NCBI RefSeq assembly: GCF_916618755.1
Contig: NZ_CAKAKB010000001.1
Coordinates: forward strand, 248,001-312,000
Direction: 5' to 3'
Length of the DNA stretch: 64,000 nucleotides
Source: Actinotalea sp. Marseille-Q4924
Lineage (GTDB): Bacteria; Actinomycetota; Actinomycetes; Actinomycetales; Cellulomonadaceae
Shown: in pieces, positions 1 through 64,000 of the stretch
How positions within the stretch are numbered: position 1 is the first letter of the stretch
Layout of the letters: each line of letters begins with the position of its first letter
Made by a program: the position numbers and the translations under genes
Notes under the pieces: generated by a model
Database searches by the model: none
Told to the model about the DNA's origin: nothing
Seen by the model: only the letters and a program-made list of their open reading frames with translations

Positions 1-210
1 CGGCTCGTCCGCCGGCTCCGCGGCCCAGTGCGGGATGAAGCCCTCCGCGAGGTGCCGTCCCAGCACGATCGTGTCGACCGGCTCCATGATCCCGTTGACG
101 TACGCACCGATGTCGTCGGTCCAGGGGAAGGTCATCCAGTCCATCGCGCCCTCGGGGCCGGCCATGAAGCCGTCGAGCGTGATCTGGGTCTGCAGCACGA
201 GCCTGCGCAA
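1..210 (-). CDS. RibD C-terminal/dihydrofolate reductase-like protein, partial
   Basis: The minus strand reads in frame from a TTG start (complement of 208-210) to the window edge, giving 70 codons of a protein whose C-terminus lies outside. The start LRRLVLQTQITLDGFMAGPEG and the later VDTIVLGRHLAEGF are typical of the small RibD C-terminal family, which has a dihydrofolate-reductase-like fold. A GAGAGG-type ribosome site precedes the TTG. Family members are stand-alone NADPH-binding proteins, mostly of unknown substrate. The substrate cannot be inferred here. Confidence 0.75.
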   Translation of the reverse strand, partial: MRRLVLQTQITLDGFMAGPEGAMDWMTFPWTDDIGAYVNGIMEPVDTIVLGRHLAEGFIPHWAAEPADEP

Positions 211-291
211 CGGGGTTCCTCTCGTCGGTGCCGCGCTTGCGGCGGCGGGTGCGGTGAGCCGTCGGTCAACCGGCGGCGCCTCGAGGGCGGG

Positions 292-687
292 TCAGCCCAT
301 CCCCTCCATGAAGACGATCTCCCAGACGTGCCCGTCCGGGTCCGTGACGCTGTGCCCGTACATGCCCTCCTCGGTGTACGGCCGGCGGGCCTTGCCGCCG
401 TGGGCGACGGCGCGCTCGACGAACTGGTCCACCTCCTCCCGGCTGGTGGCCGACAGGGCGTTGAGCACCTCGGTCGTGGAGTGCGCGTCGGCGACCTGGG
501 TGCCCTGGAGGAAGTCCTGGAAGCGCGGGCGCTCCAGCAGCATGACGACGATCTCGTCGGAGACGACGATCGCCGTCACCTGCTCGTCGGAGAACTGCTC
601 GTTCACGGTGAAGCCGAGGCCGGTGTAGAAGGCACGTGACACCTTCACGTCGCTCACCGGCAGGTTGACGAAGATCATGCGGCTCAC
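292..687 (-). CDS. VOC family (glyoxalase/bleomycin-resistance fold) protein
   Basis: A protein of about 131 aa with the vicinal-oxygen-chelate pattern: an N-terminal MIFVNLPVSDV strand, FYTGLGFTVNEQF, and a C-terminal DPDGHVWEIVFMEG segment carrying the usual late glutamate. One VOC module pair is present, as in single-subunit PhnB/glyoxalase-like proteins. I chose the GTG at 685-687 because GAAGGGG lies 7 nt upstream; the ATG three codons further in (678) is the alternative. It sits between the RibD-like gene and a divergent phosphatase gene. The substrate is unknown; such proteins are often detoxification enzymes. Confidence 0.85.
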   Translation of the reverse strand: MSRMIFVNLPVSDVKVSRAFYTGLGFTVNEQFSDEQVTAIVVSDEIVVMLLERPRFQDFLQGTQVADAHSTTEVLNALSATSREEVDQFVERAVAHGGKARRPYTEEGMYGHSVTDPDGHVWEIVFMEGMG

Positions 688-777
688 GGTTCTGCCCCTT
701 CCCTCTCGGCCCCGTGGTGCGGAGCCTCTCGTCCGGTACTGACACGCGCCGCCGTCGGAAATCATCGGGCACGTGCC

Positions 778-783
778 TAGGCT
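778..783 (+). promoter_or_regulatory. -10 box TAGGCT, leaderless promoter
   Basis: TAGGCT is followed by exactly six bases (gcgggg) and then the ATG at 790, so the predicted transcription start is the start codon itself. Confidence 0.6.
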
Positions 784-789
784 GCGGGG

Positions 790-1524
790 ATGGCCACCGT
801 CCTCCTCGTCCGGCACGGACGCACGACCGCGAACACCGCCGGTGTGCTGGCCGGGCGGGCGGCAGGGGTGCTGCTGGACGACGTCGGGCGGACGCAGGCG
901 GAGCGCACCGCGGGGCGCCTGACCGGCATCCCCCTCGTCGGCGTGGTGTCGAGCCCGCTGGAGCGCTGCCGCCAGACCGCGCAGGCGATCCTCGACCGCC
1001 AGACCGACGCGTCGGCGATGACGGTCGACGACGCCCTCACCGAGTGCGACTACGGGCGGTGGCAGGGACGGTCGCTGGCGGAGCTGGCGAAGGAGGCCCT
1101 GTGGTCCGTGGTGCAGAGCCACCCGTCGGCGGCCGCGTTCCCCGACGGCGAGTCGCTGGCCGCGATGCATGCGCGCGCGGTCGCCGCCGTGCGTCGGCAC
1201 GACGCCGCGTTCGAGGCGCAGCACGGGCCCACCGCGGTCTGGGCGGCGGTCAGCCACGGTGACGTCATCAAGGCCGTCCTGGCCGACGCGCTCGGCATGC
1301 ACCTGGATTTGTTCCAGCGGCTCACCGTCGGTCCGGCGTCGGTGTCCGTCGTCCGGTACGGGAGGAGCCGGCCGGACGTCGTCGCCACCAACACCGACGC
1401 CGGCGACCTCGGGTGGCTCGCCGCGGCGGCCCCGGTCGGCGACGCCCCGGTCGGGGGCGGTGCCGGGCCCGGCCCGGCGGTCGACGACGGCGCCCCGGGG
1501 AGCCCCTCAGGTCAGCCCTCGTAG
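790..1524 (+). CDS. Histidine phosphatase family protein (MSMEG_4193 type)
   Basis: A protein of 244 aa with the phosphoglycerate-mutase-like signature RHG (His9 is the expected phospho-acceptor), an ERC-Q-A helix near residues 58-65 and the second catalytic His in VSHGD (about residue 156). The tail from about residue 210 is Gly/Ala/Pro-rich and probably disordered. It is the first gene of a tight trio with DUF3090 and SCO1664-type genes, an arrangement conserved across actinobacteria and often next to mshC (mycothiol synthesis). The substrate is not known. Translation appears leaderless. Confidence 0.9.
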   Translation: MATVLLVRHGRTTANTAGVLAGRAAGVLLDDVGRTQAERTAGRLTGIPLVGVVSSPLERCRQTAQAILDRQTDASAMTVDDALTECDYGRWQGRSLAELAKEALWSVVQSHPSAAAFPDGESLAAMHARAVAAVRRHDAAFEAQHGPTAVWAAVSHGDVIKAVLADALGMHLDLFQRLTVGPASVSVVRYGRSRPDVVATNTDAGDLGWLAAAAPVGDAPVGGGAGPGPAVDDGAPGSPSGQPS

Positions 1525-1527
1525 ACT
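1522..1527 (+). promoter_or_regulatory. -10 box TAGACT overlapping the upstream stop codon
   Basis: TAGACT begins with the TAG stop of the phosphatase gene and is followed by six bases (gcgacc) and the ATG at 1534. The DUF3090 gene can therefore be transcribed as its own leaderless message even though it directly follows another gene. Confidence 0.6.
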
Positions 1528-1533
1528 GCGACC

Positions 1534-2100
1534 ATGCCCGACAGGCCCACGATCGTCCACGAGTTCGACTGGCCGGACCGTGTCGTCGTCGGCACCGTCG
1601 GTCGGCCGGGGGAACGCACCTTCTACCTGCAGGCCCGCACCGGACCCCGCTCCACCAGCGTCGTGCTGGAGAAGGAGCAGTCGGCGGTGCTGGCGGACAA
1701 GCTCGACGAGCTGCTGGGCGCACTGGCCGCCGACCCCCGCAGCGGCGTGACCGTCCCCGCGGAGACGCCCGCCGAGCTCGTCGACGACGACCCCCTGGAC
1801 CAGCCGGTCGAGGAGGAGTTCCGGGTCGGGACGATGCGCCTGAGCTGGGACCCGCGGACCGCGCAGGTCGTCATCGAGGCGCACCCGCTCGTGCTGCCGG
1901 ACGAGGACGACGGCGACGAGCCCGAGCCGGACGACGACGAGCCGGCCGAGAAGCTCGTCGTCCGCATCCCGGTCGGGACGGCGCGCGCGTTCGTGCAGCG
2001 CACCCGTCAGGTGGTCCGCGCGGGACGGCCGGCGTGCCCCTTCTGCGGGCAGCCGGTCGACGAGGACGGCCACGTGTGCCCGCCCCCCCAGGCCGTGTGA
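1534..2100 (+). CDS. DUF3090 family protein
   Basis: A protein of 188 aa matching the actinobacterial DUF3090/TIGR03847 family: the N-terminal FDWPDRVVVGTVG and GERTFYLQAR segments, an LEKEQ helix and a C-terminal CPFCG...CPP pair of cysteine knuckles (about residues 171-184) that could bind zinc. An acidic low-complexity stretch lies near residues 120-135. The function is unknown. The next gene starts inside its stop codon (GTGTGA), so the two are translationally coupled. Confidence 0.9.
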   Translation: MPDRPTIVHEFDWPDRVVVGTVGRPGERTFYLQARTGPRSTSVVLEKEQSAVLADKLDELLGALAADPRSGVTVPAETPAELVDDDPLDQPVEEEFRVGTMRLSWDPRTAQVVIEAHPLVLPDEDDGDEPEPDDDEPAEKLVVRIPVGTARAFVQRTRQVVRAGRPACPFCGQPVDEDGHVCPPPQAV

Positions 2101-2870
2101 CGGCGGCCGGGACCGACCTCGACGGCGGCGAGCTCGAGCTCGTCGGCCGGATCACGGTCGCGTCGAACGCGACGTTCGTCGGCCGCATCGGTGAGGTCGC
2201 CGTCGTCTACAAGCCCGTGGCCGGCGAACGGCCGCTGTGGGACTTCCCGGACGGGACCCTGGCGCGCCGGGAGGTCGCCGCGTACGCGGTCTCCGAGAAG
2301 CTCGGCTGGGGCATCGTGCCCCGCACGTGGCTGCGGGACGGACCCCTCGGGCCCGGCATGGTGCAGGTCTGGCACGAGCCGGACGCGGAGCAGGACCCGG
2401 TCGACCTCCTTCCCGCGTCGGACGTGCCCGCACAGGGCTGGCGCACCGTGCTGGAGGGTTCCGACGACGAGGGGCGGCCCGTCGCGCTGGTCCACGAGGA
2501 CTCGGTGGCGCTGCGCCGCATGGCCGTCCTCGACGTCGTCGTCAACAACGCGGACCGCAAGGGCGGCCACGTGCTCCCCCTGCCGGACGGGCGCCGCCTC
2601 GGCGTGGACCACGGCGTGACGTTCCACGTCGAGCCGAAGCTGCGGACCGTGCTGTGGGGCTGGGTCGGCGAGCCGCTCGACCCCGAGGAGTCGGCCGGCG
2701 TCGAGCGTGTGCGGTCCTCGCTCAGCGGGGACCTGGGGGAGCGGCTGTCGGGGCTGCTGGACGAGACGGAGCTCTCCGCCCTGACCGCACGGTGCGAGCG
2801 GCTGATCGGCGACGGCGTGTTCCCGGCGCCGGAGACCGTGATGTCACCGGTGCCGTGGCCCTTGTTCTGA
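2097..2870 (+). CDS. SCO1664 family (TIGR03843) protein
   Basis: A protein of 257 aa starting at a GTG that overlaps the DUF3090 stop by four bases. Its segments GEVAVVYKPVAGERPLWDFP, LARREVAAYAVSEKLGW and VVNNADRKGGHVL resemble phosphatidylinositol-3/4-kinase-like and HipA-like ATP-binding folds: a lysine in the YKP strand, an N-N-D-R catalytic-loop-like motif and a later GVDHGVTFH motif in the place of a DFG loop. This suggests a small kinase-like enzyme. No substrate is established. It is the third gene of the conserved trio. Confidence 0.88.
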   Translation: MTAAGTDLDGGELELVGRITVASNATFVGRIGEVAVVYKPVAGERPLWDFPDGTLARREVAAYAVSEKLGWGIVPRTWLRDGPLGPGMVQVWHEPDAEQDPVDLLPASDVPAQGWRTVLEGSDDEGRPVALVHEDSVALRRMAVLDVVVNNADRKGGHVLPLPDGRRLGVDHGVTFHVEPKLRTVLWGWVGEPLDPEESAGVERVRSSLSGDLGERLSGLLDETELSALTARCERLIGDGVFPAPETVMSPVPWPLF

Positions 2871-2946
2871 CCCGTCCGTGAGGCGGCGCGCTGCGTGGGC
2901 GAAGTCGATCACGCACGCCCCCTCCCGCCGTGTCGGAGGCCGGGGG

Positions 2947-2952
2947 TACGGT
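2947..2952 (+). promoter_or_regulatory. -10 box TACGGT, leaderless promoter
   Basis: TACGGT lies seven bases before the GTG at 2960. This is the main reason for preferring that start over the GTG at 2930. Confidence 0.45.
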
Positions 2953-2959
2953 CACGAAG

Positions 2960-3994
2960 GTGACCACAACTGTGACGGAGGACACGTTCCTCGAGATGGT
3001 CCAGCCCCTGCGTCGGGAGCTGGTGGCGCACTGCTACCGCATGGTGGGCTCCGTCCAGGAGGCGGAGGACCTGGTCCAGGAGACGTACCTGCGCGCGTGG
3101 CGGTCGTTCCACGGCTTCGAGAACCGCTCGTCGGTGCGGACCTGGATGTACCGGATCGCGACCAACACGTGCCTGACGGCCCTGGAGGGACGGTCCCGCC
3201 GGCCCCTGCCCACGGGCCTCGGTGCCCCGCCGGGGGACCCGACGGCGGAGCTGCGCACGCGACCGGAGGTGTCGTGGCTGGAGCCGCTGCCGGACGCCGT
3301 CGTCTGGGGCGCGGCACCGGCGGACCCCGGTGACGTCGCGCTGGCGCGGGACACCGTGCGGCTGGCCTTCGTGGCGGCGCTCCAGCACCTCACCGCTCAG
3401 CAGCGGGCCGCGCTGCTGCTCAAGGACGTGCTGTGCTGGCAGGCGTCGGAGATCGCCGAGGCCCTCGGCCTGTCCGTCGCCTCGGTCAACAGCAGCCTGC
3501 AGCGCGCGCGGGCGCACCTCGCCAAGCTGGACGAGGACGCGACGCCGCGGCTGGCCGACGACGACCCACGTCTGCGCCACCTCCTCGACGCGTACGTCGA
3601 GGCGTTCGAGGCCTACGACGTCCAGCGGATCGTCCAGCTCCTCACCGCCGACGCCGAGTGGGAGATGCCCCCGTTCGAGGAGTGGTACCGCGGGGCGGAG
3701 GACATCGGGCGTCTCATCAGGACCCAGTGCCCGGCGCAGGCTGCGGGGGACATGCGGCTGCTGCTCACGCGCGCGAACGGCGCCCCGGCGGTCGGCATGT
3801 ACATGCGCGGCCCCGACGGCGTGCACCGCGCCTTCCAGCTCCAGCACCTGACGGTGACGCCGGACGGCGTGTCGGCGGTGACGGTCTGGTTCGACACGGA
3901 CCTGTTCAGGCGGTTCGGCCTCCCGGACCACCTGGGTCCGGAGGGCGAGGTCGCCGCCCTCGCGCCGGGGGAGGCCCCGCACTGCGGCCTCTGA
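2960..3994 (+). CDS. ECF RNA polymerase sigma factor with C-terminal SnoaL-like domain
   Basis: A protein of about 344 aa. Region 2 (LVAHCYRMVGSVQEAEDLVQETYLRAW) and region 4 (LTAQQRAALLLKDVLCWQASEIAEALG...SVNSSLQRAR) are clear, followed by about 130 aa of the NTF2/SnoaL fold (LLDAYVEAFEAYDV...WEMPPFEEWYRG). This matches the SigX5/TIGR02960 group, where the extra domain is thought to tune activity in place of a classical anti-sigma factor. No anti-sigma gene adjoins it. An in-frame GTG at 2930 would add 10 residues. Confidence 0.9.
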   Translation: MTTTVTEDTFLEMVQPLRRELVAHCYRMVGSVQEAEDLVQETYLRAWRSFHGFENRSSVRTWMYRIATNTCLTALEGRSRRPLPTGLGAPPGDPTAELRTRPEVSWLEPLPDAVVWGAAPADPGDVALARDTVRLAFVAALQHLTAQQRAALLLKDVLCWQASEIAEALGLSVASVNSSLQRARAHLAKLDEDATPRLADDDPRLRHLLDAYVEAFEAYDVQRIVQLLTADAEWEMPPFEEWYRGAEDIGRLIRTQCPAQAAGDMRLLLTRANGAPAVGMYMRGPDGVHRAFQLQHLTVTPDGVSAVTVWFDTDLFRRFGLPDHLGPEGEVAALAPGEAPHCGL

Positions 3995-4017
3995 CGGAGC
4001 GCGGCCTCTGACGGAGC
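3984..4017 (+). repeat. 17-bp perfect tandem duplication
   Basis: The unit gcggcctctgacggagc occurs twice back to back. The first copy holds the sigma-factor stop codon (3992-3994) and the second is noncoding. Confidence 0.85.
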
Positions 4018-4018
4018 G

Positions 4019-4189
4019 TCAGTCGTCCCCGCCTTCCTCCATCTCGCCCTCCTGCTCGAGGCCGGGCTCCTCGATCTCCGCCTCGCCCTCGCATCCGGCA
4101 GCCATCGTGAGGGGCAGGGCCACCACGAGGGCCGCTCCGGCCATCAGGCGGCGAGTGCGGGCGGTGCGGGGGAGTGCTGAGCGGGTCAT
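4019..4189 (-). CDS. Small acidic lipoprotein
   Basis: A 56-aa protein with an Arg-rich start, a hydrophobic segment and the lipobox TMAAGC, then a very acidic tail (EGEAEIEEP...EGEMEEGGDD). After cleavage only about 27 residues remain, nearly all acidic or Gly. The ATG at 4187-4189 is preceded by a GGAGACGACG ribosome site, so I prefer it to the longer reading from 4267. The function is unknown; it may be a surface-anchored cation-binding peptide. It is convergent with the sigma-factor gene. Confidence 0.7.
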   Translation of the reverse strand: MTRSALPRTARTRRLMAGAALVVALPLTMAAGCEGEAEIEEPGLEQEGEMEEGGDD

Positions 4190-4351
4190 CGTCGTCTCCA
4201 GGTGAGGTCGGTGGTGACTGCCTGTCCGACCCACTGTCGCGCTGCTGGGAGCGACGCGCGACAGCAACGGGCTCCACGGAGCGGCTGCAGGGGTCGGGGC
4301 CGAGGCTCGCGGCGCGGGCGTCGACAGCTCGACGCGCCGACCGCACAGGGT

Positions 4352-5326
4352 TCACCGCAGGGCGAGGCGGTCCGCGAGCACGGGGAGGACCTGCGACGTG
4401 CCGGCGTGGATGCGCAGGGTCGCGTCGACGTCGGCGCGCGTCGCCCCGCGGTTGACGATGACCACGGGCCGCCCGGACCGCACGGCGTGCCGCACGAACC
4501 GCAGCCCGGACATGACGGCCAGGGAGGATCCCGCGACGAGGAGGGCGTCGGCCTCGTCGACGAGGGCGTAGGCGCGCTCGACGCGCTCCTTCGGCACGGA
4601 CTCCCCGAAGTAGACGATGTCGGGCTTGATCGTCCCGCCGCAGCGCTCGCAGTCGGCGACGCGGAAGCCCTCGGTGGACTCGATGACGGCGTCCGCGTCC
4701 GGAGCGATCTCGACGTCCGCCACGGCGCCGACCGCCTCCGCGAAGCCAGGGTTCAGGGCCTCGAGCCGGTGGGCCAACGCGTCGCGCGTGGTCCGGTCGC
4801 CGCACTCGAGGCAGACGATCTCCGCGTAGGTGCCGTGCAGGTCGATGACGGCTCGGCTCCCGGCGAGCGTGTGCAGCCGGTCCACGTTCTGCGTGATGAG
4901 ACCGACGGCGACGCCCGCGGCCTCCATCCGGGCGACCGCGTCGTGCCCGGCATTGGGGCGGGTGCGGTGCACGTACCGCCAGCCGACGTGGTTGCGCGCC
5001 CAGTAGGTGCGGCGGAACGCCGGGTCGGAGACGAACTGCTGGTAGGTCATCGGCCGACGCGGCGGGGAACCGGGGCCGCGGTAGTCGGGGATCCCGGAGT
5101 CCGTCGAGATCCCCGCGCCGGTGAGCACGGCCAGGCGCGCGCCGCGCAGGAGGTCGATCGCGGCCGGCAGCCCGGTCTCCGCGTCGTGCGGGGGCGTCGG
5201 CGCCGGAACGAAGCGCGGGGCGACCTGGCGCGGCAGCGCGCGCGCCGCCGGCCGGTCGGTCGGGGTGCCGACCGAGGACACGTCCGGGCGCGCGGCTCCT
5301 GTGGACGGCGCGGCGGCGTGGCTCAC
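4352..5326 (-). CDS. Sir2-family NAD-dependent protein deacylase
   Basis: A 324-aa sirtuin. The NAD-binding GAGIS...GIPDYRG motif lies near residues 70-84, TQNVDRLH near 145, and the catalytic His is in DLHG. Two CxxC pairs (CLECG, CERCGG) form the zinc site, followed by GSSLAV and VIVNRG. The first 45 residues are a Pro/Ala-rich extension before the catalytic core. The reaction is removal of acyl groups from lysine, consuming NAD and giving nicotinamide and O-acyl-ADP-ribose. The GTG start fits the leaderless pattern (TACCCT six bases upstream). Confidence 0.93.
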   Translation of the reverse strand: MSHAAAPSTGAARPDVSSVGTPTDRPAARALPRQVAPRFVPAPTPPHDAETGLPAAIDLLRGARLAVLTGAGISTDSGIPDYRGPGSPPRRPMTYQQFVSDPAFRRTYWARNHVGWRYVHRTRPNAGHDAVARMEAAGVAVGLITQNVDRLHTLAGSRAVIDLHGTYAEIVCLECGDRTTRDALAHRLEALNPGFAEAVGAVADVEIAPDADAVIESTEGFRVADCERCGGTIKPDIVYFGESVPKERVERAYALVDEADALLVAGSSLAVMSGLRFVRHAVRSGRPVVIVNRGATRADVDATLRIHAGTSQVLPVLADRLALR

Positions 5327-5332
5327 CGCGTC

Positions 5333-5338
5333 AGGGTA
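5333..5338 (-). promoter_or_regulatory. -10 box TACCCT, leaderless promoter of the sirtuin gene
   Basis: On the minus strand TACCCT is followed by gacgcg and then the GTG at 5326. Confidence 0.5.
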
Positions 5339-5390
5339 GGCGGCGGCGCTGAGGGCCGCCTGGCACCGCGCGGCGCCGTCGGCCCGGTCC

Positions 5391-5900
5391 TCAGGCCCCG
5401 TCGCCGGGCCGGTCCTGCAGCGCGGCCCACTGGGCGAAGGTGAGGTCCCGGCCGATGATCGTCGGGGTGCGGAACGGCCACGAGTCGGCGACCCAGCGCG
5501 GCAGGTCCTCCGCGAGGGTGCGCTCCAGGTCCGTGCCGACGGCGTCGTCGACGACCCACCACGCGATCTCGGCGTCGGCTCCGGGAACCGTGTCGGGCGG
5601 GTCGACGTAGACGCAACCCAGCAGCTGCGTCTCCTCCGCGTCCAGCACGGCGTAGTTGTAGGACGAGCGCTTCCGCATCTCGTCCTCGTGGTACTCCAGG
5701 TCCTCGAGGTCCTGCTCGCGCGTCATCGTCGCGGGCGGCCAGCCCCAGACGGGGCCGAAGAGGCTGAACAGCCGTTCCTGCGACCCCATGACGGCGACCA
5801 TGTCGATGTCGACGTCGGCCGCACGGATCGGCCGGAGGTGGTGGCCCGTCGCCAGGTCCAGTCGCGCAGGGGGCTCGAAGTCGTCGGGGAGCCAGCTCAT
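5391..5900 (-). CDS. GNAT-like N-acetyltransferase
   Basis: A protein of 169 aa. The N-terminal LATGHHLRPIRAADVDIDMVAVMGS and the central NYAVLDAEETQLLGCVYVDPP strand pair resemble the GNAT fold, followed by an acidic AEIAWWVVDDAVGTDLERTL helix. A textbook acetyl-CoA Q/R-x-x-G-x-G/A loop is not obvious, so the substrate and even catalysis are uncertain. The ATG at 5900 is chosen because TACCGT sits six bases upstream (leaderless). The upstream gap holds a 13-bp inverted repeat. Confidence 0.75.
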   Translation of the reverse strand: MSWLPDDFEPPARLDLATGHHLRPIRAADVDIDMVAVMGSQERLFSLFGPVWGWPPATMTREQDLEDLEYHEDEMRKRSSYNYAVLDAEETQLLGCVYVDPPDTVPGADAEIAWWVVDDAVGTDLERTLAEDLPRWVADSWPFRTPTIIGRDLTFAQWAALQDRPGDGA

Positions 5901-5906
5901 GGACGG

Positions 5907-5912
5907 ACGGTA
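5907..5912 (-). promoter_or_regulatory. -10 box TACCGT, leaderless promoter of the GNAT gene
   Basis: On the minus strand TACCGT is followed by ccgtcc and the ATG at 5900. Confidence 0.55.
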
Positions 5913-5941
5913 TCCCCGCTGCCCGCCGCTCCCCGTCGCCT

Positions 5942-5983
5942 TTCTCGACCATTCCGCGACCTGGGTGACCGAATGGTCGAGAA
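5942..5983. repeat. 13-bp perfect inverted repeat with 16-nt spacer
   Basis: ttctcgaccattc (5942-5954) and gaatggtcgagaa (5971-5983) are perfect reverse complements. The arms are markedly AT-richer than their surroundings and no T-run follows. The element lies 30 bp upstream of the -10 box of the GNAT gene and 95 bp past the rhodanese gene, so it could be an operator, a terminator or a small repeat element. Confidence 0.8.
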
Positions 5984-6078
5984 GCGCGATGTCCGGACGT
6001 CGGGGGCGCGAGGCGGCGATGCGGGAGGCGCGAGGCGGGCCGTGCCGGGGGGCGCGGCGGGCGGCGGGGGCTGGAGGG

Positions 6079-6495
6079 TCAGTCGGTGACGACCTCGCCA
6101 CCCTCGCCCGCCCACGCGACGATGCCGCCCTGGAGGTCGTAGACGTCGGTGAAGCCGAGGTCGACCATGCGGTCCGTCGCGACGCCGGACCGGTTCGACG
6201 TCTGGCAGTACACGAGGTACCTGCCGTCCTTCGGCAGCCGGCCGACCGCGTCGGCGAAGTCCGGGGCAGAGCTGTCGATGTTGACGGCATCCGGCAGGTG
6301 CCCGGCCGCGAACTCCTGCGGCGTCCGGACGTCGAGGACCGTGACGTCGGGGTCGTCCGCGAGCTCGGCGAAGGCGGTGGGGCCCACGTCGGTGACCGAG
6401 ACAGCCGACGACGCGCCGTCCTCGGCTCCGCAGGCGGTGAGGCCGCCGACCGCCAGGAGTGCAGCGACGGCGAGGGGGAGGAGGCGACGACGCAT
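6079..6495 (-). CDS. Rhodanese-domain lipoprotein
   Basis: A 138-aa exported protein. It has an Arg-rich n-region, a hydrophobic core and the lipobox GLTACG (Cys22), then one rhodanese domain with DVRTPQEFAAGHLPDAVNID and the active-site loop VYCQTSNRSG. The active-site cysteine is present, so it could carry a persulfide or sulfane sulfur outside the membrane. A possible leaderless promoter (TACCCT, complement of 6503-6508) lies seven bases before the ATG. Confidence 0.9.
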   Translation of the reverse strand: MRRRLLPLAVAALLAVGGLTACGAEDGASSAVSVTDVGPTAFAELADDPDVTVLDVRTPQEFAAGHLPDAVNIDSSAPDFADAVGRLPKDGRYLVYCQTSNRSGVATDRMVDLGFTDVYDLQGGIVAWAGEGGEVVTD

Positions 6496-6502
6496 ACTCG
6501 GG

Positions 6503-6508
6503 AGGGTA
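6503..6508 (-). promoter_or_regulatory. -10 box TACCCT, leaderless promoter of the rhodanese lipoprotein
   Basis: On the minus strand TACCCT is followed by seven bases (cccgagt) and the ATG at 6495. It is about 35 bp from the oppositely oriented TACCGT of the CAP gene, so the gap holds two divergent promoters. Confidence 0.5.
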
Positions 6509-6542
6509 TCAAGAGGATGCTCGTGCGGTCAGCCGGTTGCTC

Positions 6543-6548
6543 TACCGT
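6543..6548 (+). promoter_or_regulatory. -10 box TACCGT, leaderless promoter of the CAP-domain gene
   Basis: TACCGT is followed by ggcccg and the GTG at 6555. This selects the GTG over the ATG at 6567. Confidence 0.55.
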
Positions 6549-6554
6549 GGCCCG

Positions 6555-7358
6555 GTGAGAACTCCGATGCGACGCGCCTGGCTGGCGGCTGCCGCTGCCC
6601 CCGTCGTCGTCGGCATGGGCCTCCTCGGGACGCTCGGCGCCGACGACACGGTGACACCGCCTGCGGCGGACGCCGCCTCGGTCGCCCCCGACGCCGAGAG
6701 GGCCTCCGACGACGGCGCCGCCCGCGTCACCGACCGCGCCCCGAGCGGCGCCGACCGCGGCGCGCAGGTCCCGGATGGCCGGGACCCCGCCGCGCCGCCG
6801 GTCGGCGACGCAGCGGCTCCCGCGCCCGCTCCGGAGGCTCCACTGCCGCCCGGAGCCCGCGCCCCCCCTCCGGCCCCGCCGCCGGCACCCCCCGCCCCCG
6901 CCCCCGCCCCGCCCCGCCCCGCGCCGCCCGCCCCCGCGCCGGCGCCACCCGCGCCGTCGTCAGCGACGCGCGACGTCGAGAGCCGGCTGCTCGCCATGGC
7001 CAACGACGCCCGCTGGTCCGCCGGGCTCGCGCCGGTGCAGGCCCACGACGGGCTCGCCGCCGTCGCGCGCACCTGGTCCGAGCAGCTGGCCGCCTCGGGC
7101 CGGTCCCTGGCGCACAACCCCGACTACGCGGCCCAGGTCCCGGGCGGGTGGAGCGCGCTCGGTGAGAACGTCGCGTGGATCGACGACGGCGGGACGCTCT
7201 CCCCCGGGGACGTCGCCCAGCGGATCCACCAGGGCTGGATGGACTCGGCCGGCCACCGGGAGAACCTCCTGCGGCCCGGCTACACCCACCTGGGCGTCGG
7301 TGTCGGGCACCACCCGGAGCACGGCTGGTACCTCACCCAGAACTTCGCGACGTACTGA
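6555..7358 (+). CDS. Secreted CAP/SCP-domain protein with Pro-Ala linker
   Basis: A protein of about 267 aa with a short signal or anchor segment (LAAAAAPVVVGMGLLGTLGA). A linker of about 130 residues follows, ending in dense Ala-Pro repeats, the usual cell-wall-spanning type. The C-terminal CAP domain has LAMANDARWSAGLAPV, LAHNPDY, LGENVAW, GHRENLL and LTQNFATY, keeping the His/Glu cavity residues. CAP proteins of bacteria are extracellular and mostly of unknown function. Confidence 0.88.
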   Translation: MRTPMRRAWLAAAAAPVVVGMGLLGTLGADDTVTPPAADAASVAPDAERASDDGAARVTDRAPSGADRGAQVPDGRDPAAPPVGDAAAPAPAPEAPLPPGARAPPPAPPPAPPAPAPAPPRPAPPAPAPAPPAPSSATRDVESRLLAMANDARWSAGLAPVQAHDGLAAVARTWSEQLAASGRSLAHNPDYAAQVPGGWSALGENVAWIDDGGTLSPGDVAQRIHQGWMDSAGHRENLLRPGYTHLGVGVGHHPEHGWYLTQNFATY

Positions 7359-7401
7359 GCTCCTGGCGACCGGCGGCGCCGCCAGGGTGTGCCCGGGTGT
7401 C

Positions 7402-7734
7402 TCAGCCCTGCCGCGGCGGGAACGGCGGCGAGAGGAACGCCACGAGCGTGACGTCGTCGGCTCCGCGGTTGGACGCGCGGAGCTCCTCGTCCCCGGTCAG
7501 CACGGCGACACCGCCGGCACCCAGCTGGACCGGACCGTCGGCGCCGTCGAGGGTGACGACACCCGCGACGACGAGGAGGTCCAGGTCCGAGGACCCGTGC
7601 CGGTGGGGCGGCAGGTCCTGACCGGGCGCCAGCCTGATGACACGCAGGCTGGAGGTCGGGGTCTCGACCAGCGACTCGGCGACGAAGCGGTCGGAGGTGG
7701 CGGCGGGGACGTCGGTGAGGTGGACGATGCGCAT
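7402..7734 (-). CDS. Cupin-domain protein
   Basis: A 110-aa single-cupin protein. Motif 1 is present in PGQDLPPHRHGSSDLDLLVVAG, with two His and an Asp as metal ligands; the second motif is reduced (GGVAVLTGDEELRASN) and lacks the usual final His. It ends in SPPFPPRQG. CAGACT lies six bases before the ATG, consistent with leaderless expression. It follows the carboxyethylornithine synthase-like gene on the same strand with a 41-bp gap, so co-transcription is possible. The ligand is unknown. Confidence 0.85.
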   Translation of the reverse strand: MRIVHLTDVPAATSDRFVAESLVETPTSSLRVIRLAPGQDLPPHRHGSSDLDLLVVAGVVTLDGADGPVQLGAGGVAVLTGDEELRASNRGADDVTLVAFLSPPFPPRQG

Positions 7735-7775
7735 GGCCCCAGTCTGTCCGCCGCGACCGACACGGGTGGCCGGAC

Positions 7776-8993
7776 CTACGACCCGACCTCCAGCGCGGCC
7801 GCGTACGGCGGCACCCGAGGGTGCGGGTGCTCGGCGGAGCGGCCCTGGAAGGACAGGATCGTGCGGTTCTGCACGTGCCCGTCGCGGATCTCGATCGCCC
7901 GCCGGATCGTCTCGTTCGCCTCCCACGACCACGGGCCCTGCATGACGACGCGCAGGAAGGGCAGCAGCGCCTCGCTGATCTCCCACGTCGCGGAGTTCCA
8001 CAGGTAGGACGGGCTGTGGTCGACCGCGTAGTACAGGACGTGCTCGCCCACCATGAACGTCGGGTCGGCGAACGACGTGGGCCGCGCCCACTCGAACCCC
8101 ATGCCGGTGTCGCAGGACACGTCGACGACGAGACTGCCCGCCGCGAAGTGCTCGAGGTCGGCGGTCCGCAGGTACATGTGCGGGCGCTCGGGGTCCTGGA
8201 GCGTGCAGTTGACGACGACGTCGTGCCCCGCGAGGAAGGTCGCGAGCGGGACGCGCCCGTGGTCGCCGACGACGTCGCTGAGGTGGGTCGCCGGGTCCTC
8301 GTCCTCCAGGTGGACCAGCCGCGCGGCATGGATGGGTGCGTTGACCGCGGCGATCGGCCGGTGCGTCAGCACGACGACGTCGGTGATGCCCTGGCCGAGC
8401 AGCGCCGTGACGGCCCCGCGCGCCGTCGCGCCGAAGCCGATGACGACGGCGCTGAGCCGCCGCCCGTACTCACCTGTCGTCCCGGCGAGCTGCAGGGCGT
8501 GCAGGACCGAGGCGTAGCCGGCGATCTCGTTGTTCGCGTGGAAGACGTGCAGGCTGAAGCCGTTGTCCGCGGCCCAGTGGTTCATCGCCTCGAAGGCGAT
8601 GAGGGTCAGGCGCCGGTCGATCGCGAGCTGCGTCAGGGCGGGGTCCTGCACGCAGTGCGGCCAGCCCCACAGGACGCCGCCGTCGGGCAGGTCGGCCAGG
8701 TCCGCCACCTGCGGCTTGGGCAGCAGGACGACGTCCGAGCGGCCGAGGACCTCGTCGCGCGGCCGCACCGCGCCGACGAGGGCGGCGAGCTGGTCGTCGG
8801 ACCACCCGAAGCGCTCGCCGTAGCCCGACTCGAGCACGAGGTGGGCGCGGAGGTCCGCGTCGATGCGCTCGAGATGGCCCGGGTGCAGCGGCACGCGCCG
8901 CTCGTCGGGCTTGCGGGAGCTCCCGACGACGCCCAGCGTCAGGAGGTCGTCCGTCGTCCTCGGCAGGGGGTCACCGGCTGGTCTGCTGGTCAT
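7776..8993 (-). CDS. N5-(carboxyethyl)ornithine synthase-like / alanine-dehydrogenase-family protein
   Basis: A 405-aa protein of the alanine dehydrogenase/NAD(P) transhydrogenase superfamily. The N-terminus LGVVGSSRKPDERRVPLHP and the Rossmann segment VVIGFGATARGAVTALLGQG are characteristic, and DVSCDTGMGFEWARPTSF resembles the carboxyethylornithine synthase subgroup. That enzyme reductively condenses pyruvate with the ornithine side-chain amine using NADPH. GAAGGAG before the ATG supports the start. The exact amine substrate is inference; a saccharopine- or lysine-type dehydrogenase is the alternative. Confidence 0.8.
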   Translation of the reverse strand: MTSRPAGDPLPRTTDDLLTLGVVGSSRKPDERRVPLHPGHLERIDADLRAHLVLESGYGERFGWSDDQLAALVGAVRPRDEVLGRSDVVLLPKPQVADLADLPDGGVLWGWPHCVQDPALTQLAIDRRLTLIAFEAMNHWAADNGFSLHVFHANNEIAGYASVLHALQLAGTTGEYGRRLSAVVIGFGATARGAVTALLGQGITDVVVLTHRPIAAVNAPIHAARLVHLEDEDPATHLSDVVGDHGRVPLATFLAGHDVVVNCTLQDPERPHMYLRTADLEHFAAGSLVVDVSCDTGMGFEWARPTSFADPTFMVGEHVLYYAVDHSPSYLWNSATWEISEALLPFLRVVMQGPWSWEANETIRRAIEIRDGHVQNRTILSFQGRSAEHPHPRVPPYAAALEVGS

Positions 8994-9189
8994 CGTCGCT
9001 CCTTCAGGCCGCGCTGCCCGGTCGGTTCGACGGTAGACCGTGCGCCGTCCGGGAGAGGCCGAACGGGGAGCCCGGTGCGGCGGGTCGTCCGGCAGGGTGA
9101 CGGCGCCCCGCCGGGCGACCGTTCCGATGAAGGTTCGATGAAGGACGCGCTTGCGGGAACAGGACGGAGGGTGGGACGGTTGGCGAAGG

Positions 9190-9204
9190 TACCCCAGGGG
9201 GGTA
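9190..9204. promoter_or_regulatory. CsoR-type operator upstream of the CopB ATPase
   Basis: The pseudo-palindrome TACCCC-agg-GGGGTA lies 16 bp before the ATG of the copper ATPase gene. G-tract palindromes of this form are the known binding sites of the copper sensor CsoR. The three-base centre is one base longer than in the sites at 14914 and 47087. No csoR gene is in this window. Confidence 0.7.
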
Positions 9205-9220
9205 TCGAGAGGAGTCGACG

Positions 9221-11374
9221 ATGAGCATGCACCACGACCACGACCACGACGCGTCGGTCGCCGCCGCTCCCGCGGCGCAGGCGCACCACGGGCACACCGG
9301 GCACAGCGGCCACGCGGGGCACAGCGCCAGCGGGCATGGTGGGCCGGAGACGCAGCACGGGGAGTCCGCCGCCCAGGCCCATGCCGGCCACGGGAACGCC
9401 GGCCACGGCGACCACGCCGCGCAGTTCCGGGAGCGCTTCTGGGTCAGCCTCGTCCTGGCGGTCCCCGTCGTGCTCTTCAGCGAGATGTTCGCCGACCTGC
9501 TCGGGTACATGCCGCCGTCGTTCCCCGGCTCGACCTGGATCTCACCGGTGCTCGGCACCGTGGTGTACCTCTACGGCGGTCGGCCCTTCCTCACCGGTGC
9601 CGTCACCGAGGCGCGGGCCCGCAAGCCCGGGATGATGCTGCTGGTCGCACTTGCGATCACCGTCGCGTTCGTCGCGTCGTGGGCCACGACCCTCGGGTTC
9701 ACCGACTCGCTCGACTTCTGGTGGGAGCTCGCGCTCCTCGTCGTGATCATGCTTCTCGGGCACTGGCTCGAGATGCGAGCCCTCGGCGCGGCGTCCGGTG
9801 CGCTCGACGCGCTCGCGGCACTGCTCCCCGACCTCGCGGAGAGGATCACCGACGACGGAACGGTCGAGGTGCCGCTGGACGAGCTGCGCACGGGCGACGT
9901 CGTCCTCGTCCGCGCCGGCGGGCGCGTGCCGGCCGACGGCGTCATCGTCGACGGCAGCTCGCACATGGACGAGGCCATGATCACGGGGGAGTCCCGCCCG
10001 GTGCGCCGAGGTCCGGGCGACCAGGTCGTCGGCGGCACGGTCGCGACCGACTCCACGCTGCGCGTCGAGGTCACCGCGATCGGTGCGGACACCGCGCTCG
10101 CGGGCATCCAGCGGCTCGTGGCCGACGCGCAGGCGTCGAGCTCCCGCGCGCAGGCGCTCGCCGACCGCGCCGCGGGCTTCCTGTTCTGGTTCGCGCTCGG
10201 CGTCGGCGTCGTGACATTCGTCGTCTGGGCGCTGCTCGGTGACATGCCGGACGCCGTCGAGCGGACCGTCACGGTCCTCGTCATCGCCTGCCCCCACGCC
10301 CTCGGCCTGGCCATCCCGCTCGTCATCGCCATCTCCACCGAGCGGGCCGCCCGCGCCGGCGTCCTGGTCAAGGACCGGCTCGCCCTGGAGCGGATGCGCA
10401 CGGTCGACACCGTGCTCTTCGACAAGACCGGCACCCTGACGACGGGCCGGCTGACGCTGGTCGGGCACGCCGCGACCGCGGGCACGACCGACGACGAGCT
10501 GCTGGCTCTCGCCGCGGCCGTCGAGGCGGACAGCGAGCACCCCGTCGCGCGCGCCGTCGTGGCGGCCCACTCGGGCGAGCGGCCGACCGTGCGCGACTTC
10601 CGGACCCTGCCGGGCCGGGGCGTCCAGGCCGTCGTCGGCGGGCGCACCGTCCACGTCGGCGGGCCGGCGCTGCTGGCCGAGCTCGACGCCACCGTGCCGC
10701 AGGACCTCACCGGCCCGACGGCGCGCTGGCAGGAGCAGGCGGCGAGCGTGCTGCACGTCGTCGTCGACGGCCGGGTGGTCGGTGCGCTTGCCGTCGCGGA
10801 TGCCATCCGGCCGGAGTCGAAGGCCGCCGTGGACGCCCTGCACCGCCACGGCGTGCGCGTCGCGATGGTGACGGGCGACGCCCGGCACGTCGCGGAGGCG
10901 GTCGCCACGCAGCTCGGCATCGACGAGGTGTTCGCCGAGGTGCTGCCGGACCAGAAGGACGCGAAGGTCGCGGAGCTCCAGGCGCGCGGGCGCAAGGTCG
11001 CGATGGCCGGTGACGGCGTCAACGACGCACCCGCGCTGACCAGGGCCGACGTCGGCATCGCCGTCGGCGCCGGCACGGACGTCGCGATCGAGTCCGCGGG
11101 TGTGGTGCTGGCCTCGGACGACCCGCGCGGGGTCGTGTCGGTCATCGCCCTGTCCAAGGCGTCCTACCGGAAGATGTGGCAGAACCTCGTCTGGGCGACC
11201 GGGTACAACCTCATCGCCGTGCCGCTGGCGGCGGGTGTCCTGGCCTGGGCAGGCTTCGTGCTCTCGCCGGCGGTCGGGGCGATCCTCATGTCGGTCTCGA
11301 CCATCGTGGTCGCGCTCAACGCCCAGCTGCTGCGGCGCCTGGACCTGGACCCGGCGCGGGTCACGGCGAGCTGA
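9221..11374 (+). CDS. copB: Copper-translocating P-type ATPase, P1B-3 (CopB-like)
   Basis: A 717-aa protein. The first 65 residues are a His-rich metal-binding tail with many HxH and GH repeats and no CxxC ferredoxin-like domain. The membrane domain carries the CPH motif (CPHALGLAIP, about residue 357), which defines the P1B-3 class. The actuator TGES is near 255, the phosphorylated Asp in DKTGTLT near 403, then HP (SEHPVARAV) and GDGVNDAPAL. It exports copper or silver across the plasma membrane using ATP. A GAGAGGAG ribosome site and a CsoR-like operator lie immediately upstream, and a strong hairpin follows. Confidence 0.93.
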   Translation: MSMHHDHDHDASVAAAPAAQAHHGHTGHSGHAGHSASGHGGPETQHGESAAQAHAGHGNAGHGDHAAQFRERFWVSLVLAVPVVLFSEMFADLLGYMPPSFPGSTWISPVLGTVVYLYGGRPFLTGAVTEARARKPGMMLLVALAITVAFVASWATTLGFTDSLDFWWELALLVVIMLLGHWLEMRALGAASGALDALAALLPDLAERITDDGTVEVPLDELRTGDVVLVRAGGRVPADGVIVDGSSHMDEAMITGESRPVRRGPGDQVVGGTVATDSTLRVEVTAIGADTALAGIQRLVADAQASSSRAQALADRAAGFLFWFALGVGVVTFVVWALLGDMPDAVERTVTVLVIACPHALGLAIPLVIAISTERAARAGVLVKDRLALERMRTVDTVLFDKTGTLTTGRLTLVGHAATAGTTDDELLALAAAVEADSEHPVARAVVAAHSGERPTVRDFRTLPGRGVQAVVGGRTVHVGGPALLAELDATVPQDLTGPTARWQEQAASVLHVVVDGRVVGALAVADAIRPESKAAVDALHRHGVRVAMVTGDARHVAEAVATQLGIDEVFAEVLPDQKDAKVAELQARGRKVAMAGDGVNDAPALTRADVGIAVGAGTDVAIESAGVVLASDDPRGVVSVIALSKASYRKMWQNLVWATGYNLIAVPLAAGVLAWAGFVLSPAVGAILMSVSTIVVALNAQLLRRLDLDPARVTAS

Positions 11375-11398
11375 CGCCCAGCCCAGACCGACCCGGCC

Positions 11399-11435
11399 AC
11401 CGACCCCCTCGACCCGCCCCGGCGAGGGGGTCGGT
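11399..11435. terminator. Bidirectional hairpin terminator
   Basis: Perfect 13-bp stem (accgaccccctcg / cgagggggtcggt) with an 11-nt loop, between the converging copper ATPase and lipoprotein genes. Confidence 0.75.
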
Positions 11436-11466
11436 CGCTGTCCGGGACCCGCTGCGGGTGTGCTCC

Positions 11467-12855
11467 CTACTCGTCGCAGACGTCGTCGCGGGCCGGGACG
11501 AAGAGGTAGTCCATCCCGGGGGAGGAGAGGACGAGCGCGTCGTCGTCGATCGGTGACACCCGCAGCTCCTGGCCCTCCTGCTCGGTCCACTCCGCCTCGC
11601 CGTCCGCGAGCCGCCACAGCGTGCCGGCGAACGGGCCGACGACGACGCCCCGGCACTCCGGGCGCGGCCGCCACACATAGCGAGCGCCCGCCTCCGGGAT
11701 GCGGGCGTCGCCGTCCGCCAGGAGCGCTGCCTCCGGCGGGCCGGCGTCGGGGTCCAGGTGGATCTGCCCGTCGGTGGCGGTCGCGCCCGGGGTCGAGAGG
11801 TCGACGTCGACGACCGTGCGTTCCTGCGGCACGCCCGACGGCGGGCCGTCCGCGTCGAGCTGGACCACGAACGGGCCTGTCGGCAGCAGCGCCCGGTCGA
11901 TCGCGACGACGAAGGAGTGCGGGTTGGCGTCCTCGGTGCAGGCGGAGAACGGGCCGGAGCCCGGCACGACGATCTCGCCGTGCACCGTCGCACCCCGCAC
12001 GACGACGCCGTCCAGGCGCACCGGGCAGCTGCTGCCGTACACCGCGCCGAACCAGACGACGACCTCCGACGGCCAGTCGACGTCGGGCGGGCCGTCCTCG
12101 AGGCCCGCCTCCGTCCACAGCGACGCGAGCTGGTCGTCGGTGGTCGCGACGCCGGTCCGGTACGCCTCGCCGGCCCCCTGCTGGTGCCCGAGCAGGCGCC
12201 AGCCGTCGCCGGATGCCGGCTGATCACCCTCGGGCACGAACGACGCGGGGTCGACCACGTCGACGCAGAGCGGCTCGCCGGCGAACTGCCGGAGCGCGTC
12301 CTCCGCCTGCGCGCTCGCCGGGACGCCGTGGACGGAGAGCCGCCCCCTCGGCACGTCCAGGGCGACCCCCCCGGTCGGAGTGGCGTCGGCCGCCGCGAGC
12401 GCGGGCATGACGCGGTCCATCAGCGACTGGAGGTCGGCAAGGGCGTACGGCACGGCGACGACGACGACGCCCTCGCCTGGGAACTCGTCGGCGACCTGCT
12501 CCTGGAGGGCGGCGACGTCCGCACCGTGGAAGCCGACGGTCACCCAGCCGTGGTGGTCACGGTCGAGCCAGAGCTCCTCGAAGCCTGGGCGCTCGGAGGC
12601 CCATGCCCGGACGGCGTCGACCAGCTCGGTGGCGTTGCCGTACTGCGGCTGGTCCCGGTACAGCGCGGGGTCCGCGGCGATCGTGGCGGTGTCCGCGCAG
12701 GAGGGGAAGCCGCCGTACCCGTCGCCCGTCGCACCGCCCGGTCGCGGAGCCGCGGGACCGGCGCAGCCGGCCAGGACGACCGCCAGCAGGAGGGCGAGGG
12801 CGGAGATCCGCGACCCCCGAAGGGGTGCCGGCGTCCCCGCGATCGACGTCCGCAT
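11467..12855 (-). CDS. Lipoprotein of unknown function
   Basis: A 462-aa protein with a signal segment ISALALLLAVVLAGC ending in a lipobox (cysteine at about residue 31). The mature part has no domain I recognise. It reads as two halves: a first with WVTVGFHGADVAALQEQVADEFPG, and a second beta-rich half with repeated cysteines (SSCPVRLDG, FSACTED, PECRGVV, DDVCDE) that could form disulfides outside the cell. The ATG at 12855 is chosen by GGGGG eight bases upstream. A much longer open frame continues upstream but is a GC artefact. Confidence 0.8.
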   Translation of the reverse strand: MRTSIAGTPAPLRGSRISALALLLAVVLAGCAGPAAPRPGGATGDGYGGFPSCADTATIAADPALYRDQPQYGNATELVDAVRAWASERPGFEELWLDRDHHGWVTVGFHGADVAALQEQVADEFPGEGVVVVAVPYALADLQSLMDRVMPALAAADATPTGGVALDVPRGRLSVHGVPASAQAEDALRQFAGEPLCVDVVDPASFVPEGDQPASGDGWRLLGHQQGAGEAYRTGVATTDDQLASLWTEAGLEDGPPDVDWPSEVVVWFGAVYGSSCPVRLDGVVVRGATVHGEIVVPGSGPFSACTEDANPHSFVVAIDRALLPTGPFVVQLDADGPPSGVPQERTVVDVDLSTPGATATDGQIHLDPDAGPPEAALLADGDARIPEAGARYVWRPRPECRGVVVGPFAGTLWRLADGEAEWTEQEGQELRVSPIDDDALVLSSPGMDYLFVPARDDVCDE

Positions 12856-12978
12856 GACATGCCCCCAGTCCGCACCGCCGACGACCGACACCGGTCGTAC
12901 TGATCCTCGCACCGGCCCCCTCACGTCTGTGTCGTGACAGGGCTCCGTCTTGCTCAGGGGCGCGTCGGTGGTCCCTCC

Positions 12979-12984
12979 TAGAGT
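12979..12984 (+). promoter_or_regulatory. -10 box TAGAGT, leaderless promoter
   Basis: TAGAGT, six bases (cgggag), then the ATG at 12991. Confidence 0.6.
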
Positions 12985-12990
12985 CGGGAG

Positions 12991-14106
12991 ATGGAGACCG
13001 TCCACAGGCTGTCCCGCACCGAGGCGCGCCGCGTCGCCGTCCGCGCCCAGATGCTCGCCGAACCTCGTCCGGCGGACCTGCTCGAGGTGCTCGACCACCT
13101 GACTATGGTCCAGCGGGACCCGGTGAGCGCCGTCGCGCCGAGCGCCCACCTCGTGCTGTGGAGCCGCCTCGGCTCGTCCTACGACCCGTCCCAGCTCCAG
13201 GACGCCGTCGACTCCCAGAGCGTCGTCGAGCTGCAGGGCATGTACCGGCCGGCCGCGGACATGGTGCTGTACCGGGCGGAGATGGCCGCGTGGCCGGGTA
13301 CGGACGACCCGACCCACTGGCGCGCCGGGCTGGACCGGTGGGTCCGGGAGAACGACGCCTGCCGGCGGGACGTGCTCGAGCGCCTGCGCGCGGACGGACC
13401 GCTGCCCGCGTCCGCGCTGCCCGACACGTGCGTGCGGCCGTGGCGCTCGAGCGGCTGGAACGACGCGAAGAACGTCACGATGATGCTCGACCGCCTCGTG
13501 GAGCGCGGCGAGGTCGCCGTTGCCGGCGGGTCCGGTCGCGACCGGCTCTGGGACCTCGCCGAGCGGGTCTACCCTCCCGGGGAGCCGGTCCCGGAGCCCG
13601 GGGCGCATCGGCTCCGCGACGGACGCCGGCTGCGCGCCCTCGGGATCGCGCGGTCGACGGGTGCGGAGCACCCGGTCGAGCCGCTGCACGTGGGTGAGGT
13701 GGGTGAGGAGGCCGTCGTCGAGGGCGTCCGGGGCACCTGGCGGGTCGATCCGGCGTACCTGGGCAGCGGGCCGTTCGAGGGCCGGACGGCTCTGCTGTCC
13801 CCGTTCGACCGTCTCGTCTTCGACCGGAAGCGCATGGGGGACCTCTTCGAGTTCGACTACCGGCTGGAGATGTACAAGCCGGCAGCCAGGCGCCGCTGGG
13901 GCTACTACGCGCTCCCGGTGCTGCACGGGGACCGGCTGGTCGGCAAGGTCGACGCGAAGGCAGACCCGCGCGCCGGCGTGCTCCACCTGAACGCCGTGCA
14001 CGAGGACGTCCCGTTCCGGGCCGACGTGCGCGACGCGGTGGACGGCGAGATCACCGACCTCGCCCGCTGGCTCGAGCTGGAGGTCGCGGGACCCGCGACC
14101 TCGTGA
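12991..14106 (+). CDS. YcaQ-like winged-helix DNA glycosylase family protein
   Basis: A 371-aa protein of the HTH_42 family, which includes the interstrand-crosslink glycosylase YcaQ and AlkX/AlkZ-type enzymes. Marks are the LSRTEARRVAVRAQML start, VQRDPV (a QxD-type catalytic motif near residue 38), the C-terminal SPFDRLVFDRKRMGDLF, DYRLEMYKP and RRWGYYALPVL, then GKVDAKADP. Family members excise bulky or crosslinked alkyl-guanine and alkyl-adenine bases. It is transcribed alone from a leaderless promoter. Confidence 0.85.
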   Translation: METVHRLSRTEARRVAVRAQMLAEPRPADLLEVLDHLTMVQRDPVSAVAPSAHLVLWSRLGSSYDPSQLQDAVDSQSVVELQGMYRPAADMVLYRAEMAAWPGTDDPTHWRAGLDRWVRENDACRRDVLERLRADGPLPASALPDTCVRPWRSSGWNDAKNVTMMLDRLVERGEVAVAGGSGRDRLWDLAERVYPPGEPVPEPGAHRLRDGRRLRALGIARSTGAEHPVEPLHVGEVGEEAVVEGVRGTWRVDPAYLGSGPFEGRTALLSPFDRLVFDRKRMGDLFEFDYRLEMYKPAARRRWGYYALPVLHGDRLVGKVDAKADPRAGVLHLNAVHEDVPFRADVRDAVDGEITDLARWLELEVAGPATS

Positions 14107-14108
14107 CG

Positions 14109-14156
14109 CCGCACGCGCGCCCCATCCCGCACCCGCACGCGCGCCCCATCCCGCAC
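14109..14156 (+). repeat. 24-bp tandem repeat, two perfect copies plus a partial third
   Basis: The unit starts ccgcacgcgcgccccatccc and is repeated at 14109-14132 and 14133-14156, with nine more bases at 14157. It begins right after the YcaQ-like stop codon. No coding role is seen. Confidence 0.85.
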
Positions 14157-14170
14157 CCGCACGTGAAGAA

Positions 14171-14202
14171 CGCCCGAACCCACGATCACGTGGGTCCGGG
14201 CG
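14171..14202. terminator. Hairpin terminator shared by the YcaQ-like gene and tRNA-Ser
   Basis: A 14-bp stem with one mismatch (cgcccgaacccacg / cgtgggtccgggcg) and a 4-nt loop lies between the plus-strand gene and the minus-strand tRNA. Confidence 0.7.
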
Positions 14203-14226
14203 TCGTCGATGTCCTGCGACATCACA

Positions 14227-14316
14227 TGGCGGTAGCGGTGGGATTTGAACCCACGGTGGACTTTCACCCACACACGCTTTCGAGGCGTGCTCCTTAGGCC
14301 GCTCGGACACGCTACC
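14227..14316 (-). tRNA. tRNA-Ser (anticodon CGA), CCA encoded
   Basis: The minus strand folds as a class II tRNA. The 7-bp acceptor stem is GGTAGCG with CGCTACC, the anticodon arm is CACGC-CTCGAAA-GCGTG, there is a long variable arm (tgtgggtgaaagtccacc) and the T-loop is GGTTCAAATCC. The anticodon CGA reads UCG. A G discriminator base and a genome-encoded CCA (complement of 14227-14229) complete the 3' end. Confidence 0.97.
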
Positions 14317-14381
14317 TCGCCGGTGAGGATAGCCCGTGGCGAGCGCTGGTCCCAATCCGGCCCCGGCACCGCCGTCGGGCG

Positions 14382-14771
14382 TCACCCGGTGGAGCAGGCG
14401 ACCACCGGGGCGGTGCGGCGCTGGACCACGCCGAAGACGACGATCGCGAGCGCGGCCAGCGCCATGGAGGTGCTGCCGGGGACGGAGGCGACGAGCAGGC
14501 CGGCGCCCACGGTCGTCAGAGCGGGCATCGCCGCGCACGGTCCGCAGCCGACGGCGTCGCGGACCGTCTGACCCGCTCGGGGCACGACGTCGCTGAGGAC
14601 AGCCGCGCCGGCCACCGCCACCACGCCGACGACGGCGATCCACGCAGGCCCGGCGCCGGGCCCGCCGCCGAGGCCGAGGTAGATGACGAAGAGCAGCGGC
14701 GCGAGCCCCAGGCCGGCGAGGAGGCGCCGGACGTCCGGGCCGCGCCGCGGTGTGCTCAGCGGCAGGTGCAC
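14382..14771 (-). CDS. Small membrane protein of the sulfur module
   Basis: About 129 aa with three hydrophobic segments: LLAGLGLAPLLFVIYLGL, WIAVVGVVAVAGAAVLSDVV and ALTTVGAGLLVASV/MALAALAIVVFGVV. A CGPCAAMPAL motif precedes the last pair, giving a Cys-x2-Cys close to the membrane face. The GTG start at 14771 overlaps the end of the 38-aa gene by 16 bases and is not certain. It is the distal gene of the leftward arm of the divergent persulfide-type operon. I do not recognise a named family; sulfur or thiol handling is inferred from context only. Confidence 0.6.
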   Translation of the reverse strand: MHLPLSTPRRGPDVRRLLAGLGLAPLLFVIYLGLGGGPGAGPAWIAVVGVVAVAGAAVLSDVVPRAGQTVRDAVGCGPCAAMPALTTVGAGLLVASVPGSTSMALAALAIVVFGVVQRRTAPVVACSTG

Positions 14772-14872
14772 CGCTGCGCCGTCGGGACGGAGGCGAAGAC
14801 GGCGTCCACGTGCTGGCCGCAACCGGACCAGGTGACCTTGCCGCAGGAAGAGCAACGAGCGGGGCTGCACAC
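14756..14872 (-). CDS. 38-aa cysteine-rich mini-protein
   Basis: A very short gene starting at GTG 14872 with a strong GAAGGAG seven bases upstream. The protein holds six cysteines in 38 residues (C2, C7, C10, C18, C35, C37) plus His21, in a zinc-ribbon-like order: CSSC-GK near the start, GCGQH in the middle and CTC at the end. It is the first gene leftward from the CsoR/CstR-type palindrome, opposite a rhodanese gene. It may bind metal or carry sulfur. The start, ribosome site and G/C-rich third positions support it as real; the function is unknown. Confidence 0.7.
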   Translation of the reverse strand: MCSPARCSSCGKVTWSGCGQHVDAVFASVPTAQRCTCR

Positions 14873-14910
14873 AGCACTTCTCCTTCGTGACGATCCTCGG
14901 GGTTGAGGAG

Positions 14911-14932
14911 AACATACCCCCGGGGGTATAGT
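14911..14932. promoter_or_regulatory. Divergent promoter with perfect CsoR/CstR-type operator
   Basis: ATACCCCCGGGGGTAT (14914-14929) is a perfect 16-bp palindrome. Each end runs into a -10-like hexamer: TATAGT rightward (14927-14932) and TATGTT leftward (complement of 14911-14916). A repressor bound here would cover both -10 boxes. The sequence matches the known CstR/CsoR operator form ATACCCC-nn-GGGGTAT. In this gene context the persulfide sensor CstR is the better guess than the copper sensor. Confidence 0.78.
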
Positions 14933-14967
14933 CGGAACAACCCGAGCACCGTGGAGGACCGACAGCC

Positions 14968-15282
14968 ATGTCCGAAGTGAGCATCGAGCAGCTCGCTGCC
15001 GCCCGAACGGCCGGCGCGTACGTCGTGGACGTCCGGGAGCCGCAGGAGTACGTCGGCGGACACGTCCCCGGCGCCGTCCTCGTCCCGATGTCCCAGCTCG
15101 CCGCCCGTGTCGGGGAGCTGCCCACCGACCGCCCGCTCTACCTGATCTGCCGCAGCGGCAACCGCAGCCTGCAGGTCACCACCGCGCTGCGCGCGCACGG
15201 CTACGACGCGGTCTCGGTCCGCGGCGGCACCGAGGCGTGGATCGCCTCGGGCCGCCCCACCGTCATCGGCGCCGACGCCTGA
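14968..15282 (+). CDS. Single-domain rhodanese sulfurtransferase
   Basis: A 104-aa cytoplasmic rhodanese with DVREPQEYVGGHVPGAVLVP and the active-site loop CRSGNRS (Cys61), which takes up sulfane sulfur as a persulfide. It has no signal peptide. A GGAGG site supports the ATG. It is the first gene of the rightward arm of the divergent operon, 36 bp after the putative -10 box, and precedes the MBL-rhodanese fusion by 42 bp, which suggests sulfur transfer between the two. Confidence 0.93.
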   Translation: MSEVSIEQLAAARTAGAYVVDVREPQEYVGGHVPGAVLVPMSQLAARVGELPTDRPLYLICRSGNRSLQVTTALRAHGYDAVSVRGGTEAWIASGRPTVIGADA

Positions 15283-15324
15283 GCGCATCCGACCCGACCA
15301 GCAGACCAGCCTGAGGAGCCAGCC

Positions 15325-16683
15325 ATGGCCATCACGATCATCCCCATCGCCACCCCGAGCCTCGGCGACCGCAGCTACGTCGTCCACGACGGCGAGGTCG
15401 CCTTCGTCGTCGACCCGCAGCGCGACATCGACCGGGTGCTCGCCCTCGTGCACGAGCACGGCGTCCGCATCACCGACGTCTTCGAGACGCACATCCACAA
15501 CGACTACGTCACCGGCGGCTACGCGCTCGCGCAGCAGGTCGGCGCCCGCTACCACGTCAACGCCGACGACGCCGTGTCCTACGAGCGCGACGAGATCCGC
15601 GACGGCGACGTCGTCGAGGTGAGCCCCGCGCTGCACGTCCGCGCCGTCCACACGCCCGGCCACACCTACACGCACCTGTCCTACGTCCTGGAGGGCGACG
15701 AGCCCGTCGTCTTCTCCGGCGGCTCGCTGTTGTTCGGCTCGACGGGACGGCCCGACCTCCTCGGTGAGGAGCACAAGCACGAGCTCGCCCGCCACCAGTA
15801 CCGGTCCGCCCGCACGCTCGCCACGCTGCCGGACGAGACGGTCGTCATGCCGACCCACGGGTTCGGCTCGTTCTGCGCCGCGACGTCCGCCGGCGAGACC
15901 ACCGACTCCTCCACGATCGGTCGCGAACGCCGGGTCAACCCCGTGCTCAGCCAGGACGAGGAGGACTACGTCGCCGGCGTCATCGCCGGCCTGGACGCCT
16001 ACCCGGCGTACTACGTGCACATGGGCCCCGCGAACGCCGCCGGCCCGGACCCCGCGGACCTCAGCGCGCCGCAGCGCGCCGACAAGGACGAGCTGCGGCG
16101 CCGTCTGGAGGCGGGGGAGTGGCTCGTCGACCTGCGCCACCGCACCGCGTTCGCGGCCGGCCACGTCCCGCGCACGGTGAACATGGGTCTGGACGGGCAG
16201 TTCGCGACCTACCTCGGCTGGCTCATCCCGTGGGGGACTCCGGTGACGCTGCTCGCCGAGACGCCCGAGCAGGTCGCCGAGGCGCAGCGTGAGCTGGTGC
16301 GCATCGGGATCGACCGACCGGCCGCGCAGGCCACCGGGCGTCCGGAGGACTGGACCGACGAGCCCCTCGCCACCCTGTCGACGGCGACCTTCGCGGACCT
16401 GGCGCAGGTGCGTCACCACCGCGAGGTGACGGTGCTCGACGTGCGCCGGGTCAACGAGTGGCGCGACGGCCACCTGGTCGGGGCGGTGCACATCCCCCTG
16501 CACGACCTCCTGGAGCGCATGGACGAGCTGCCCGACGGCGAGATCTGGGTGCACTGCGCGTCCGGGTACCGGTCCTCGATCGCCTCCTCGCTCATCGCCG
16601 CGTCCGGCCGCCGCGTCGTGGCGGTCAACGACACCTACGCCACCTCCGCCGAGAAGGCCGGCCTGGCCGTCGAGGCGGCGTGA
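15325..16683 (+). CDS. MBL-fold persulfide dioxygenase/sulfurtransferase fusion (CstB-like)
   Basis: A 452-aa three-domain protein. The metallo-beta-lactamase domain (1-240) has the HIHNDY iron-site motif (His56, His58, Asp60) and HTPGHTYTH, as in ETHE1/CstB enzymes that oxidise persulfides. A first rhodanese-like domain (about 255-340) lacks a catalytic Cys in its loop (TLLAETPEQ). The final rhodanese domain (about 350-445) has the active loop HCASGYRSS (Cys411). This layout equals CstB, which converts low-molecular-weight persulfides to thiosulfate. The next gene overlaps its stop codon. Confidence 0.9.
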   Translation: MAITIIPIATPSLGDRSYVVHDGEVAFVVDPQRDIDRVLALVHEHGVRITDVFETHIHNDYVTGGYALAQQVGARYHVNADDAVSYERDEIRDGDVVEVSPALHVRAVHTPGHTYTHLSYVLEGDEPVVFSGGSLLFGSTGRPDLLGEEHKHELARHQYRSARTLATLPDETVVMPTHGFGSFCAATSAGETTDSSTIGRERRVNPVLSQDEEDYVAGVIAGLDAYPAYYVHMGPANAAGPDPADLSAPQRADKDELRRRLEAGEWLVDLRHRTAFAAGHVPRTVNMGLDGQFATYLGWLIPWGTPVTLLAETPEQVAEAQRELVRIGIDRPAAQATGRPEDWTDEPLATLSTATFADLAQVRHHREVTVLDVRRVNEWRDGHLVGAVHIPLHDLLERMDELPDGEIWVHCASGYRSSIASSLIAASGRRVVAVNDTYATSAEKAGLAVEAA

Positions 16684-17276
16684 GCGGCGTCGTCGGCACC
16701 CCGGCGAGCCGGGGCGTCGTCGACCGGGTGCGGCGGGAGGTGGTGGCCACGCCCCGGGAGCTCGGGATCGCGCTGCGCGCCTGGACGCCTCGGCAGGTCG
16801 GTGCGGCGGTGCTGCTCGCGGGGGCGTTCGCCCTCCTGCTCGGCATCCCCACCGTGCTCATCCCGAACCCGGTGTTCGGGCGGGAGATCCCCGTCGTGGC
16901 GTGGAACTACCCGGTGTGGATCGCGTCGGCGGCGCTCGCCGGCATGCTCGCCGCGACCTACGTCCGGCCCTCGGCGTCGCGGGTGTCCGGCCCCGACGCG
17001 GCCGACGACGCCCCGGACGCCGCCGCCCCGAGCCGGGCCGCCCTGGCCGGCGGCATCCTCACGTGGTTCGCGGTGGGCTGCCCCGTCTGCAACAAGATCG
17101 CCCTCCTGGCGCTCGGCTACTCCGGGGCGCTGACGTGGTTCGCCCCGGTCCAGCCGTACCTCGCCGCGGCGGCCCTCCTCCTCCCGGCGGGTGCGCTGGT
17201 CGTCCGCCTGCGCGGGCAGGTCTCCTGCCCGACCCCGAGGCGCCCTCGCACCCCGGCACCCACGACGACGGCCTGA
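16680..17276 (+). CDS. Membrane protein with GCPVCN motif, sulfur module
   Basis: A 198-aa protein starting at a GTG that overlaps the preceding stop (GTGA). Four hydrophobic segments are visible: VGAAVLLAGAFALLLGIP, WIASAALAGMLAATYV, ILTWFAVGCPVCNKIALLALG and YLAAAALLLPAGALVV. The GCPVCNK motif within or next to the third segment gives a Cys-x2-Cys pair, echoing the CGPC of the membrane protein on the other arm. An Asp/Ala-rich loop separates segments 2 and 3. The function is unknown; a role in sulfur or thiol transport or redox is inferred. Confidence 0.8.
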   Translation: MSGVVGTPASRGVVDRVRREVVATPRELGIALRAWTPRQVGAAVLLAGAFALLLGIPTVLIPNPVFGREIPVVAWNYPVWIASAALAGMLAATYVRPSASRVSGPDAADDAPDAAAPSRAALAGGILTWFAVGCPVCNKIALLALGYSGALTWFAPVQPYLAAAALLLPAGALVVRLRGQVSCPTPRRPRTPAPTTTA

Positions 17277-17384
17277 CCCGCCCGGACCGGACCGTTCTCC
17301 GGGGCGATGCCGTGGTGGAGGTGCGGATGGCGTCGCCGGCGTCCGGTCGCCCGGCGACGAGGGCGCCGGTTGACGTGCGGTGCC

Positions 17385-19097
17385 ATGGACGATGACGCCC
17401 GCACCCCTGACGCCACGACCGCCCCCGCGCAGCCCACCGCCCGGAAGGTCGCCGACCGGTGGGTCGAGACGCTCGCGGACCTCGACCCGGGCGTCGGGAC
17501 GGCGCTGGGCATCCGGCCCGGCGACGACCGCATGCCGGACCTGTCGCCCGACGCTCTCGCCGAGCGGGCCACCGAGGCGCGCGCCGCCCTCGCACGGCTC
17601 GACGGCGCCCACGTCCGCGGCGACGACGACCGTCGATGCGCCACCCTGCTCGCGGAGCGACTCGGTGCGGCCCTCCTCCTGCACGACGCCCGGGAGGACC
17701 TCGCGACGCTCCGCCCCATCGGCTCGCCCGTCCAGCAGCTGCAGTCGATCTTCCTGCTCATGCCGACGGCGACCGACGACGACTGGTCCGTCATCGCCCG
17801 CCGGATGGCGCGCGTCCCGGAGTCCGCGGCGTCGTACCGCGCCTCCCTGGAGGCGGGGATCGCGTCGGGGGTGGTCAGCGCGCCACGACAGGCCGAGGCG
17901 GTCGTCGAGCAGCTCGGCGCCTGGCTGCCCGACGGCGACGCACCGGGATGGCACGCGAGCTTCACGGCGCAGGGCCCCGACGCCCTGCGGACCGACCTGG
18001 ACCGGGCGGCGTCGTCGGCCGCGGACGGCGTCGCGGCGCTGCGCGACTGGCTGCGGACCACCTACCTCCCCGCCGTCGACGGCGGGCCGGACGGCGTCGG
18101 GCGGGACCGGTACGTGCTCGCGGCGCGGGGCCACCTCGGCGCCCACCTCGACCCGGACGAGGCGTACACCTGGGGCTGGGAGGAGCTCGCGCGGATCGAG
18201 GACGAGATGACGCGTGAGGCGGAGCGCGTGCTGCCCGGCGGGAGCGTCACCGAGGCGTTCGCGCACCTCGACGAGCACGGCGAGGCCGTGGAGGGCGTCG
18301 AGGAGGTCCGCCTCTGGCTCCAGGCGATGATGGACCGCGCGATCGCGGAGCTGGACGGCAGCGTCGTCGACGTGGCCGAGCCCGTGCGTCGCGTCGAGGC
18401 GATGATCGCCCCGCCCGGCGCGGCCGCGGCGCCGTACTACACGCGGCCGTCGCTGGACTTCTCCCGTCCCGGCCGCACGTGGCTGCCGACGCTCGGCCGG
18501 ACCCGCTTCCCGACGTGGGACCTCATCAGCACCTGGTACCACGAGGGCGTGCCGGGCCATCACCTGCAGCTGGGTCAGTGGGCGTGCCGGGCCACCGACC
18601 TGTCGCGCTTCCAGGTGAGCGTGGGCTCCATCCCGGCGACGACCGAGGGCTGGGCGCTGTACGCCGAGCGCCTCATGGACGAGCTCGGGTACCTCCCGGA
18701 CGCCGGTGCCCGCCTCGGCTACCTCGACGGCCAGCGGATGCGGGCGGTGCGCGTCGTCGTCGACATCGGCATGCACCTCGGCCTGCGGATCCCCGACGGC
18801 GCCCCGTTCCGGCCGGGCGAGCGGTGGACGCACGACCTGGGGCTCGAGTTCTTCCGGGAGCGCAGCGGGTCGCCCGACGCCTTCGTCGCCAGCGAGATCG
18901 TGCGGTACCTCGGCTGGCCGGGCCAGGCGATCAGCTACAAGCTCGGCGAGCGTGCGTGGCTCGCGGGGCGGGACGCGGCGCGGCGCCGTCGGGAGGAGGC
19001 GGGCGAGCAGCTCGACCTGCGTGCGTGGCACACCGCAGCGCTGTCGCTCGGGTCGCTCGGCCTGGACGACCTGCAGCGGGAGCTCGCCGCCCTCTGA
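17385..19097 (+). CDS. DUF885 family putative metallopeptidase
   Basis: A 570-aa protein of the DUF885 family. The central motif is TWYHEGVPGHHLQLGQW (about residues 382-398), with HE...GHH resembling the zinc site of M32-like peptidases, followed by EGWALYAERLMDELGY carrying the likely third ligand. It is cytoplasmic, with no signal peptide. The ATG is preceded by no strong ribosome site. Peptidase activity is inferred from the fold family, not shown by a named substrate. Confidence 0.88.
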   Translation: MDDDARTPDATTAPAQPTARKVADRWVETLADLDPGVGTALGIRPGDDRMPDLSPDALAERATEARAALARLDGAHVRGDDDRRCATLLAERLGAALLLHDAREDLATLRPIGSPVQQLQSIFLLMPTATDDDWSVIARRMARVPESAASYRASLEAGIASGVVSAPRQAEAVVEQLGAWLPDGDAPGWHASFTAQGPDALRTDLDRAASSAADGVAALRDWLRTTYLPAVDGGPDGVGRDRYVLAARGHLGAHLDPDEAYTWGWEELARIEDEMTREAERVLPGGSVTEAFAHLDEHGEAVEGVEEVRLWLQAMMDRAIAELDGSVVDVAEPVRRVEAMIAPPGAAAAPYYTRPSLDFSRPGRTWLPTLGRTRFPTWDLISTWYHEGVPGHHLQLGQWACRATDLSRFQVSVGSIPATTEGWALYAERLMDELGYLPDAGARLGYLDGQRMRAVRVVVDIGMHLGLRIPDGAPFRPGERWTHDLGLEFFRERSGSPDAFVASEIVRYLGWPGQAISYKLGERAWLAGRDAARRRREEAGEQLDLRAWHTAALSLGSLGLDDLQRELAAL

Positions 19098-19146
19098 GCG
19101 CGCAGGCGGGCTTTGTCACGGCCTGTTGCGTGAGAGGTCACCGGCG

Positions 19147-19152
19147 TACCGT
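19147..19152 (+). promoter_or_regulatory. -10 box TACCGT, leaderless promoter
   Basis: TACCGT, six bases (ggggcg), then the ATG at 19159. Confidence 0.55.
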
Positions 19153-19158
19153 GGGGCG

Positions 19159-20247
19159 ATGACCGTGCAAGGTCATCGCGTCCGGGCGGGGGAGCAGGAG
19201 CTGCGCTTCTCGCGCGCGGCGGACGGCACACGCCTCGCCTGGTCCACGCACGGCGCCGGGCCGCCGCTCGTCCTCGCGTCGTGCTGGATGAGCCACCTCC
19301 AGCACGACTGGCACAGCCCGGTGTGGCGACACTTCCTCGACGCGCTCGGCGCGGTCGCGACGACGATCCGGTACGACGAGCGGGGCTTCGGCCTCTCGGA
19401 CTGGGACGTCACCGACTTCTCCCTGCAGGCGCGCCTGGGCGACCTCGAGACCCTCCTCGACGCCGTGCCGTACCAGCGCGTCGCGCTCATGGGCATGTCG
19501 GCCGGAGCGCCCGTCGCCATCGCGTACGCCGCCCTGCACCCGGAGCGGGTCAGCCGACTCGTCCTGTACGCCCCCATCGGCTCGGGCTGCTTCGCGGCGA
19601 GCGACGACGCCGAGGCGGAGGCCGCCCTCATGGCGATCATCAGTGCGGGGTGGGGCAGGAAGGACCCGCTGTTCCGACGTGTCTTCACCTCGATGCTCAT
19701 CCCGGAGGCGACCGAGGAGCAGATGGGCTGGCTCGACGAGCAGCAGCGCGTCTCGACGTCCACGCACAACGCGATGGCCAGCCGCGTCGCCCGCGCGACG
19801 GTGGACGTGACCCCGTACCTGCCCCTCGTCCAGGCGCCGACGCTCGTCCTGCACGCCCGCGGTGACCGCGCTGCGCCGTTCGACCGGGGCCTACGGCTCG
19901 CGAGGGCGATCCCCGAGGCGAGGCTCGTGCCCCTGGAGTCCCGCAACCACATCCTCCTCGGCGACGAGCCGGCGTGGCGCGTCTTCCACGACGAGGTGGT
20001 CGACTTCCTCGCGCCGGACCGCGACGAGCTCGTCCCGCCGCCCGAGGCGGCGCTGGCCCTCTCGGCCCGGGAGCGGGAGGTCCTCGCGCTCGCCGCGCAC
20101 GGCGACACGAACGAGACCATCGCGGCCGCACTGCACCTCAGCGTGCGGACGGTCGAGCGCCACCTGCAGAACGTCTACCTCAAGGCGGGCGTCTCCGGCC
20201 GGACGGCTCGCACCGCCGCCGTCGTGCGGTACCTCTCCCGCTCCTGA
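19159..20247 (+). CDS. Alpha/beta hydrolase fused to a LuxR-type DNA-binding domain
   Basis: A 362-aa fusion. Residues 10-290 form an alpha/beta hydrolase with RYDERGFGLSDWD, the nucleophile elbow GMSAGA (Ser about 113) and a late SRNHILLGD carrying the likely catalytic His. Residues 297-360 are a complete LuxR/GerE HTH (LSAREREVLALAAHGDTNETIAAAL, SVRTVERHLQNVYLKAGVSGRTA). Such fusions are thought to be ligand-sensing regulators in which the hydrolase fold binds or turns over the signal. The target genes are not evident; neighbours are unrelated. Confidence 0.9.
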   Translation: MTVQGHRVRAGEQELRFSRAADGTRLAWSTHGAGPPLVLASCWMSHLQHDWHSPVWRHFLDALGAVATTIRYDERGFGLSDWDVTDFSLQARLGDLETLLDAVPYQRVALMGMSAGAPVAIAYAALHPERVSRLVLYAPIGSGCFAASDDAEAEAALMAIISAGWGRKDPLFRRVFTSMLIPEATEEQMGWLDEQQRVSTSTHNAMASRVARATVDVTPYLPLVQAPTLVLHARGDRAAPFDRGLRLARAIPEARLVPLESRNHILLGDEPAWRVFHDEVVDFLAPDRDELVPPPEAALALSAREREVLALAAHGDTNETIAAALHLSVRTVERHLQNVYLKAGVSGRTARTAAVVRYLSRS

Positions 20248-20420
20248 ACCGGCCGGCTCGGCCGGCTCGCCCGTCGCGGCTTGCTCCCGTGCGCTGCGCC
20301 CGCTACGCGTGAGCCGCCAGGACCGACGACGACGACGCCCCGGCCTGCGCGTCGGCGCAGATCCGCGGGCGTCCTGCCCGACCTAGCGTTCGAGCCACCG
20401 GTTCCCACCTGGAGGACGAG

Positions 20421-20735
20421 ATGACGACGACCCGCAGCACCACCCGCACCACCCGCTCGCCCCGGGCCCGGAGGGCTCTCGCGCTCGCGGCTGCCGGCGT
20501 CGGCCTCACCGTGGGACTCGCCGCCCCCGCGTCGGCGCACACCCAGATCGTCCAGCCGCCGGCGCACGAGAGCCCGGTCGTTTCCGGGCCGATCAGCAAG
20601 GCATGGGCGCAGGCGCACTGCAACGCCGCTTCGCCCGAGGTCGTGTACGAGGCGTCCGGCGTGGTGCAGTTCGCGCCCGGCACCTCGCTGCCCTGCCCGC
20701 CGGTGCCCAACCCGGGCGGTCAGGTGCACCCGTGA
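20421..20735 (+). CDS. Small secreted protein
   Basis: A 104-aa protein with a Thr/Arg-rich start and a Sec-type signal peptide (RALALAAAGVGLTVGLAAPASA, cleavage expected after ASA). The mature part of about 65 residues starts HTQIVQPP, contains two cysteines (AHCNAA, LPCPP) and is otherwise Pro/Val-rich. GGAGG precedes the ATG, and a TAGCGT -10 box at 20384-20389 is a likely promoter. I do not recognise the family. Confidence 0.75.
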   Translation: MTTTRSTTRTTRSPRARRALALAAAGVGLTVGLAAPASAHTQIVQPPAHESPVVSGPISKAWAQAHCNAASPEVVYEASGVVQFAPGTSLPCPPVPNPGGQVHP

Positions 20736-20757
20736 CGGGCGTGCATCCGTGATCGTC

Positions 20758-20797
20758 GGCTGACCGGTCGGGCCCCCGTCGGTCCGGCCGGTCAGCC
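20758..20797. terminator. Bidirectional hairpin overlapping the GH31 stop codon
   Basis: Perfect 10-bp stem (ggctgaccgg / ccggtcagcc). The right arm includes the stop codon of the GH31 gene (20792-20794). Confidence 0.6.
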
Positions 20798-23242
20798 CGT
20801 GCGGGCCAGCAGGACCTCCGTCACGGCGTCGACGACGGCCCGGTCCAGGTCGAGCGCGTGCAGGTCCGCCACGCGGACGGCGAGCGGCCGGTCACCTGTC
20901 GCGGCGGCGTACGCGTGCACCTTGGCGTCGTGCGGGATCTCGGCGCGGTCGAGCACCGCGAAGACGAGCGGGGCGACGTCGTTGGGGCGCAGCCGCGGGT
21001 CCGGCCCGACCTCGACGGCGAGCGTCGCCGTCGTCGGGACGTCCTCGACCGTCACCGACAGGCGCGTCGCCGGGCGTGCGCCCGGACCGTCCGGCTGGGG
21101 CGCCGCGTGGCGGCGCTCCACCTCGGCGGGCACCGGTGCGCCGTCGACCGTGGCCGTGACGGCGTCCGCGGCGAGGTCGTCCGCGGCGGCGACGACCGTC
21201 ACCGTCCACCGGCGCCGCTCGGGCACCTCCGACCGCGGCCCCGTGGCCGGCTCCGCGGTGAACCGGCCGGCGGCCTGCTCCCAGCGCAGCACCGTCCGCG
21301 TCGGCTCTCCCGTCCCGCCGTCGTCCTCCAGCAGGTCGAACGCTCCGTCCGCCCCGACGACGACGAGCACCTCGAGGTGCTCCGGGTTGACCGGCTCGTT
21401 GCCCGGCACCTCCGCGCCGTCCAGCGGGACGAGCGCACCCGCCCGCGCCAGGACCGGGATCGTCCGCAGGTCACGGTGCAGCGCCACCCGCCGGTCGCCG
21501 TCGTACCCGACGTCGGTGAGCAGGTCGACCCAGGGGCCCGGCGGCAGCCAGGCGTGGGCGCGGGCGAGCAGCGAGGCGTCGTCGGCGGGCTGCGTCACGG
21601 CGGCGACGACGAGCTCGGTCCCGAAGGCGAACTGGTCCGGGACCTCGTACGCCTGCTTGGTCTCCGGGTGCGCGTAGTACATCGGCAGCACGAGCGGCAC
21701 GCCGTCGGCCGCGCGGTGGTTCATCGTGTGCAGGTACGGCAGGAGCCGGTGCCGCAGGCGGAGGAAGGCCGTCTGGACGTCCCGTGCCTCGGGCGAGAAG
21801 GTCCACGGCTCCTTGGTGATGAAGGGGTTCGCGCCGGAGTGCAGGCGCAGGACCGGCGAGAAGCAGCCGAGCTGGACCCAGCGGGTGGCGAGCTGGTCGT
21901 CCTTGGTGCCGAAGAAGTGCCCGCCGATGTCGTGGCTCCACCAGCCGTAGCCGATGTTGCTCGCCGTGGCGGTGAAGTGCGGCTGGAAGGCCAGGGACTC
22001 CCAGGAGATGACCGTGTCGCCGGAGAACCCGACCGGGTAGCGGTGGCTGCCCGGGCCGGCGTACCGCGAGAACGTGAGGCCTCGGCGGCCGTCGCGGGCG
22101 TTGTCGAGGTAGTGGAAGTGGTTGAGCATCCACAGCGGGTCGATGCCCGCGACCTTCGAGTGCGGCCCGGACTGCCAGTCGATCCACCAGAAGTCGACGC
22201 CGTCCTGCTCCAGCTCGCGGTGCAGGACGTCGAAGTAGGCCGCGAGGAACTCGCGGTCGGTGACGTCGAAGGCGATGGGGTCGCCGGCGCCGGGGTCACG
22301 GCCGAGCGCGCGCGCCATGTCGGTGTACGCGTCCTCGTGCGCCCGGACGCCGTCGGCGGGGTGGACGTTGAGGGTGACGCGCAGGCCGTGCGTATGCAGC
22401 CAGTCCAGGAACGCCGCGGGGTCCGGGAACAGCTCGCGGTTCCACGTGTAGCCGGTCCAGCCGCTGCCGTGCTCGGGGTCGATGTCGACGAGGTGCCAGT
22501 CCATGTCGATGACGCTCACCGAGAAGGGCAGTCCCTCCTCGCGGAAGCGCTCGATGAGGGCGCGGTAGGCGTCAGCCGTGTACCGGTGGTAGCGGCTCCA
22601 CCAGTTGCCGAGCGCCCAGCGGGGCAGGACCGGCGTCGGGCCGCTGACCGCGTAGAACGCCTGGAGCGCCTCGAGGTAGTCGTGGCCGTAGGCGAAGAGG
22701 TAGAGGTCCTGGCGGCCCAGCTCGCGCGGGGCGACCCAGCCCTCGTCGTCGAAGAGGAACGACGAGGAGTCGTCGAGCACCGCGTAGCCCTGGCGGGAGA
22801 CGACGCCCGGCTCCAGGGGAGTCGCGCCGTCGACGTCGTCGAGCGTGCGTGCGGTACCGCCGAGGTTGTCCTTGCTCTGGCCGAACTGCCCGCCGAGCTC
22901 CCCGGCGTCCTGCCCGTACCGCCAGATCGAGTGGTAGCTGCTGACGCCGCCGAGGACGGCCAGGCTCAGGCCGCTCGTGGTGAACGGTCGCTTGTCGTAC
23001 GTGAGGCGGAACCGTGCGGTCTCGACCTCGACGTGCGTGCCCGTGTCGTGGACGCGGAACTCCGGCACGGGGAGCTCTCGGCGGATCGCGAACGTCGAGG
23101 GCCGGTCCTCGAAGCGCCCGTCGTCGGACCACTCCACACGGACCAGCCCGTCGGTGAGGACGCTGATGCGCCACCCGTCCCCGCTGACGACGGCCTCCTG
23201 GTGCGCGAGGGGGCGGGCGGGCAGGCGGTACTCCGGCTTCAC
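20792..23242 (-). CDS. Glycoside hydrolase family 31 (alpha-glucosidase/alpha-xylosidase type)
   Basis: An 816-aa intracellular GH31 enzyme with an N-terminal beta-sandwich (1-230), a catalytic barrel with the nucleophile in WWIDWQ (about residue 355) and the acid/base in GFSGDT (about 409), then GYGWWSHDIGGH and LRLHSGANPF, followed by C-terminal beta domains. It retains the substrate-binding Asp in VIDMDWH. The enzyme releases glucose or xylose from alpha-linked oligosaccharides. No transport genes adjoin it. The GTG start has a GGAGG about 10 bases upstream. Confidence 0.93.
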   Translation of the reverse strand: MKPEYRLPARPLAHQEAVVSGDGWRISVLTDGLVRVEWSDDGRFEDRPSTFAIRRELPVPEFRVHDTGTHVEVETARFRLTYDKRPFTTSGLSLAVLGGVSSYHSIWRYGQDAGELGGQFGQSKDNLGGTARTLDDVDGATPLEPGVVSRQGYAVLDDSSSFLFDDEGWVAPRELGRQDLYLFAYGHDYLEALQAFYAVSGPTPVLPRWALGNWWSRYHRYTADAYRALIERFREEGLPFSVSVIDMDWHLVDIDPEHGSGWTGYTWNRELFPDPAAFLDWLHTHGLRVTLNVHPADGVRAHEDAYTDMARALGRDPGAGDPIAFDVTDREFLAAYFDVLHRELEQDGVDFWWIDWQSGPHSKVAGIDPLWMLNHFHYLDNARDGRRGLTFSRYAGPGSHRYPVGFSGDTVISWESLAFQPHFTATASNIGYGWWSHDIGGHFFGTKDDQLATRWVQLGCFSPVLRLHSGANPFITKEPWTFSPEARDVQTAFLRLRHRLLPYLHTMNHRAADGVPLVLPMYYAHPETKQAYEVPDQFAFGTELVVAAVTQPADDASLLARAHAWLPPGPWVDLLTDVGYDGDRRVALHRDLRTIPVLARAGALVPLDGAEVPGNEPVNPEHLEVLVVVGADGAFDLLEDDGGTGEPTRTVLRWEQAAGRFTAEPATGPRSEVPERRRWTVTVVAAADDLAADAVTATVDGAPVPAEVERRHAAPQPDGPGARPATRLSVTVEDVPTTATLAVEVGPDPRLRPNDVAPLVFAVLDRAEIPHDAKVHAYAAATGDRPLAVRVADLHALDLDRAVVDAVTEVLLARTG

Positions 23243-23453
23243 GGCGTGAGTTCCTCCGGTGGGCGGCGTGGGGGCACGTCGACCCTGCCACCGGCGAGGG
23301 TTCCGGCGCGAGCGGTGCGGGCGTCGACGCGAGTCGCGACCGACGCGGCGAACTGGCAGGTGGCTCCCAGGGTGCTCCCAGCCCGGGGGAGGAGGCTCGA
23401 ACCAGAGGGAGCCGGCGACCGGGCCGGTGCGGGGTCAGGGTAGGGAGAGGCCG

Positions 23454-24110
23454 ATGAGGACAGCACTGCTAAGGACGGTGGCGGCGGGAGCCGTCGGCCT
23501 CGTCGGCCTGGCGGGCGTCGCGATCGGCGCCACGGCCGTGCTGCCGGCGACTGCGGCCCCGTCGGACGAGACGATCGAGGACCCGTTCCTGGCGCACCAC
23601 GCCGAGCGCATCCGTGACTCGCTGGAGTCGCTCGTGACGGACGGCACGATCGACGCCGCCCAGGCGGACGCGGTCGCCGAGGCGCTGGCCGACGAGATGG
23701 GGCCGCGGGGCGGCGCCGGTCACGGCATGCGCGGCGCGAACCTCGACGCGGCAGCGGAGGCGCTGGGCCTGACGACCGACGAGCTGCGTGACGCGCTCGC
23801 CGACGGGTCCACCCTCGCGGACGTCGCCGACGCCCAGGGGGTTGCGGTCGACGACCTGGTGGCAGCCCTGGTGGCAGCGGCCGAGGCGCGGATCGACGAC
23901 GCCGTGGCCGACGGGCGCATCGACGCCGAGGAGGCCTCGGAGCTCAAGGCCGGCCTGACCGAGCGCATCACCGAGCGTGTGGAGAGCGGGACGCCGGTCG
24001 GCGGTGGGCACCACGGCGAGAGGGGTGGCGGCCAGAACGGCGGTATGGGTGGCGGCCACCACGGCGGGGGCATGGGCGGCATGGGGCGCGGCTTCGGTGT
24101 GGGCGCCTGA
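23454..24110 (+). CDS. Secreted protein with Gly-His-Met-rich tail
   Basis: A 218-aa protein with a signal peptide (VAAGAVGLVGLAGVAIGATAVLP...ATAA). The mature part is helical with three similar motifs of the type LVTDGTIDAAQADAVAEAL / LTTDELRDALADGSTLADVADAQGV / AVADGRIDAEEASELKAGL, as in small helix-bundle repeats of the DUF2680/YckD type. The tail (about 175-218) is GGGHHGERGGGQNGGMGGG-like, rich in His and Met, suggesting metal binding. The ATG follows GGGAGAGG. Confidence 0.78.
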   Translation: MRTALLRTVAAGAVGLVGLAGVAIGATAVLPATAAPSDETIEDPFLAHHAERIRDSLESLVTDGTIDAAQADAVAEALADEMGPRGGAGHGMRGANLDAAAEALGLTTDELRDALADGSTLADVADAQGVAVDDLVAALVAAAEARIDDAVADGRIDAEEASELKAGLTERITERVESGTPVGGGHHGERGGGQNGGMGGGHHGGGMGGMGRGFGVGA

Positions 24111-24131
24111 CGGCTGACCGACGCGCACGGT

Positions 24132-24163
24132 GACGGCGGTCCGGACCTGTCCGGGCCGCCGTC
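24132..24163. terminator. Hairpin terminator
   Basis: A 15-bp stem with one G-U pair and a 2-nt loop, followed by gtcgttctc, 21 bp after the stop of the His/Met-tail protein. Confidence 0.75.
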
Positions 24164-24277
24164 GTCGTTCTCGGACGGGAGTCAGCCGGCTCGTGACAGC
24201 CCGGACGAATCGGTCACATGGATCATGCTCGCGGTCGTACCGTCGAGGTGCCCGACCGCACTCCTCTGGGGGTAGTC

Positions 24278-25177
24278 ATGAACCGACGTCGGTCTGTCGC
24301 TCTCGCAGCAGCACTGAGTCTCGTGGCAGCCGCGGTCGGTGCGGGTGCCGCGGTCGCGGCTCCTCCGGTACCGCCCGGCCTGCCCGTCTACCTGGTGCTC
24401 GGCGACTCGATCGCCGCCGGGCAGGGATCCGTCGACAGCGTCGACATGGGCGAATGGCTGCAGAAGGGGTACGCGGCGCAGATCGTGCCCACCCTCCAGG
24501 AGGAGATCGACTGCCTGCCCGGTCTCGGCGAACCGGTGCCGGCAGGGTGCAAGCACCTGCAGTACCTCAGCTACGCACGCCCCGCCCTGCCCGGTCAGCC
24601 GGGTGTCACGACCGACCTCATGCTCCAGCCCGGGGACCAGGTCGATCGGGCCGTTGCACTCCTGGAGGCGCGCAACCAGGACCGCAACCCCCGCAACGAC
24701 GTCGAGGTCATCCTCCTGACCGTCGGAGGCAACGAGGCGCTCGACGGGACGTTGCGGCCCTGCCTCGGTGCGCCCTCGGCCTGTGGTGCCTTGGCTGATG
24801 CCGTGCTCGACGACTTCGAGGCGAACTACGGCGTGATGCTGGACCGGCTGCGCGACGCCGCGGGTGAGGACGTGGTCATCCTCACGACCGCGTACTACAA
24901 CCCGCTGCCCTACTGCGGCCTGTCGGAGGCGTTCAGCATCCCGGTCCCGACCCTCGCGTTCCTCGGCGGCTTCGTCCTCGAAGGCGGCGCCGGCCCGTTC
25001 GGAGTGCTCGACGCCGGCCTCAACACGCGGATCCGCGACACCGCGGCGCAGTACGGCGCCGACACCGTCGAGACCTCGATGCTCGGCCCCGGTGACTTCG
25101 CCGACTGCAAGCACCCCAACGGTGCCGGCCACGCGAAGATCGCCGCCGCGTTCGCGGACATGGTGACGGGCGGCTGA
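24278..25177 (+). CDS. Secreted SGNH/GDSL-type esterase or lipase
   Basis: A 299-aa protein with a signal peptide (residues 1-28). The catalytic block GDSIAAGQG (Ser44), the block III LTVGGNEAL and the C-terminal DFADCKHPNGAGH with the Asp/His pair are all present. Six cysteines probably form disulfides. The family hydrolyses esters of lipids or acetylated sugars outside the cell. A TACCGT -10 box at 24238-24243 and a CTGGGGG ribosome site precede the ATG. It ends at a strong bidirectional terminator. Confidence 0.9.
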   Translation: MNRRRSVALAAALSLVAAAVGAGAAVAAPPVPPGLPVYLVLGDSIAAGQGSVDSVDMGEWLQKGYAAQIVPTLQEEIDCLPGLGEPVPAGCKHLQYLSYARPALPGQPGVTTDLMLQPGDQVDRAVALLEARNQDRNPRNDVEVILLTVGGNEALDGTLRPCLGAPSACGALADAVLDDFEANYGVMLDRLRDAAGEDVVILTTAYYNPLPYCGLSEAFSIPVPTLAFLGGFVLEGGAGPFGVLDAGLNTRIRDTAAQYGADTVETSMLGPGDFADCKHPNGAGHAKIAAAFADMVTGG

Positions 25178-25214
25178 CTCTCGGCACTGGAGCGCACTCG
25201 CCCGGCTCGGGCAT

Positions 25215-25259
25215 GACGACGGCCGGGTGGGATCCCGAGGGTCCCACCCGGCCGTCGTC
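25215..25259. terminator. Strong bidirectional hairpin terminator
   Basis: Perfect 18-bp stem (gacgacggccgggtggga and its complement) with a 9-nt loop between the converging esterase and 5'-nucleotidase genes. Confidence 0.85.
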
Positions 25260-25295
25260 GGGCCGCTCAGCGAGCGGAGGTCGGCACGGTGCCAG

Positions 25296-27146
<1,851 letters not shown>

Positions 27147-27263
27147 GCGGGGGTCCTCCCGTGTGAGGTGACTCGCACCGGTCGGTGCGCCAACATGCTT
27201 CGTCCCCGGAACTCTTGGTCACAAGGTCGCGCGGGTGAGGCGCAGATCACATCTGGGTGGACG

Positions 27264-28790
27264 TCAGCTGTCCGCGAGGTGAGTCGGCGCGGACCGGGCG
27301 GCAGCGGGGCTGCCCGAGGGCGTCGAGCGGCCCGAGCGCCGCAGGAGCTGCCCGGGCGCGCGTCCCGTGACCCCCCGCACGGCCGCCGAGCGCGACCGGC
27401 CTCCGCCCCGCGTGCCGAGCCGCAGCGGCGCTCCGAGGAACTCGCCGAGCGTCACGCCGGCGGCGATGCCGAGGCCGATCATCAGGGCGCCGAAGAGTCC
27501 GGCGACCCCTGGCAGGAGCCCGATCTCCGTGCTGCTGGTGACGAGGTCGAACATCCCGCGGTAGATCGCCAGCCCCGGCAGCAGCGGCACGATGCCGCAC
27601 ACCGACGTGACGATGGACGGCACGCGCAGCCGCGGGGAGGCCCACTCGCTGACGAACCCGACGACGGCCGCCGCGATCGCGCTCGACACCGCGGGACCGA
27701 CACCGACGCTCGTCATGAGGCCCAGCACCGCCCACGAGATCCCGCCCACCCCGGCAGCCATGAGGACCGCGCGGGGCCGGGCGTAGGAGGCGACGGCCCA
27801 GGCGAGCGCCACGACGGCGGCTGCGAGGACCTGCACCACCGGCGGGCTCGTGTTCTGCGGGGGGTCCAGCAGGAGGAGCGGCACGCCGAGGCGGCGGGCG
27901 ACGTCGAGGACGAAGCCGATGCCGACGACGATCCCCAGCGTCAGGACGAAGACCTCGAACGCCCGCGCGCCCGCGGTGATCGGGAAGCCGCTGATGGCGT
28001 CCTCGGCCGCGCCGACGAGGGACAGGCCCGCCAGGAGCACGACGATCCCGGCGGCGACGACGAGGGACGGTGGCAGGACCGCCGGGTCGAACGGCAGGAC
28101 GGGCCGGGCGAGGAAGATGCCGACGGCCACCAGCGCCGCGATCGCCGCGCCCACCGCCTGGAGGAAGAACGCCGGCAGGCCCCGGACGCTGAGGAACCAC
28201 ACGACACGGTCGATGACGGCGGTCGTGGCCGCGGCGACGAGCGCCACGAGGGGACCTCCGCCGAGCAGGATCGCGACCGCGCCGGCCAGCACGGACAGCG
28301 CGACCGTGACGACCCACCGGCGGTACGTCTGCGGAGCCGTCACGATCGCGTCGAGGGCGGCGTGGGCCGCGTCGACCCGCTCCGGCGCCTCCGCCGGCGG
28401 GACCACGGTGCCGCCGACCTCGCGCGCCAGCCCCACCACGTCCTGCAGGCGTCCGTAGTCCGGGATCCGCTCCGCGACGATCCTCATCATCGTCAGGGGG
28501 TACCCCTCCATGCCGCGGTCGTACGACACGGTGATCGACGTGAACGTGAGGTCCACCTGGGCGCCGCGCAGCCCGAAGGCCTTGAGGACGCGCCGGATCG
28601 CCAGCGTGACGTCGACGGCCGCGGCGCCGAGGGAGAGCATCGCCTCGCCGACGCGCAGGGACAGCTCCAGGACGGCGTGGATGGTCGCCGGCTCCAGCTC
28701 GCCCGGCCGCGAGCGCACCGCGGTCTGCACGGTCGGCGGGCCGCCGGCGACGCGTCGCACGACGGAACCCAGACCCCACCTCGCGCGCAC
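27264..28790 (-). CDS. Threonine/serine exporter family (ThrE-type) membrane protein
   Basis: About 508 aa with the ThrE/DUF1212 architecture. A soluble N-terminal half (residues 30-170) has LSLRVGEAMLSLGAAAVDVTLAIRR and ITVSYDRGMEGYPLTMMR. About ten transmembrane segments follow, including the PLLPGLAIYRGM signature of the DUF3815 half. It is a fused two-domain transporter expected to export threonine and serine. The C-terminal 60 residues are Arg/Ser-rich and cytoplasmic. TAGGGT seven bases before GTG 28790 selects this start; GTG 28796 is the alternative. Confidence 0.88.
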   Translation of the reverse strand: MRARWGLGSVVRRVAGGPPTVQTAVRSRPGELEPATIHAVLELSLRVGEAMLSLGAAAVDVTLAIRRVLKAFGLRGAQVDLTFTSITVSYDRGMEGYPLTMMRIVAERIPDYGRLQDVVGLAREVGGTVVPPAEAPERVDAAHAALDAIVTAPQTYRRWVVTVALSVLAGAVAILLGGGPLVALVAAATTAVIDRVVWFLSVRGLPAFFLQAVGAAIAALVAVGIFLARPVLPFDPAVLPPSLVVAAGIVVLLAGLSLVGAAEDAISGFPITAGARAFEVFVLTLGIVVGIGFVLDVARRLGVPLLLLDPPQNTSPPVVQVLAAAVVALAWAVASYARPRAVLMAAGVGGISWAVLGLMTSVGVGPAVSSAIAAAVVGFVSEWASPRLRVPSIVTSVCGIVPLLPGLAIYRGMFDLVTSSTEIGLLPGVAGLFGALMIGLGIAAGVTLGEFLGAPLRLGTRGGGRSRSAAVRGVTGRAPGQLLRRSGRSTPSGSPAAARSAPTHLADS

Positions 28791-28797
28791 GACCACG

Positions 28798-28803
28798 ACC
28801 CTA
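28798..28803 (-). promoter_or_regulatory. -10 box TAGGGT, leaderless promoter of the ThrE-type gene
   Basis: On the minus strand TAGGGT is followed by seven bases (cgtggtc) and the GTG at 28790. Confidence 0.5.
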
Positions 28804-28866
28804 GGCCGTGCGTCCGACCGCCCGCTGACGCCCGGCTCCCGCGGGAGCGACGGCCGGCGGTCCGGC

Positions 28867-29241
28867 TCAGCGCGCCCCGAGCCGGCACAGGACGTACCTG
28901 CGGCCCGGCACCGGCGCCGCCGCGGCACGGGCGTCGACGACGGGCAGGTCGGGGAGTCGTGCGGGGTCCCAGGCACCGGCCGACACGACCAGGACGTCGA
29001 CCTGACCGAGCGCGACCCGGTCCAGGACCGCCCTGCGCACGACGGGCGACGTCGTCGTGCGCACACCCTCGACGCGGGTGCCGTGCGCCGCGCCGACCAG
29101 CTCGGAGGTGACCCGGGCCGTCGCGTCGTCGTCCTCCGTCACCACGGCGACCGGGCCGGAGCGCGCGAGGTCCAGCGCCGCCGCCGCGAGCCCCTGCCGT
29201 GCCGTGACTGCGGTCGTGTCGAGCTCTGCGGCGGTGGCCAT
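28867..29241 (-). CDS. Hypothetical protein
   Basis: A 124-aa protein with no signal peptide or membrane segment. It reads as a small alpha/beta protein: GPVAVVTEDDDATARVTSELVGAAHG, then VDVLVVSAGAWDPARLPDLPVVDARAAAA, ending GRRYVLCRLG. The strands suggest a Rossmann-like fragment, but no nucleotide-binding loop is complete. I do not recognise the family. The ATG at 29241 has GGAGG upstream. It lies upstream of the ThrE-type gene on the same strand. Confidence 0.65.
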   Translation of the reverse strand: MATAAELDTTAVTARQGLAAAALDLARSGPVAVVTEDDDATARVTSELVGAAHGTRVEGVRTTTSPVVRRAVLDRVALGQVDVLVVSAGAWDPARLPDLPVVDARAAAAPVPGRRYVLCRLGAR

Positions 29242-29584
29242 GATCCGTCCTCCCTGGTCGTCCGGTGCAGGTCCCAGCACACCATCGACCACCGACACGG
29301 CCGTCGTCGGGGTCGTGGCCCGCCCCCGTCGTCCCCGGTGTGCGGACACGTGCACCGAGGTGCGCGGCGGGGCCGCGGCGCGCCCTTTCGCCCGGGTTCG
29401 CGGGGGTGTCGGCGGGGCACCGCCGTGCGCATGTTCTCAGGCCCCCGTGAGCGGATGCGGCGAGCGTCGGCGCTCCTTAGCGTCACGGCCACACCGCGAC
29501 GGCGCGGTGCGGCGTCGGTGCCGGCCAGGGCAGGCCGGCACGGCGCTCCTGACGACCGGCCCGTACCGGGCCCGGAGGTGCACC
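29242..29584. other. 343-bp intergenic region between divergent genes
   Basis: This gap separates the hypothetical gene (minus) from the secreted hydrolase gene (plus). It must hold both promoters, but I see no convincing -35/-10 pair, long inverted repeat or RNA structure in it. Open frames across it look like GC artefacts. Confidence 0.6.
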
Positions 29585-31210
29585 ATGAGGACCAGACCAC
29601 CGTCCACACCGAGACACACCGCAGCCGTCGTCGCCGGTGCCCTCGTCGTGGCGCTCGTGCCGGCGGCCGCGGCGACGGCGGCCGACGGCGCCCGTCCGGC
29701 GCAGCGTGAGGCCTCCGTCCGGGCGGCAGCGCCGGCAGCGACCGCGCCGACGGCGATCGGCGACGCGCTGACGGACCTCGGCCTCACGGGCGTCGTCGGC
29801 CCGCTCCCGGTGACGGAGGACTCGTACCCGTTCGGGGCGGCGGACCACCAGCTCGTCCCGCAGGACCTGGGCAAGCTCGGCTACGTCGAGGAGGAGTACC
29901 TCGTCAGCGGGCTGTCGAACGTCTACACGTGGCCCCAGCAGGGCCCCGCGCAGGTGGTCACGCCCGACGCCCCGTACACCACGCGCGTGCTGGTGCGCCG
30001 GCCGGCGAAGGAGCAGCACTTCAGCGGCGCCGTCGTCGTGGAGATGCTCAACCCGTCCAACTGGTTCGACCTCAACATCGGCTGGGCGGTCGCGCACGAG
30101 GAGATCATCGACAACGGCGACACGTGGGTCGGCATCACGGCCAAGCCCATCGCCGTCGACGCGCTGCAGACCTTCGACCCCGAGCGCTACGGCGACCTCT
30201 CCTTCGCCAACCCGCTGACGCTGGACGACCCGCGCAACTGCGCGACGGTCGCCGCGGACAGCTCCCGCGAGACCGAGAACGGCCTCGTGTGGGACATCTA
30301 CACGCAGGTCGGCCAGTGGCTGCGCGCCGACGACGCGACGAACCCGCTCACCTACGGCGACGGCGCGAGCGACGTCGAGCTCGCCTACGGCTTCGGGTAC
30401 TCCCAGACCGGCGGCTACCTCGTCAACTACATCAACGCGGTGCGGCCGCTCGTCGTGGCGGAGACCGGCGAGCAGCCGTACGACGCCTACCTCGTCGCCG
30501 TCGCGGGCGGCGCGTTCGCGGGTGCCTACCCGATGAACCAGTGCGAGCCGGCGCCGCCGGCGAGCGACCCCCGCCGGCAGATCCAGGACGTCGGGGTCCC
30601 GGTCATGCGGGTCATGTCCCAGTCGGACTACCTCCGCGGCATCGGGTCACGCCGGGCGGACAGCGACGCCCCGGGTGACCGGTACCGGCACTACGAGCTC
30701 GCCGGCGCGGGCCACGCCACCCCCGAGGAGCTGTACTACTCCGCCGCGCCGGAGGACATCCTCGCCGCGGACCGGTCCGTGCCGCCGATGGCGTGCAACG
30801 AGGGGGAGCGCAGCCGCCTGCCCAACGAGATCTTCTTCAACGCGGCGCTGCACAACCTCGACCTGTGGGTCCGGGAGGGCGTCGCGCCGCCGAGCATCGA
30901 CCCGATCCTGGTCCAGAACGGTGCACCCGTGCTGGACGAGCACGGCAACGTCCAGGGCGGCTGGCGCTCGCCGTACCTCGACGTGCCCACCAGCACCTGG
31001 TACGGCGCGGCGACGGGCGCGTCGTTCTGCTTCATCGCCGGGTGGGAGGACCCCTTCGACCAGGCGACGCTCGACGCGCTCTACCCGAACCACGGCGCCT
31101 ACGTGCGCCAGGTGGGTGCCAGCGTCCGGTCGCTCGAGGAGCAGCGGCTCCTCACCGACTACGACGCGAAGCAGCTGACGGTCGAGGCGGCGCAGGCCGA
31201 CATCCCCTGA
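29585..31210 (+). CDS. Secreted alpha/beta hydrolase-domain protein
   Basis: A 541-aa protein with a signal peptide (VVAGALVVALVPAAAATAA). It matches the large alpha/beta hydrolase-domain family, with VVVEMLNPSNWFDLNIGW, the nucleophile elbow GYSQTGG (Ser about 276) and a late His in AGAGHATPEE. It carries several Cys (NCATV, MNQCEP, MACNEG, SFCFI), as expected for an exported protein. The substrate is unknown; an esterase is likely. GGAGG precedes the ATG. Confidence 0.85.
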   Translation: MRTRPPSTPRHTAAVVAGALVVALVPAAAATAADGARPAQREASVRAAAPAATAPTAIGDALTDLGLTGVVGPLPVTEDSYPFGAADHQLVPQDLGKLGYVEEEYLVSGLSNVYTWPQQGPAQVVTPDAPYTTRVLVRRPAKEQHFSGAVVVEMLNPSNWFDLNIGWAVAHEEIIDNGDTWVGITAKPIAVDALQTFDPERYGDLSFANPLTLDDPRNCATVAADSSRETENGLVWDIYTQVGQWLRADDATNPLTYGDGASDVELAYGFGYSQTGGYLVNYINAVRPLVVAETGEQPYDAYLVAVAGGAFAGAYPMNQCEPAPPASDPRRQIQDVGVPVMRVMSQSDYLRGIGSRRADSDAPGDRYRHYELAGAGHATPEELYYSAAPEDILAADRSVPPMACNEGERSRLPNEIFFNAALHNLDLWVREGVAPPSIDPILVQNGAPVLDEHGNVQGGWRSPYLDVPTSTWYGAATGASFCFIAGWEDPFDQATLDALYPNHGAYVRQVGASVRSLEEQRLLTDYDAKQLTVEAAQADIP

Positions 31211-31220
31211 CCTGCTCCAC

Positions 31221-31258
31221 AGCCGGGCCGTCCCTGCGAGTGCGGGGGCGGCCCGGCT
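31221..31258 (+). terminator. Hairpin terminator
   Basis: Perfect 10-bp stem (agccgggccg / cggcccggct) with an 18-nt loop, 10 bp after the hydrolase stop. Confidence 0.65.
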
Positions 31259-31309
31259 GCCGCAGGGTGGAGGGCGCAGCTGCCCCCTCACCCCCTCACC
31301 GGAGGACCC

Positions 31310-32299
31310 ATGCGCATCCGTGGCCGCGTCGTCGTCGTGACCGGCGCCTCGAGCGGGATCGGGCGGGCGACCGCCCTCGCGTTCGCGCAGCACAAGGCGG
31401 CCGCGGTCGTGCTGGCCGCCCGCCGCGAGGACGCGCTGGAGGACCTGGCCCGGGACGTCGAGAAGGCGGGCGCCCGGGCGCTGGTCGTCCCCGTCGACGT
31501 GGCCGACGAGGAGGAGGTCCGCGGGCTCGCCGACCGCGCCGTCGAGGAGTTCGGTCGCATCGACGTCTGGGTCAACGACGCCGCCGTCTCCGTCTACGGG
31601 GCCGTCGAGGAGCTGCCGCTGGAGGACGTGCGGCGCGTCCTCGACGTCGACGTCATGGGATACCTGCACGGCATCCGCGCCGCGCTGCCGTTGATGCGCG
31701 ACCGCGGGGAGGGCGTCATCGTCAACATCGCCTCGGTGCTGTCGGTCGTGCCGCAGCCGTACGGCGCGCCCTACTCGATGGCCAAGGCCGCCGTGCTCGC
31801 GCTCGCCGGCAGCGTGCGGTCCGAGCTGCGGCTGGAGGGCCAGACGGGCATCCACGTCGTGTCGGTCCTGCCGACGACGGTCGACACCCCCTTCTTCCAC
31901 CAGGCCGGCAACCACACCGGGCGAAGGCTCCTCGCCATGCCGCCGGTGAACGCTCCCCAGCGCGTGGCGGAGGCGGTCGTCGAGGCCGTGCGCAAGCCGC
32001 GGCGCGAGGTCCCGGTCGGCTCCGGGGCAGCCGGCCTCGTGCGCACCGCGCGCAAGCACCCCGACAAGGCCGAACGCCTCATCGCGCGCCAGGTCGACAC
32101 CCAGCACCTCTCCCGCCGGCACGGCGCCGCGCCGACGAGCGGGAACCTCCACCGGCCGTCGCCGGTGCGGTCCGACGCCGCCGTGGAGGGCGGGTGGCAC
32201 GGCCGCTCCCGCACCGGCGCGCGACGCGTCGCCCTGGTGGCCGCGGCGGTCGGCAGCGGCCTCGCGGTGCGGCGGCTGCTCGCCGGGGCCGGCAGGTGA
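31310..32299 (+). CDS. SDR family oxidoreductase
   Basis: A 329-aa short-chain dehydrogenase. It has TGASSGIG (residues 10-17), the NDAAV motif, IVNIASVLS with the catalytic Ser, and YSMAK with Tyr/Lys (about 154-158). An extra C-terminal tail of about 75 residues (basic, with a final hydrophobic VALVAAAVGSGLAVRRLLAGA) could associate with the membrane, as in other SDRs of this length. The substrate is unknown. GGAGG precedes the ATG. Confidence 0.9.
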   Translation: MRIRGRVVVVTGASSGIGRATALAFAQHKAAAVVLAARREDALEDLARDVEKAGARALVVPVDVADEEEVRGLADRAVEEFGRIDVWVNDAAVSVYGAVEELPLEDVRRVLDVDVMGYLHGIRAALPLMRDRGEGVIVNIASVLSVVPQPYGAPYSMAKAAVLALAGSVRSELRLEGQTGIHVVSVLPTTVDTPFFHQAGNHTGRRLLAMPPVNAPQRVAEAVVEAVRKPRREVPVGSGAAGLVRTARKHPDKAERLIARQVDTQHLSRRHGAAPTSGNLHRPSPVRSDAAVEGGWHGRSRTGARRVALVAAAVGSGLAVRRLLAGAGR

Positions 32300-32463
32300 C
32301 GGCCCCCTCGACCGCACGCCGCGGCGCCTGCCGCACGCCGTCCGCCGCCGGGCCGAGGGGACGAGCATCACTCGACATGCTCACGCTGCGGTTCGCGGTC
32401 GGGCCAGGCCCCGGCACCGCCTGACGGCCACGCCGCGCGACGTCGCCCCCGGTCAGGGCCCGG

Positions 32464-33339
32464 TCAGGGCCCGGCGGCGATCCGCTCCTCCATCTGCCGC
32501 TGCGGCAGCGGCCGGCCGCCCTGCCACCCGAACCGCCAGGGGTGCACCGCCTCCTGCCACCACGTCGCCCCCGCGTCGGCGTGCGCCGCCATGAGGTCGT
32601 GCCGAGACGGGTCCGCACCGTCCGTCTCACCCGGCACCACGACGTCCAACGGCCCGGCCCCCGGATCGCGGTGCGCGGCGACGGCGGCCGTGACCGCCGC
32701 GGTGTCCTCGACCTGCCACGGACCGTCCGCACGCATCGGCACCACGCCGTCCCACCGGGCCGCGCGGCGGAAGGGCGGTCCACCCGGCCAGGTCCCGCCG
32801 ACCCAGACCGGGATGCGCGGGGCCTGGACCGGGCGGGGGTGGCACTCGGCCGCCCACGCCGGGTCGTCGGCGCCCGGCGCCGCGCGGTAGAACTCGCCGC
32901 GGTGGACGACCGGCTCGCCGCTCCACAGCCGGACGAGGAGCTCCAGGTGCTCGTCGAGCATCCGGCCGCGTGCCCGCAGGTCCGGCTCCTCCCCGAGGTG
33001 ACCCCACTCGAACGGGAACGCCCCGATGCCGACGCCGAGCACCGCGCGCCCCCCGCTGAGGTGGTCGAGGGTGACGGTCTGCCGGGCCACCTCGACCGGG
33101 CGGCGCCGCGGCAGGGGCGTCACGAGCGTCCCGAGCCGGATGCGGTGCGTCCGCCCGGCGGCGACGGCCAGCGTCATCCAGGGATCGACGACCTCGACGG
33201 GCCCGGGGTCGAAGGCGAACAGGTGGTCCCACAGGAAGAACCCGTCCCAGCCCGCCTCCTCGGCCAGGCGCGCCCATCCCGCGAGGAGGTCCACGGTGAT
33301 CCCGGGGCCGAAGTTGGGGACGCAGACGGCGTGCTGCAC
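32464..33339 (-). CDS. LLM-class (F420- or FMN-dependent) oxidoreductase
   Basis: A 291-aa luciferase-like TIM-barrel protein with VPNFGPG, WDGFFLWDH, RLGTLVTPLPRRRPVEVARQ and LSGGRAVLGVG, all typical of the F420-type subgroup. CAGCAT lies six bases before the GTG start, compatible with leaderless expression. The gene ends inside an 11-bp tandem duplication (ggtcagggccc, 32451-32472). The substrate is unknown. The upstream gene on the same strand is an unrelated membrane protein 12 bp away. Confidence 0.9.
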   Translation of the reverse strand: MQHAVCVPNFGPGITVDLLAGWARLAEEAGWDGFFLWDHLFAFDPGPVEVVDPWMTLAVAAGRTHRIRLGTLVTPLPRRRPVEVARQTVTLDHLSGGRAVLGVGIGAFPFEWGHLGEEPDLRARGRMLDEHLELLVRLWSGEPVVHRGEFYRAAPGADDPAWAAECHPRPVQAPRIPVWVGGTWPGGPPFRRAARWDGVVPMRADGPWQVEDTAAVTAAVAAHRDPGAGPLDVVVPGETDGADPSRHDLMAAHADAGATWWQEAVHPWRFGWQGGRPLPQRQMEERIAAGP

Positions 33340-33351
33340 GGCTCGATGCTG

Positions 33352-34578
33352 TCAGCCGGTCGCCTCCGGTGCGACCTCGTCCACCGACTCCTGCGACCGC
33401 GTGTACGCGGCGGCGCGGACGTCGTCGTCGTCCTCCAGGCCCGCACCGATCGCGCCGGCGACCGTCGCCAGGCTCGCCGTCAGCCACGCGAGCCGCCACC
33501 AGGTCCCGCCGTCCGGGTCGCGCCCGATGACGCCCGCGAGCACGTCCGCGTCGACGAGCAGCGCCGCTCCGAGCAGCGCGAGCAGCAGCAGGGCGAGGTG
33601 CAGGACCAGCACGCCGACGAGCACCGTGCCCGCGGTCGCCAGGTTGAACAGGGTGACCTGACGCCGTTCCCGCGCCCGGCGCGGACGCTCCCACAGGTGC
33701 GCGCCGACGATGAGCGCGACGCTCACCGCGACCACCGAGAGCACGGCGAGCAGGAGCAGGCGCCCGACGCCGAAGGCGTCGGCCAGCAGCCACAGGTCGG
33801 TCGTCACGAGCGTCAGCACGGCCGCGGCGCCCGCGGCCGTGAGCGCGCGGGACAACGGCGCGAGCAGCCGCCACGGACGGTTCGCCCGCACCATCGCCAG
33901 GAGCAGACCGACGTTGCTGCCGAGCACCCGGGCGGCGAGCCGCACGCCGCCGGGCGCCGCGGCGTCGTCGTCGGCGGTGAGCTGGCGCAGCCGGCCGCGG
34001 AGCCGCCGGTCGTCCCCTCCGCCGGCCGCGTCCGGCGACGCGGGCGTGGCGGGCACCGGTGCGTCGAGGAGCTCCGCGACGAGGCGCGCGACGGCGCCGC
34101 GGGTGCGCGCCCGCACGTGCACCGCACCGAGGGCGGGGACGCTGACGAGGCCCACGCCGTGGACGGGGGCCGTCTGCGTGACGACCGCGCGTCGCCCGTC
34201 GAGCAACGGGACGGCGGTGAGCACGACCGCGAGGTCCCAGTCCTCGTCGAGCATCCGGTCCCGCGACGCCTCGAGGGTGTCCAGGACGTGCGGCCCGCGG
34301 TCGGCGACGGGGTCCGTCACGACGGCCACGTCCCAGGCGTCACCGCCGACGGCGTCCCGCAGCTGGGTGTCGAGGTGCAGCAGCCCGTCCCCGAGGAGCT
34401 CCGCGACCCGGGGGGACACGAGCACCCCGAGCCGCACCGGGGGGACCGGCTCCTCGACGGGCTCCGGGCGCGGCGGGGTGGGCGTCGCGGTGGCCGTCCC
34501 GGACGTCGAACCCGGCAGGGGCCCCGGCGAGGTGGCGGCGCGACGTCTCCGCTCGGGGGACGGCGCCGGCATCGGCAC
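33352..34578 (-). CDS. Membrane protein of unknown function
   Basis: A 408-aa protein. The first 45 residues are Pro/Thr-rich. A cytoplasmic alpha/beta part (50-170) has VRLGVLVSPRVAELLGDGLLHL and WDVAVVTDPVAD, then WDLAVVLTAVPLLDGRRAVV and GLVSVPALGAV. Four or five transmembrane segments follow (about 245-390). Homologues are often loosely labelled folate-related in databases without support. Strong coding character continues upstream in shifted frames to about 34,980, so the true N-terminus may be longer. Confidence 0.75.
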   Translation of the reverse strand: MPMPAPSPERRRRAATSPGPLPGSTSGTATATPTPPRPEPVEEPVPPVRLGVLVSPRVAELLGDGLLHLDTQLRDAVGGDAWDVAVVTDPVADRGPHVLDTLEASRDRMLDEDWDLAVVLTAVPLLDGRRAVVTQTAPVHGVGLVSVPALGAVHVRARTRGAVARLVAELLDAPVPATPASPDAAGGGDDRRLRGRLRQLTADDDAAAPGGVRLAARVLGSNVGLLLAMVRANRPWRLLAPLSRALTAAGAAAVLTLVTTDLWLLADAFGVGRLLLLAVLSVVAVSVALIVGAHLWERPRRARERRQVTLFNLATAGTVLVGVLVLHLALLLLALLGAALLVDADVLAGVIGRDPDGGTWWRLAWLTASLATVAGAIGAGLEDDDDVRAAAYTRSQESVDEVAPEATG

Positions 34579-35026
34579 GGTCGCGCCCGGCTGGGGCGCC
34601 GGCCGGGTGTCGGCGGGAGCATCGGCGGGACCGGACGCCGGGGTGGGTGCGTGCGGGCGGGTGCCCCTGCGGCGGCACGACGCCGGGCAGCAGGGTCGGG
34701 TCGACGAGGTCGTCGTCGCCGGGCGTCGTCACGGGCACGACGTGCTCCGCCCGCGTCGTGACCCGGGCGGACCGCGGCGCGCGTGCGGACACCCGGACGG
34801 GCGCGGTGAGCAGCTCACCGGCGACCGGCGCGGGCCCGCCGTCGCGCCCTGCGGCGCACGGGGCGGCCCGGCGGGAGCGGCGGGGGCCACGGGGAGGAGC
34901 CGCCGTGGTCCCAGGCGCGGGGGCACCGGGGAGGACCCCGGGGCAGGTCCCGCGGGAGCGGCGGGCAGGGGAGCGGTCACGTCCGGGGCGGGACCGCCGG
35001 GCGGGGGTTCTGGTCGTCGTACGGCA
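34579..35026 (-). other. Coding-like stretch in alternating frames upstream of the membrane protein
   Basis: On the minus strand 34980-34850 reads well in the same frame as the downstream gene (TAPLPAAPAGPAPGSSPVPP). About 34850-34665 reads well one frame over, with G/C in nearly every third position (GELLTAPVRVSARAPRSARV, then PGDDDLVDPTLLPGVVPP). From about 34650 the original frame again looks coding (PADTRPAPQPGATVP). Two compensating frameshifts, real or from sequencing, would join these to the gene at 33352. Confidence 0.4.
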
Positions 35027-35096
35027 CGGGGCCAGTGTGCGTCGCCCGGATGAGGCCTGCATGAGAAGTCCGGGACCCGCCCCGCCGAGCAGCACG

Positions 35097-35102
35097 TACC
35101 CT
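35097..35102 (+). promoter_or_regulatory. -10 box TACCCT, leaderless promoter
   Basis: TACCCT, six bases (cgccgg), then the GTG at 35109. Confidence 0.55.
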
Positions 35103-35108
35103 CGCCGG

Positions 35109-36107
35109 GTGCCCGAGGGTCATACCGTCCACCGCATCGCGCTGCAGCTCACCGCCGACATGGTCGGTCGCACCGTGGCCGTGTCGTCCCCCCAGGGGCG
35201 GTTCGCCGACGGCGCCGCGCTGCTGGACGGCCTGGAGATGGTGGCGGCACGCGCGCAGGGCAAGCACCTCTTCCTCGGCTTCGGCCACGGGACCGAGGCG
35301 GTCCTCGGCGCCGCTGCGCTGCGCTGGCTGCGGGTCCACCTCGGCCTCTACGGCGCCTGGGACTTCCACGGCGTCGTGTCCCCGATCGCCGACGCCGCCG
35401 TCGGCGCCGCCTCGCTCGGTGCCCCGCGCGCGCGGCGCGCCCGCCGGATGGGCGAGGGCGAGCGCGACGTGCCGGGCGCCGTGGGCGCCGTCCCGGCGAA
35501 CGGACAGGGGGGACCGCCCGGAGCCGATGACGCCCTGACGTGGCCCCCGGAACCGGTCGGACAGGTGCGGGTCCGCCTCGACACGGGCGCCACCCTCGCC
35601 GACCTGCGCGGCCCGACGGCGTGCACGGTCGTCACCCCGGACGAGGTGCGCGCCGTCGTCGCCGGCGCCGGACCGGACCCACGGACGGCCGGCCCCGAGG
35701 GCGAGGACGACTTCGTCCGGCGCCTGACGGCACGGCGCGTCGCGGTGGGGCAGCTGCTCATGGACCAGGCGGTGGTGAGCGGCATCGGCAACATCTACCG
35801 GGCGGAGATGCTGTTCCGGGCACGCCTGGACCCGTACACCCCTGGGACGCGGGTGCCGACGGACACCGCACGGGAGCTGTGGCGCGACTGGGTGGCGCTG
35901 CTCGACGACGGCGTGCGGACGGGGGTCATGGTGACGCGCGCGGACCTCTCGCCGGCCGGACGTGCCCGGGCGGTCTCGGAACCGGCGCTGCGGCACGCCG
36001 TCTACGGCCGCGCGGGTGAGCCGTGCCTGCGGTGCGGGACGCCGGTCGGCCTGGCGGAGATGGCGGGCCGCAAGCTCTACTGGTGCGCCGGCTGCCAGAC
36101 CGGCTGA
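35109..36107 (+). CDS. nei: Fpg/Nei family DNA glycosylase (endonuclease VIII type)
   Basis: A 332-aa protein. The mature N-terminus Pro2-Glu3 (PEGHT) supplies the catalytic proline and glutamate for base excision and beta/delta-elimination. VSGIGNIYRAE is the H2TH helix segment, and the C-terminal zinc finger is CLRCG...YWCAGCQ. Residues 110-145 are a Gly/Pro-rich insertion (RMGEGERDVPGAVGAVPANG). It removes oxidised pyrimidines from DNA. The GTG start is fixed by the PEGHT requirement and by the leaderless -10 box. Confidence 0.93.
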   Translation: MPEGHTVHRIALQLTADMVGRTVAVSSPQGRFADGAALLDGLEMVAARAQGKHLFLGFGHGTEAVLGAAALRWLRVHLGLYGAWDFHGVVSPIADAAVGAASLGAPRARRARRMGEGERDVPGAVGAVPANGQGGPPGADDALTWPPEPVGQVRVRLDTGATLADLRGPTACTVVTPDEVRAVVAGAGPDPRTAGPEGEDDFVRRLTARRVAVGQLLMDQAVVSGIGNIYRAEMLFRARLDPYTPGTRVPTDTARELWRDWVALLDDGVRTGVMVTRADLSPAGRARAVSEPALRHAVYGRAGEPCLRCGTPVGLAEMAGRKLYWCAGCQTG

Positions 36108-36142
36108 CCACTGCCGAAGCGGCCGAGCACCCGCGGACGCGA

Positions 36143-36174
36143 CGGAGGCCCCGCCGAGGACGGCGGGGCCTCCG
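36143..36174. terminator. Bidirectional hairpin terminator
   Basis: Perfect 13-bp stem (cggaggccccgcc / ggcggggcctccg) with a 6-nt loop between converging genes. Confidence 0.82.
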
Positions 36175-36205
36175 TGCGACGGCCCTCACGGGCCGGACGC
36201 AGAGG

Positions 36206-36967
36206 TCAGACGACGGGACCGGCGCTCGCGCCCCGACCGTTGTCGCTCGCGACGGGCTGAGCAGCGGCGCGGGCCTGCTGGTCGACGCTCGGGCTGCTCG
36301 CGACCTCGGCCTTGACGCGGCTCGTCTCCGCCTCGGCGGTCGCCAGGTACCGCTCCCAGCGGGTCTGCATCGGCTTGATGAGGCCACCACCGACACCGAC
36401 GATGACGACGCCCGAGATGGTGGCGAGGATCGCGACGAGGACCGGCACGGTGACCGTGACGGCGATGCCGACCTGGTTCAGCGCGGCGATGACGCCGAGA
36501 CCGATGATGGCGACGGCCGCCAGGTTCGCGAGCGCCTTGCCGTACGACAGGCCACCGAGGGTGTTCGTGATGAGCTCCTTGACCGCGGCGGCGATGGCAG
36601 CGGCGACGACCACGATGACGATCGCGACGAAGAGCTTGGGCAGGAAGGCGATGACGCCCTGGAGCAGCTCGCTGATCGGGTTCCGGCCGAAGACGCCGAA
36701 CGCCATCTGCAGGACGAAGAGCAGCAGCGCGTAGTAGACGATCTTGCTGACGATGTCCGAGGCGTCGTACTTGGACTTCGCCAGGGCCTTGCGGATCCCG
36801 CCGCGCTCCACGGCGCGGTCGAAGCCGACGCGCTCGAGGACCTTGTCGATCGCCTTGGCGACGACCTTGGCGATGATCCAGCCGATGATGAGGATGAGGA
36901 GGAAGCCGACCAGCTTCGGCACGAAGGTGACCACCTGGGTCCAGGCGGTCTCGAGTGCGTCGTTCAC
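36206..36967 (-). CDS. Conserved TM-helix-repeat (MscS-like) membrane protein
   Basis: A 253-aa protein with four hydrophobic segments spaced as in the conserved TM helix family related to small mechanosensitive channels: PKLVGFLLILIIGWIIAKVV, IVYYALLLFVLQMAFGVFG, LPKLFVAIVIVVVAAAIAAAVK and ALANLAAVAIIGLGVIAALN, plus a Gly/Val-rich final segment. It lacks the beta and C-terminal domains of full MscS. The tail is charged and coiled-coil-like. The GTG start has GGAG seven bases upstream. A role in osmotic or ion flux is plausible but unproven. Confidence 0.85.
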   Translation of the reverse strand: MNDALETAWTQVVTFVPKLVGFLLILIIGWIIAKVVAKAIDKVLERVGFDRAVERGGIRKALAKSKYDASDIVSKIVYYALLLFVLQMAFGVFGRNPISELLQGVIAFLPKLFVAIVIVVVAAAIAAAVKELITNTLGGLSYGKALANLAAVAIIGLGVIAALNQVGIAVTVTVPVLVAILATISGVVIVGVGGGLIKPMQTRWERYLATAEAETSRVKAEVASSPSVDQQARAAAQPVASDNGRGASAGPVV

Positions 36968-37192
36968 GTGGTTCTCCGGTCTCGTGGGGGCGTGACGGTC
37001 CGCCGGCACGAGGCCGACGCCGCCCGCGCGGCGGGACTGTCCCGCCGCTGTGGCCGCGCTGCCGTGGTCCGGGGCGGCGCCCAGTCATGGGAGCACCCGT
37101 CCGGCGGGGCGGCAACCGGAACCGCGAGGTGCCGCGCCGTCGTCCTCTGTCGTACCGTCTCGACGGACCACCACCGAGCAGCAGGGACGAGC

Positions 37193-38134
37193 ATGGACCT
37201 GAGGATCTTCACCGAGCCGCAGCAGGGCGCGAGCTACGAGGACGTCCTGCGCGTCGCGCAGGCCGCCGAGCGCCTCGGGTTCGACGCCTTCTTCCGGTCC
37301 GACCACTACCTGGCCATGGGGGGCGACGGCCTGCCCGGCCCCACCGACGCCTGGACGACCCTCGCCGGCCTCGCCCGCGAGACGGAGCGCATCCGCCTGG
37401 GCACCCTCGTCTCCTCCGCCACCTTCCGGCACCCCGGCGTGCTCGCGATCCAGGTGGCGCAGGTGGACCAGATGTCCGGAGGGCGCGTCGAGCTCGGCCT
37501 CGGCGCAGGCTGGTTCGCCGCCGAGCACGAGGCCTACGGCATCCCCTTCCCCGGGAGGCGCTTCGGCATGCTCTCCGAGCAGCTCGAGGTCGTCACCGGG
37601 CTGTGGTCGACACCCGTCGGCGAGCGCTTCGACCACCGCGGGAGGCACTACACCCTGACCGACTCCCCGGCGCTGCCCAAGCCGGCGCAGCAGGGCGGCC
37701 GCGACGGCGCGACCGGCGTCCCGGTGATCGTCGGTGGGAACGGTCCTCGCCGCACGCCAGCGCTCGCCGCCCGCTTCGCCGCCGAGTACAACTCCTCGTT
37801 CCCGGAGATCTCCGACATCCCCCAGGCCTTCGCCCGCGTGCGAGCCGCGTGCGAGGAGATCGGTCGCCCGGCGGACGAGCTCGTCTACTCGGTCGCGCTC
37901 GTCCTGGCCGTCGGCAGCGACGACGCGGAGCTCGCCCGGCGCGCGGAGGCGATCGGGCGCGAACCGGCCGAGCTCCGCGAGCACGGCGTCGCGGGCACGG
38001 TCGCCGAGGCCGTCGACCGCATCGGGGCGCTGCGCGACATGGGCGTCGAGCGGCTGTACCTGCAGGTGCTCGACCTGCAGGACCTGGACCACCTCGAGCT
38101 GGTGGCGAGCGAGGTCGCCCCGCACGCCCGCTGA
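37193..38134 (+). CDS. LLM-class F420-dependent oxidoreductase (TIGR03560 type)
   Basis: A 313-aa luciferase-like protein with MDLRIFTEPQQGASYEDVLRVAQ, FDAFFRSDHYLAMGG, RLGTLVSSATFRHPGVLAIQVAQVDQMSGGRVELGLGAGW and PVIVGGNGPRRTPALAARFA. These match the F420-type TIGR03560 subfamily of actinobacteria. TACCGT at 37153-37158 is a plausible -10 box, giving a leader of about 30 nt. The substrate is unknown. Confidence 0.92.
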   Translation: MDLRIFTEPQQGASYEDVLRVAQAAERLGFDAFFRSDHYLAMGGDGLPGPTDAWTTLAGLARETERIRLGTLVSSATFRHPGVLAIQVAQVDQMSGGRVELGLGAGWFAAEHEAYGIPFPGRRFGMLSEQLEVVTGLWSTPVGERFDHRGRHYTLTDSPALPKPAQQGGRDGATGVPVIVGGNGPRRTPALAARFAAEYNSSFPEISDIPQAFARVRAACEEIGRPADELVYSVALVLAVGSDDAELARRAEAIGREPAELREHGVAGTVAEAVDRIGALRDMGVERLYLQVLDLQDLDHLELVASEVAPHAR

Positions 38135-38155
38135 GGTCCCCGCCCGCCCGCCCGG

Positions 38156-39448
38156 TCAGGAGGCAGGCGTGCGCTCGGTGGACGGGGCGGCGGGCGTCCC
38201 GGCGCGCACGGCCTCCGTCACTGCCGCCACCACGGCCAGGACGAGCAGCGCGTGCAGTCCGGCGTTGCGGACCGCGAGCGCGCCGGTGACCAGCGGGTCG
38301 CCGGCGACGAAGGCCGAGTAGCCCCACGGGAAGACGACCTGGGTGAGCGCCGCGACCACGAGGGTCAGCGCCGCGGCGACCCGCGGCCAGGCGGGGCCGA
38401 CCCCGCGCCCGGCGCCGGCCACGAGCGCCACGACCACCGGGGCGGCCAGCCACGCGACGAACTGCGGGGACCCGACCTTGTTGGCGACGACGAGCCAGAC
38501 CGTCAGCGCCAGGCTCGACGGGAGGAGGACCGCGGCGGCCGCACCCCGTCGGCGGGCGACCACCAGCCCGGCCGCCGCCACGGCCAGGCCGACGGGCAGC
38601 ACGACGTCCAGCACGCCGGCGGCGGTGGCGGCGGCGGGAGCGGACACCTCGTAGGTGACGAGGTCGTCGTCGTAGGAGACCCCGGTGCGGCCGTCCAGCG
38701 CCGCACCGAGCACCCACGGCGTCGCCGCGACCGCCTCGGCCTGCATGCCCCGGTCGGTCTGCGTCGTGAGGAAGGAGAAGGGTGCCCCCCCGAGGAGGAG
38801 GACCGTGCCCACCACGGCACCGCTCACCGCTGCCGCGGGCAGCACCACGTCGCGCCACGGCCGCCGCGCGGCCGCCGCGACCGGCAGGAGGAGAGGCCCC
38901 GACGCCACCTTGACCCACGCCCCGGCGGCGAGCAGGGCGGCGGCCCACCGGGTGGCGCCGGCGGTCCTGCCGCCCGTGGCGGCGAGCAGCCCCAGCGCGG
39001 CCAGCGGGACGACGACGGCGTCCAGCCGCCCGAGTGCCACGGGGCCGAGGGCGACGAGGAAGGCGAGCCACCACAGGGCCGCCGTCGTCGCGCCGCGCCG
39101 GAGCAGCGCCGCCACGACGACGGCGTCCAGCGCGGTCACCATCGTCGACCACGCCAGGGCGTACCCGGGGGTGGAGACGACGGTCACCAGCCCGGGCAGG
39201 AGCACGGGCGCCAGGGCCCCCGGCGGGTAGACCCACGGCATGTCCAGGACGGGCCGCGGCTCGTCGAAGCCGAGGAACGAGCCCGCCCACCAGCGGTAGA
39301 GGTCGACGTCCCAGAACGCCTCCGCCGGGACGACGACGACGCCGAGGAGGGCGAGGCCCGCGTGCACGGCGGCGAACGCCACCCAGACGGCCACGCGGCC
39401 CCGGCGCCCGGGCGGCGTGGCGGTGCGCGCGCGCCCGGGCTCGGCCAC
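38156..39448 (-). CDS. GT87-like integral membrane mannosyltransferase family protein
   Basis: About 430 aa with roughly ten transmembrane segments and the first-loop signature FWDVDLYRWWAGSFLG...MPWVYPPGALAPVLL seen in GT87/DUF2029 polyprenol-phosphate-mannose-dependent enzymes. The DVDLY acidic pair is the expected catalytic or metal site, on the outer face. The product may be a cell-wall glycolipid or glycan. The GTG at 39448 lies six bases past the end of the DUF4190 gene; a GTG at 39481 would overlap that gene. No ribosome site distinguishes them. Confidence 0.8.
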   Translation of the reverse strand: MAEPGRARTATPPGRRGRVAVWVAFAAVHAGLALLGVVVVPAEAFWDVDLYRWWAGSFLGFDEPRPVLDMPWVYPPGALAPVLLPGLVTVVSTPGYALAWSTMVTALDAVVVAALLRRGATTAALWWLAFLVALGPVALGRLDAVVVPLAALGLLAATGGRTAGATRWAAALLAAGAWVKVASGPLLLPVAAAARRPWRDVVLPAAAVSGAVVGTVLLLGGAPFSFLTTQTDRGMQAEAVAATPWVLGAALDGRTGVSYDDDLVTYEVSAPAAATAAGVLDVVLPVGLAVAAAGLVVARRRGAAAAVLLPSSLALTVWLVVANKVGSPQFVAWLAAPVVVALVAGAGRGVGPAWPRVAAALTLVVAALTQVVFPWGYSAFVAGDPLVTGALAVRNAGLHALLVLAVVAAVTEAVRAGTPAAPSTERTPAS

Positions 39449-39453
39449 GGGGA

Positions 39454-39873
39454 TCAGTACGTCGTGGTGACCTGGTCCCACGGGAGGACGGAGACGAACG
39501 CGACCAGCGCGATGACCGCCAGGATCGCCAGGACGATGGTGATGTAGCCGATGATGAGGCCCGCCTTCGCCAGGCCCGCGCCGCCCTCGCCGGTCTCGCG
39601 GATCTGCCGGACGGCCATGTGCCCCGTGATGATGCCCACGATGCTGCCGAGGATCGGGACGGCCGTGAACCCCAGGATCGAGCTGATCAGGGACACGATC
39701 GCCATCGTGTTCGTCTTGGGCGCGGTCGGGTAGCCGCCGCCGTACTGGCCGCCGTAGGGCTGCTGCGCGTACGGCTGCTGGTAGGGCTGCTGGCCCCCGG
39801 CCGGCGGCTGCGAGCCGTAGGGCTGGTCGGACGGCTGCCCGCCGTACGGCTGGCCCGGGTTCTGGTCGCTCAC
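39454..39873 (-). CDS. DUF4190-domain membrane protein
   Basis: A 139-aa protein. Residues 1-50 are a Gln/Pro/Tyr/Gly-rich cytoplasmic tail with repeated QPYGGQP-like units. Two transmembrane segments follow: MAIVSLISSILGFTAVPILGSIVGIITGHMAV and GLIIGYITIVLAILAVIALVAFV. This matches the DUF4190 family of actinobacterial membrane proteins of unknown function. The GTG start has AGGAG just upstream. The GT87-like gene follows closely and may be co-transcribed. Confidence 0.88.
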   Translation of the reverse strand: MSDQNPGQPYGGQPSDQPYGSQPPAGGQQPYQQPYAQQPYGGQYGGGYPTAPKTNTMAIVSLISSILGFTAVPILGSIVGIITGHMAVRQIRETGEGGAGLAKAGLIIGYITIVLAILAVIALVAFVSVLPWDQVTTTY

Positions 39874-39994
39874 GGTGTCTCCTGGATGCGCTGGGTCGTC
39901 GGACGCGCGGTGCTCCCGTCGGCGGCGTCGGCCCCCGACCGTCACGAACCCGTCCAGCATGGCACGGGCCTACGTCGCAGCGCCGGTGGCTCGC

Positions 39995-40000
39995 TAGTGT
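39995..40000 (+). promoter_or_regulatory. -10 box TAGTGT upstream of the permease gene
   Basis: TAGTGT lies about 54 bp before the ATG of the permease gene, which has its own GGAGGAG ribosome site. Confidence 0.4.
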
Positions 40001-40053
40001 TCACCCGGCCCTGCGGCGCCCGCCGGGGCCGGGTGCGCGCGGAGGAGTCCCGG

Positions 40054-41412
40054 ATGAGCAGGATCGGCTGGAGTCTGCACGGCGACGGGCGCCGGGTGTC
40101 GCCCGGCGCGGTCGTGGCGCCGCACGAGCGGCTGTCGTGGCCGCGGACCCTCGGCATCGGCATGCAGCACGTGGTCGCGATGTTCGGCGCGACGATCCTC
40201 GTGCCGGCCATCACCGGCTTCGACGCCTCGACGACGCTGTTCTTCTCCGCGGCCGGCACCGCGCTCTTCCTCCTCATCACCGGCAACCGCCTGCCGAGCT
40301 ACCTCGGCTCGTCGTTCGCCTTCATCGCCCCGATCCTCGCCGCGACGGCAACGGGCGGTCAGTCGGCGGCCGTCGGCGGCGTCCTCGTCACCGGGGTGCT
40401 CCTGGCCGTCGTCGGCGTGGTCGTGCACGTCGCCGGCGCGCGGTGGATCGACCTGGTGATGCCGCCGATCGTCACGGGCACGATCGTCGCGCTCATCGGC
40501 CTCAACCTCGCCCCCGTCGCCTGGGGCCTGCCCCAGCCCGACGGCTCCTTCTCCGGCTTCCGCGGGGCCCCGCTGACGGCGCTCGTGACCCTGGCCGCGA
40601 TCGTGCTGACGACGGTGCTGTTCCGCGGCATGCTCGGCCGGCTCGCGATCCTCGTGGGCGTCGTCGTCGGGTACCTCTTCGCCCTGCTGCGCGGCGAGGT
40701 CGACCTCGCCGGGGTGCGGGAGGCCGCATGGGTGGGCCTGCCGTCCTTCACGGCCCCGTCGCTGGACCTCGGCGTCCTGGTCCTCTTCCTGCCGGTCGTG
40801 CTCGTGCTGGTCGCGGAGAACGTCGGGCACGTCAAGTCCGTCGCCGCGATGACCGGCCAGGACCTGGACCCGCTCATGGGCCGGGCGCTCGCCGCCGACG
40901 GCGCCGCGACGACCCTCGCCGGGCTCGGCGGCGGCTCCGGCACCACGACGTACGCGGAGAACATCGGCGTCATGGCGGCGACGAAGGTCTACTCGACCGC
41001 CGCCTACTGGGTGGCCGCCGGCGCCGCGCTGGTGCTGAGCATGTCGCCGAAGTTCGGGGCGCTCGTCGGGTCGGTGCCCGTGGGGGTGCTCGGCGGGGCC
41101 GCGACGCTGCTCTACGGGATGATCGGCATCCTCGGCGCGCGCATCTGGGTGCAGAACCGCGTCGACTTCTCCGACCCGGTCAACCTCACGACGGCCGGCA
41201 TCGCGATCATCGTGGGCATCGCCAACTACACGTGGATCCCGCGCGAGGGCCTGGAGTTCACCGGCATCGCGCTCGGCACGGCCGCCGCCCTCGGCATCTA
41301 CCACGTGATGCGCGTGCTGGCCCGGTGGCGCGGGACGAGCCAGGAGCCGGCGAGCCCCGCGTCCGTGCCGGGTGGCGACGAGCTGGACCGCGCCGGCACA
41401 CCCCGCCACTGA
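40054..41412 (+). CDS. Nucleobase:cation symporter-2 family permease (uracil/xanthine type)
   Basis: A 452-aa protein with about 12 to 14 transmembrane segments. It has the NCS2 marks GMQHVVAMFGATILVP near the start, SSFAFIAPI, the carboxylate segment FLPVVLVLVAENVGHVKSV (Glu in VAEN), and GGGSGTTTYAENIGVMAATKVYS with a second AENIG. These resemble UraA-type uracil permeases. It imports a nucleobase with protons. The C-terminal tail is hydrophilic. GGAGGAG precedes the ATG; a large hairpin follows. Confidence 0.9.
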   Translation: MSRIGWSLHGDGRRVSPGAVVAPHERLSWPRTLGIGMQHVVAMFGATILVPAITGFDASTTLFFSAAGTALFLLITGNRLPSYLGSSFAFIAPILAATATGGQSAAVGGVLVTGVLLAVVGVVVHVAGARWIDLVMPPIVTGTIVALIGLNLAPVAWGLPQPDGSFSGFRGAPLTALVTLAAIVLTTVLFRGMLGRLAILVGVVVGYLFALLRGEVDLAGVREAAWVGLPSFTAPSLDLGVLVLFLPVVLVLVAENVGHVKSVAAMTGQDLDPLMGRALAADGAATTLAGLGGGSGTTTYAENIGVMAATKVYSTAAYWVAAGAALVLSMSPKFGALVGSVPVGVLGGAATLLYGMIGILGARIWVQNRVDFSDPVNLTTAGIAIIVGIANYTWIPREGLEFTGIALGTAAALGIYHVMRVLARWRGTSQEPASPASVPGGDELDRAGTPRH

Positions 41413-41461
41413 CGGCCACTGACCGCCGCTGCCCACCCGTCCCCCACCACCGATCCGCAGG

Positions 41462-41506
41462 AACGGGGAAGGTCCGTTGCGCCATGCGCAACCGAGCTTC
41501 CCCGTT
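41462..41506. terminator. Two-part hairpin between converging genes
   Basis: The outer arms aacggggaag/cttccccgtt (10 bp) and the inner arms ttgcgc/gcgcaa (6 bp, 3-nt loop cat) form a cruciform-like structure interrupted by 5-nt internal loops. It is AT-richer than its surroundings and probably terminates both the permease and GNAT genes. Confidence 0.65.
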
Positions 41507-41528
41507 GTGAAGGTGTCCGGGGGGCGGG

Positions 41529-42173
41529 TCAGCGGAGCAGGAGGCCCAGGAGGTGGCCGGCGGCGGCGTCGGGGTCGTCGATCGCCTCGGGGCTGCCGGC
41601 CGGGACGGGCGGGATCGGCTCGAAGCCGAGGTGCCGGTAGAAGGCCCGGGCGCGCTGGTTGCCCGGGTCGACGCCGAGCATCACCCCGGGCACCTCCCGC
41701 ACCCGTAGGGCGGCCAGCAGGTGCTCGACCAGGCGGCGCCCGCCGCCGCGCCCCTGGGCCCGTGGCAGCAGGTCGATGTGGAGGTGCGCCGGCCACGTCG
41801 CCGCGATGGACGGCGGCGTGCGCTCGGGGTGCCGGACGAGGGCGAGCAGCTCGGCGTCCGGTGACCCGGCGGGCACGTCGCGCCACCTGTCGGCGTCGGC
41901 GCGCAGCCGGGGCCACCACTCCTGCTCGCACCGACGCTCGAACGCCAGGGTGTCCGCGACCCCGACGACGTAGCCGACCACCGTGTCGTCGTCGTCGTCG
42001 GTGAGGACGAAGGCGAGCTCGGGGCTCAGCGCGAGGTACGGGCCGACGTAGACGTCGCCGAGGAGCTGCGGGTCCGCGTAGTGCTCGGTCGCGTCCTGCC
42101 CGGCGTCGCCCGTGCGCAGGCAGATCTCGTACAGCCGGTCGGTGTCGCGAGGCCTCGCCCGCCGCACCGCCAC
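41529..42173 (-). CDS. GNAT family N-acetyltransferase
   Basis: A 214-aa acetyltransferase with VRRARPRDTDRLYEICLRTGDAG, LAFVLTDDDDDTVVGYVVG and the acetyl-CoA loop RAQGRGGGRRLVEHLLAAL, then GVDPGNQRARAFYRHLGFEPI. This layout resembles the larger GNATs related to O-GlcNAcase acetyltransferase domains and mycothiol-type enzymes. The GTG start is seven bases after the LytR_C stop, so it is the last gene of a three-gene minus-strand operon. The acceptor is unknown. Confidence 0.9.
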   Translation of the reverse strand: MAVRRARPRDTDRLYEICLRTGDAGQDATEHYADPQLLGDVYVGPYLALSPELAFVLTDDDDDTVVGYVVGVADTLAFERRCEQEWWPRLRADADRWRDVPAGSPDAELLALVRHPERTPPSIAATWPAHLHIDLLPRAQGRGGGRRLVEHLLAALRVREVPGVMLGVDPGNQRARAFYRHLGFEPIPPVPAGSPEAIDDPDAAAGHLLGLLLR

Positions 42174-42180
42174 GGGGCCC

Positions 42181-42879
42181 TCAGCCCTCGGCGGTCCCGG
42201 CGTCGGCCGCGCCCTCGACCGCGCCCTCGGCGGTCGTCGCCTCGGCCGCCTCGCCCTCGGCGGGCGGACCCTCGGGCGCCGTCTGGAGCGCCTGGTCCAG
42301 CGGGACGCACCCCGTGGGCGCGGAGAGCGGCTGGTCCGGCGCCAGCGTGATGAGCGTCGGGTCGAGCAGGCTCGTGAACGCGTCGCCCAGGATGAGGTCG
42401 ACCGTCGGGTCCGCACGGAGGTCGAGCTCCAGGACGGGCGCCTCGAGCTGTGCCGCCAGGGTGTACGCGCTGCGCAGACCCTGCTCGCCGAACCGGATGA
42501 GGGTCGTGCCGGCGTACCCGCCGGGGAAGTTGTCCGTCGCGGCGACCACGAACCCGCGGGCGGCCAGGTCGTTGCTCACCTCCCCGGCGAGGCCGGCCGT
42601 GCCCGCACCGTTGAGGACCCGCACCTGCGTCTCGGCGTAGGTCGCGGGCAGGGTCCCCTCCGGGGGGCACGGCGGCGCGGCCACCGTGGGGGCGGGGGTG
42701 CTGAGGGTCGTGAAGTCGCGCGCGAACGGGGCGCTCACGACGCCGGTGTACACGGCGGCAGCACCCAGCCCGGCGACGGCCATCGCGGCGATCATCGCGC
42801 CGAAGACGACGGCCTGGCGCTCGCGGCGGTGGCGGCGGCGCAGCTGGCGGGCTCGCTCGGCGCTCGTGGGCGTGGCCAT
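42181..42879 (-). CDS. LytR C-terminal domain protein
   Basis: A 232-aa protein. A basic cytoplasmic start (RARQLRRRHRRERQ) precedes one transmembrane helix (AVVFGAMIAAMAVAGLGAAAVYT). The extracellular LytR_C domain has TQVRVLNGAGTAGLAGEVSNDLAARGF and RFGEQGLRSAYTLAAQL, and the end is Glu/Ala-rich. LytR_C domains are found in actinobacterial envelope proteins near the LCP ligases. The ATG overlaps the stop of the preceding gene (ATGGACTGATGG). Confidence 0.9.
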   Translation of the reverse strand: MATPTSAERARQLRRRHRRERQAVVFGAMIAAMAVAGLGAAAVYTGVVSAPFARDFTTLSTPAPTVAAPPCPPEGTLPATYAETQVRVLNGAGTAGLAGEVSNDLAARGFVVAATDNFPGGYAGTTLIRFGEQGLRSAYTLAAQLEAPVLELDLRADPTVDLILGDAFTSLLDPTLITLAPDQPLSAPTGCVPLDQALQTAPEGPPAEGEAAEATTAEGAVEGAADAGTAEG

Positions 42880-43175
42880 CAGTCCATCACCAGGACGCGC
42901 GCGTGGAGGATCGGGCGCTGCTGGAGGGCGGCGCGGACCGCGCGGTGGAGCCCGTCCTCGAGGTACATGACCCCCTTGTACTGCACGACGTGCGCGAACA
43001 GGTCGCCGTAGAACGTGGAGTCCTCCGACAGCAGGTTGACCAGGTCGAGCGTCCGCTTGGTCGTCACCAGGTCGTCGAGCCGCACCTGGCGGGGCGGGAC
43101 CTCGGCCCACTCCTTGGGCGTGGTCAGGCCGTGGTCCGGGTACGGACGTCCGTCACCGACGGCCTTGAATATCAC
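42879..43175 (-). CDS. VapB-like antitoxin family protein (conserved actinobacterial DUF)
   Basis: A 98-aa protein with MIFKAVGDGRPYPDHGLT, PPRQVRLDDLVTTKRTLDLVNLL and VVQYKGVMYLEDGLHRAVRAALQQR. It is conserved in actinobacteria, usually paired with the LytR_C gene, and is often labelled a VapB-type antitoxin, but no toxin gene adjoins it. The GTG start lies six bases after a TAGACT -10 box, so the message is probably leaderless. Its DNA-binding or regulatory role is uncertain. Confidence 0.82.
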   Translation of the reverse strand: MIFKAVGDGRPYPDHGLTTPKEWAEVPPRQVRLDDLVTTKRTLDLVNLLSEDSTFYGDLFAHVVQYKGVMYLEDGLHRAVRAALQQRPILHARVLVMD

Positions 43176-43181
43176 GCCCCG

Positions 43182-43187
43182 AGTCTA
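43182..43187 (-). promoter_or_regulatory. -10 box TAGACT, leaderless promoter
   Basis: On the minus strand TAGACT is followed by cggggc and the GTG at 43175. Confidence 0.6.
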
Positions 43188-43310
43188 GTGGCGTGTCCCG
43201 GCCGTGCCTGTCATGCCGGTCGTGACGCGTGGCGGCCTCCGGTTGCGGAAGAGGCGTCCGCGGGTGAGCCTGACAACGGAAAAGCGAACGCCAACCGGAA
43301 GGAAAGTGCC

Positions 43311-43799
43311 ATGTCGCAGACCACGGGTAGCACGACCCCCAAGACCCCCGGACGCAGCCAGGCCGGGAGTGACGTCTCGACCACGGGCGGCGGTGGCGGC
43401 CTCGTGACCGAGCAGGGTCGCACGAGCATCGCCGACGGCGTCGTCAGCAAGATCGCCGGCATCGCGACGCGCGAGGTCGACGGGGTGTTCGCTGTGGGTG
43501 GTGGCGCGGCGCGCGCGATGGGCGCCGTCCGCGAGCGGATCGGTGGCAAGAACCACGGTCAGGGCGTGTCGGTCGAGGTCGGGGAGCGGCAGGCAGCCGT
43601 GGACGTCGACGTCGTCGTGGAGTACGGCTACGCGATCGCGGACGTCGCGGACGGCGTCCGACGCAACGTCATCCGGTCGATCGAGCGCATGACCGGGCTC
43701 GAGGTCACCGAGGTGAACGTGGCCGTCGGCGACATCCACATCCCCGGCGAGGAGAGCGACGAGGACGACAAGCAGGAGCAGGAGCCCCGGGTCCGGTGA
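43311..43799 (+). CDS. Asp23/Gls24 family envelope stress protein
   Basis: A 162-aa protein with a Thr/Gly-rich N-terminal tail, then the Asp23 core: GRTSIADGVVSKIAGIATREVDGVFAV, VSVEVGERQAAVDVDVVVEYG and IADVADGVRRNVIRSIERMTGLEVTEVNVAV. The C-terminus is acidic. In Firmicutes, Asp23 lies under the membrane and is anchored by AmaP, which is encoded four genes downstream here. It opens an operon with overlapping starts. GGAAGGAAAG precedes the ATG. Confidence 0.92.
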   Translation: MSQTTGSTTPKTPGRSQAGSDVSTTGGGGGLVTEQGRTSIADGVVSKIAGIATREVDGVFAVGGGAARAMGAVRERIGGKNHGQGVSVEVGERQAAVDVDVVVEYGYAIADVADGVRRNVIRSIERMTGLEVTEVNVAVGDIHIPGEESDEDDKQEQEPRVR

Positions 43800-44137
43800 G
43801 CGACGACGCACGCGGCGCCCAGCCCGCGGCCGACGCGGTCGCGGACGCGCTGGGCCGGGTCCCGTCCGTCCGGCTCCATCAAGGGTCGGCGGCGGGCACC
43901 CACCTGCCGGGGCGCCGCGTCCACGGCGTCCGCGTCCACGACGCGGGCGTCGAGGTCCACGTGGCGGCCGTGTGGCCCACGACGGTCGAGGAGGCGGCCC
44001 AGGCCGTCCGCGCGGCCCTGGCGCCCCTGGTGACCGGACGTGTCGACGTCACCATCGACGACGTCGTCCTGGACGACGACCCCCGCTCTGAGGGACTCGG
44101 CCCTGAGGGCACAGCGACGGAGGTTTCCCATGCCTAA
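43796..44137 (+). CDS. Short Asp23-like protein
   Basis: A 113-aa protein starting at a GTG that overlaps the Asp23 stop. Its core (VEVHVAAVWPTTVEEAAQAVRAALAPLVTGRVDVTIDDVVL) follows the last strand-helix-strand unit of the Asp23 fold, while the first half is shortened, so it looks like a reduced paralogue. It could partner the full-length Asp23 proteins on either side. Confidence 0.75.
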   Translation: MSDDARGAQPAADAVADALGRVPSVRLHQGSAAGTHLPGRRVHGVRVHDAGVEVHVAAVWPTTVEEAAQAVRAALAPLVTGRVDVTIDDVVLDDDPRSEGLGPEGTATEVSHA

Positions 44138-44306
44138 GAGCGTCGTCGGTCTGCTGACCGGCCTCCTCGTCACCATCGTGTTCCTGATCGGCGGCTGGTC
44201 GGGCTTCCTGCTCGCCCTGGTGCTGGGCGTCCTCGGGCTGGCGATCGGCGCGCAGCTCGACGGCGACGTCGACATCCCGGACCTGTTCCGGGGTCGCCGT
44301 GGCTGA
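44130..44306 (+). CDS. DUF2273-like small membrane protein
   Basis: A 58-aa protein that is nearly all membrane: SVVGLLTGLLVTIVFLIGGWSGFLLALVLGVLGLAIGAQL gives two tight segments, followed by DGDVDIPDLFRGRRG. DUF2273 proteins accompany Asp23/AmaP genes in other bacteria. The ATG has CGGAGG upstream and overlaps the previous gene. It probably forms part of the membrane anchor complex. Confidence 0.85.
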   Translation: MPKSVVGLLTGLLVTIVFLIGGWSGFLLALVLGVLGLAIGAQLDGDVDIPDLFRGRRG

Positions 44307-44751
44307 GGACGCGGACTCGACGCTGCGCCTGCCGGCCGCGACCGGGGCGACCGCCGCGTCGCCCGGCCGGCCTCCCGGTGGGCGCGTCGAGCCGCTGGAG
44401 GGGCGCGGACGGACGGAGATCGCGGACCGCGTGCTCGAGCGTCTGGCCGCGCGCTTCGCGCTGGAGGTGCCCGGCGTCGTCCGCCACTCCAGCGGTCCGC
44501 CGCTGGGCGGCCTGGGCGAGCACCTGCCGGACGCCTCGGCGGAGTCCGCCGGTGAGCGCGTTCGCGTCAAGCTGCGGCTCGCCGTGCGCTGGGAGACGCC
44601 TGCGCACGAGGTCGCCGCTGCCGTCCGCGAGGACGTGCGTCGGCGCCTGACCGCGGCGACCGGCAAGAGCGTCGACCGTGTCGACGTCGTCGTGGGGGCG
44701 TTGCTGCCCTCGTCGAGGGTGCCCGAGGACACGGGGAGGCGGGTCCAGTGA
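44299..44751 (+). CDS. Asp23/Gls24 family protein, second copy
   Basis: A 150-aa protein with GRTEIADRVLERLAARFALEVPGVV, VRVKLRLAVRWETPAHEVAAAVREDVRRRLTAATGKSVDRVDVVVG. A Gly/Leu insertion (SGPPLGGLGEHLPD) separates the two halves. It is the second full Asp23 domain of the operon. The GTG start overlaps the DUF2273-like gene by eight bases. Confidence 0.85.
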   Translation: MAEDADSTLRLPAATGATAASPGRPPGGRVEPLEGRGRTEIADRVLERLAARFALEVPGVVRHSSGPPLGGLGEHLPDASAESAGERVRVKLRLAVRWETPAHEVAAAVREDVRRRLTAATGKSVDRVDVVVGALLPSSRVPEDTGRRVQ

Positions 44752-45287
44752 CTCCGACGTCCCCTCCCGTCCCGCGCAAGGCGGCCGGTGCCGGCATCAT
44801 CGGGATGCTGCTCGCCGTGCTGCTCGTCGCCCTCGGCATCCTCCTCGTCCACGAGGGCCTCGCCCTCCAGGGCTGGATCGACGGCAGCCCCCTCCTCGAG
44901 GGGGTCCTGTCCCGCAGGGCGGTCGTCGAGCCCGGCCTGCTCACCACGGTGGTCGCCGCCGCACTCGCCCTGCTCGGCCTCTGGCTCCTGGTGACGGCCT
45001 TCCGCCGTGGCCGCCGCCGGGGCGTCGAGCTGGACGCCCGCACGCGCGTGTGGATGAGCCACCGTGACCTGGACCGTCTGGTCACGGGGACGGCCGAGGA
45101 GGTCGACGGCGTCCTGGGTGCCCGGGCCTCCGTCGGACGACGGCGCGCCGTCGTCCATGTCGACACCACGACCCCGGAGGTCCGCGGCGAGGTCGCGGCC
45201 GCCGTCGAGCGTCGGCTGACCGCCCTGGACGGCCGCCCGCGCGTCGACGTCCGGGCCACGCCGCGCCACGAGAGGGAGACACGATGA
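44748..45287 (+). CDS. DUF6286-like membrane protein of the Asp23 operon
   Basis: A 179-aa protein with two transmembrane helices, IIGMLLAVLLVALGILLVHEGLAL and TTVVAAALALLGLWLLVTAF, then a cytoplasmic domain (RVWMSHRDLDRLVTGTAEEVDGVLGARASV...AVVHVDTTTPEVRGEVAAAVERRL). The last part resembles an Asp23/AmaP-type strand-helix unit. It is overlapped by its neighbours on both sides, so the operon is translationally coupled throughout. Confidence 0.82.
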   Translation: MTPTSPPVPRKAAGAGIIGMLLAVLLVALGILLVHEGLALQGWIDGSPLLEGVLSRRAVVEPGLLTTVVAAALALLGLWLLVTAFRRGRRRGVELDARTRVWMSHRDLDRLVTGTAEEVDGVLGARASVGRRRAVVHVDTTTPEVRGEVAAAVERRLTALDGRPRVDVRATPRHERETR

Positions 45288-45868
45288 ACCGGGCCACGTA
45301 TGCCCTGGACAGGGTCGTCCTCACGCTCATCGCGCTGGTCCTGCTGCTCGGTGGCGCGTGGGTCGTCGCCTGGTCGCAGGGGTGGCTGCCCGACGGCTGG
45401 TGGTCGCCCCGGGGCTTCTTCGTCGGGCCCGTCCCGGAGAGCCTGACCGGTGCCGACTGGTGGCCGGTGGCCCTGCTCGTCGGCGGGGCGGTGCTCACCG
45501 TCCTCGGCCTGGTCTGGCTCGTGCGCCACTTCCGCTCGCACGGCGTCGAGGCACTGTCTCTGGTCGGCGATCCGCACGGCGGATCCATGATCGTCCAGGG
45601 CGCCGCCCTGGCGTCGGGAGCTGCGGCCGTCCTCCAGGACAGCGGTCCGGACGTGACCCGGGCACGGGGCTCGCTCGCCGAGCGGCACGGTCGCCTGGTG
45701 GTCGACCTCACGGCCTCGGTCCGTCGGGACGCCGACCTGGAGAAGGTCGCCAGGCTGTGCGACCGGGTGGCTGACGAGGTCGTGCGCACCACCGGGCGGT
45801 CGGACGTCTCGTGCCGGGTGCGGCTCAAGGTCGCCCCGCGCGCAGGCCGCGCCCCCCGCGTCCACTGA
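45284..45868 (+). CDS. amaP: AmaP-like alkaline shock response membrane anchor protein
   Basis: A 194-aa protein with two transmembrane helices (VVLTLIALVLLLGGAWVVAW and VALLVGGAVLTVLGLVWLV) and a cytoplasmic domain (residues 90-190) ending RSDVSCRVRLKVAPRAG. This matches AmaP, the membrane anchor of Asp23 in Staphylococcus. The ATG overlaps the previous stop (ATGA). It is the sixth gene of the cluster. Confidence 0.8.
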   Translation: MNRATYALDRVVLTLIALVLLLGGAWVVAWSQGWLPDGWWSPRGFFVGPVPESLTGADWWPVALLVGGAVLTVLGLVWLVRHFRSHGVEALSLVGDPHGGSMIVQGAALASGAAAVLQDSGPDVTRARGSLAERHGRLVVDLTASVRRDADLEKVARLCDRVADEVVRTTGRSDVSCRVRLKVAPRAGRAPRVH

Positions 45869-45879
45869 ACGGACCGGGG

Positions 45880-46236
45880 GTGCCCGAGCCAGGGTCGGGT
45901 CGGCAGGCGCGCGCCGACGCCGACGCGGCACGACGTCGAGCCCTCCGCGAGCTCGCCCGCCGGCACCACCCCGACCGGGGTGGTGACCACGCCGAGTACG
46001 TCCGGCGCGCGGCCGAGCTGGAGCGGCGCTTCGCCCAGCCCCGGCGGGCGCTGCCGGACGGCCGTGCCTCGATGGTCCGCGTCGAGGCTGCTGCCCGCTG
46101 GCGTCTCGTCGTGCGCCGGCTGCGGCGCCAGGTGCGCCGGTGGCGTCGGCTGCGCACCGCGCGACGTCGGGCGCGCGTCGACGACCTGCTGCGTGGACGC
46201 CGCAGCGCCCGCAGCCGGGGAGGCCGCGGGCGCTGA
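45880..46236 (+). CDS. J-domain-like basic mini-protein
   Basis: A 118-aa, extremely Arg-rich protein. ARRRALRELARRHHPDRGGDHAEYVRRAAELERRF (about residues 17-51 in two pieces) has the HPD tripeptide between two helices, as in J-domain helices II and III, but helix I is missing. The rest is Arg-rich (RRLRRQVRRWRRLRTARRRARVDD), suited to nucleic acid or acidic membrane contact. The GTG start is 11 bp after amaP, so it is likely the last gene of the operon. Cochaperone activity with DnaK is a possibility, not a given. Confidence 0.65.
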   Translation: MPEPGSGRQARADADAARRRALRELARRHHPDRGGDHAEYVRRAAELERRFAQPRRALPDGRASMVRVEAAARWRLVVRRLRRQVRRWRRLRTARRRARVDDLLRGRRSARSRGGRGR

Positions 46237-46271
46237 GGTGGGTGTCGCAGGTGTGGCCGTGGTGCTCGACG

Positions 46272-46676
46272 TCAGCGGGCGCCGACCTGCTCGAGCGCCT
46301 CCCGCGCGGACCGCAGGCGCGCCGCGGCGTCGTCGGCGACCGCGGTCACGCCGGGGTTCGCCGTGACCTCGCTCATGATCTGCGGGTCCAGGAAGTCGAC
46401 GCCGGTGCGACCGGCCCCCAAATCGCGAACGACGACGTTGCACGGCAGCAGGAGACCGATGGTCTCCTCCGCCTGCAGGGCCCGGTGGGCCAGCGGCGGG
46501 TTGCACGCGCCCAGGATCACCTGGCGCGGGATCTCCACGTCGAGCTTCTCCTTGAGGGTCGCCGACATGTCGATCTCGGTGAGCACGCCGAAGCCCTGGT
46601 CCTTGAGGGCAGCACGGGTGGCCTCGACCGCCTCGTCGAACGGACGGTCGAGGACCGTGCTGATCGCGTAGCCCAT
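46272..46676 (-). CDS. DUF302 domain protein
   Basis: A 134-aa protein with the DUF302 pattern MGYAISTVLDRPFDEAVEATRAALKDQGFGVLTEID, VILGACNPPLAHRALQAEETIGLLLPCNVVV and VDFLDPQIM. The ACNP and LPCNVVV cysteines are the conserved pair of this family, which is often encoded with sulfur and redox genes. Its ATG overlaps the thioredoxin stop (ATGA), so it is translationally coupled to it and shares its CstR-type operator. Confidence 0.9.
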   Translation of the reverse strand: MGYAISTVLDRPFDEAVEATRAALKDQGFGVLTEIDMSATLKEKLDVEIPRQVILGACNPPLAHRALQAEETIGLLLPCNVVVRDLGAGRTGVDFLDPQIMSEVTANPGVTAVADDAAARLRSAREALEQVGAR

Positions 46677-47038
46677 CAGGCGTCGGCCTTCGCGAGCTCG
46701 GCGCGGACCTCGTCCATGTCGAGGCCCTGTGCCTGCGTGATGAGGTCCTTGAGCGCGTTGCCGGGCAGCGCGCCGGGCTGGGCGAAGAGCAGGATGCCCT
46801 CGCGGAAGATCATGAGGGTCGGGATCGAGCTGATCCCGGCCTGAGCGGCGAGCATCTGCTCCGCCTCGGTGTCCACCTTGCCGAAGACGACGTCCTGGTG
46901 CTTCTCGGACGCGGCCTCGTAGACGGGGGCGAACATGCGGCACGGGCCGCACCACGCGGCCCACCAGTCCACGAGGACCAGCTTGTCGGACTCGATGGTG
47001 CTCTCGAAGGTCTCGGCGGTCAGGTCGACGGTCGCCAT
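46676..47038 (-). CDS. Thioredoxin
   Basis: A 120-aa thioredoxin with the active site WCGPC (Cys30, Cys33), VDWWAAWCG before it, and SSIPTLMIF with the cis-Pro loop. A C-terminal extension of about 15 residues (GLDMDEVRAELAKADA) matches the Trx/DUF302-linked group. It reduces disulfides and also persulfides. GAGAGGAG precedes the ATG, and the CstR-type palindrome lies about 50 bp upstream. Confidence 0.95.
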   Translation of the reverse strand: MATVDLTAETFESTIESDKLVLVDWWAAWCGPCRMFAPVYEAASEKHQDVVFGKVDTEAEQMLAAQAGISSIPTLMIFREGILLFAQPGALPGNALKDLITQAQGLDMDEVRAELAKADA

Positions 47039-47083
47039 GGGTGCTCCTCTCGGTCGGTGGGGCGCAGCGGTTCCGTGCCGCGC

Positions 47084-47102
47084 ACTATACCCCTGGGGGT
47101 AT
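47084..47102. promoter_or_regulatory. CstR/CsoR-type operator overlapping the thioredoxin -10 box
   Basis: ATACCCC-tg-GGGGTAT (47087-47102) matches the site at 14914 in both half-sites and spacing. On the minus strand it runs into TATAGT (complement of 47084-47089), the same -10 hexamer as at 14927, placed 46 bp before the thioredoxin ATG. Confidence 0.75.
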
Positions 47103-47131
47103 CAACGGAGCGAGGGTGACGAGCATTCCCC

Positions 47132-47165
47132 GGCACCCGCCGCCGCGGTGACGACGGCGGGTGCC
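47132..47165. terminator. Hairpin terminator
   Basis: Perfect 11-bp stem (ggcacccgccg / cggcgggtgcc) with a 12-nt loop just past the stop of the repeat-bearing membrane protein gene. Confidence 0.7.
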
Positions 47166-47172
47166 CGTGCTC

Positions 47173-48204
47173 TCAGGCGCCGAGGCCGACGCGGTCCACG
47201 CGGCGGTGGTAACGCATGCCGGTGATGCCACCCAGGACGGCGCCGGCGAGAGCCGCGACGGCGACGATCAGCGCCACGACGATGCCGACGGTGGTGAGGT
47301 CGCCCTCGTTGACCGGGATCCGCGGGAAGGCGTTCATGTCGGCGAGGACGTTGAACTCGGCACCGGCGACCAGTCCCAGGACGGCGACGGCGATCGCGAT
47401 GACGAGCGCCCACAGCCACACGGCGATGCCCTGCTTGGCGCCGTCGAAGCGCGCCATGCGTCCGGCGACGTAGCCGCCGGCGAAGTACGCCACTAAGATG
47501 ATCACCAGCAGCACGACGGCGCCGGCCCAGCCGACCGTCTCCGCGGAGGCGTTCACGGCCTCCTCCGGCGACGTGTCGGTGCCGAGGCCCAGGGCGGTGC
47601 CGATCGCCGCCGCCAGCGCGGTGAGGATGACGGCGGTGCCCATGGCGGTGAGCCAGCCGAAGAACGCGGCTCCGAACTTCATCCCGCCGAACTCCTCGCG
47701 CTCGCGGGCGACGACGGTCTCGCGGTCCCGCCCGAAGCTGCGCGCGGAGAGGGCGCCGGCGGCGGCCCCGCCGCCGGCGGCCGCGGCCGTGGTCCCGTGA
47801 CCGCGGTCGTCGGTCCGGTCGTCGTGCCGGTCGACGCGGTCGGGGACCCCGTCACGGTCGCGGTCCCGCTCGTCGTAGCGGTCGTCGTGCCGGTCGACGC
47901 GGTCGGGGACCCCGTCGTGGTCGCGGTCCCGACCCTCGTGGCGGTCACCTCTGTCACGGTCGCGGTCCCGACCCTCGTAGCGGTCGTCGTGCCGGTCCAC
48001 CGAGTCCGGGACCCCGTCGTGGTCGCGGTCCTGGGACGGCCCGGTCCCGTGCAGCGGACCCGTGTGCTGGTCGTCGTACCGGGCGGTGTCCCGCGTGCTG
48101 TCGTACGGCGTCCCGTCCTGGCGCGTCTCGTCGGTCCTGCGTTTGCCGTCGCTCGGGCCGGATGCGGCGTGCGCCCCGCCCTGTCGGTCGTCGTGGGTGC
48201 TCAT
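47173..48204 (-). CDS. Membrane protein with Asp/Arg-rich tandem repeats
   Basis: A 343-aa protein. Residues 50-135 are built from repeats of the type DRDxDGVPDxVDRHDDRY, whose DxDxDGVPDxxD core resembles the calcium-binding thrombospondin type 3 motif. A Gly/Ala linker (AAAAGGGAAAGAL) and four transmembrane helices follow (about 185-330), with AYFAGGYVAGRMARFDGAKQG between the second and third. The N-terminal tail is probably cytoplasmic. It lies upstream of nothing obviously linked; a PRC-barrel gene precedes it by 30 bp on the same strand. Confidence 0.8.
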   Translation of the reverse strand: MSTHDDRQGGAHAASGPSDGKRRTDETRQDGTPYDSTRDTARYDDQHTGPLHGTGPSQDRDHDGVPDSVDRHDDRYEGRDRDRDRGDRHEGRDRDHDGVPDRVDRHDDRYDERDRDRDGVPDRVDRHDDRTDDRGHGTTAAAAGGGAAAGALSARSFGRDRETVVAREREEFGGMKFGAAFFGWLTAMGTAVILTALAAAIGTALGLGTDTSPEEAVNASAETVGWAGAVVLLVIILVAYFAGGYVAGRMARFDGAKQGIAVWLWALVIAIAVAVLGLVAGAEFNVLADMNAFPRIPVNEGDLTTVGIVVALIVAVAALAGAVLGGITGMRYHRRVDRVGLGA

Positions 48205-48234
48205 GGGAGTCTCCGTCCGGTGGTTCGGCTGAGG

Positions 48235-48573
48235 TCAGGGTCGGGTCGGGGTGTCGTCGAAGCCGTAGTGACGCAGGAGGAGCGACTCGTCCTCCGGTGA
48301 CAGGCGGCCGTCGTCGTCGTCGATGCGCGGCGCAGCCTGGACGAGGTCCCGGCCGTAGGGCACCCGCAGGGCGTCGCCGTCGAGCTCCGCGCCGTCCAGG
48401 GGGACGAACCGCTCCCCCCGGCTGAGACGGCCCACGCTGACCAGGCCCCAGGAGGGTCGACCGGTCGAGCCGTCGAGGAAGACGTCGCGCAGCGTGCCGA
48501 GCCGTTCGCCGTCGGGGCCCGTCACCGGCCCGCCGTGCATGGCGACCGCCTGGATCTCGTCCGCGGTGATCAC
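48235..48573 (-). CDS. PRC-barrel domain protein
   Basis: A 112-aa protein with VTGPDGERLGTLRDVFLDGSTGRPSWGLVSVGRLSRGERFVPLDGAEL, a full PRC-barrel sheet, and a C-terminal acidic tail ending DESLLLRHYGFDD. Stand-alone PRC-barrel proteins bind RNA or partner proteins or respond to stress in actinobacteria. GAGGGAGGAG precedes the start. It probably shares a transcript with the repeat-bearing membrane protein. Confidence 0.9.
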   Translation of the reverse strand: MITADEIQAVAMHGGPVTGPDGERLGTLRDVFLDGSTGRPSWGLVSVGRLSRGERFVPLDGAELDGDALRVPYGRDLVQAAPRIDDDDGRLSPEDESLLLRHYGFDDTPTRP

Positions 48574-48818
48574 GTCACTCCTCCCTCGTGCAGAACCCTG
48601 GCCGACCTGTGTCCTCGCTGGTCACCCTGTCCGTCACCGGGTCGGTGCCGCCCGGGGCCGGAGGAGCGCCCGTACCCTCGAACGTACGAGCGGTGAGGGG
48701 GGTCGGCAACCGGAGAGATCGTCCGTGGCCTGTGCGGTCGGCCGGGGTGGACCGCCGGCCCGCGCCCGGCGTGACCTTCGGCCCTACCGCCGGCGCGCCC
48801 GCGGCGGACGATGGGTGC

Positions 48819-51176
48819 GTGGCCGCCGCAGCCGCGCAGGAGCGGGGGAGCCTGCTCCTGCTCGTCGTCTCGGGCGCGCTCCTCGCCGCGGGTGGTGGGG
48901 CGTGGTGGGCCGGTGCGGCCGGAGCGGCCGAGATCCTGTGGCTCGCGGCGGGCCTGCTCGGTCTGGCGTTCGCGATAGCCACCACGGCACGCGCAGCGCG
49001 CGAGCGCCGTCCGACCGTGGACGTCATCGCCGTGCTCGCCCTGGTGGGCGCCCCGGCCGTCGGCGAGCCGTTCGCGGGGGCGGTCATCGCGGTCATGCTC
49101 GCGTCCGGTCAGGCGCTGGAGGCCCGCGCCTCGGCCCGCGCCCGACGCGAGCTGTCGCTGCTGGTGCAGCGTGCGCCGCGCCGGGCGCGCCTGCGCGCCG
49201 GCGGCACGGTGCGGGACGTGCCGGCGGAGGACGTGGTGCCCGGCGACGTCGTCGTCGTGGCCGCCGGTGAGGTGGTGCCCGTCGACGGACGGCTGCTCAC
49301 CCCCGCGGTGCTCGACGAGGCCGCACTGACCGGTGAGCCGCTGCCCGTGGAGCGCGCGCCGGGTGAGGACGTCCGCAGCGGCGTCGTCAACGCGGGCGGC
49401 CAGGCGGAGCTCGTGGCGACGGCGACGGCAGGCGCCTCCACGTACGCCGGGATCGTGCGGCTGGTCGAGTCCGCGCAGGCGTCGTCGGCGCCGTTCGTGC
49501 GTGCGGCCGACCGGGTGGCGGTCCTCTTCGTGCCGCTGACCCTCGCGGTCGCCGGTGCGGCATGGCTGCTGTCCGGGGACCCGGTCCGCGCGGTCGCCGT
49601 GCTCGTCGTCGCGACGCCGTGCCCCCTGCTGCTCGCGGCCCCGATCGCCGTCGTGTCGGGCATCTCCCGCGCGGCGCGGCTCGGCGTCGTGGTGCGCGGC
49701 GGGGGTCCGCTGGAGCGCCTCGCGGGCGCCCGGGTGGTGCTGTTCGACAAGACGGGGACGATCACGCAGGGCCGCCCGGTGGTGAGCGCCGTGCTGGTGC
49801 CGCCGGCCGGTGGGGCGGGCGCCCCGAGCCGCGACGCGACCGCGCGCGCCGCGGGGCTCGACGCCGACGAGGTGCTGCGCCTGGCCGCGTCCCTGGACCA
49901 GATGTCTCCGCACGTCCTGGCCGGCGCGATCGTGGCGGCGGCCTTGCGGCGCGGTCTGACGCTCTCCGTGCCGACCGGGCTCGAGGAGGTCCACGGCCAC
50001 GGGCTGCGCGGGCGGGTCGACGGCGTGGCGGTGCAGGTCGGCCGGGCCGGCTGGGTGGGCGGCGACGCGGGTGCGCAGGACGCGTGGGTCCGCCGCGTCC
50101 GACGTCGGGCCGCGCTGGACGGCGCCCTCACCGTCTTCGTGGGGGTCGACGGGAGGACCGCCGGTGCGGTGCTGCTGGTGGACCCCGTCCGCGCGGACGC
50201 ACCACGGACCGTCCGGGTGCTGAGGGCCGCCGGCGTGCGCCGGGTCGTGCTGCTCACCGGTGACCGGTGGGACACGGCCCGGGCGGTGGGCCGGGTCGTC
50301 GGCGTCGACGAGGTCGTCGCGGAGCAGGACCCCGCCGGCAAGCTCCAGGTCATCCGCTCCGAGGCGGGCCACGGCACGACCGTCATGGTGGGGGACGGGG
50401 TCAACGACGCCCCGGCCCTCGCGGCGGCGGACGTCGGTGTGGCGCTCGCGGCGCGTGGTGCCACGGCGTCGTCGGAGGCCGCGGACGTGGTGCTGACCAC
50501 CGACCGCGTCGACGCGCTCGCCGACGCGATCACCGTGGCCCGGCGCGCGCGGCGCATCGCGCTGCAGGCGGTCGTCGTCGGGATGGGGCTGTCGCTCGTG
50601 GCGTTGGGGGCGGCGGCGGGGGGCCTGCTGCGGCCGGCGGTCGGTGCCGTGGTGCAGGAGGGGATCGACGTGCTGGCGATCGCGGTCGCGCTGCGCGCCG
50701 TCGTCCCGCCGCGCTCGCGCCGACGGCTCAGCCCGGCCGACACGCAGGCCGCCACGGAGCTGTGGGCCGAGCACGACGCCGTCCTGCGCGTCGTCGAGCA
50801 GGTGCGTGCCGTCGCCGACGCCCTGGAGGAGCCCGATGACGCCGCGGCGGACCTCGGCGGCGCCCGCGCCCTGCTGGAGCTGCTCGAGACGGACCTGGTG
50901 CGGCACGAGCAGCACGACGAGGCGGTCCTCGTGCCCCTGCTGACCCGGGCGCTCGGCGGGCACGACGAGACGGCAGCGCTGAGCCGCACGCACGCGGAGA
51001 TCGAGCAGGAGGTCGTGCGCCTGCGGCACCTGCTCGACGGACTGCCGGACGCCGAGGCGACCGCGGACGACGTCGTCGAGCTGCGGCGAGTCCTCTACGG
51101 CCTGTACGCGGTGCTCCGGCTCCACGACGCGCTGGAGCGCGAGACGGCGGCGGGCCTGGTCCCGCACGGCGCATGA
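48819..51176 (+). CDS. P1B-5-type metal ATPase with C-terminal hemerythrin-like domain
   Basis: About 785 aa. The membrane motif is TPCPLLLAAP (about residue 266), not CPC, SPC or CPH; the T/S-PCP form is the mark of the P1B-5 group. TGE, DKTGTITQG (Asp about 310) and GDGVNDAPAL (about 525) are complete. Residues 646-780 form a hemerythrin-like helical domain with ordered His/Glu residues (WAEHDAVL, RHEQHDEAVLVP, RTHAEIEQE, LRLHDALERE). Known P1B-5 pumps (Nia type) export Ni and Fe. The GTG start has GACGAT six bases upstream; in-frame sequence back to 48588 is probably untranslated. Confidence 0.85.
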   Translation: MAAAAAQERGSLLLLVVSGALLAAGGGAWWAGAAGAAEILWLAAGLLGLAFAIATTARAARERRPTVDVIAVLALVGAPAVGEPFAGAVIAVMLASGQALEARASARARRELSLLVQRAPRRARLRAGGTVRDVPAEDVVPGDVVVVAAGEVVPVDGRLLTPAVLDEAALTGEPLPVERAPGEDVRSGVVNAGGQAELVATATAGASTYAGIVRLVESAQASSAPFVRAADRVAVLFVPLTLAVAGAAWLLSGDPVRAVAVLVVATPCPLLLAAPIAVVSGISRAARLGVVVRGGGPLERLAGARVVLFDKTGTITQGRPVVSAVLVPPAGGAGAPSRDATARAAGLDADEVLRLAASLDQMSPHVLAGAIVAAALRRGLTLSVPTGLEEVHGHGLRGRVDGVAVQVGRAGWVGGDAGAQDAWVRRVRRRAALDGALTVFVGVDGRTAGAVLLVDPVRADAPRTVRVLRAAGVRRVVLLTGDRWDTARAVGRVVGVDEVVAEQDPAGKLQVIRSEAGHGTTVMVGDGVNDAPALAAADVGVALAARGATASSEAADVVLTTDRVDALADAITVARRARRIALQAVVVGMGLSLVALGAAAGGLLRPAVGAVVQEGIDVLAIAVALRAVVPPRSRRRLSPADTQAATELWAEHDAVLRVVEQVRAVADALEEPDDAAADLGGARALLELLETDLVRHEQHDEAVLVPLLTRALGGHDETAALSRTHAEIEQEVVRLRHLLDGLPDAEATADDVVELRRVLYGLYAVLRLHDALERETAAGLVPHGA

Positions 51177-51180
51177 CGTG

Positions 51181-51240
51181 GCCGGCGGAGACATGGCCGG
51201 CGGAGACATGGCCGGCGGGGACATTGCCGGCGGAGACATG
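51181..51240 (+). repeat. 15-bp tandem repeat, four copies
   Basis: gccggcggagacatg is repeated at 51181, 51196, 51211 (two substitutions) and 51226, with degenerate half-copies at both ends. The period is a multiple of three, so it stays open in all frames: AGGDM on plus, AMSPP on minus. It follows the ATPase gene and lies before the phospholipid operon. Confidence 0.9.
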
Positions 51241-51310
51241 GCCGGGCGTGACGGGGCCCGCGGCCGCGGCTTCACCCTGCGGGGCCGTCCCGGGCGGGGG
51301 CCCGCGGGTC

Positions 51311-51316
51311 TAGGTT
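51311..51316 (+). promoter_or_regulatory. -10 box TAGGTT, leaderless promoter
   Basis: TAGGTT, seven bases (ctgcacc), then the GTG at 51324. Confidence 0.5.
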
Positions 51317-51323
51317 CTGCACC

Positions 51324-51992
51324 GTGACGAGTGGGGGCCAAGGGGGCGTCGCCGCCCGCGCGGGTGGCGCAGCCGGGCACGGCGGGACCGTGCGGGGCCT
51401 GTACGCGCTCAAGCCCTGGTACACCCGCCGCCTGCACGTGCTGCTGCGCACCGCCGTCCGGCGCGGGACGTCACCGGACACGTTCACGCTGCTGGGTGTG
51501 CTCGCCGCGGCAGCAGCGGCCGTCGCGATCGCGCTCGGGTGGTGGCTGCCCGCGCTCCTGCTGCTCGCGGCGCGGCTCGCCGGCGCGAACCTCGACGGCG
51601 CCGTCGCGCGCGCCCGCGGCCTCAGCTGGCCCTGGGGCTTCGTCCTCAACGAGCTGGGCGACCGGACGAGCGACGTGCTCATGTTCGCCGGGCTGGCCGT
51701 GCTCGCCGTGCGGGAGCCGGCGGACGTCCTGGTGGTCGGTCCGCTCACCCCGCTCGCATGGGTGGTGCTCGCCGCCCTCGCCGCGACAGCACCGACCTTC
51801 GCGTCGCTCGCCGCGGCGGGCGCCGGGGCACGCCGTCTCAACGGCGGCCCGTTCGGCAAGACCGAACGGTGCGCCGCCGTCGTGCTGGCGACGGCTGTCC
51901 CGGCGTGGATCCCGGTCATCGCCGCGGTGGTCGTCCTCGGCTCCGTCCTCACCGCAGCGCTCCGGCTGCGCGCGGCACGGGAGCAGCTGTGA
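51324..51992 (+). CDS. CDP-alcohol phosphatidyltransferase-like membrane protein, motif degenerate
   Basis: A 222-aa protein with about six transmembrane helices. The CDP-alcohol phosphotransferase motif is normally D-xx-DG-xx-AR-x8-G-xxx-D-xxx-D. Here it reads A-NL-DG-AV-AR-(8)-G-FVL-N-ELG-D (about residues 86-113), so the first Asp is Ala and the third is Asn, while the second and fourth remain. It heads a coupled operon with CdsA-like and acyltransferase genes, so it is clearly part of phospholipid metabolism. Loss of two metal ligands could mean altered chemistry or a non-catalytic partner. Confidence 0.82.
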
Positions 51993-52966
51993 GCGGCCCG
52001 GTCGTGCCGGCCTCACCGGCCCCGCTGCGCGCGGGGTCCGACGACGCCACGGGCGGGGGCGGCTGGGACCCGCTGGCGGAGTGGTTCGGCCTGGACCGCA
52101 CGGCCTTCGCGATCGACGTGTCGCTGGGACCGCTCGAGATCGAGCTGCTCGGGCGGGCGGTGTTCCTCTTCGGCCTCTCCGTCGCCATCCTCGCGGTCGC
52201 CGCCGTCCCGGTGCTCCTCTCCCGGCGCCCCGAGCTGCGCAAGCGCTGGTCCACCTGGGTGCTCATCGTGCCCGTGGTCGGCATCCCGATCTGGGTCGGC
52301 CCGGCGACGACGGCGCTGCTCGCGGCCGCCCTGGCGCTCCAGGCGGTCCGGGAGTTCGCGGCGATGGCGCGGCTGCCGCGCGCGGAGCGCACCGTGCTGT
52401 CGGTGCTCGCGGTGGCCTACCCGGCCGCGGCCTGGCTCGCCCCGGACCTGCTCGGGCTCGTGCCCCTCGTGGCGCTCCTCTGCGCCGTCCCGGCGGTGCT
52501 CCGCGGCGACGTGCGCGACGGGATGACGCACGCGGCCGCCACGGCGTTCGGATCGATCTGGATCTGCTGGTCGCTGGCGCACCTCGTGGTCGTCGGCAGG
52601 GACGCGTACCTGCTCCTCTTCGCCGCCGCCGCGACCGACGTCGCCGCGTGGTGCGGCGGGACGGGCCTGCGACGGTTCGCGTGGGCGCGGCATGCCCTGT
52701 CACCCTTGAGCCCGAACAAGACGGTCGGGGGGCTGGCGGGCGCCGCGATCGGTGGAACGCTGGTCCTGGGGGTGCTGGGATCCGTGACGCCGGGGCTGGT
52801 CGTGGCCGTGGTGCTCGGGAGCGTGGGAGGCGACCTCGTGGAGTCGATGGTGAAGCGTCAGGCGGGGGTCAAGGACGCCGGTGCGTGGCTGCCCGGGTTC
52901 GGCGGTCTGCTCGACCGCGTCGACTCGCTGCTGCTCGTCCTGCCGCTCGCGGCGGTGCTCGCGTGA
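51989..52966 (+). CDS. cdsA: Phosphatidate cytidylyltransferase (CdsA-like)
   Basis: A 325-aa integral membrane protein. The CdsA signature is near the C-terminus (about residues 285-312): [13 protein letters not shown], then [13 protein letters not shown], with the catalytic KD, GG and DR-D elements all kept and Phe in place of the usual His. About eight hydrophobic segments precede it. It makes CDP-diacylglycerol from CTP and phosphatidate. The GTG start overlaps the upstream stop and the next GTG overlaps its own stop. Confidence 0.92.
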
Positions 52967-54537
52967 GCGCCGAGCCGCACGACGACGACGTGCCCGTGGT
53001 GCCCGAGCGCCGGGTGGGTCACCTGCTGCGTCGCGCGGACGCGCCCGCCCCCGAGGCAGAGGCCGTCGAGCACGCGCACCGACCCGACGAGGGGTTCGAG
53101 CACGCGAGGCAGATCGCCGCGGACCTCACCGTGGCCCGCCGTCGGGCGGGCGAGGAGGCGCGCCGCGTGGCGGAGGACCTCGCGGAACAGACCCGCCGCG
53201 CGGCCGGTGGCATCGCCGCCGACTTCGCCGCGGAGGCGCGGCAGCGCGCCGAGGAGGCAGCGGAGCGCGCGCACGACTTCGCCGCGGACGCGCGGCAGCG
53301 CGCGGAGGAGGCGGCGGAGCGGCTGCACCAGCGCCGCCGCCGGGTCGGCACGCCGCCGGGGTTCACGTACACCGGGGCCGCGCGCAAGACGTTCTGGCGC
53401 TGGTTCTTCCAGGCGATCGGCGGGTTCAAGGTCACCGGCGGCGCCCCGTACGAGGCGATGGTCGTCGTCGCCAACCACAGCTCGCACGCCGACACCCCGG
53501 CGCTCATCGCGGCCTTCCCGACCCCGTACAAGCCGATGGTCGTCGCGGCGGAGGACTACTGGTTCACGACGCGCTGGCGCAAGGCCGTGGTGAAGCTCGC
53601 GATCGGCGCCGTGCCGGTGCGGCGCAAGGGCGGGGGCGGCTACGACTCGCTCATCGAGGGTGCCCAGCAGGTGCTCGGTCAGGGGTCCAGCCTGCTGGTG
53701 TTCCCCGAGGGGACCCGCAGCAAGGACGGCGCGCTGGGGACGTTCCGCAAGGGCGCCCTGCGCATGGCCAAGGAGTTCGACGTCCCGATCCTCCCCGTTG
53801 CCGTCGTCGGCACGCACGACCTGCTGCCCAAGGGCGGCCCCTTCCGCCCCGGCCCGGTGGAGGTGCGGCTCGGGCGGGCGATCCAGCCCGAGGAGCTGGG
53901 CGACAGCATGAGGCCCGTGGTCGACCAGATCCAGGAGCTGCTCGACATGGGTCCGGCGTCGTACAAGCCGTCCCCGACCTGGCGCGCGTTCCACCGGGCG
54001 ATGAACGGGCCCACGGGCATGGCCGGCGCCGTGGTGTGGGGTTTCGCGGAGGCGACGAGCTCGCCGATCACGGCGGAGATGTACCTGTCGATCGTCGGGG
54101 CGGCGAACCCGCCGCGCGTCCTCGCGGCGGCCCGGTGGCTCGCCGTCGGCTCGGTCGCCGGGGCGCTCACCAACCGCGCGCTCGTGCGCCGGGGCATCCG
54201 GATGCCGACGCCGCTCACCCCGGCGCCGATGCACCGGGTCGCGCACGAGCACCTCGCCGCGGGGGCTCACGGCGTGTGGCGCCAGGCCCTCAACGGCATC
54301 CCGATCAAGGTCTACGCGCAGGCTGCGGGGGACCTCGACGTGCCGGCGATCCCGTTCGCGCTGCACACGGCCGGCGCGCGCGCGGCGCGGGCGCTGGCGA
54401 TCGGCGCGGCGGTGACGGGCGCGGCCCGGGTCACGCAGCCCATGCTCCGGCGGGGCTACGAGCCGTACCTGGGGATCCTGGCCGCGTCCTTCGCCGGCGG
54501 GCTCGCCCTCGTGGTGCGGCGGTGGGCGCGCCGCTGA
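52963..54537 (+). CDS. Coiled-coil / PlsC acyltransferase / VTT-like membrane fusion
   Basis: A 524-aa protein in three parts. Residues 45-125 form a charged helix of repeats such as [19 protein letters not shown] and [19 protein letters not shown]. Residues 135-330 are a PlsC-type 1-acylglycerol-3-phosphate acyltransferase with NHSSHAD (about 171-177, catalytic His/Asp) and FPEGTRS (about 247). Residues 350-524 are a hydrophobic domain with [21 protein letters not shown], which resembles YqaA/DedA (VTT) membrane proteins, and a final helix [15 protein letters not shown]. It acylates lysophosphatidate in this operon; the VTT-like tail could handle the lipid. Confidence 0.85.
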
Positions 54538-54615
54538 GGCACGGAGGGACCTCGGACCCTCGCCGCGGCGGCGGCGTCCTCCGATGCTGGAGTCGTCCGC
54601 CCCTGGAGGTGTGCG

Positions 54616-55488
54616 TTGGCGACGCCGGCGATCCGGACCCGAGGCCTGACCAAGCACTTCGGGCGCACGGTCGCGCTGGAGGACCTGGACCTCGACATCC
54701 GCAGCGGTGAGATCTTCGGCTTCCTCGGTCCGAACGGCGCGGGGAAGTCGACGACGATCCGGCTGCTCCTGTCGTTCCTGCGGCCGACCAGGGGGTCGGC
54801 GGAGATCCTCGGTGTGCCGGTCTCCGACGTCGCTCGCGTGCACCGTCACATCGGGTACGTCCCGGGGGACGTCGCGCTCTGGCCGCAGCTCACCGGGGCG
54901 GAGACCCTGCACCTGCTGGGGCGGCTGTCCGGCCGCGTCGACCTCGCCTTCCGCGAGGAGCTGGTGCAGCGCCTGCAGCTCGACCCGTCGCGCCGGGTGC
55001 GCACCCTGTCGCGCGGGAACCGCCAGAAGGTCGCCCTCGTCGCTGCGCTGCAGTCCCGTCCGGACGTGCTCCTCCTGGACGAGCCGACCGCCGGGCTCGA
55101 CCCGCTCATGGAGGAGGAGTTCCAGGCGGTCGCGCGCGACGCGGCGGCCCGGGGTCAGACGATCTTCCTGTCGTCGCACATCCTCGACGAGGTCGAGGAC
55201 CTCTGCGACCGCGTCGGCATCCTGCGGGCCGGGCACCTGGTCGAGGTGGCCGCCCTGGACGACCTCCGGGCGCTGCACACGACCGTCGTCGAGGTGCAGC
55301 TCGACGGCGAGGTGCCGGCGTTCACCGACGTGCCCGGTGTCACGGACGTCGAGCGGGTCGACGGCGGCGTCCGGCTGTCCGTGACCGGGCCACCCGGACC
55401 GCTGCTGGAGCGCCTGGCCCACCTCCCGGTCACGCGGCTGCGCACCGAGGAGCCGTCCCTCGAGGAGATCTTCCTCACCTACTACTGA
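54616..55488 (+). CDS. ABC transporter ATP-binding protein
   Basis: A 290-aa ATPase with Walker A GPNGAGKS, the signature in LSRGNRQKVALVAAL, Walker B DVLLLDEPTAGLD, the switch His in LSSHILDE, and a C-terminal extension typical of ABC-2-type drug or antibiotic exporters (about 215-290). The TTG start is supported by GGAGG six bases upstream. The permease gene follows after 21 bp. Confidence 0.93.
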   Translation: MATPAIRTRGLTKHFGRTVALEDLDLDIRSGEIFGFLGPNGAGKSTTIRLLLSFLRPTRGSAEILGVPVSDVARVHRHIGYVPGDVALWPQLTGAETLHLLGRLSGRVDLAFREELVQRLQLDPSRRVRTLSRGNRQKVALVAALQSRPDVLLLDEPTAGLDPLMEEEFQAVARDAAARGQTIFLSSHILDEVEDLCDRVGILRAGHLVEVAALDDLRALHTTVVEVQLDGEVPAFTDVPGVTDVERVDGGVRLSVTGPPGPLLERLAHLPVTRLRTEEPSLEEIFLTYY

Positions 55489-55509
55489 CCAGCGCAGGAG
55501 GTCGGTGCC

Positions 55510-57141
55510 GTGCTCATGGAGCCTCGCCACCGCGCCGTCGCGCCACCGGCCGACGGCGAGCCCGCGCGTGCGGTCGCCCGGCTGGGGGTGCTCCTCCTGC
55601 GGCGTGGCGTCGTCGCACTCCTCGTGGGGCTCGTCGCGTACGTCGTCCTGGAGGTCGAGGTCTTCGAGGCCACCTACCCGACGCAGGCCTCGCGCGACCT
55701 CGTCGCCCGCCTCGGCGAGGACCCCGCCGTGCGCATGCTGTCGGGCGTGCCGGCCGGCACGTCGATCGGGGCGCTCGTCGTGTGGGATGCCGGCTGGCTC
55801 ATGCAGGTCGTCCTCGGTCTGTGGGCCGTCGTGGCGACGGCCCGGCTGCTGCGTGGCGACGAGGAGGCCGGTCGCACCGACTGGCTGCTCGCCGGCTCCG
55901 CGCACCCGCGCCGGGTCCTGGCCGCCCAGCTCGCCGCGCTCGGCGGCGCGACCGTGCTGGTGGGAGCCGCCGTCGGGCTCGCCTTCGCGGCAGCCGGCAC
56001 CGACGCGGCCGGCGCGACCGCGTTCGGCTCGCTGCTGGCAGGGTTCGGTCTGACGCAGGTGGGCCTGGTGGCGCTCCTGTCGCAGGTGTTCGGCAGCCGC
56101 GGTCGGGTGCTGGCGGTCGCCGGGAGCGCGTTGGGCGCCGCGTTCCTGCTGCGGATGGTGGCGAACAGCGCGAACGGGCGGGCGTGGCTCGCGTGGTTCA
56201 CCCCCCTGGGGTGGAACGACCGGCTGCAGTCCTTCGGCGACGAGCGGTGGACGGCGCTCCTCGTGCCGCTCGGGGCCGCCGTCGTGCTCGCCTCTGCCGC
56301 GCTCGCGCTCCGCGGCCGGCGGGACACGGGTGCGGGAGTCGTCCGCGCGGCGCGTCGGGAGCGGTCGACGACGGCGTTCCTGGGAGGACCGACGCGCTTC
56401 GCCGCCAGGTCCGCCGCTGCGACGCTCGCCGGGTGGGCGGTCGGCCTGACTGCGGTCGGTGCGACGGTGGGCTGGATGCTCCCGAGCCTGGAGCGCTACC
56501 TCGACGAGGACCCGGCGTACCTCGAGATGCTGGCCGTCCTCGGCATCGCACGCGAGGACGTGACCGGCGGGTTCGTGTCCATGATGGGCGTGATCACCGG
56601 CCTGGCGCTGTGCCTGCGCGTGGCGTGGCGGGTCGGTGCGGCCCGCAGCGAGGAGGACTCCGGCCGGCTCGAGCAGCTCCTCGTGCGACCCGTCCCGCGG
56701 TGGCACTGGCTCGCCGGCCACGTCGTCGTGGCGGTCGTCGACGCCGTGGTCCTGAGCGCGGTGGCCGGCGCCGCGACCTGGCTCGGGGCGACCGCGGCGG
56801 GCGCCGGGCTCGACGCCGCGGACGCCTTCGCCGCCATGGCCAACCCGCTGCCCGTCGTCGCCGTCTTCCTGGGCCTCGCCGTGGCGCTGCAGGGGCTCGC
56901 GCCACGGTTCGTCGTCGGTGTCACGGCGTCCGTCGCGATGCTGCTCTACGTCCTCGAGCTCGTCGGGCCGCCCCTCGCGTGGCCGGACCTCCTCGTCGCG
57001 GTCTCGCCCTTCCACCACCTCGCGCTCGTTCCCGTCGACCCCTTCGGGGTGGCTGCCGCCCTGGGGATGCTGGGTGTCGCCCTGGCGCTCGGCGCCGTCG
57101 GGTTCGCGGCCTTTGCGCGCCGGGACCTCGTCGGCGCCTGA
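55510..57141 (+). CDS. ABC transporter permease, ABC-2-like, duplicated
   Basis: A 543-aa protein with about 12 transmembrane segments in two halves of six. Each half has the sequence order of a small ABC-2 exporter permease: LRGDEEAGRTDWLLAGSAHPRRVLAAQLAALGG near residue 120, and EEDSGRLEQLLVRPVPRWHWLAGHVVV near 385. The duplicated E-x-G-R-x-E/D-x-LLxxPVxR pattern shows internal repeat. With the preceding ATPase it forms a polyketide or drug efflux-type system. AGGAGG precedes the GTG. Confidence 0.88.
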   Translation: MLMEPRHRAVAPPADGEPARAVARLGVLLLRRGVVALLVGLVAYVVLEVEVFEATYPTQASRDLVARLGEDPAVRMLSGVPAGTSIGALVVWDAGWLMQVVLGLWAVVATARLLRGDEEAGRTDWLLAGSAHPRRVLAAQLAALGGATVLVGAAVGLAFAAAGTDAAGATAFGSLLAGFGLTQVGLVALLSQVFGSRGRVLAVAGSALGAAFLLRMVANSANGRAWLAWFTPLGWNDRLQSFGDERWTALLVPLGAAVVLASAALALRGRRDTGAGVVRAARRERSTTAFLGGPTRFAARSAAATLAGWAVGLTAVGATVGWMLPSLERYLDEDPAYLEMLAVLGIAREDVTGGFVSMMGVITGLALCLRVAWRVGAARSEEDSGRLEQLLVRPVPRWHWLAGHVVVAVVDAVVLSAVAGAATWLGATAAGAGLDAADAFAAMANPLPVVAVFLGLAVALQGLAPRFVVGVTASVAMLLYVLELVGPPLAWPDLLVAVSPFHHLALVPVDPFGVAAALGMLGVALALGAVGFAAFARRDLVGA

Positions 57142-57244
57142 CGGAACCCTCCGTCGCGCCGGCGTGCGCGGTGACAGCCGCCGGGAGAGCGGCGCGCGCT
57201 CGCGAGTGTCGTCCGTTGCCTGTCCGCCATCCGTCTGGCAGAGT

Positions 57245-57260
57245 GAGAGAGCGCTCTCTC
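57245..57260. promoter_or_regulatory. LacI-family operator-like palindrome
   Basis: GAGAGAGCGCTCTCTC is a perfect 16-bp palindrome with the central CG and AGCGCT core of LacI-family operators (as in CebR-type sites). It lies 70 bp before the ATG of the 1164-aa carbohydrate-enzyme-like gene. No lacI-type gene is in the window. Confidence 0.7.
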
Positions 57261-57330
57261 GCCGCGCCGGTGCGGCGATCAGGGGGAGCCGTACGCGTCC
57301 GGACGTCCCGGCGCCCACGAGGAGAGCCCC

Positions 57331-60300
57331 ATGTCCATCGGTGCCGCTGCCCGCCCCACCGCACCCTCCGCACCCGGCGGCTCCCCGGTCGACGACCACG
57401 GCGTGACGGGCGACCTCGTCGACCTCGATGGCCGCCCGTTCTACCGGATCCGCCACGTGGACCGGATGCCCGCCTTCTTCATGACCCTCGTCGGCGCGAG
57501 CGACCTGTGGGTGTTCCTCGCGAGCACCGGGGGCGTCACGGCGGGACGGGTCGAGGCGGACCGGGCACTGTTCCCGTACACGACCGAGGACAAGGTCACC
57601 GACGGGGCGCGCTCGACCGGTGGGCTGACGGTCCTGCGCGTCGCCACCGACGACGGCGTCGTCGTCTGGGAGCCGTTCGCGCCGCTGCGGCCGGGGGACC
57701 CGGCCGTCGAGCGCGACCTCTACAAGGACGTGCTCGGCACGACGCTGGTCATGGAGGAGGCGCGGGGCGACCTGGGTCTGTGCTTCCGCGCGACATGGCA
57801 GACCAGCGCCCGCTACGGCGTCGTCCGCACCGGCTCGCTCGCCGCGACGGGGGGTGCGCCCCGCGAGGTCGAGGTGCTCGACGGCTTCCGGAACCTGCTG
57901 CCGGCCGGCGCCGGCGTGCAGGTCCAGAACGAGCTGAGCAGCCTCCTGGACGCGTACAAGCGCACCGAGGTCGACCCCGCCACCGGGCTCGGCCTCCTCT
58001 ACCTCAGCTCCCACCTCACGGACCTGGCCGAGCCGAGCGAGTCGCTGCACACGAACGTCGCGTGGCAGGTCGGGCTCGAGGACGTCGACCACCTGCTCTC
58101 GGACCGCCAGGTGACCGCGTTCGCGTTCGGTGACGCGGTGACGCCCGAGACGGAGGTCCGCGGCGAGCGCGGCGCCTACCTCGTGCGCAGCCGGGTGCTC
58201 GTCGAGCCGGGTCAGGACCGCCGCTGGTCCGTCGTCGCCGACGTCGACCTCGACGCGGCCGCCGTCGTCGACCTCCAGGCGGACCTCGCCGCCACCGACG
58301 TCGCCGCGCGCCTCGCCGACGACGTCGCCGCCACCCGCGCGGAGCTCGAGCGCCTCGTCGCGACGGCGGACGGGGCCCAGGTGAGCGGCGACGAGCTGGC
58401 CGCGGCCCACCACGCCGCCAACGTGCTGTTCAACATGATGCGCGGCGGCATCCCGGTCGACGGGTACACCGTCGAGGCGGCGGACCTGCGCCGCTTCGTG
58501 GACCAGCGCAGCCCGCGCACGTCCCGCCGCCGCGCCGACGTCCTCCACGCGCTGCCCGAGCAGCTGAGCATCGGCGACCTGCTGCAGCGGGCGACCGCGA
58601 GCGGCGACGCGGACCTGCGCCGCCTCACGGCCGAGTACCTGCCGCTGACGTTCAGCCGGCGCCACGGGGACCCCAGCCGGCCCTGGAACAGGTTCCGCAT
58701 CGCGCTGACCGACGCCCAGGGCCGGACCGCCGTGGACTACCAGGGCAACTGGCGGGACATCTTCCAGAACTGGGAGGCCCTGGCCTGGTCCTTCCCCGAG
58801 TACGTCGAGTCGATGACGACGGTCTTCCTCGACGCGACGACGGCCGACGGCTACAACCCCTACCGGATCTCCCGCTCGGGCATCGACTGGGAGGTCCCGG
58901 AGCCGGACAACCCGTGGGCGAACATCGGCTACTGGAGCGACCACCAGGTCGTCTACCTGTGCAAGCTGCTCGAGACGTCGCTGCGGTTCCACCCCGAGCG
59001 TCTCCCCGCCCTCGTCGACGCGCCGCTGTTCACGCACGCCGACGTCCCCTACCGGATCGCCTCGTACCGGCGGACGGTGGCGGACCCGTCGTCGACGATC
59101 ACCTTCGACGCGGAGGCCCACGCCGCGGTGGCACGGCGCGTGGCGACCGAGGGCGCCGACGGCCGCCTCGTGCACGGCCCCGACGGCGACCTGGTGCGGG
59201 TGACGCTCGCGGAGAAGCTGCTGCTGCTCGTGCTGGCGAAGCTGGTCAACCTCGTGCCCGAGGGCGGCATCTGGATGAACACCCAGCGCCCGGAGTGGAA
59301 CGACGCCAACAACGCGCTCGTGGGCCGCGGGCTGTCCGTGGTCACCCTCGCGTACGTGCGGCGCTACCTCGACGTCGTCGAGGGGCTCCTCGACCGCGAC
59401 GTGACCGTGACGACCGAGCTCGGGGACCTCTTCCGGGACGTGCTGCAGACCCTCACCCGGCACGTCGGCGCGACCGTCGAGGGCTTCACCGACGCGCTGC
59501 GCCGCACCGTCATGGACGAGCTCGGCGCCGCAGGGACCGCCTACCGGTCGCAGGTGTACGGCGGGTTCGACGGCCACCGCGTCACGCTGGAGCGGGACCA
59601 GGTGCGGTCCCTGCTGGACACGGCCCGCCGGTACGTCGACTCCGGCCTGCGCGCGAACCGTCGCGAGGACGGCCTGTTCCACTCCTACAACGTGCTCGAC
59701 CTGCGTGCCGACGGCGCGGGCGTGCGCCGCCTCCAGGTCATGCTCGAGGGTCAGGTCGCCGTGCTCTCCTCCGGCCTGCTCGGGCCGGAGGCGGCGCGCG
59801 ACCTGCTCGGCGCGCTCCGCTCCTCGGCGCTCTACCGCGCCGACCAGCACAGCTACATGCTCTACCCGGACCGGGACCTGCCGACGTTCCTCGCCAAGAA
59901 CCACGTGCCGGCGCACCGTGCGACGTCGCCGCTGCTCGCGGCGCTGGTGGACGCCGGGGACCGGTCCGTCGTCCTGCGCGACCGCCACGGCGACTACCGC
60001 TTCGCCCCCGCCGTGCGGAACGAGCGGGACGTCCGCGCCGGGCTGGACGCGGCGGCGTCGTCGGGCGCGGTGGACCCGGGGCTGGTCGAGCGGGAGCGGG
60101 GCGCGCTGCTCGACGTGTTCGAGGAGGTCTTCCACCATGCCGAGTTCACCGGGCGCTCCGGCTCCTTCTTCGCGTTCGAGGGGCTCGGGAGCATCTACTG
60201 GCACATGGTCTCCAAGCTGCTGCTCGCGGTGCAGGAGCACCACGAGCGCGCCGTCGCGACGAGCTCCGCGGACGACGTCGTCGCCGACCTCGCCGCCGCG

Positions 60301-60825
60301 TACGAGGACGTCCGGCAGGGCCTGGGCTACTGCAAGGGCCCGGCGCGGTACGGCGCCTTCCCGATCGACCCGTACTCGCACACGCCCGCGGGTCGGGGGG
60401 CCCGGCAGCCGGGGATGACGGGCCAGGTCAAGGAGGAGGTGCTGACGCGCCTCGGCGAGCTGGGCCTGCGCGTCGAGGACGGGCGCGTCGTCGTGCGGCC
60501 GGCGCTGCTGCGCGCGGCGGAGTGGACCGCGACGCCGACGACGTACCGGTACCGCGACGTGGCCGGCACGCCCCGCGAGCTGGAGCTGCCGGCCGGGTCG
60601 CTGGCGTTCACGTTCTGCCAGGTGCCGGTGGTCTACCGCCACGTCGGCCCGGGCAGCGGGGACGACGCGGGTCCCGAGCGCTCGGCCCGCGTGGCGCGCG
60701 TCGAGGTGGTGCGCGCCGACGGGCGGGCCGTCGAGGCGCCCGACGGCGTGCTCCCGGCCGACCTCAGCGCCGCCGTCTTCGCGCGCACGGGCGCGGTCGA
60801 GCGGATCACGGTGCACGTCGCCTGA
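57331..60825 (+). CDS. Large carbohydrate-enzyme-like protein, (alpha/alpha)6-barrel type
   Basis: A 1164-aa cytoplasmic protein with no signal peptide. The first part (1-390) is beta-rich with LVGASDLWVFLASTGGVTAGR. A long helical part follows with YQGNWRDIFQNWEALAWSFP (about 470), GYWSDHQVVYLCKLLE (about 532), PEWNDANNALVG (about 653) and GLFHSYNVL (about 783). These aromatic/acidic clusters resemble GH94-type phosphorylases, and the WND motif matches the place of the catalytic Asp there. Members are widespread but largely uncharacterised as far as I know. The LacI-type operator supports a role in sugar use. GAGGAG precedes the ATG. Confidence 0.65.
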   Translation: MSIGAAARPTAPSAPGGSPVDDHGVTGDLVDLDGRPFYRIRHVDRMPAFFMTLVGASDLWVFLASTGGVTAGRVEADRALFPYTTEDKVTDGARSTGGLTVLRVATDDGVVVWEPFAPLRPGDPAVERDLYKDVLGTTLVMEEARGDLGLCFRATWQTSARYGVVRTGSLAATGGAPREVEVLDGFRNLLPAGAGVQVQNELSSLLDAYKRTEVDPATGLGLLYLSSHLTDLAEPSESLHTNVAWQVGLEDVDHLLSDRQVTAFAFGDAVTPETEVRGERGAYLVRSRVLVEPGQDRRWSVVADVDLDAAAVVDLQADLAATDVAARLADDVAATRAELERLVATADGAQVSGDELAAAHHAANVLFNMMRGGIPVDGYTVEAADLRRFVDQRSPRTSRRRADVLHALPEQLSIGDLLQRATASGDADLRRLTAEYLPLTFSRRHGDPSRPWNRFRIALTDAQGRTAVDYQGNWRDIFQNWEALAWSFPEYVESMTTVFLDATTADGYNPYRISRSGIDWEVPEPDNPWANIGYWSDHQVVYLCKLLETSLRFHPERLPALVDAPLFTHADVPYRIASYRRTVADPSSTITFDAEAHAAVARRVATEGADGRLVHGPDGDLVRVTLAEKLLLLVLAKLVNLVPEGGIWMNTQRPEWNDANNALVGRGLSVVTLAYVRRYLDVVEGLLDRDVTVTTELGDLFRDVLQTLTRHVGATVEGFTDALRRTVMDELGAAGTAYRSQVYGGFDGHRVTLERDQVRSLLDTARRYVDSGLRANRREDGLFHSYNVLDLRADGAGVRRLQVMLEGQVAVLSSGLLGPEAARDLLGALRSSALYRADQHSYMLYPDRDLPTFLAKNHVPAHRATSPLLAALVDAGDRSVVLRDRHGDYRFAPAVRNERDVRAGLDAAASSGAVDPGLVERERGALLDVFEEVFHHAEFTGRSGSFFAFEGLGSIYWHMVSKLLLAVQEHHERAVATSSADDVVADLAAAYEDVRQGLGYCKGPARYGAFPIDPYSHTPAGRGARQPGMTGQVKEEVLTRLGELGLRVEDGRVVVRPALLRAAEWTATPTTYRYRDVAGTPRELELPAGSLAFTFCQVPVVYRHVGPGSGDDAGPERSARVARVEVVRADGRAVEAPDGVLPADLSAAVFARTGAVERITVHVA

Positions 60826-60846
60826 CCGCTGCCCGGTCGGGGCGGG

Positions 60847-60885
60847 GGTGCGGGTCGGTCGCGCAGGGGGACACCGACCCGCACC
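60847..60885 (+). terminator. Hairpin terminator
   Basis: Perfect 13-bp stem (ggtgcgggtcggt / accgacccgcacc) with a 13-nt loop, 21 bp after the stop of the 1164-aa gene. Confidence 0.78.
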
Positions 60886-60944
60886 TCTCGCCCGCGGCAC
60901 CGGCGGGGCTGCGCCGGTCGCCCGCAGCCGACACGATGGGGCGC

Positions 60945-62465
60945 ATGGCGGCGACGACGCAGGTGGAACGCGAGATCAAGCTCGACGTGCCCGACGGGGT
61001 CGACCTGCCCGCCCTCGGCGGTCTGCCCGGCGTGGCGGAGGTGCGCCCGGAGGTCATCGACCACGAGGCGGTCTACTTCGACACGGCGGACCTGCGTCTG
61101 CTGCGGAACCGGATCACGCTGCGTCGGCGGTCCGGCGGTCCCGACGAGGGGTGGCACCTCAAGCGCCCCCTGCCCGACGGTGACCGCTCGGAGACCCGGC
61201 TCCCCCTGGGGCGGTCGACCCGCACGGTCCCCGCCGAGCTGCGCCGCCAGGTCCAGGTCCACGTCCGCACCGGGACGCTCGTGCCCGTCGCGACGCTGCG
61301 CACGCGCCGCGAGGTCCACCGCCTCGTCGCCGACGACGGGACGGTGCTCGCCGAGGTCGCCGACGACGCCGTCGACGGCACGGTCGGCCGCGCGGACGGC
61401 GCCGGCAGCGGCTGGCGCGAGTGGGAGGTCGAGCTCGTCGAGGGCGACGACGCGCTGCTCGAGGCGGCACGGGAGCGGCTCCTCAGCGCCGGGGCGGTCC
61501 CGGCGCAGCACGCGTCCAAGGTGGGCCGCCTGCTGCGCTCCGCGATGCCCGACGTCGCCGCCGTGGCGGCCGATCCGAGCAGCGGCCTGCCCGAGGGCAG
61601 CGCGGGCGACGTCGTCTGGCGGCACGTCGCCCAGCAGGTGGCGGCACTCACCGCGCTCGACCCGCAGGTCCGCGAGGACGAGCCCGACGCCGTCCACCGC
61701 ATGCGGGTCGCGGCCCGCCGCCTGCGGTCGGTGCTCCGGACCTTCCGGCCGGTGCTCGACCGGGCCGCGACGGACCCGCTGCGGGACGAGCTCGAGGTGC
61801 TCGGCGAGGCCCTCGCGCGGGCCCGGGACGGCGAGGTGCTCGCGGCCCGCATCGGGGGGCTGCTGGCCGAGCAGGACGTGGCGCTCGTGCTCGGCCCGGC
61901 CGAGCGGCGTCTGCAGGACGGCGCGCGCGACGAGCACCGGCGGGCCCAGGACGCCGTCGTCAAGCACCTGGGCAGCGACCGCTACCTGCGGCTCCTCGAC
62001 GACCTCGACGCGCTCCTCGCCTCGCCGCCGTGGCGGCCGAAGGCACGGAAGAAGGCCGCCTCGGTGCTGCCGCGGGCCGTCGCGCGGGTGTGGCGGGACG
62101 CCGCCGCCCGGGTCGAGGCCGTGCCCGACGGCGACGCGGACGTGGCCCTGCACGAGGCCCGCAAGGGCGTGCGCCGCGTCCGCTACGCGGCGGAGGCGGT
62201 GGCTCCGACCCTCGGCGGGAAGGTCGCACGGTTCGCGGCGCGGGTCGAGGCGGTCCAGGACGCGCTCGGCGAGCACCAGGACAGCGTGGTGGCACGGACT
62301 GCGCTGCGGCAGATCGGCATCGAGGCGCACCTCGCCGGCGAGAACGCGTTCACCTGGGGGCTCCTGCACGGCCTGGAGCGCGAGCGCGCCGCCCGCGCCC
62401 GTGCCGACTTCCGCCGCGCGTGGGCGAAGGCCGCCCGCCCGAAGCGCACGGGCTGGCTCGCCTGA
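60945..62465 (+). CDS. CYTH and CHAD domain-containing protein
   Basis: A protein of about 506 aa. The N-terminal CYTH (triphosphate tunnel) domain has the ExExK motif EREIK (residues 8-12), FDTADLRLL, LRRRSG and EWEVELVEG. The C-terminal CHAD domain (about 205-500) has the paired His helices VHRMRVAARRLRSVLRTF and LHEARKGVRRVRYAAEA, which bind polyphosphate. The combination suggests a polyphosphate-associated triphosphatase or binding protein. The ATG at 60945 is preferred because CACGAT sits seven bases upstream; 60936 is the alternative. Confidence 0.93.
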   Translation: MAATTQVEREIKLDVPDGVDLPALGGLPGVAEVRPEVIDHEAVYFDTADLRLLRNRITLRRRSGGPDEGWHLKRPLPDGDRSETRLPLGRSTRTVPAELRRQVQVHVRTGTLVPVATLRTRREVHRLVADDGTVLAEVADDAVDGTVGRADGAGSGWREWEVELVEGDDALLEAARERLLSAGAVPAQHASKVGRLLRSAMPDVAAVAADPSSGLPEGSAGDVVWRHVAQQVAALTALDPQVREDEPDAVHRMRVAARRLRSVLRTFRPVLDRAATDPLRDELEVLGEALARARDGEVLAARIGGLLAEQDVALVLGPAERRLQDGARDEHRRAQDAVVKHLGSDRYLRLLDDLDALLASPPWRPKARKKAASVLPRAVARVWRDAAARVEAVPDGDADVALHEARKGVRRVRYAAEAVAPTLGGKVARFAARVEAVQDALGEHQDSVVARTALRQIGIEAHLAGENAFTWGLLHGLERERAARARADFRRAWAKAARPKRTGWLA

Positions 62466-62498
62466 CGCCCGCCGCCGCGCCCCGGCGGACCGGCGTCG

Positions 62499-63326
62499 TC
62501 AGGGCGCGACGCCCACCAGGTCCGCGCTGCGCTCCCACAGACCCGCGGCCAGGGCGGCGTCGTCGGCCTGCGGGTTGGTCTGCTGGGGGCGGCGCTTCTC
62601 GTAGAACGCGCCGGGCGTCCAGTCCTCGTGGGGCGTGGACGTCGCCAGCCACACCAGCGTGTCCGCGCCCTGCTCGGGCGTGAGCATGAAGAACCGGCGC
62701 AGCGGCGTGCGGTAGAAGAAGCGGAACAAGCTGTGCGACTCGGTCGCGAAGCTCGTGGCGACGACGCCCGGGTGGAAGGCCGCCGTCGCGATCGTGTCCC
62801 CGTGACGGCGGTGCAGCTCCCGCGTGAACAGGACGTTGGCGAGCTTGCCGTCGCCGTAGGCCTTCTGCGCCGAGTACCGCCGCTCGTTGTGGAGGTCGTG
62901 CAGGTCGATGCGCCCGAAGAGGCGCGCCGCCGCGCTGGACGTGTTGATCACCGTCGCCCGGCTCTCGCGCAGGCGGTCCAGCAGCAGCCGGGTGAGCAGG
63001 AAGGGGCCGAGGTGGTTGACCTGGAGCGTCTTCTCGTGGCCGTCCTTCGTCACCTCGCGCGAGCCCATGACGCCGCCGGCGTTGTTGGCGAGGACGTCGA
63101 TGCGCGGGTAGGCGTCGCGGAGCTCGTCGGCCAGGCGGCGCACCTGGTCGAGGTCGGCGAAGTCCGCGAGGTGGTGCGGGGCGTCCAGCTCGTCGGCGAG
63201 CGCGCGCGTCTTCGCCTCGGAGCGGCCGACGACGACGACGCGGTCGCCCCCGGCGGACAGCCGACGTGCCGCGGCCGCGCCGATCCCGTCGCTGGCGCCG
63301 GTGATGACGACGGTGCGCTGGCTCAT
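62499..63326 (-). CDS. SDR family oxidoreductase (retinol dehydrogenase-like)
   Basis: A 275-aa short-chain dehydrogenase with TGASDGIG (9-16), DVLANNAGGVMG, VINTSSAAARLFG with the catalytic Ser, and YGDGKLANVLF with Tyr/Lys. The C-terminal FMLTPEQGADTLVWLAT segment fits the retinol-dehydrogenase-like group. The substrate is unknown. CGAGGAG precedes the ATG, and it is divergent from the flavoprotein gene. Confidence 0.92.
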   Translation of the reverse strand: MSQRTVVITGASDGIGAAAARRLSAGGDRVVVVGRSEAKTRALADELDAPHHLADFADLDQVRRLADELRDAYPRIDVLANNAGGVMGSREVTKDGHEKTLQVNHLGPFLLTRLLLDRLRESRATVINTSSAAARLFGRIDLHDLHNERRYSAQKAYGDGKLANVLFTRELHRRHGDTIATAAFHPGVVATSFATESHSLFRFFYRTPLRRFFMLTPEQGADTLVWLATSTPHEDWTPGAFYEKRRPQQTNPQADDAALAAGLWERSADLVGVAP

Positions 63327-63513
63327 GGGTCTCCTCGGGTCGGGTGCTCGTGCACCTGCCGCAACGGAGGGCGGCTCCGCGGTGTTCCTGCGGGGTGTCC
63401 GCCGTGGGCGAGCGGCGCGTGCGCGGCGCCCGAAGCCCCCGCGTTGTGCGCGCGCTGAGCGACCCGGCCGCGCCGCCCTCGCGCCCGGCCGTCGGAACCG
63501 CCAGGGTGGGCGC

Positions 63514-64000
63514 ATGATCGACTCCTTCGACGTCCTCGTGGTCGGCGCCGGCCCGGCCGGCACCGCGGCGGCCGTGCGCGCGGCCGAGCTCGGCGCCCGG
63601 GTCGGCGTGGTGGAGGCCGGGCCCACGGGCGGCACGTGCGTCAACACCGGCTGCGTCCCGACGCGCGTCCTCGCCAAGACGGCCCGCCTCATGCGCGAGG
63701 TGCGGACCGCCGACACCTACGGCATCTCGGTGACCGAGCAGCGCATCGACTGGCCGACGACGGTCGCCCGGGTCCGCGACACCGTCGACCGCGTCCGGGC
63801 CACCAAGGACGACGCGGGCCGGTTCGACGGTGCGGGCGTCGACCTCCTGCGCGGCCGGGCCCGCTTCGTCTCGCCCCACGAGCTCGACGTCACGGGCGAC
63901 GACGGCGCCGTGCGACGGGTGCGCGCCGACGCCGTGATCCTCTGCGTCGGAGGGCACTCGCGGCGGCTGCCCGTGCCCGGCGCCGAGCTGGCGACGATGC
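63514..64000 (+). CDS. Class I pyridine nucleotide-disulfide oxidoreductase, partial
   Basis: The first 162 codons of a flavoprotein that runs off the window. It has the FAD-binding GAGPAGTAAAVRAAELG, the redox-active disulfide in GGTCVNTGCVPTR (Cys-x4-Cys) and VILCVGGHSRRLPVPG. This is the layout of mercuric reductase, dihydrolipoamide dehydrogenase and mycothione reductase relatives; the substrate-specific part is missing. CAGGGT lies six bases before the ATG, suggesting a leaderless message. Confidence 0.9.
   Translation, partial: MIDSFDVLVVGAGPAGTAAAVRAAELGARVGVVEAGPTGGTCVNTGCVPTRVLAKTARLMREVRTADTYGISVTEQRIDWPTTVARVRDTVDRVRATKDDAGRFDGAGVDLLRGRARFVSPHELDVTGDDGAVRRVRADAVILCVGGHSRRLPVPGAELATM

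What the first reader, a model, noticed from the sequence alone, without database searches (positions are those of the whole stretch)
14911..14932. Divergent promoter where one perfect palindrome overlaps both -10 boxes
The 16-bp palindrome at 14914-14929 extends on the right into TATAGT and on the left into TATGTT, so one bound repressor would shut off both arms of the sulfur module. The geometry is compact and symmetric. Seen directly in sequence; the regulator identity (CstR rather than CsoR) is inferred from the rhodanese and CstB-like genes.
Basis: partly seen in the sequence, partly recalled or inferred. Interest (0 to 1): 0.7.

Follow-up and report, generated by a model that had tools for sequence, protein, structure and literature searches.

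The report
Shared persulfide-repressor operator, divergent sulfur genes
A symmetrical 16-letter DNA switch between two back-to-back sulfur-detoxification gene sets is very probably the landing site of a persulfide-sensing repressor, and its exact length, one letter shorter than the copper version, appears to tell the cell which of two sister repressors should use it.

Summary
ATACCCCCGGGGGTAT (14914-14929) lies mid-way in a 95-bp gap between a rhodanese/CstB-like operon (+) and a leftward pair (38-aa Cys-rich microprotein, membrane protein). The + promoter TTGAGG-18-TATAGT overlaps it; the minus-strand promoter is weak (7 of 12). Of three CsoR-family genes one is CstR-like: two Cys, no CsoR His, in an operon with rhodaneses. 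Near-identical 16-bp sites precede that operon and a thioredoxin gene.

Two results go further. (1) In sampled actinomycetes, ATACC-N6-GGTAT (16 bp) sites precede sulfur genes and ATACC-N7-GGTAT (17 bp) sites precede copper genes. Among singly assigned sites: family, 54 sulfur/0 copper against 1/41; class sample, 29/0 against 1/23. One base pair thus separates two paralogous regulons. It marks this palindrome as CstR-type; the copper-type ATPase at 9221 has a 17-bp site. (2) The microprotein belongs to a widespread family without a Pfam or NCBIfam model; 93 of 99 scorable family loci have a 16-bp site or a cstR gene within 3 kb. Binding, effector and transcription starts are untested.

The parts
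14914..14929 (.). perfect 16-bp palindrome ATACCCCCGGGGGTAT, proposed CstR operator (ATACC-N6-GGTAT)
14903..14932 (+). sigma-70-like promoter TTGAGG-18-TATAGT for the rightward arm; -10 overlaps the palindrome
   Evidence: 9 of 12; 0.0 in shuffles
14911..14940 (-). weak promoter candidate TTGTTC-18-TATGTT for the leftward arm
   Evidence: by eye 7 of 12, not reported
14756..14872 (-). 38-aa Cys-rich microprotein (GTG start), member of a family without a Pfam or NCBIfam model
14382..14759 (-). small membrane protein with GCGPC motif, start codon uncertain (CTG overlapping the microprotein stop)
   Evidence: three hydrophobic segments; no Pfam family
14968..15282 (+). single-domain rhodanese
   Evidence: PF00581 E 7e-18
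15325..16683 (+). CstB-like persulfide dioxygenase with metallo-beta-lactamase and rhodanese domains
   Evidence: near full-length matches to 3tp9 and 3r2u
16680..17276 (+). membrane protein with GCPVCNK motif, start codon approximate, likely third gene of the rightward operon
47087..47102 (.). second 16-bp site ATACCCCTGGGGGTAT
46676..47038 (-). thioredoxin gene behind the second site
9189..9205 (.). 17-bp copper-type site GTACCCCAGGGGGGTAT, contrast to the 16-bp sulfur site
9221..11374 (+). His-rich P-type ATPase (CopB-like by eye) behind the 17-bp site

Best explanation
The palindrome is a CstR operator: a binding site for the genome's CstR-like, persulfide-sensing member of the CsoR family (C4:156118, the regulator without the copper His). 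Reduced CstR bound there covers the spacer and -10 of the rightward sigma-70-type promoter and the start region of the leftward genes, repressing rhodanese-CstB-membrane protein on one side and microprotein-membrane protein on the other. Persulfide or polysulfide modifies the paired cysteines (C35/C64), the repressor leaves, and both arms are expressed together with thioredoxin and the rhodanese-cstR operon, which carry the same 16-bp site. Shown here: site, promoter match, regulon membership, His-less Cys-paired regulator, conservation, and the 16-bp/sulfur versus 17-bp/copper split. Inferred: binding, effector, repression of both arms by one site, and that spacing is what makes the paralogues discriminate.
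For: Three convincing genomic copies, each in front of sulfur/thiol genes, one of them the CstR-like operon, and each reading GGGGTATAGT towards a gene. CstR-like protein: best PDB match 7mq1 (E 3e-14), Gly where CsoR has His; the other two CsoR-family proteins keep the His and have 17-bp sites. Pattern ATACCCCNNGGGGTAT in 76 of 121 family genomes, backwards control 0. Sites classed by gene: family, 16 bp = 54 sulfur, 0 copper, 2 mixed, 5 unassigned, 6 in tRNA; 17 bp = 41 copper, 1 sulfur, 7 mixed, 11 unassigned, 10 in tRNA; class sample, 16 bp = 29 sulfur, 0 copper, 3 unassigned, 2 in tRNA; 17 bp = 23 copper, 1 sulfur, 4 unassigned, 4 in tRNA. Four of the five unassigned 16-bp family sites precede thiol-redox-type genes (YgaP-like, DsbD-like, glutaredoxin, VKOR). 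Experimental precedent in S. coelicolor: ATACCn6GGTAT, repressor released by polysulfide, controlling a persulfide dioxygenase, a rhodanese and its own gene.
Against: No binding or transcription data. The minus-strand promoter is only 7 of 12 and was not reported. In five genomes with a rhodanese-dioxygenase module behind a 16-bp site (L160, L333, L336, L352, L355) a SigR-type promoter stands upstream of the site: GGAAT-N18-GTT in L333, L336, L355 and, by eye, in L160; GGAAC-N18-GTT by eye in L352. So the -10 overlap is not the conserved part. Of these five only two have the leftward genes opposite: L160 with a broken microprotein, L355 with the membrane protein but no recognised microprotein. 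Genomes within a family are related, so Fisher p values overstate independence. The sulfur assignment of 23 of the 54 family sites rests on seeds added in a second pass.
Confidence: 0.82

Rival explanations
1. The site belongs to a copper regulon: one of the two His-containing CsoR proteins (C1 or C3), encoded beside copper-type ATPase genes, binds it, and sulfur genes are induced by copper.
For: Same protein family and same ATACC/GGTAT half-sites; a copper-type P-type ATPase gene ends 3.5 kb away.
Against: The copper loci of this genome, including that ATPase, carry 17-bp sites. Of singly assigned 16-bp sites, 0 of 54 (family) and 0 of 29 (class sample) were copper; a first pass had 2, both with copA about 1.1 kb away.
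Confidence: 0.07
2. The operator regulates the rightward rhodanese-CstB operon only; the microprotein arm has an independent promoter and the TATGTT is chance.
For: The minus-strand promoter scores 7 of 12; TATxxT occurs on 12 of 46 gene-less sides.
Against: Of 113 microprotein gene copies 54 have a relaxed and 48 a strict 16-bp site within 300 bp upstream; the backwards control has 0. Where no site is adjacent the gene mostly lies in a cstR/rhodanese cluster. Here the shared 95 bp are the only sequence between the microprotein and the divergent rhodanese gene.
Confidence: 0.1
3. The palindrome is a chance or structural (terminator/hairpin) element.
For: It is a GC-rich inverted repeat.
Against: No terminator-like site was found; 0.05 copies expected against 2 found in the window; backwards control 0 over 121 genomes; consistent gene context.
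Confidence: 0.01

Closest known systems
Streptomyces coelicolor ScCsoR (SCO0620) sulfane-sulfur circuit (PMC7533328; passages and section 9 read)
   Same: 16-bp ATACCn6GGTAT site; CsoR-family repressor with two Cys 29 residues apart (C37, C66), controlling its own gene, a rhodanese and a persulfide dioxygenase; one site in a divergent intergenic region.
   Different: There the regulator gene flanks the site. Here the regulator is on another contig, the arms are a rhodanese/CstB-like operon and a microprotein pair, and one site may serve two -10 boxes. The passages read mention no microprotein.
Staphylococcus aureus CstR / cst operon (PMC5480029, passages read; the rest recalled)
   Same: CstR represses sulfurtransferase and CstB genes and senses per/polysulfide.
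   Different: CstR is said there to control probably a single operon; here it would be a distributed regulon. The S. aureus operator length could not be checked (papers not held).
Streptomyces lividans CsoR copper operators (PMC3902906, passages read)
   Same: G-tract pseudopalindrome with TAC/GTA dyad.
   Different: TAC-X9-GTA, i.e. 17 bp in the count used here, in front of csoR and copZA genes.
Thermus TTHA1953 (PMC10318464, passages read)
   Same: CsoR-family repressor of sulfur genes whose DNA site differs from that of its copper paralogue.
   Different: Motif TACNNTACNNNNGTANNGTA without a G-tract; not a one-base spacing difference.

Membership tests
CstR (persulfide-sensing CsoR-family repressor): the C4 regulator | Pfam PF02583 family | tested here: met
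   (E 8e-22)
CstR (persulfide-sensing CsoR-family repressor): the C4 regulator | two conserved Cys 29 residues apart, no CsoR His four residues before the second Cys | tested here: met
   C35, C64, Gly at the His position (sequence, alignment); ScCsoR has C37/C66
CstR (persulfide-sensing CsoR-family repressor): the C4 regulator | operon with rhodanese/sulfur genes and an operator at its own promoter | tested here: met
CstR (persulfide-sensing CsoR-family repressor): the C4 regulator | DNA release by persulfide or polysulfide | not testable with these tools
   needs purified protein
CstR/ScCsoR operator: the palindrome | ATACC-N6-GGTAT with G-tract, overlapping a promoter of sulfur genes | tested here: met
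CstR/ScCsoR operator: the palindrome | binding by the cognate CstR | not testable with these tools
   EMSA needed
CsoR copper operator: the palindrome | TAC-N9-GTA spacing (17 bp) in front of copper genes | tested here: not met
   spacing is TAC-N8-GTA; genes are sulfur genes
CstB: gene 15325-16683 | metallo-beta-lactamase dioxygenase domain followed by rhodanese domains | tested here: met
   activity not testable
Known zinc-ribbon or metallothionein families: microprotein | match to a curated family or a solved fold | tested here: not met
   no family for the window's member; weak matches of a few of 52 members only (best Pfam RNA_pol_N, 2 members, E 0.0009; best NCBIfam 1 member, E 0.0017); no PDB fold or sequence match below E 0.05

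The most novel reading that the evidence does not exclude
In actinomycetes a single base pair of operator spacing (ATACC-N6-GGTAT against ATACC-N7-GGTAT) insulates the persulfide regulon of CstR from the copper regulon of its paralogue CsoR, although both read the same half-sites in the same cell. The persulfide regulon includes a widespread Cys-rich microprotein without a curated family (invariant C2, C7, C10, W15, C18, H21, C35) that acts as a sulfane-sulfur carrier or thiol-metal partner of the dioxygenase and rhodaneses.
Probability: 0.4. Interest if true: 0.75.

Novelty: new variant of a known kind. Interest (0 to 1): 0.6.

Why it matters
CsoR and CstR are sister repressors that here use the same half-sites in the same cell, so something must keep copper and persulfide signals apart. 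The 16/17-bp split gives a predictive rule that can be read from sequence and tested with a one-base insertion or deletion. It also lets copper and persulfide regulons be annotated together across actinomycetes. The microprotein adds an unnamed, widely conserved candidate component to bacterial persulfide handling.

Tried and rejected
Rejected: copper CsoR as the regulator (17-bp sites at copper loci); chance palindrome or terminator; further G000 matches at C1:34613 (inside a coding frame), C2:521809 (beside a tRNA-like sequence) and 2-3-mismatch places next to which the gene set found nothing relevant.

Weak or empty: the microprotein fold search in PDB gave no match (best E 4.4), although the AlphaFold2 model has mean pLDDT 82 and pTM 0.49 (beta-hairpin plus helix); PDB profile search best E 0.05; Pfam/NCBIfam gave weak matches for a few of 52 members. 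The phylum search found the family in 48 of 396 genomes but scored at most 16 candidates per genome, so that may be a lower bound. Loci L269-L298 have only about 1.5 kb of flank and none entered the context count.

Two passes on the site tally. The first left 32 and 22 (family), then 9 and 8 (class sample) sites unassigned for 16 and 17 bp, had 31 sulfur and 2 copper 16-bp sites in the family (copA about 1.1 kb away) and, in the class sample, one 15-bp site. The second, made after seeing the first, added CoA-disulfide-reductase and sulfide:quinone-reductase seeds, tRNA detection and a 1000-bp limit; 23 further 16-bp family sites became sulfur. The CoA-disulfide-reductase seed is best matched by that family (TIGR03385, E 3e-117, below its cut-off); the sulfide:quinone-reductase seed only weakly (E 5e-12). 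The profile is loose: the one 17-bp 'sulfur' site of the family (L368) is a ferredoxin-reductase-like gene, and six of the seven mixed 17-bp sites are copZ beside an FAD-reductase hit (L380, L385, L387); the seventh is L332, as are both mixed 16-bp sites. The 17-bp 'sulfur' site of the class sample (L430) is a CsoR-family protein that keeps the His. Counting only the site that brought in each tool-chosen locus (114 of 118 loci): 16 bp = 47 sulfur, 2 copper, 6 none; 17 bp = 42 copper, 1 sulfur, 16 none. The class sample (L389-L447) contains two loci of a family-f1 genome (L391, L421).

Full report
What is there. The 95-bp region 14873-14967 separates two divergent gene sets. Rightward: a single-domain rhodanese (14968-15282), a CstB-like protein with metallo-beta-lactamase and rhodanese domains (15325-16683) and a membrane protein without a Pfam family (about 16680-17276). 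Leftward: a 38-aa Cys-rich protein (GTG 14872, stop ending at 14756) and an overlapping small membrane protein (14759-14382, start uncertain), neither with a Pfam or NCBIfam family. A tRNA-Ser follows at 14316-14227. The palindrome ATACCCCCGGGGGTAT at 14914-14929 is 38 bp from the rhodanese ATG and 41 bp from the microprotein GTG.

Promoters. TTGAGG-18-TATAGT (14903-14932) is the only sigma-70-like hit in 14300-15400, 9 of 12 against 0.0 in shuffles. The minus-strand TTGTTC-18-TATGTT matches 7 of 12 by eye and was not reported. The operator's terminal TAT supplies half of each -10. Over 16-bp sites in related genomes, TATxxT stands on 34 of 63 gene-bearing sides and 12 of 46 gene-less sides (p = 0.006); for 17-bp sites 24 of 67 and 9 of 66 (p = 0.005). 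Operator/-10 overlap is therefore a tendency, but the minus-strand case alone is not strong.

Regulon in this genome. With up to 3 mismatches the motif occurs at 10 places (backwards control 1). I judge three convincing: this one; 47087-47102 before a thioredoxin gene; and C4:156769 before a rhodanese-CstR-like operon. All three read GGGGTATAGT towards a gene. A fourth match to ATACCCCNNGGGGTAT (C2:521809) lies beside a tRNA-like sequence; 22 of the sites sampled in relatives overlap tRNA genes.

Regulator. Three CsoR-family genes exist. C1 and C3 keep the His and sit beside copper-type ATPase and copZ-like genes (by eye; for C1); C3 best matches 4adz (E 4e-29), which I recall to be S. lividans CsoR. 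C4 has two Cys 29 residues apart and Gly instead of His, and best matches 7mq1 (E 3e-14), which I recall to be pneumococcal CstR although its record name says CsoR.

One base pair of spacing. The C1 copper operon has ATACCCCCCTACGGTAT, the C3 copper locus ATACCCCTGGTCGGTAT, and the copper-type ATPase in this window (9221) GTACCCCAGGGGGGTAT at 9189-9205: all 17 bp. The three sulfur sites are 16 bp. I tested this with patterns in 121 genomes of the family and 295 of the class. Examined were the loci the tool returned (29 + 30 in the family, 59 in the class) plus 60 regions picked from the family listings, 29 for 16-bp and 31 for 17-bp sites, skipping sites that lay in loci already fetched. These are part of the listed sites, and the listings were themselves cut. 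Classed by genes reading away from the site within 1000 bp: family, 16 bp: 54 sulfur, 0 copper, 2 mixed, 5 unassigned, 6 in tRNA; 17 bp: 41 copper, 1 sulfur, 7 mixed, 11 unassigned, 10 in tRNA. Class sample, 16 bp: 29 sulfur, 0 copper, 3 unassigned, 2 in tRNA; 17 bp: 23 copper, 1 sulfur, 4 unassigned, 4 in tRNA; and one unassigned 15-bp site. Fisher p is 2e-26 and 4e-14, overstated because genomes are related. Four of the five unassigned 16-bp family sites precede YgaP-like, DsbD-like, glutaredoxin or VKOR genes (L335, L339, L354, L330), that is, more thiol-redox genes. In L332 one intergenic region holds 16-bp sites on the thioredoxin/rhodanese side and a 17-bp site on the copper-ATPase side. 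An open-length search (ATACC-N2..14-GGTAT, 41 genomes) lists 75 sites from 12 of the genomes before the list is cut; counted by hand, 21 are 16 bp and 22 are 17 bp, against 7, 2, 7, 6, 3, 5 and 2 for lengths 15, 14, 18, 20, 21, 22 and 12.

Literature. S. lividans CsoR uses TAC-X9-GTA (PMC3902906, passages), which is 17 bp here. The S. coelicolor persulfide sensor uses ATACCn6GGTAT, 16 bp, and its authors call it highly similar to the Geobacillus CsoR and M. tuberculosis RicR sites (PMC7533328, section 9). In the listings of the searches, and the passages I opened, I saw no statement of the one-base rule; I read no paper in full, and the S. aureus CsoR/CstR papers are not held. So it may be in print elsewhere.

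The microprotein. In 52 aligned members M1, C2, C7, C10, W15, G17, C18, G19, H21 and C35 are invariant. Of 113 copies 49 are 38-39 aa and 62 are 46 aa or longer, most of the latter with FFxRLFGR-like ends. Context: of 113 copies, 48 have a strict and 54 a relaxed 16-bp site within 300 bp upstream, backwards control 0. Of 99 family loci with enough flank (of 106), 84 have a relaxed site within 3 kb (backwards pattern 2), 72 a cstR-like gene, 93 either, and 6 none of the sulfur features. Of 66 named loci (of 80) the figures are 59 (backwards 3), 39, 59 and 4. The two sets share some genomes. AlphaFold2 gives a hairpin-helix model (pLDDT 82, pTM 0.49) without a PDB match. The Cys/His pattern suggests a small metal- or persulfide-binding thiol protein; this is inference.

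Mechanism. Best reading: reduced CstR bound at 14914-14929 blocks both arms; persulfide modification of C35/C64 releases it, inducing rhodanese, CstB-like dioxygenase, microprotein, thioredoxin and cstR itself. Binding, effector and double repression are inferred from the S. coelicolor precedent and the regulon. In five related genomes with a rhodanese-dioxygenase module behind a 16-bp site the promoter looks SigR-type and lies upstream of the site (two of the five by eye), so the operator is conserved while the promoter type varies; the divergent microprotein arm with a whole microprotein was seen here only, among those five and the window.

Verdict. The divergent operator itself is a new member of a known kind. 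The spacing rule and the microprotein lift it to a variant worth testing.

Noticed in passing
window 47104-47129 and site loci such as L313, L333, L355, L441: SigR-type promoters (GGAAT-N18-GTT, consensus seen in PMC2375139 passages) accompany both operator types: 31 of 156 gene-bearing sides (11 of 88 for 16 bp, 20 of 68 for 17 bp) against 1 of 242 opposite sides. In 13 of the 20 17-bp cases, by eye, the operator fills the SigR spacer. The window's thioredoxin has GGAAT-N18-GTT directly before its 16-bp site; the 14914 site has none on either strand.
   Followed up: partly
L014 about 5860-6019 (-): Between cstR and a rhodanese gene lies a short frame resembling (by eye) the C-terminal rhodanese part of a CoA-disulfide reductase; in relatives CoA-disulfide-reductase-like genes follow 16-bp sites, so this looks like a remnant.
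   Followed up: no
L160 4089-4133 (-): The divergent microprotein of a same-genus genome (G079) has an in-frame stop, although operator and rhodanese-dioxygenase module are kept.
   Followed up: no
family and class site sets: 22 of the sampled sites overlap tRNA genes and mimic the operator with either spacing; they must be removed before such counts.
   Followed up: yes
window 14382-14759 and 16680-17276: Two small membrane proteins, one in each arm, carry GCGPC and GCPVCNK motifs and have no Pfam family; they may be membrane thiol partners.
   Followed up: no
families f95, f100, f102: Several small genomes have many 16-bp but few 17-bp sites (ATACCC/GGGTAT patterns: G623 7 and 0, G697 7 and 0, G638 6 and 0, G555 7 and 1, G577 6 and 1), as if the persulfide regulon were expanded there; G615 is the reverse (1 and 5).
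   Followed up: no
L372, L374, L325, L327, L432: Some unassigned 17-bp sites precede a DHA2-type MFS transporter gene (L372 tested; L325, L327, L432 by eye) or a small protein TPGLTACSLCAGETLG... without a family (L372, L374), possible unrecognised copper genes.
   Followed up: partly
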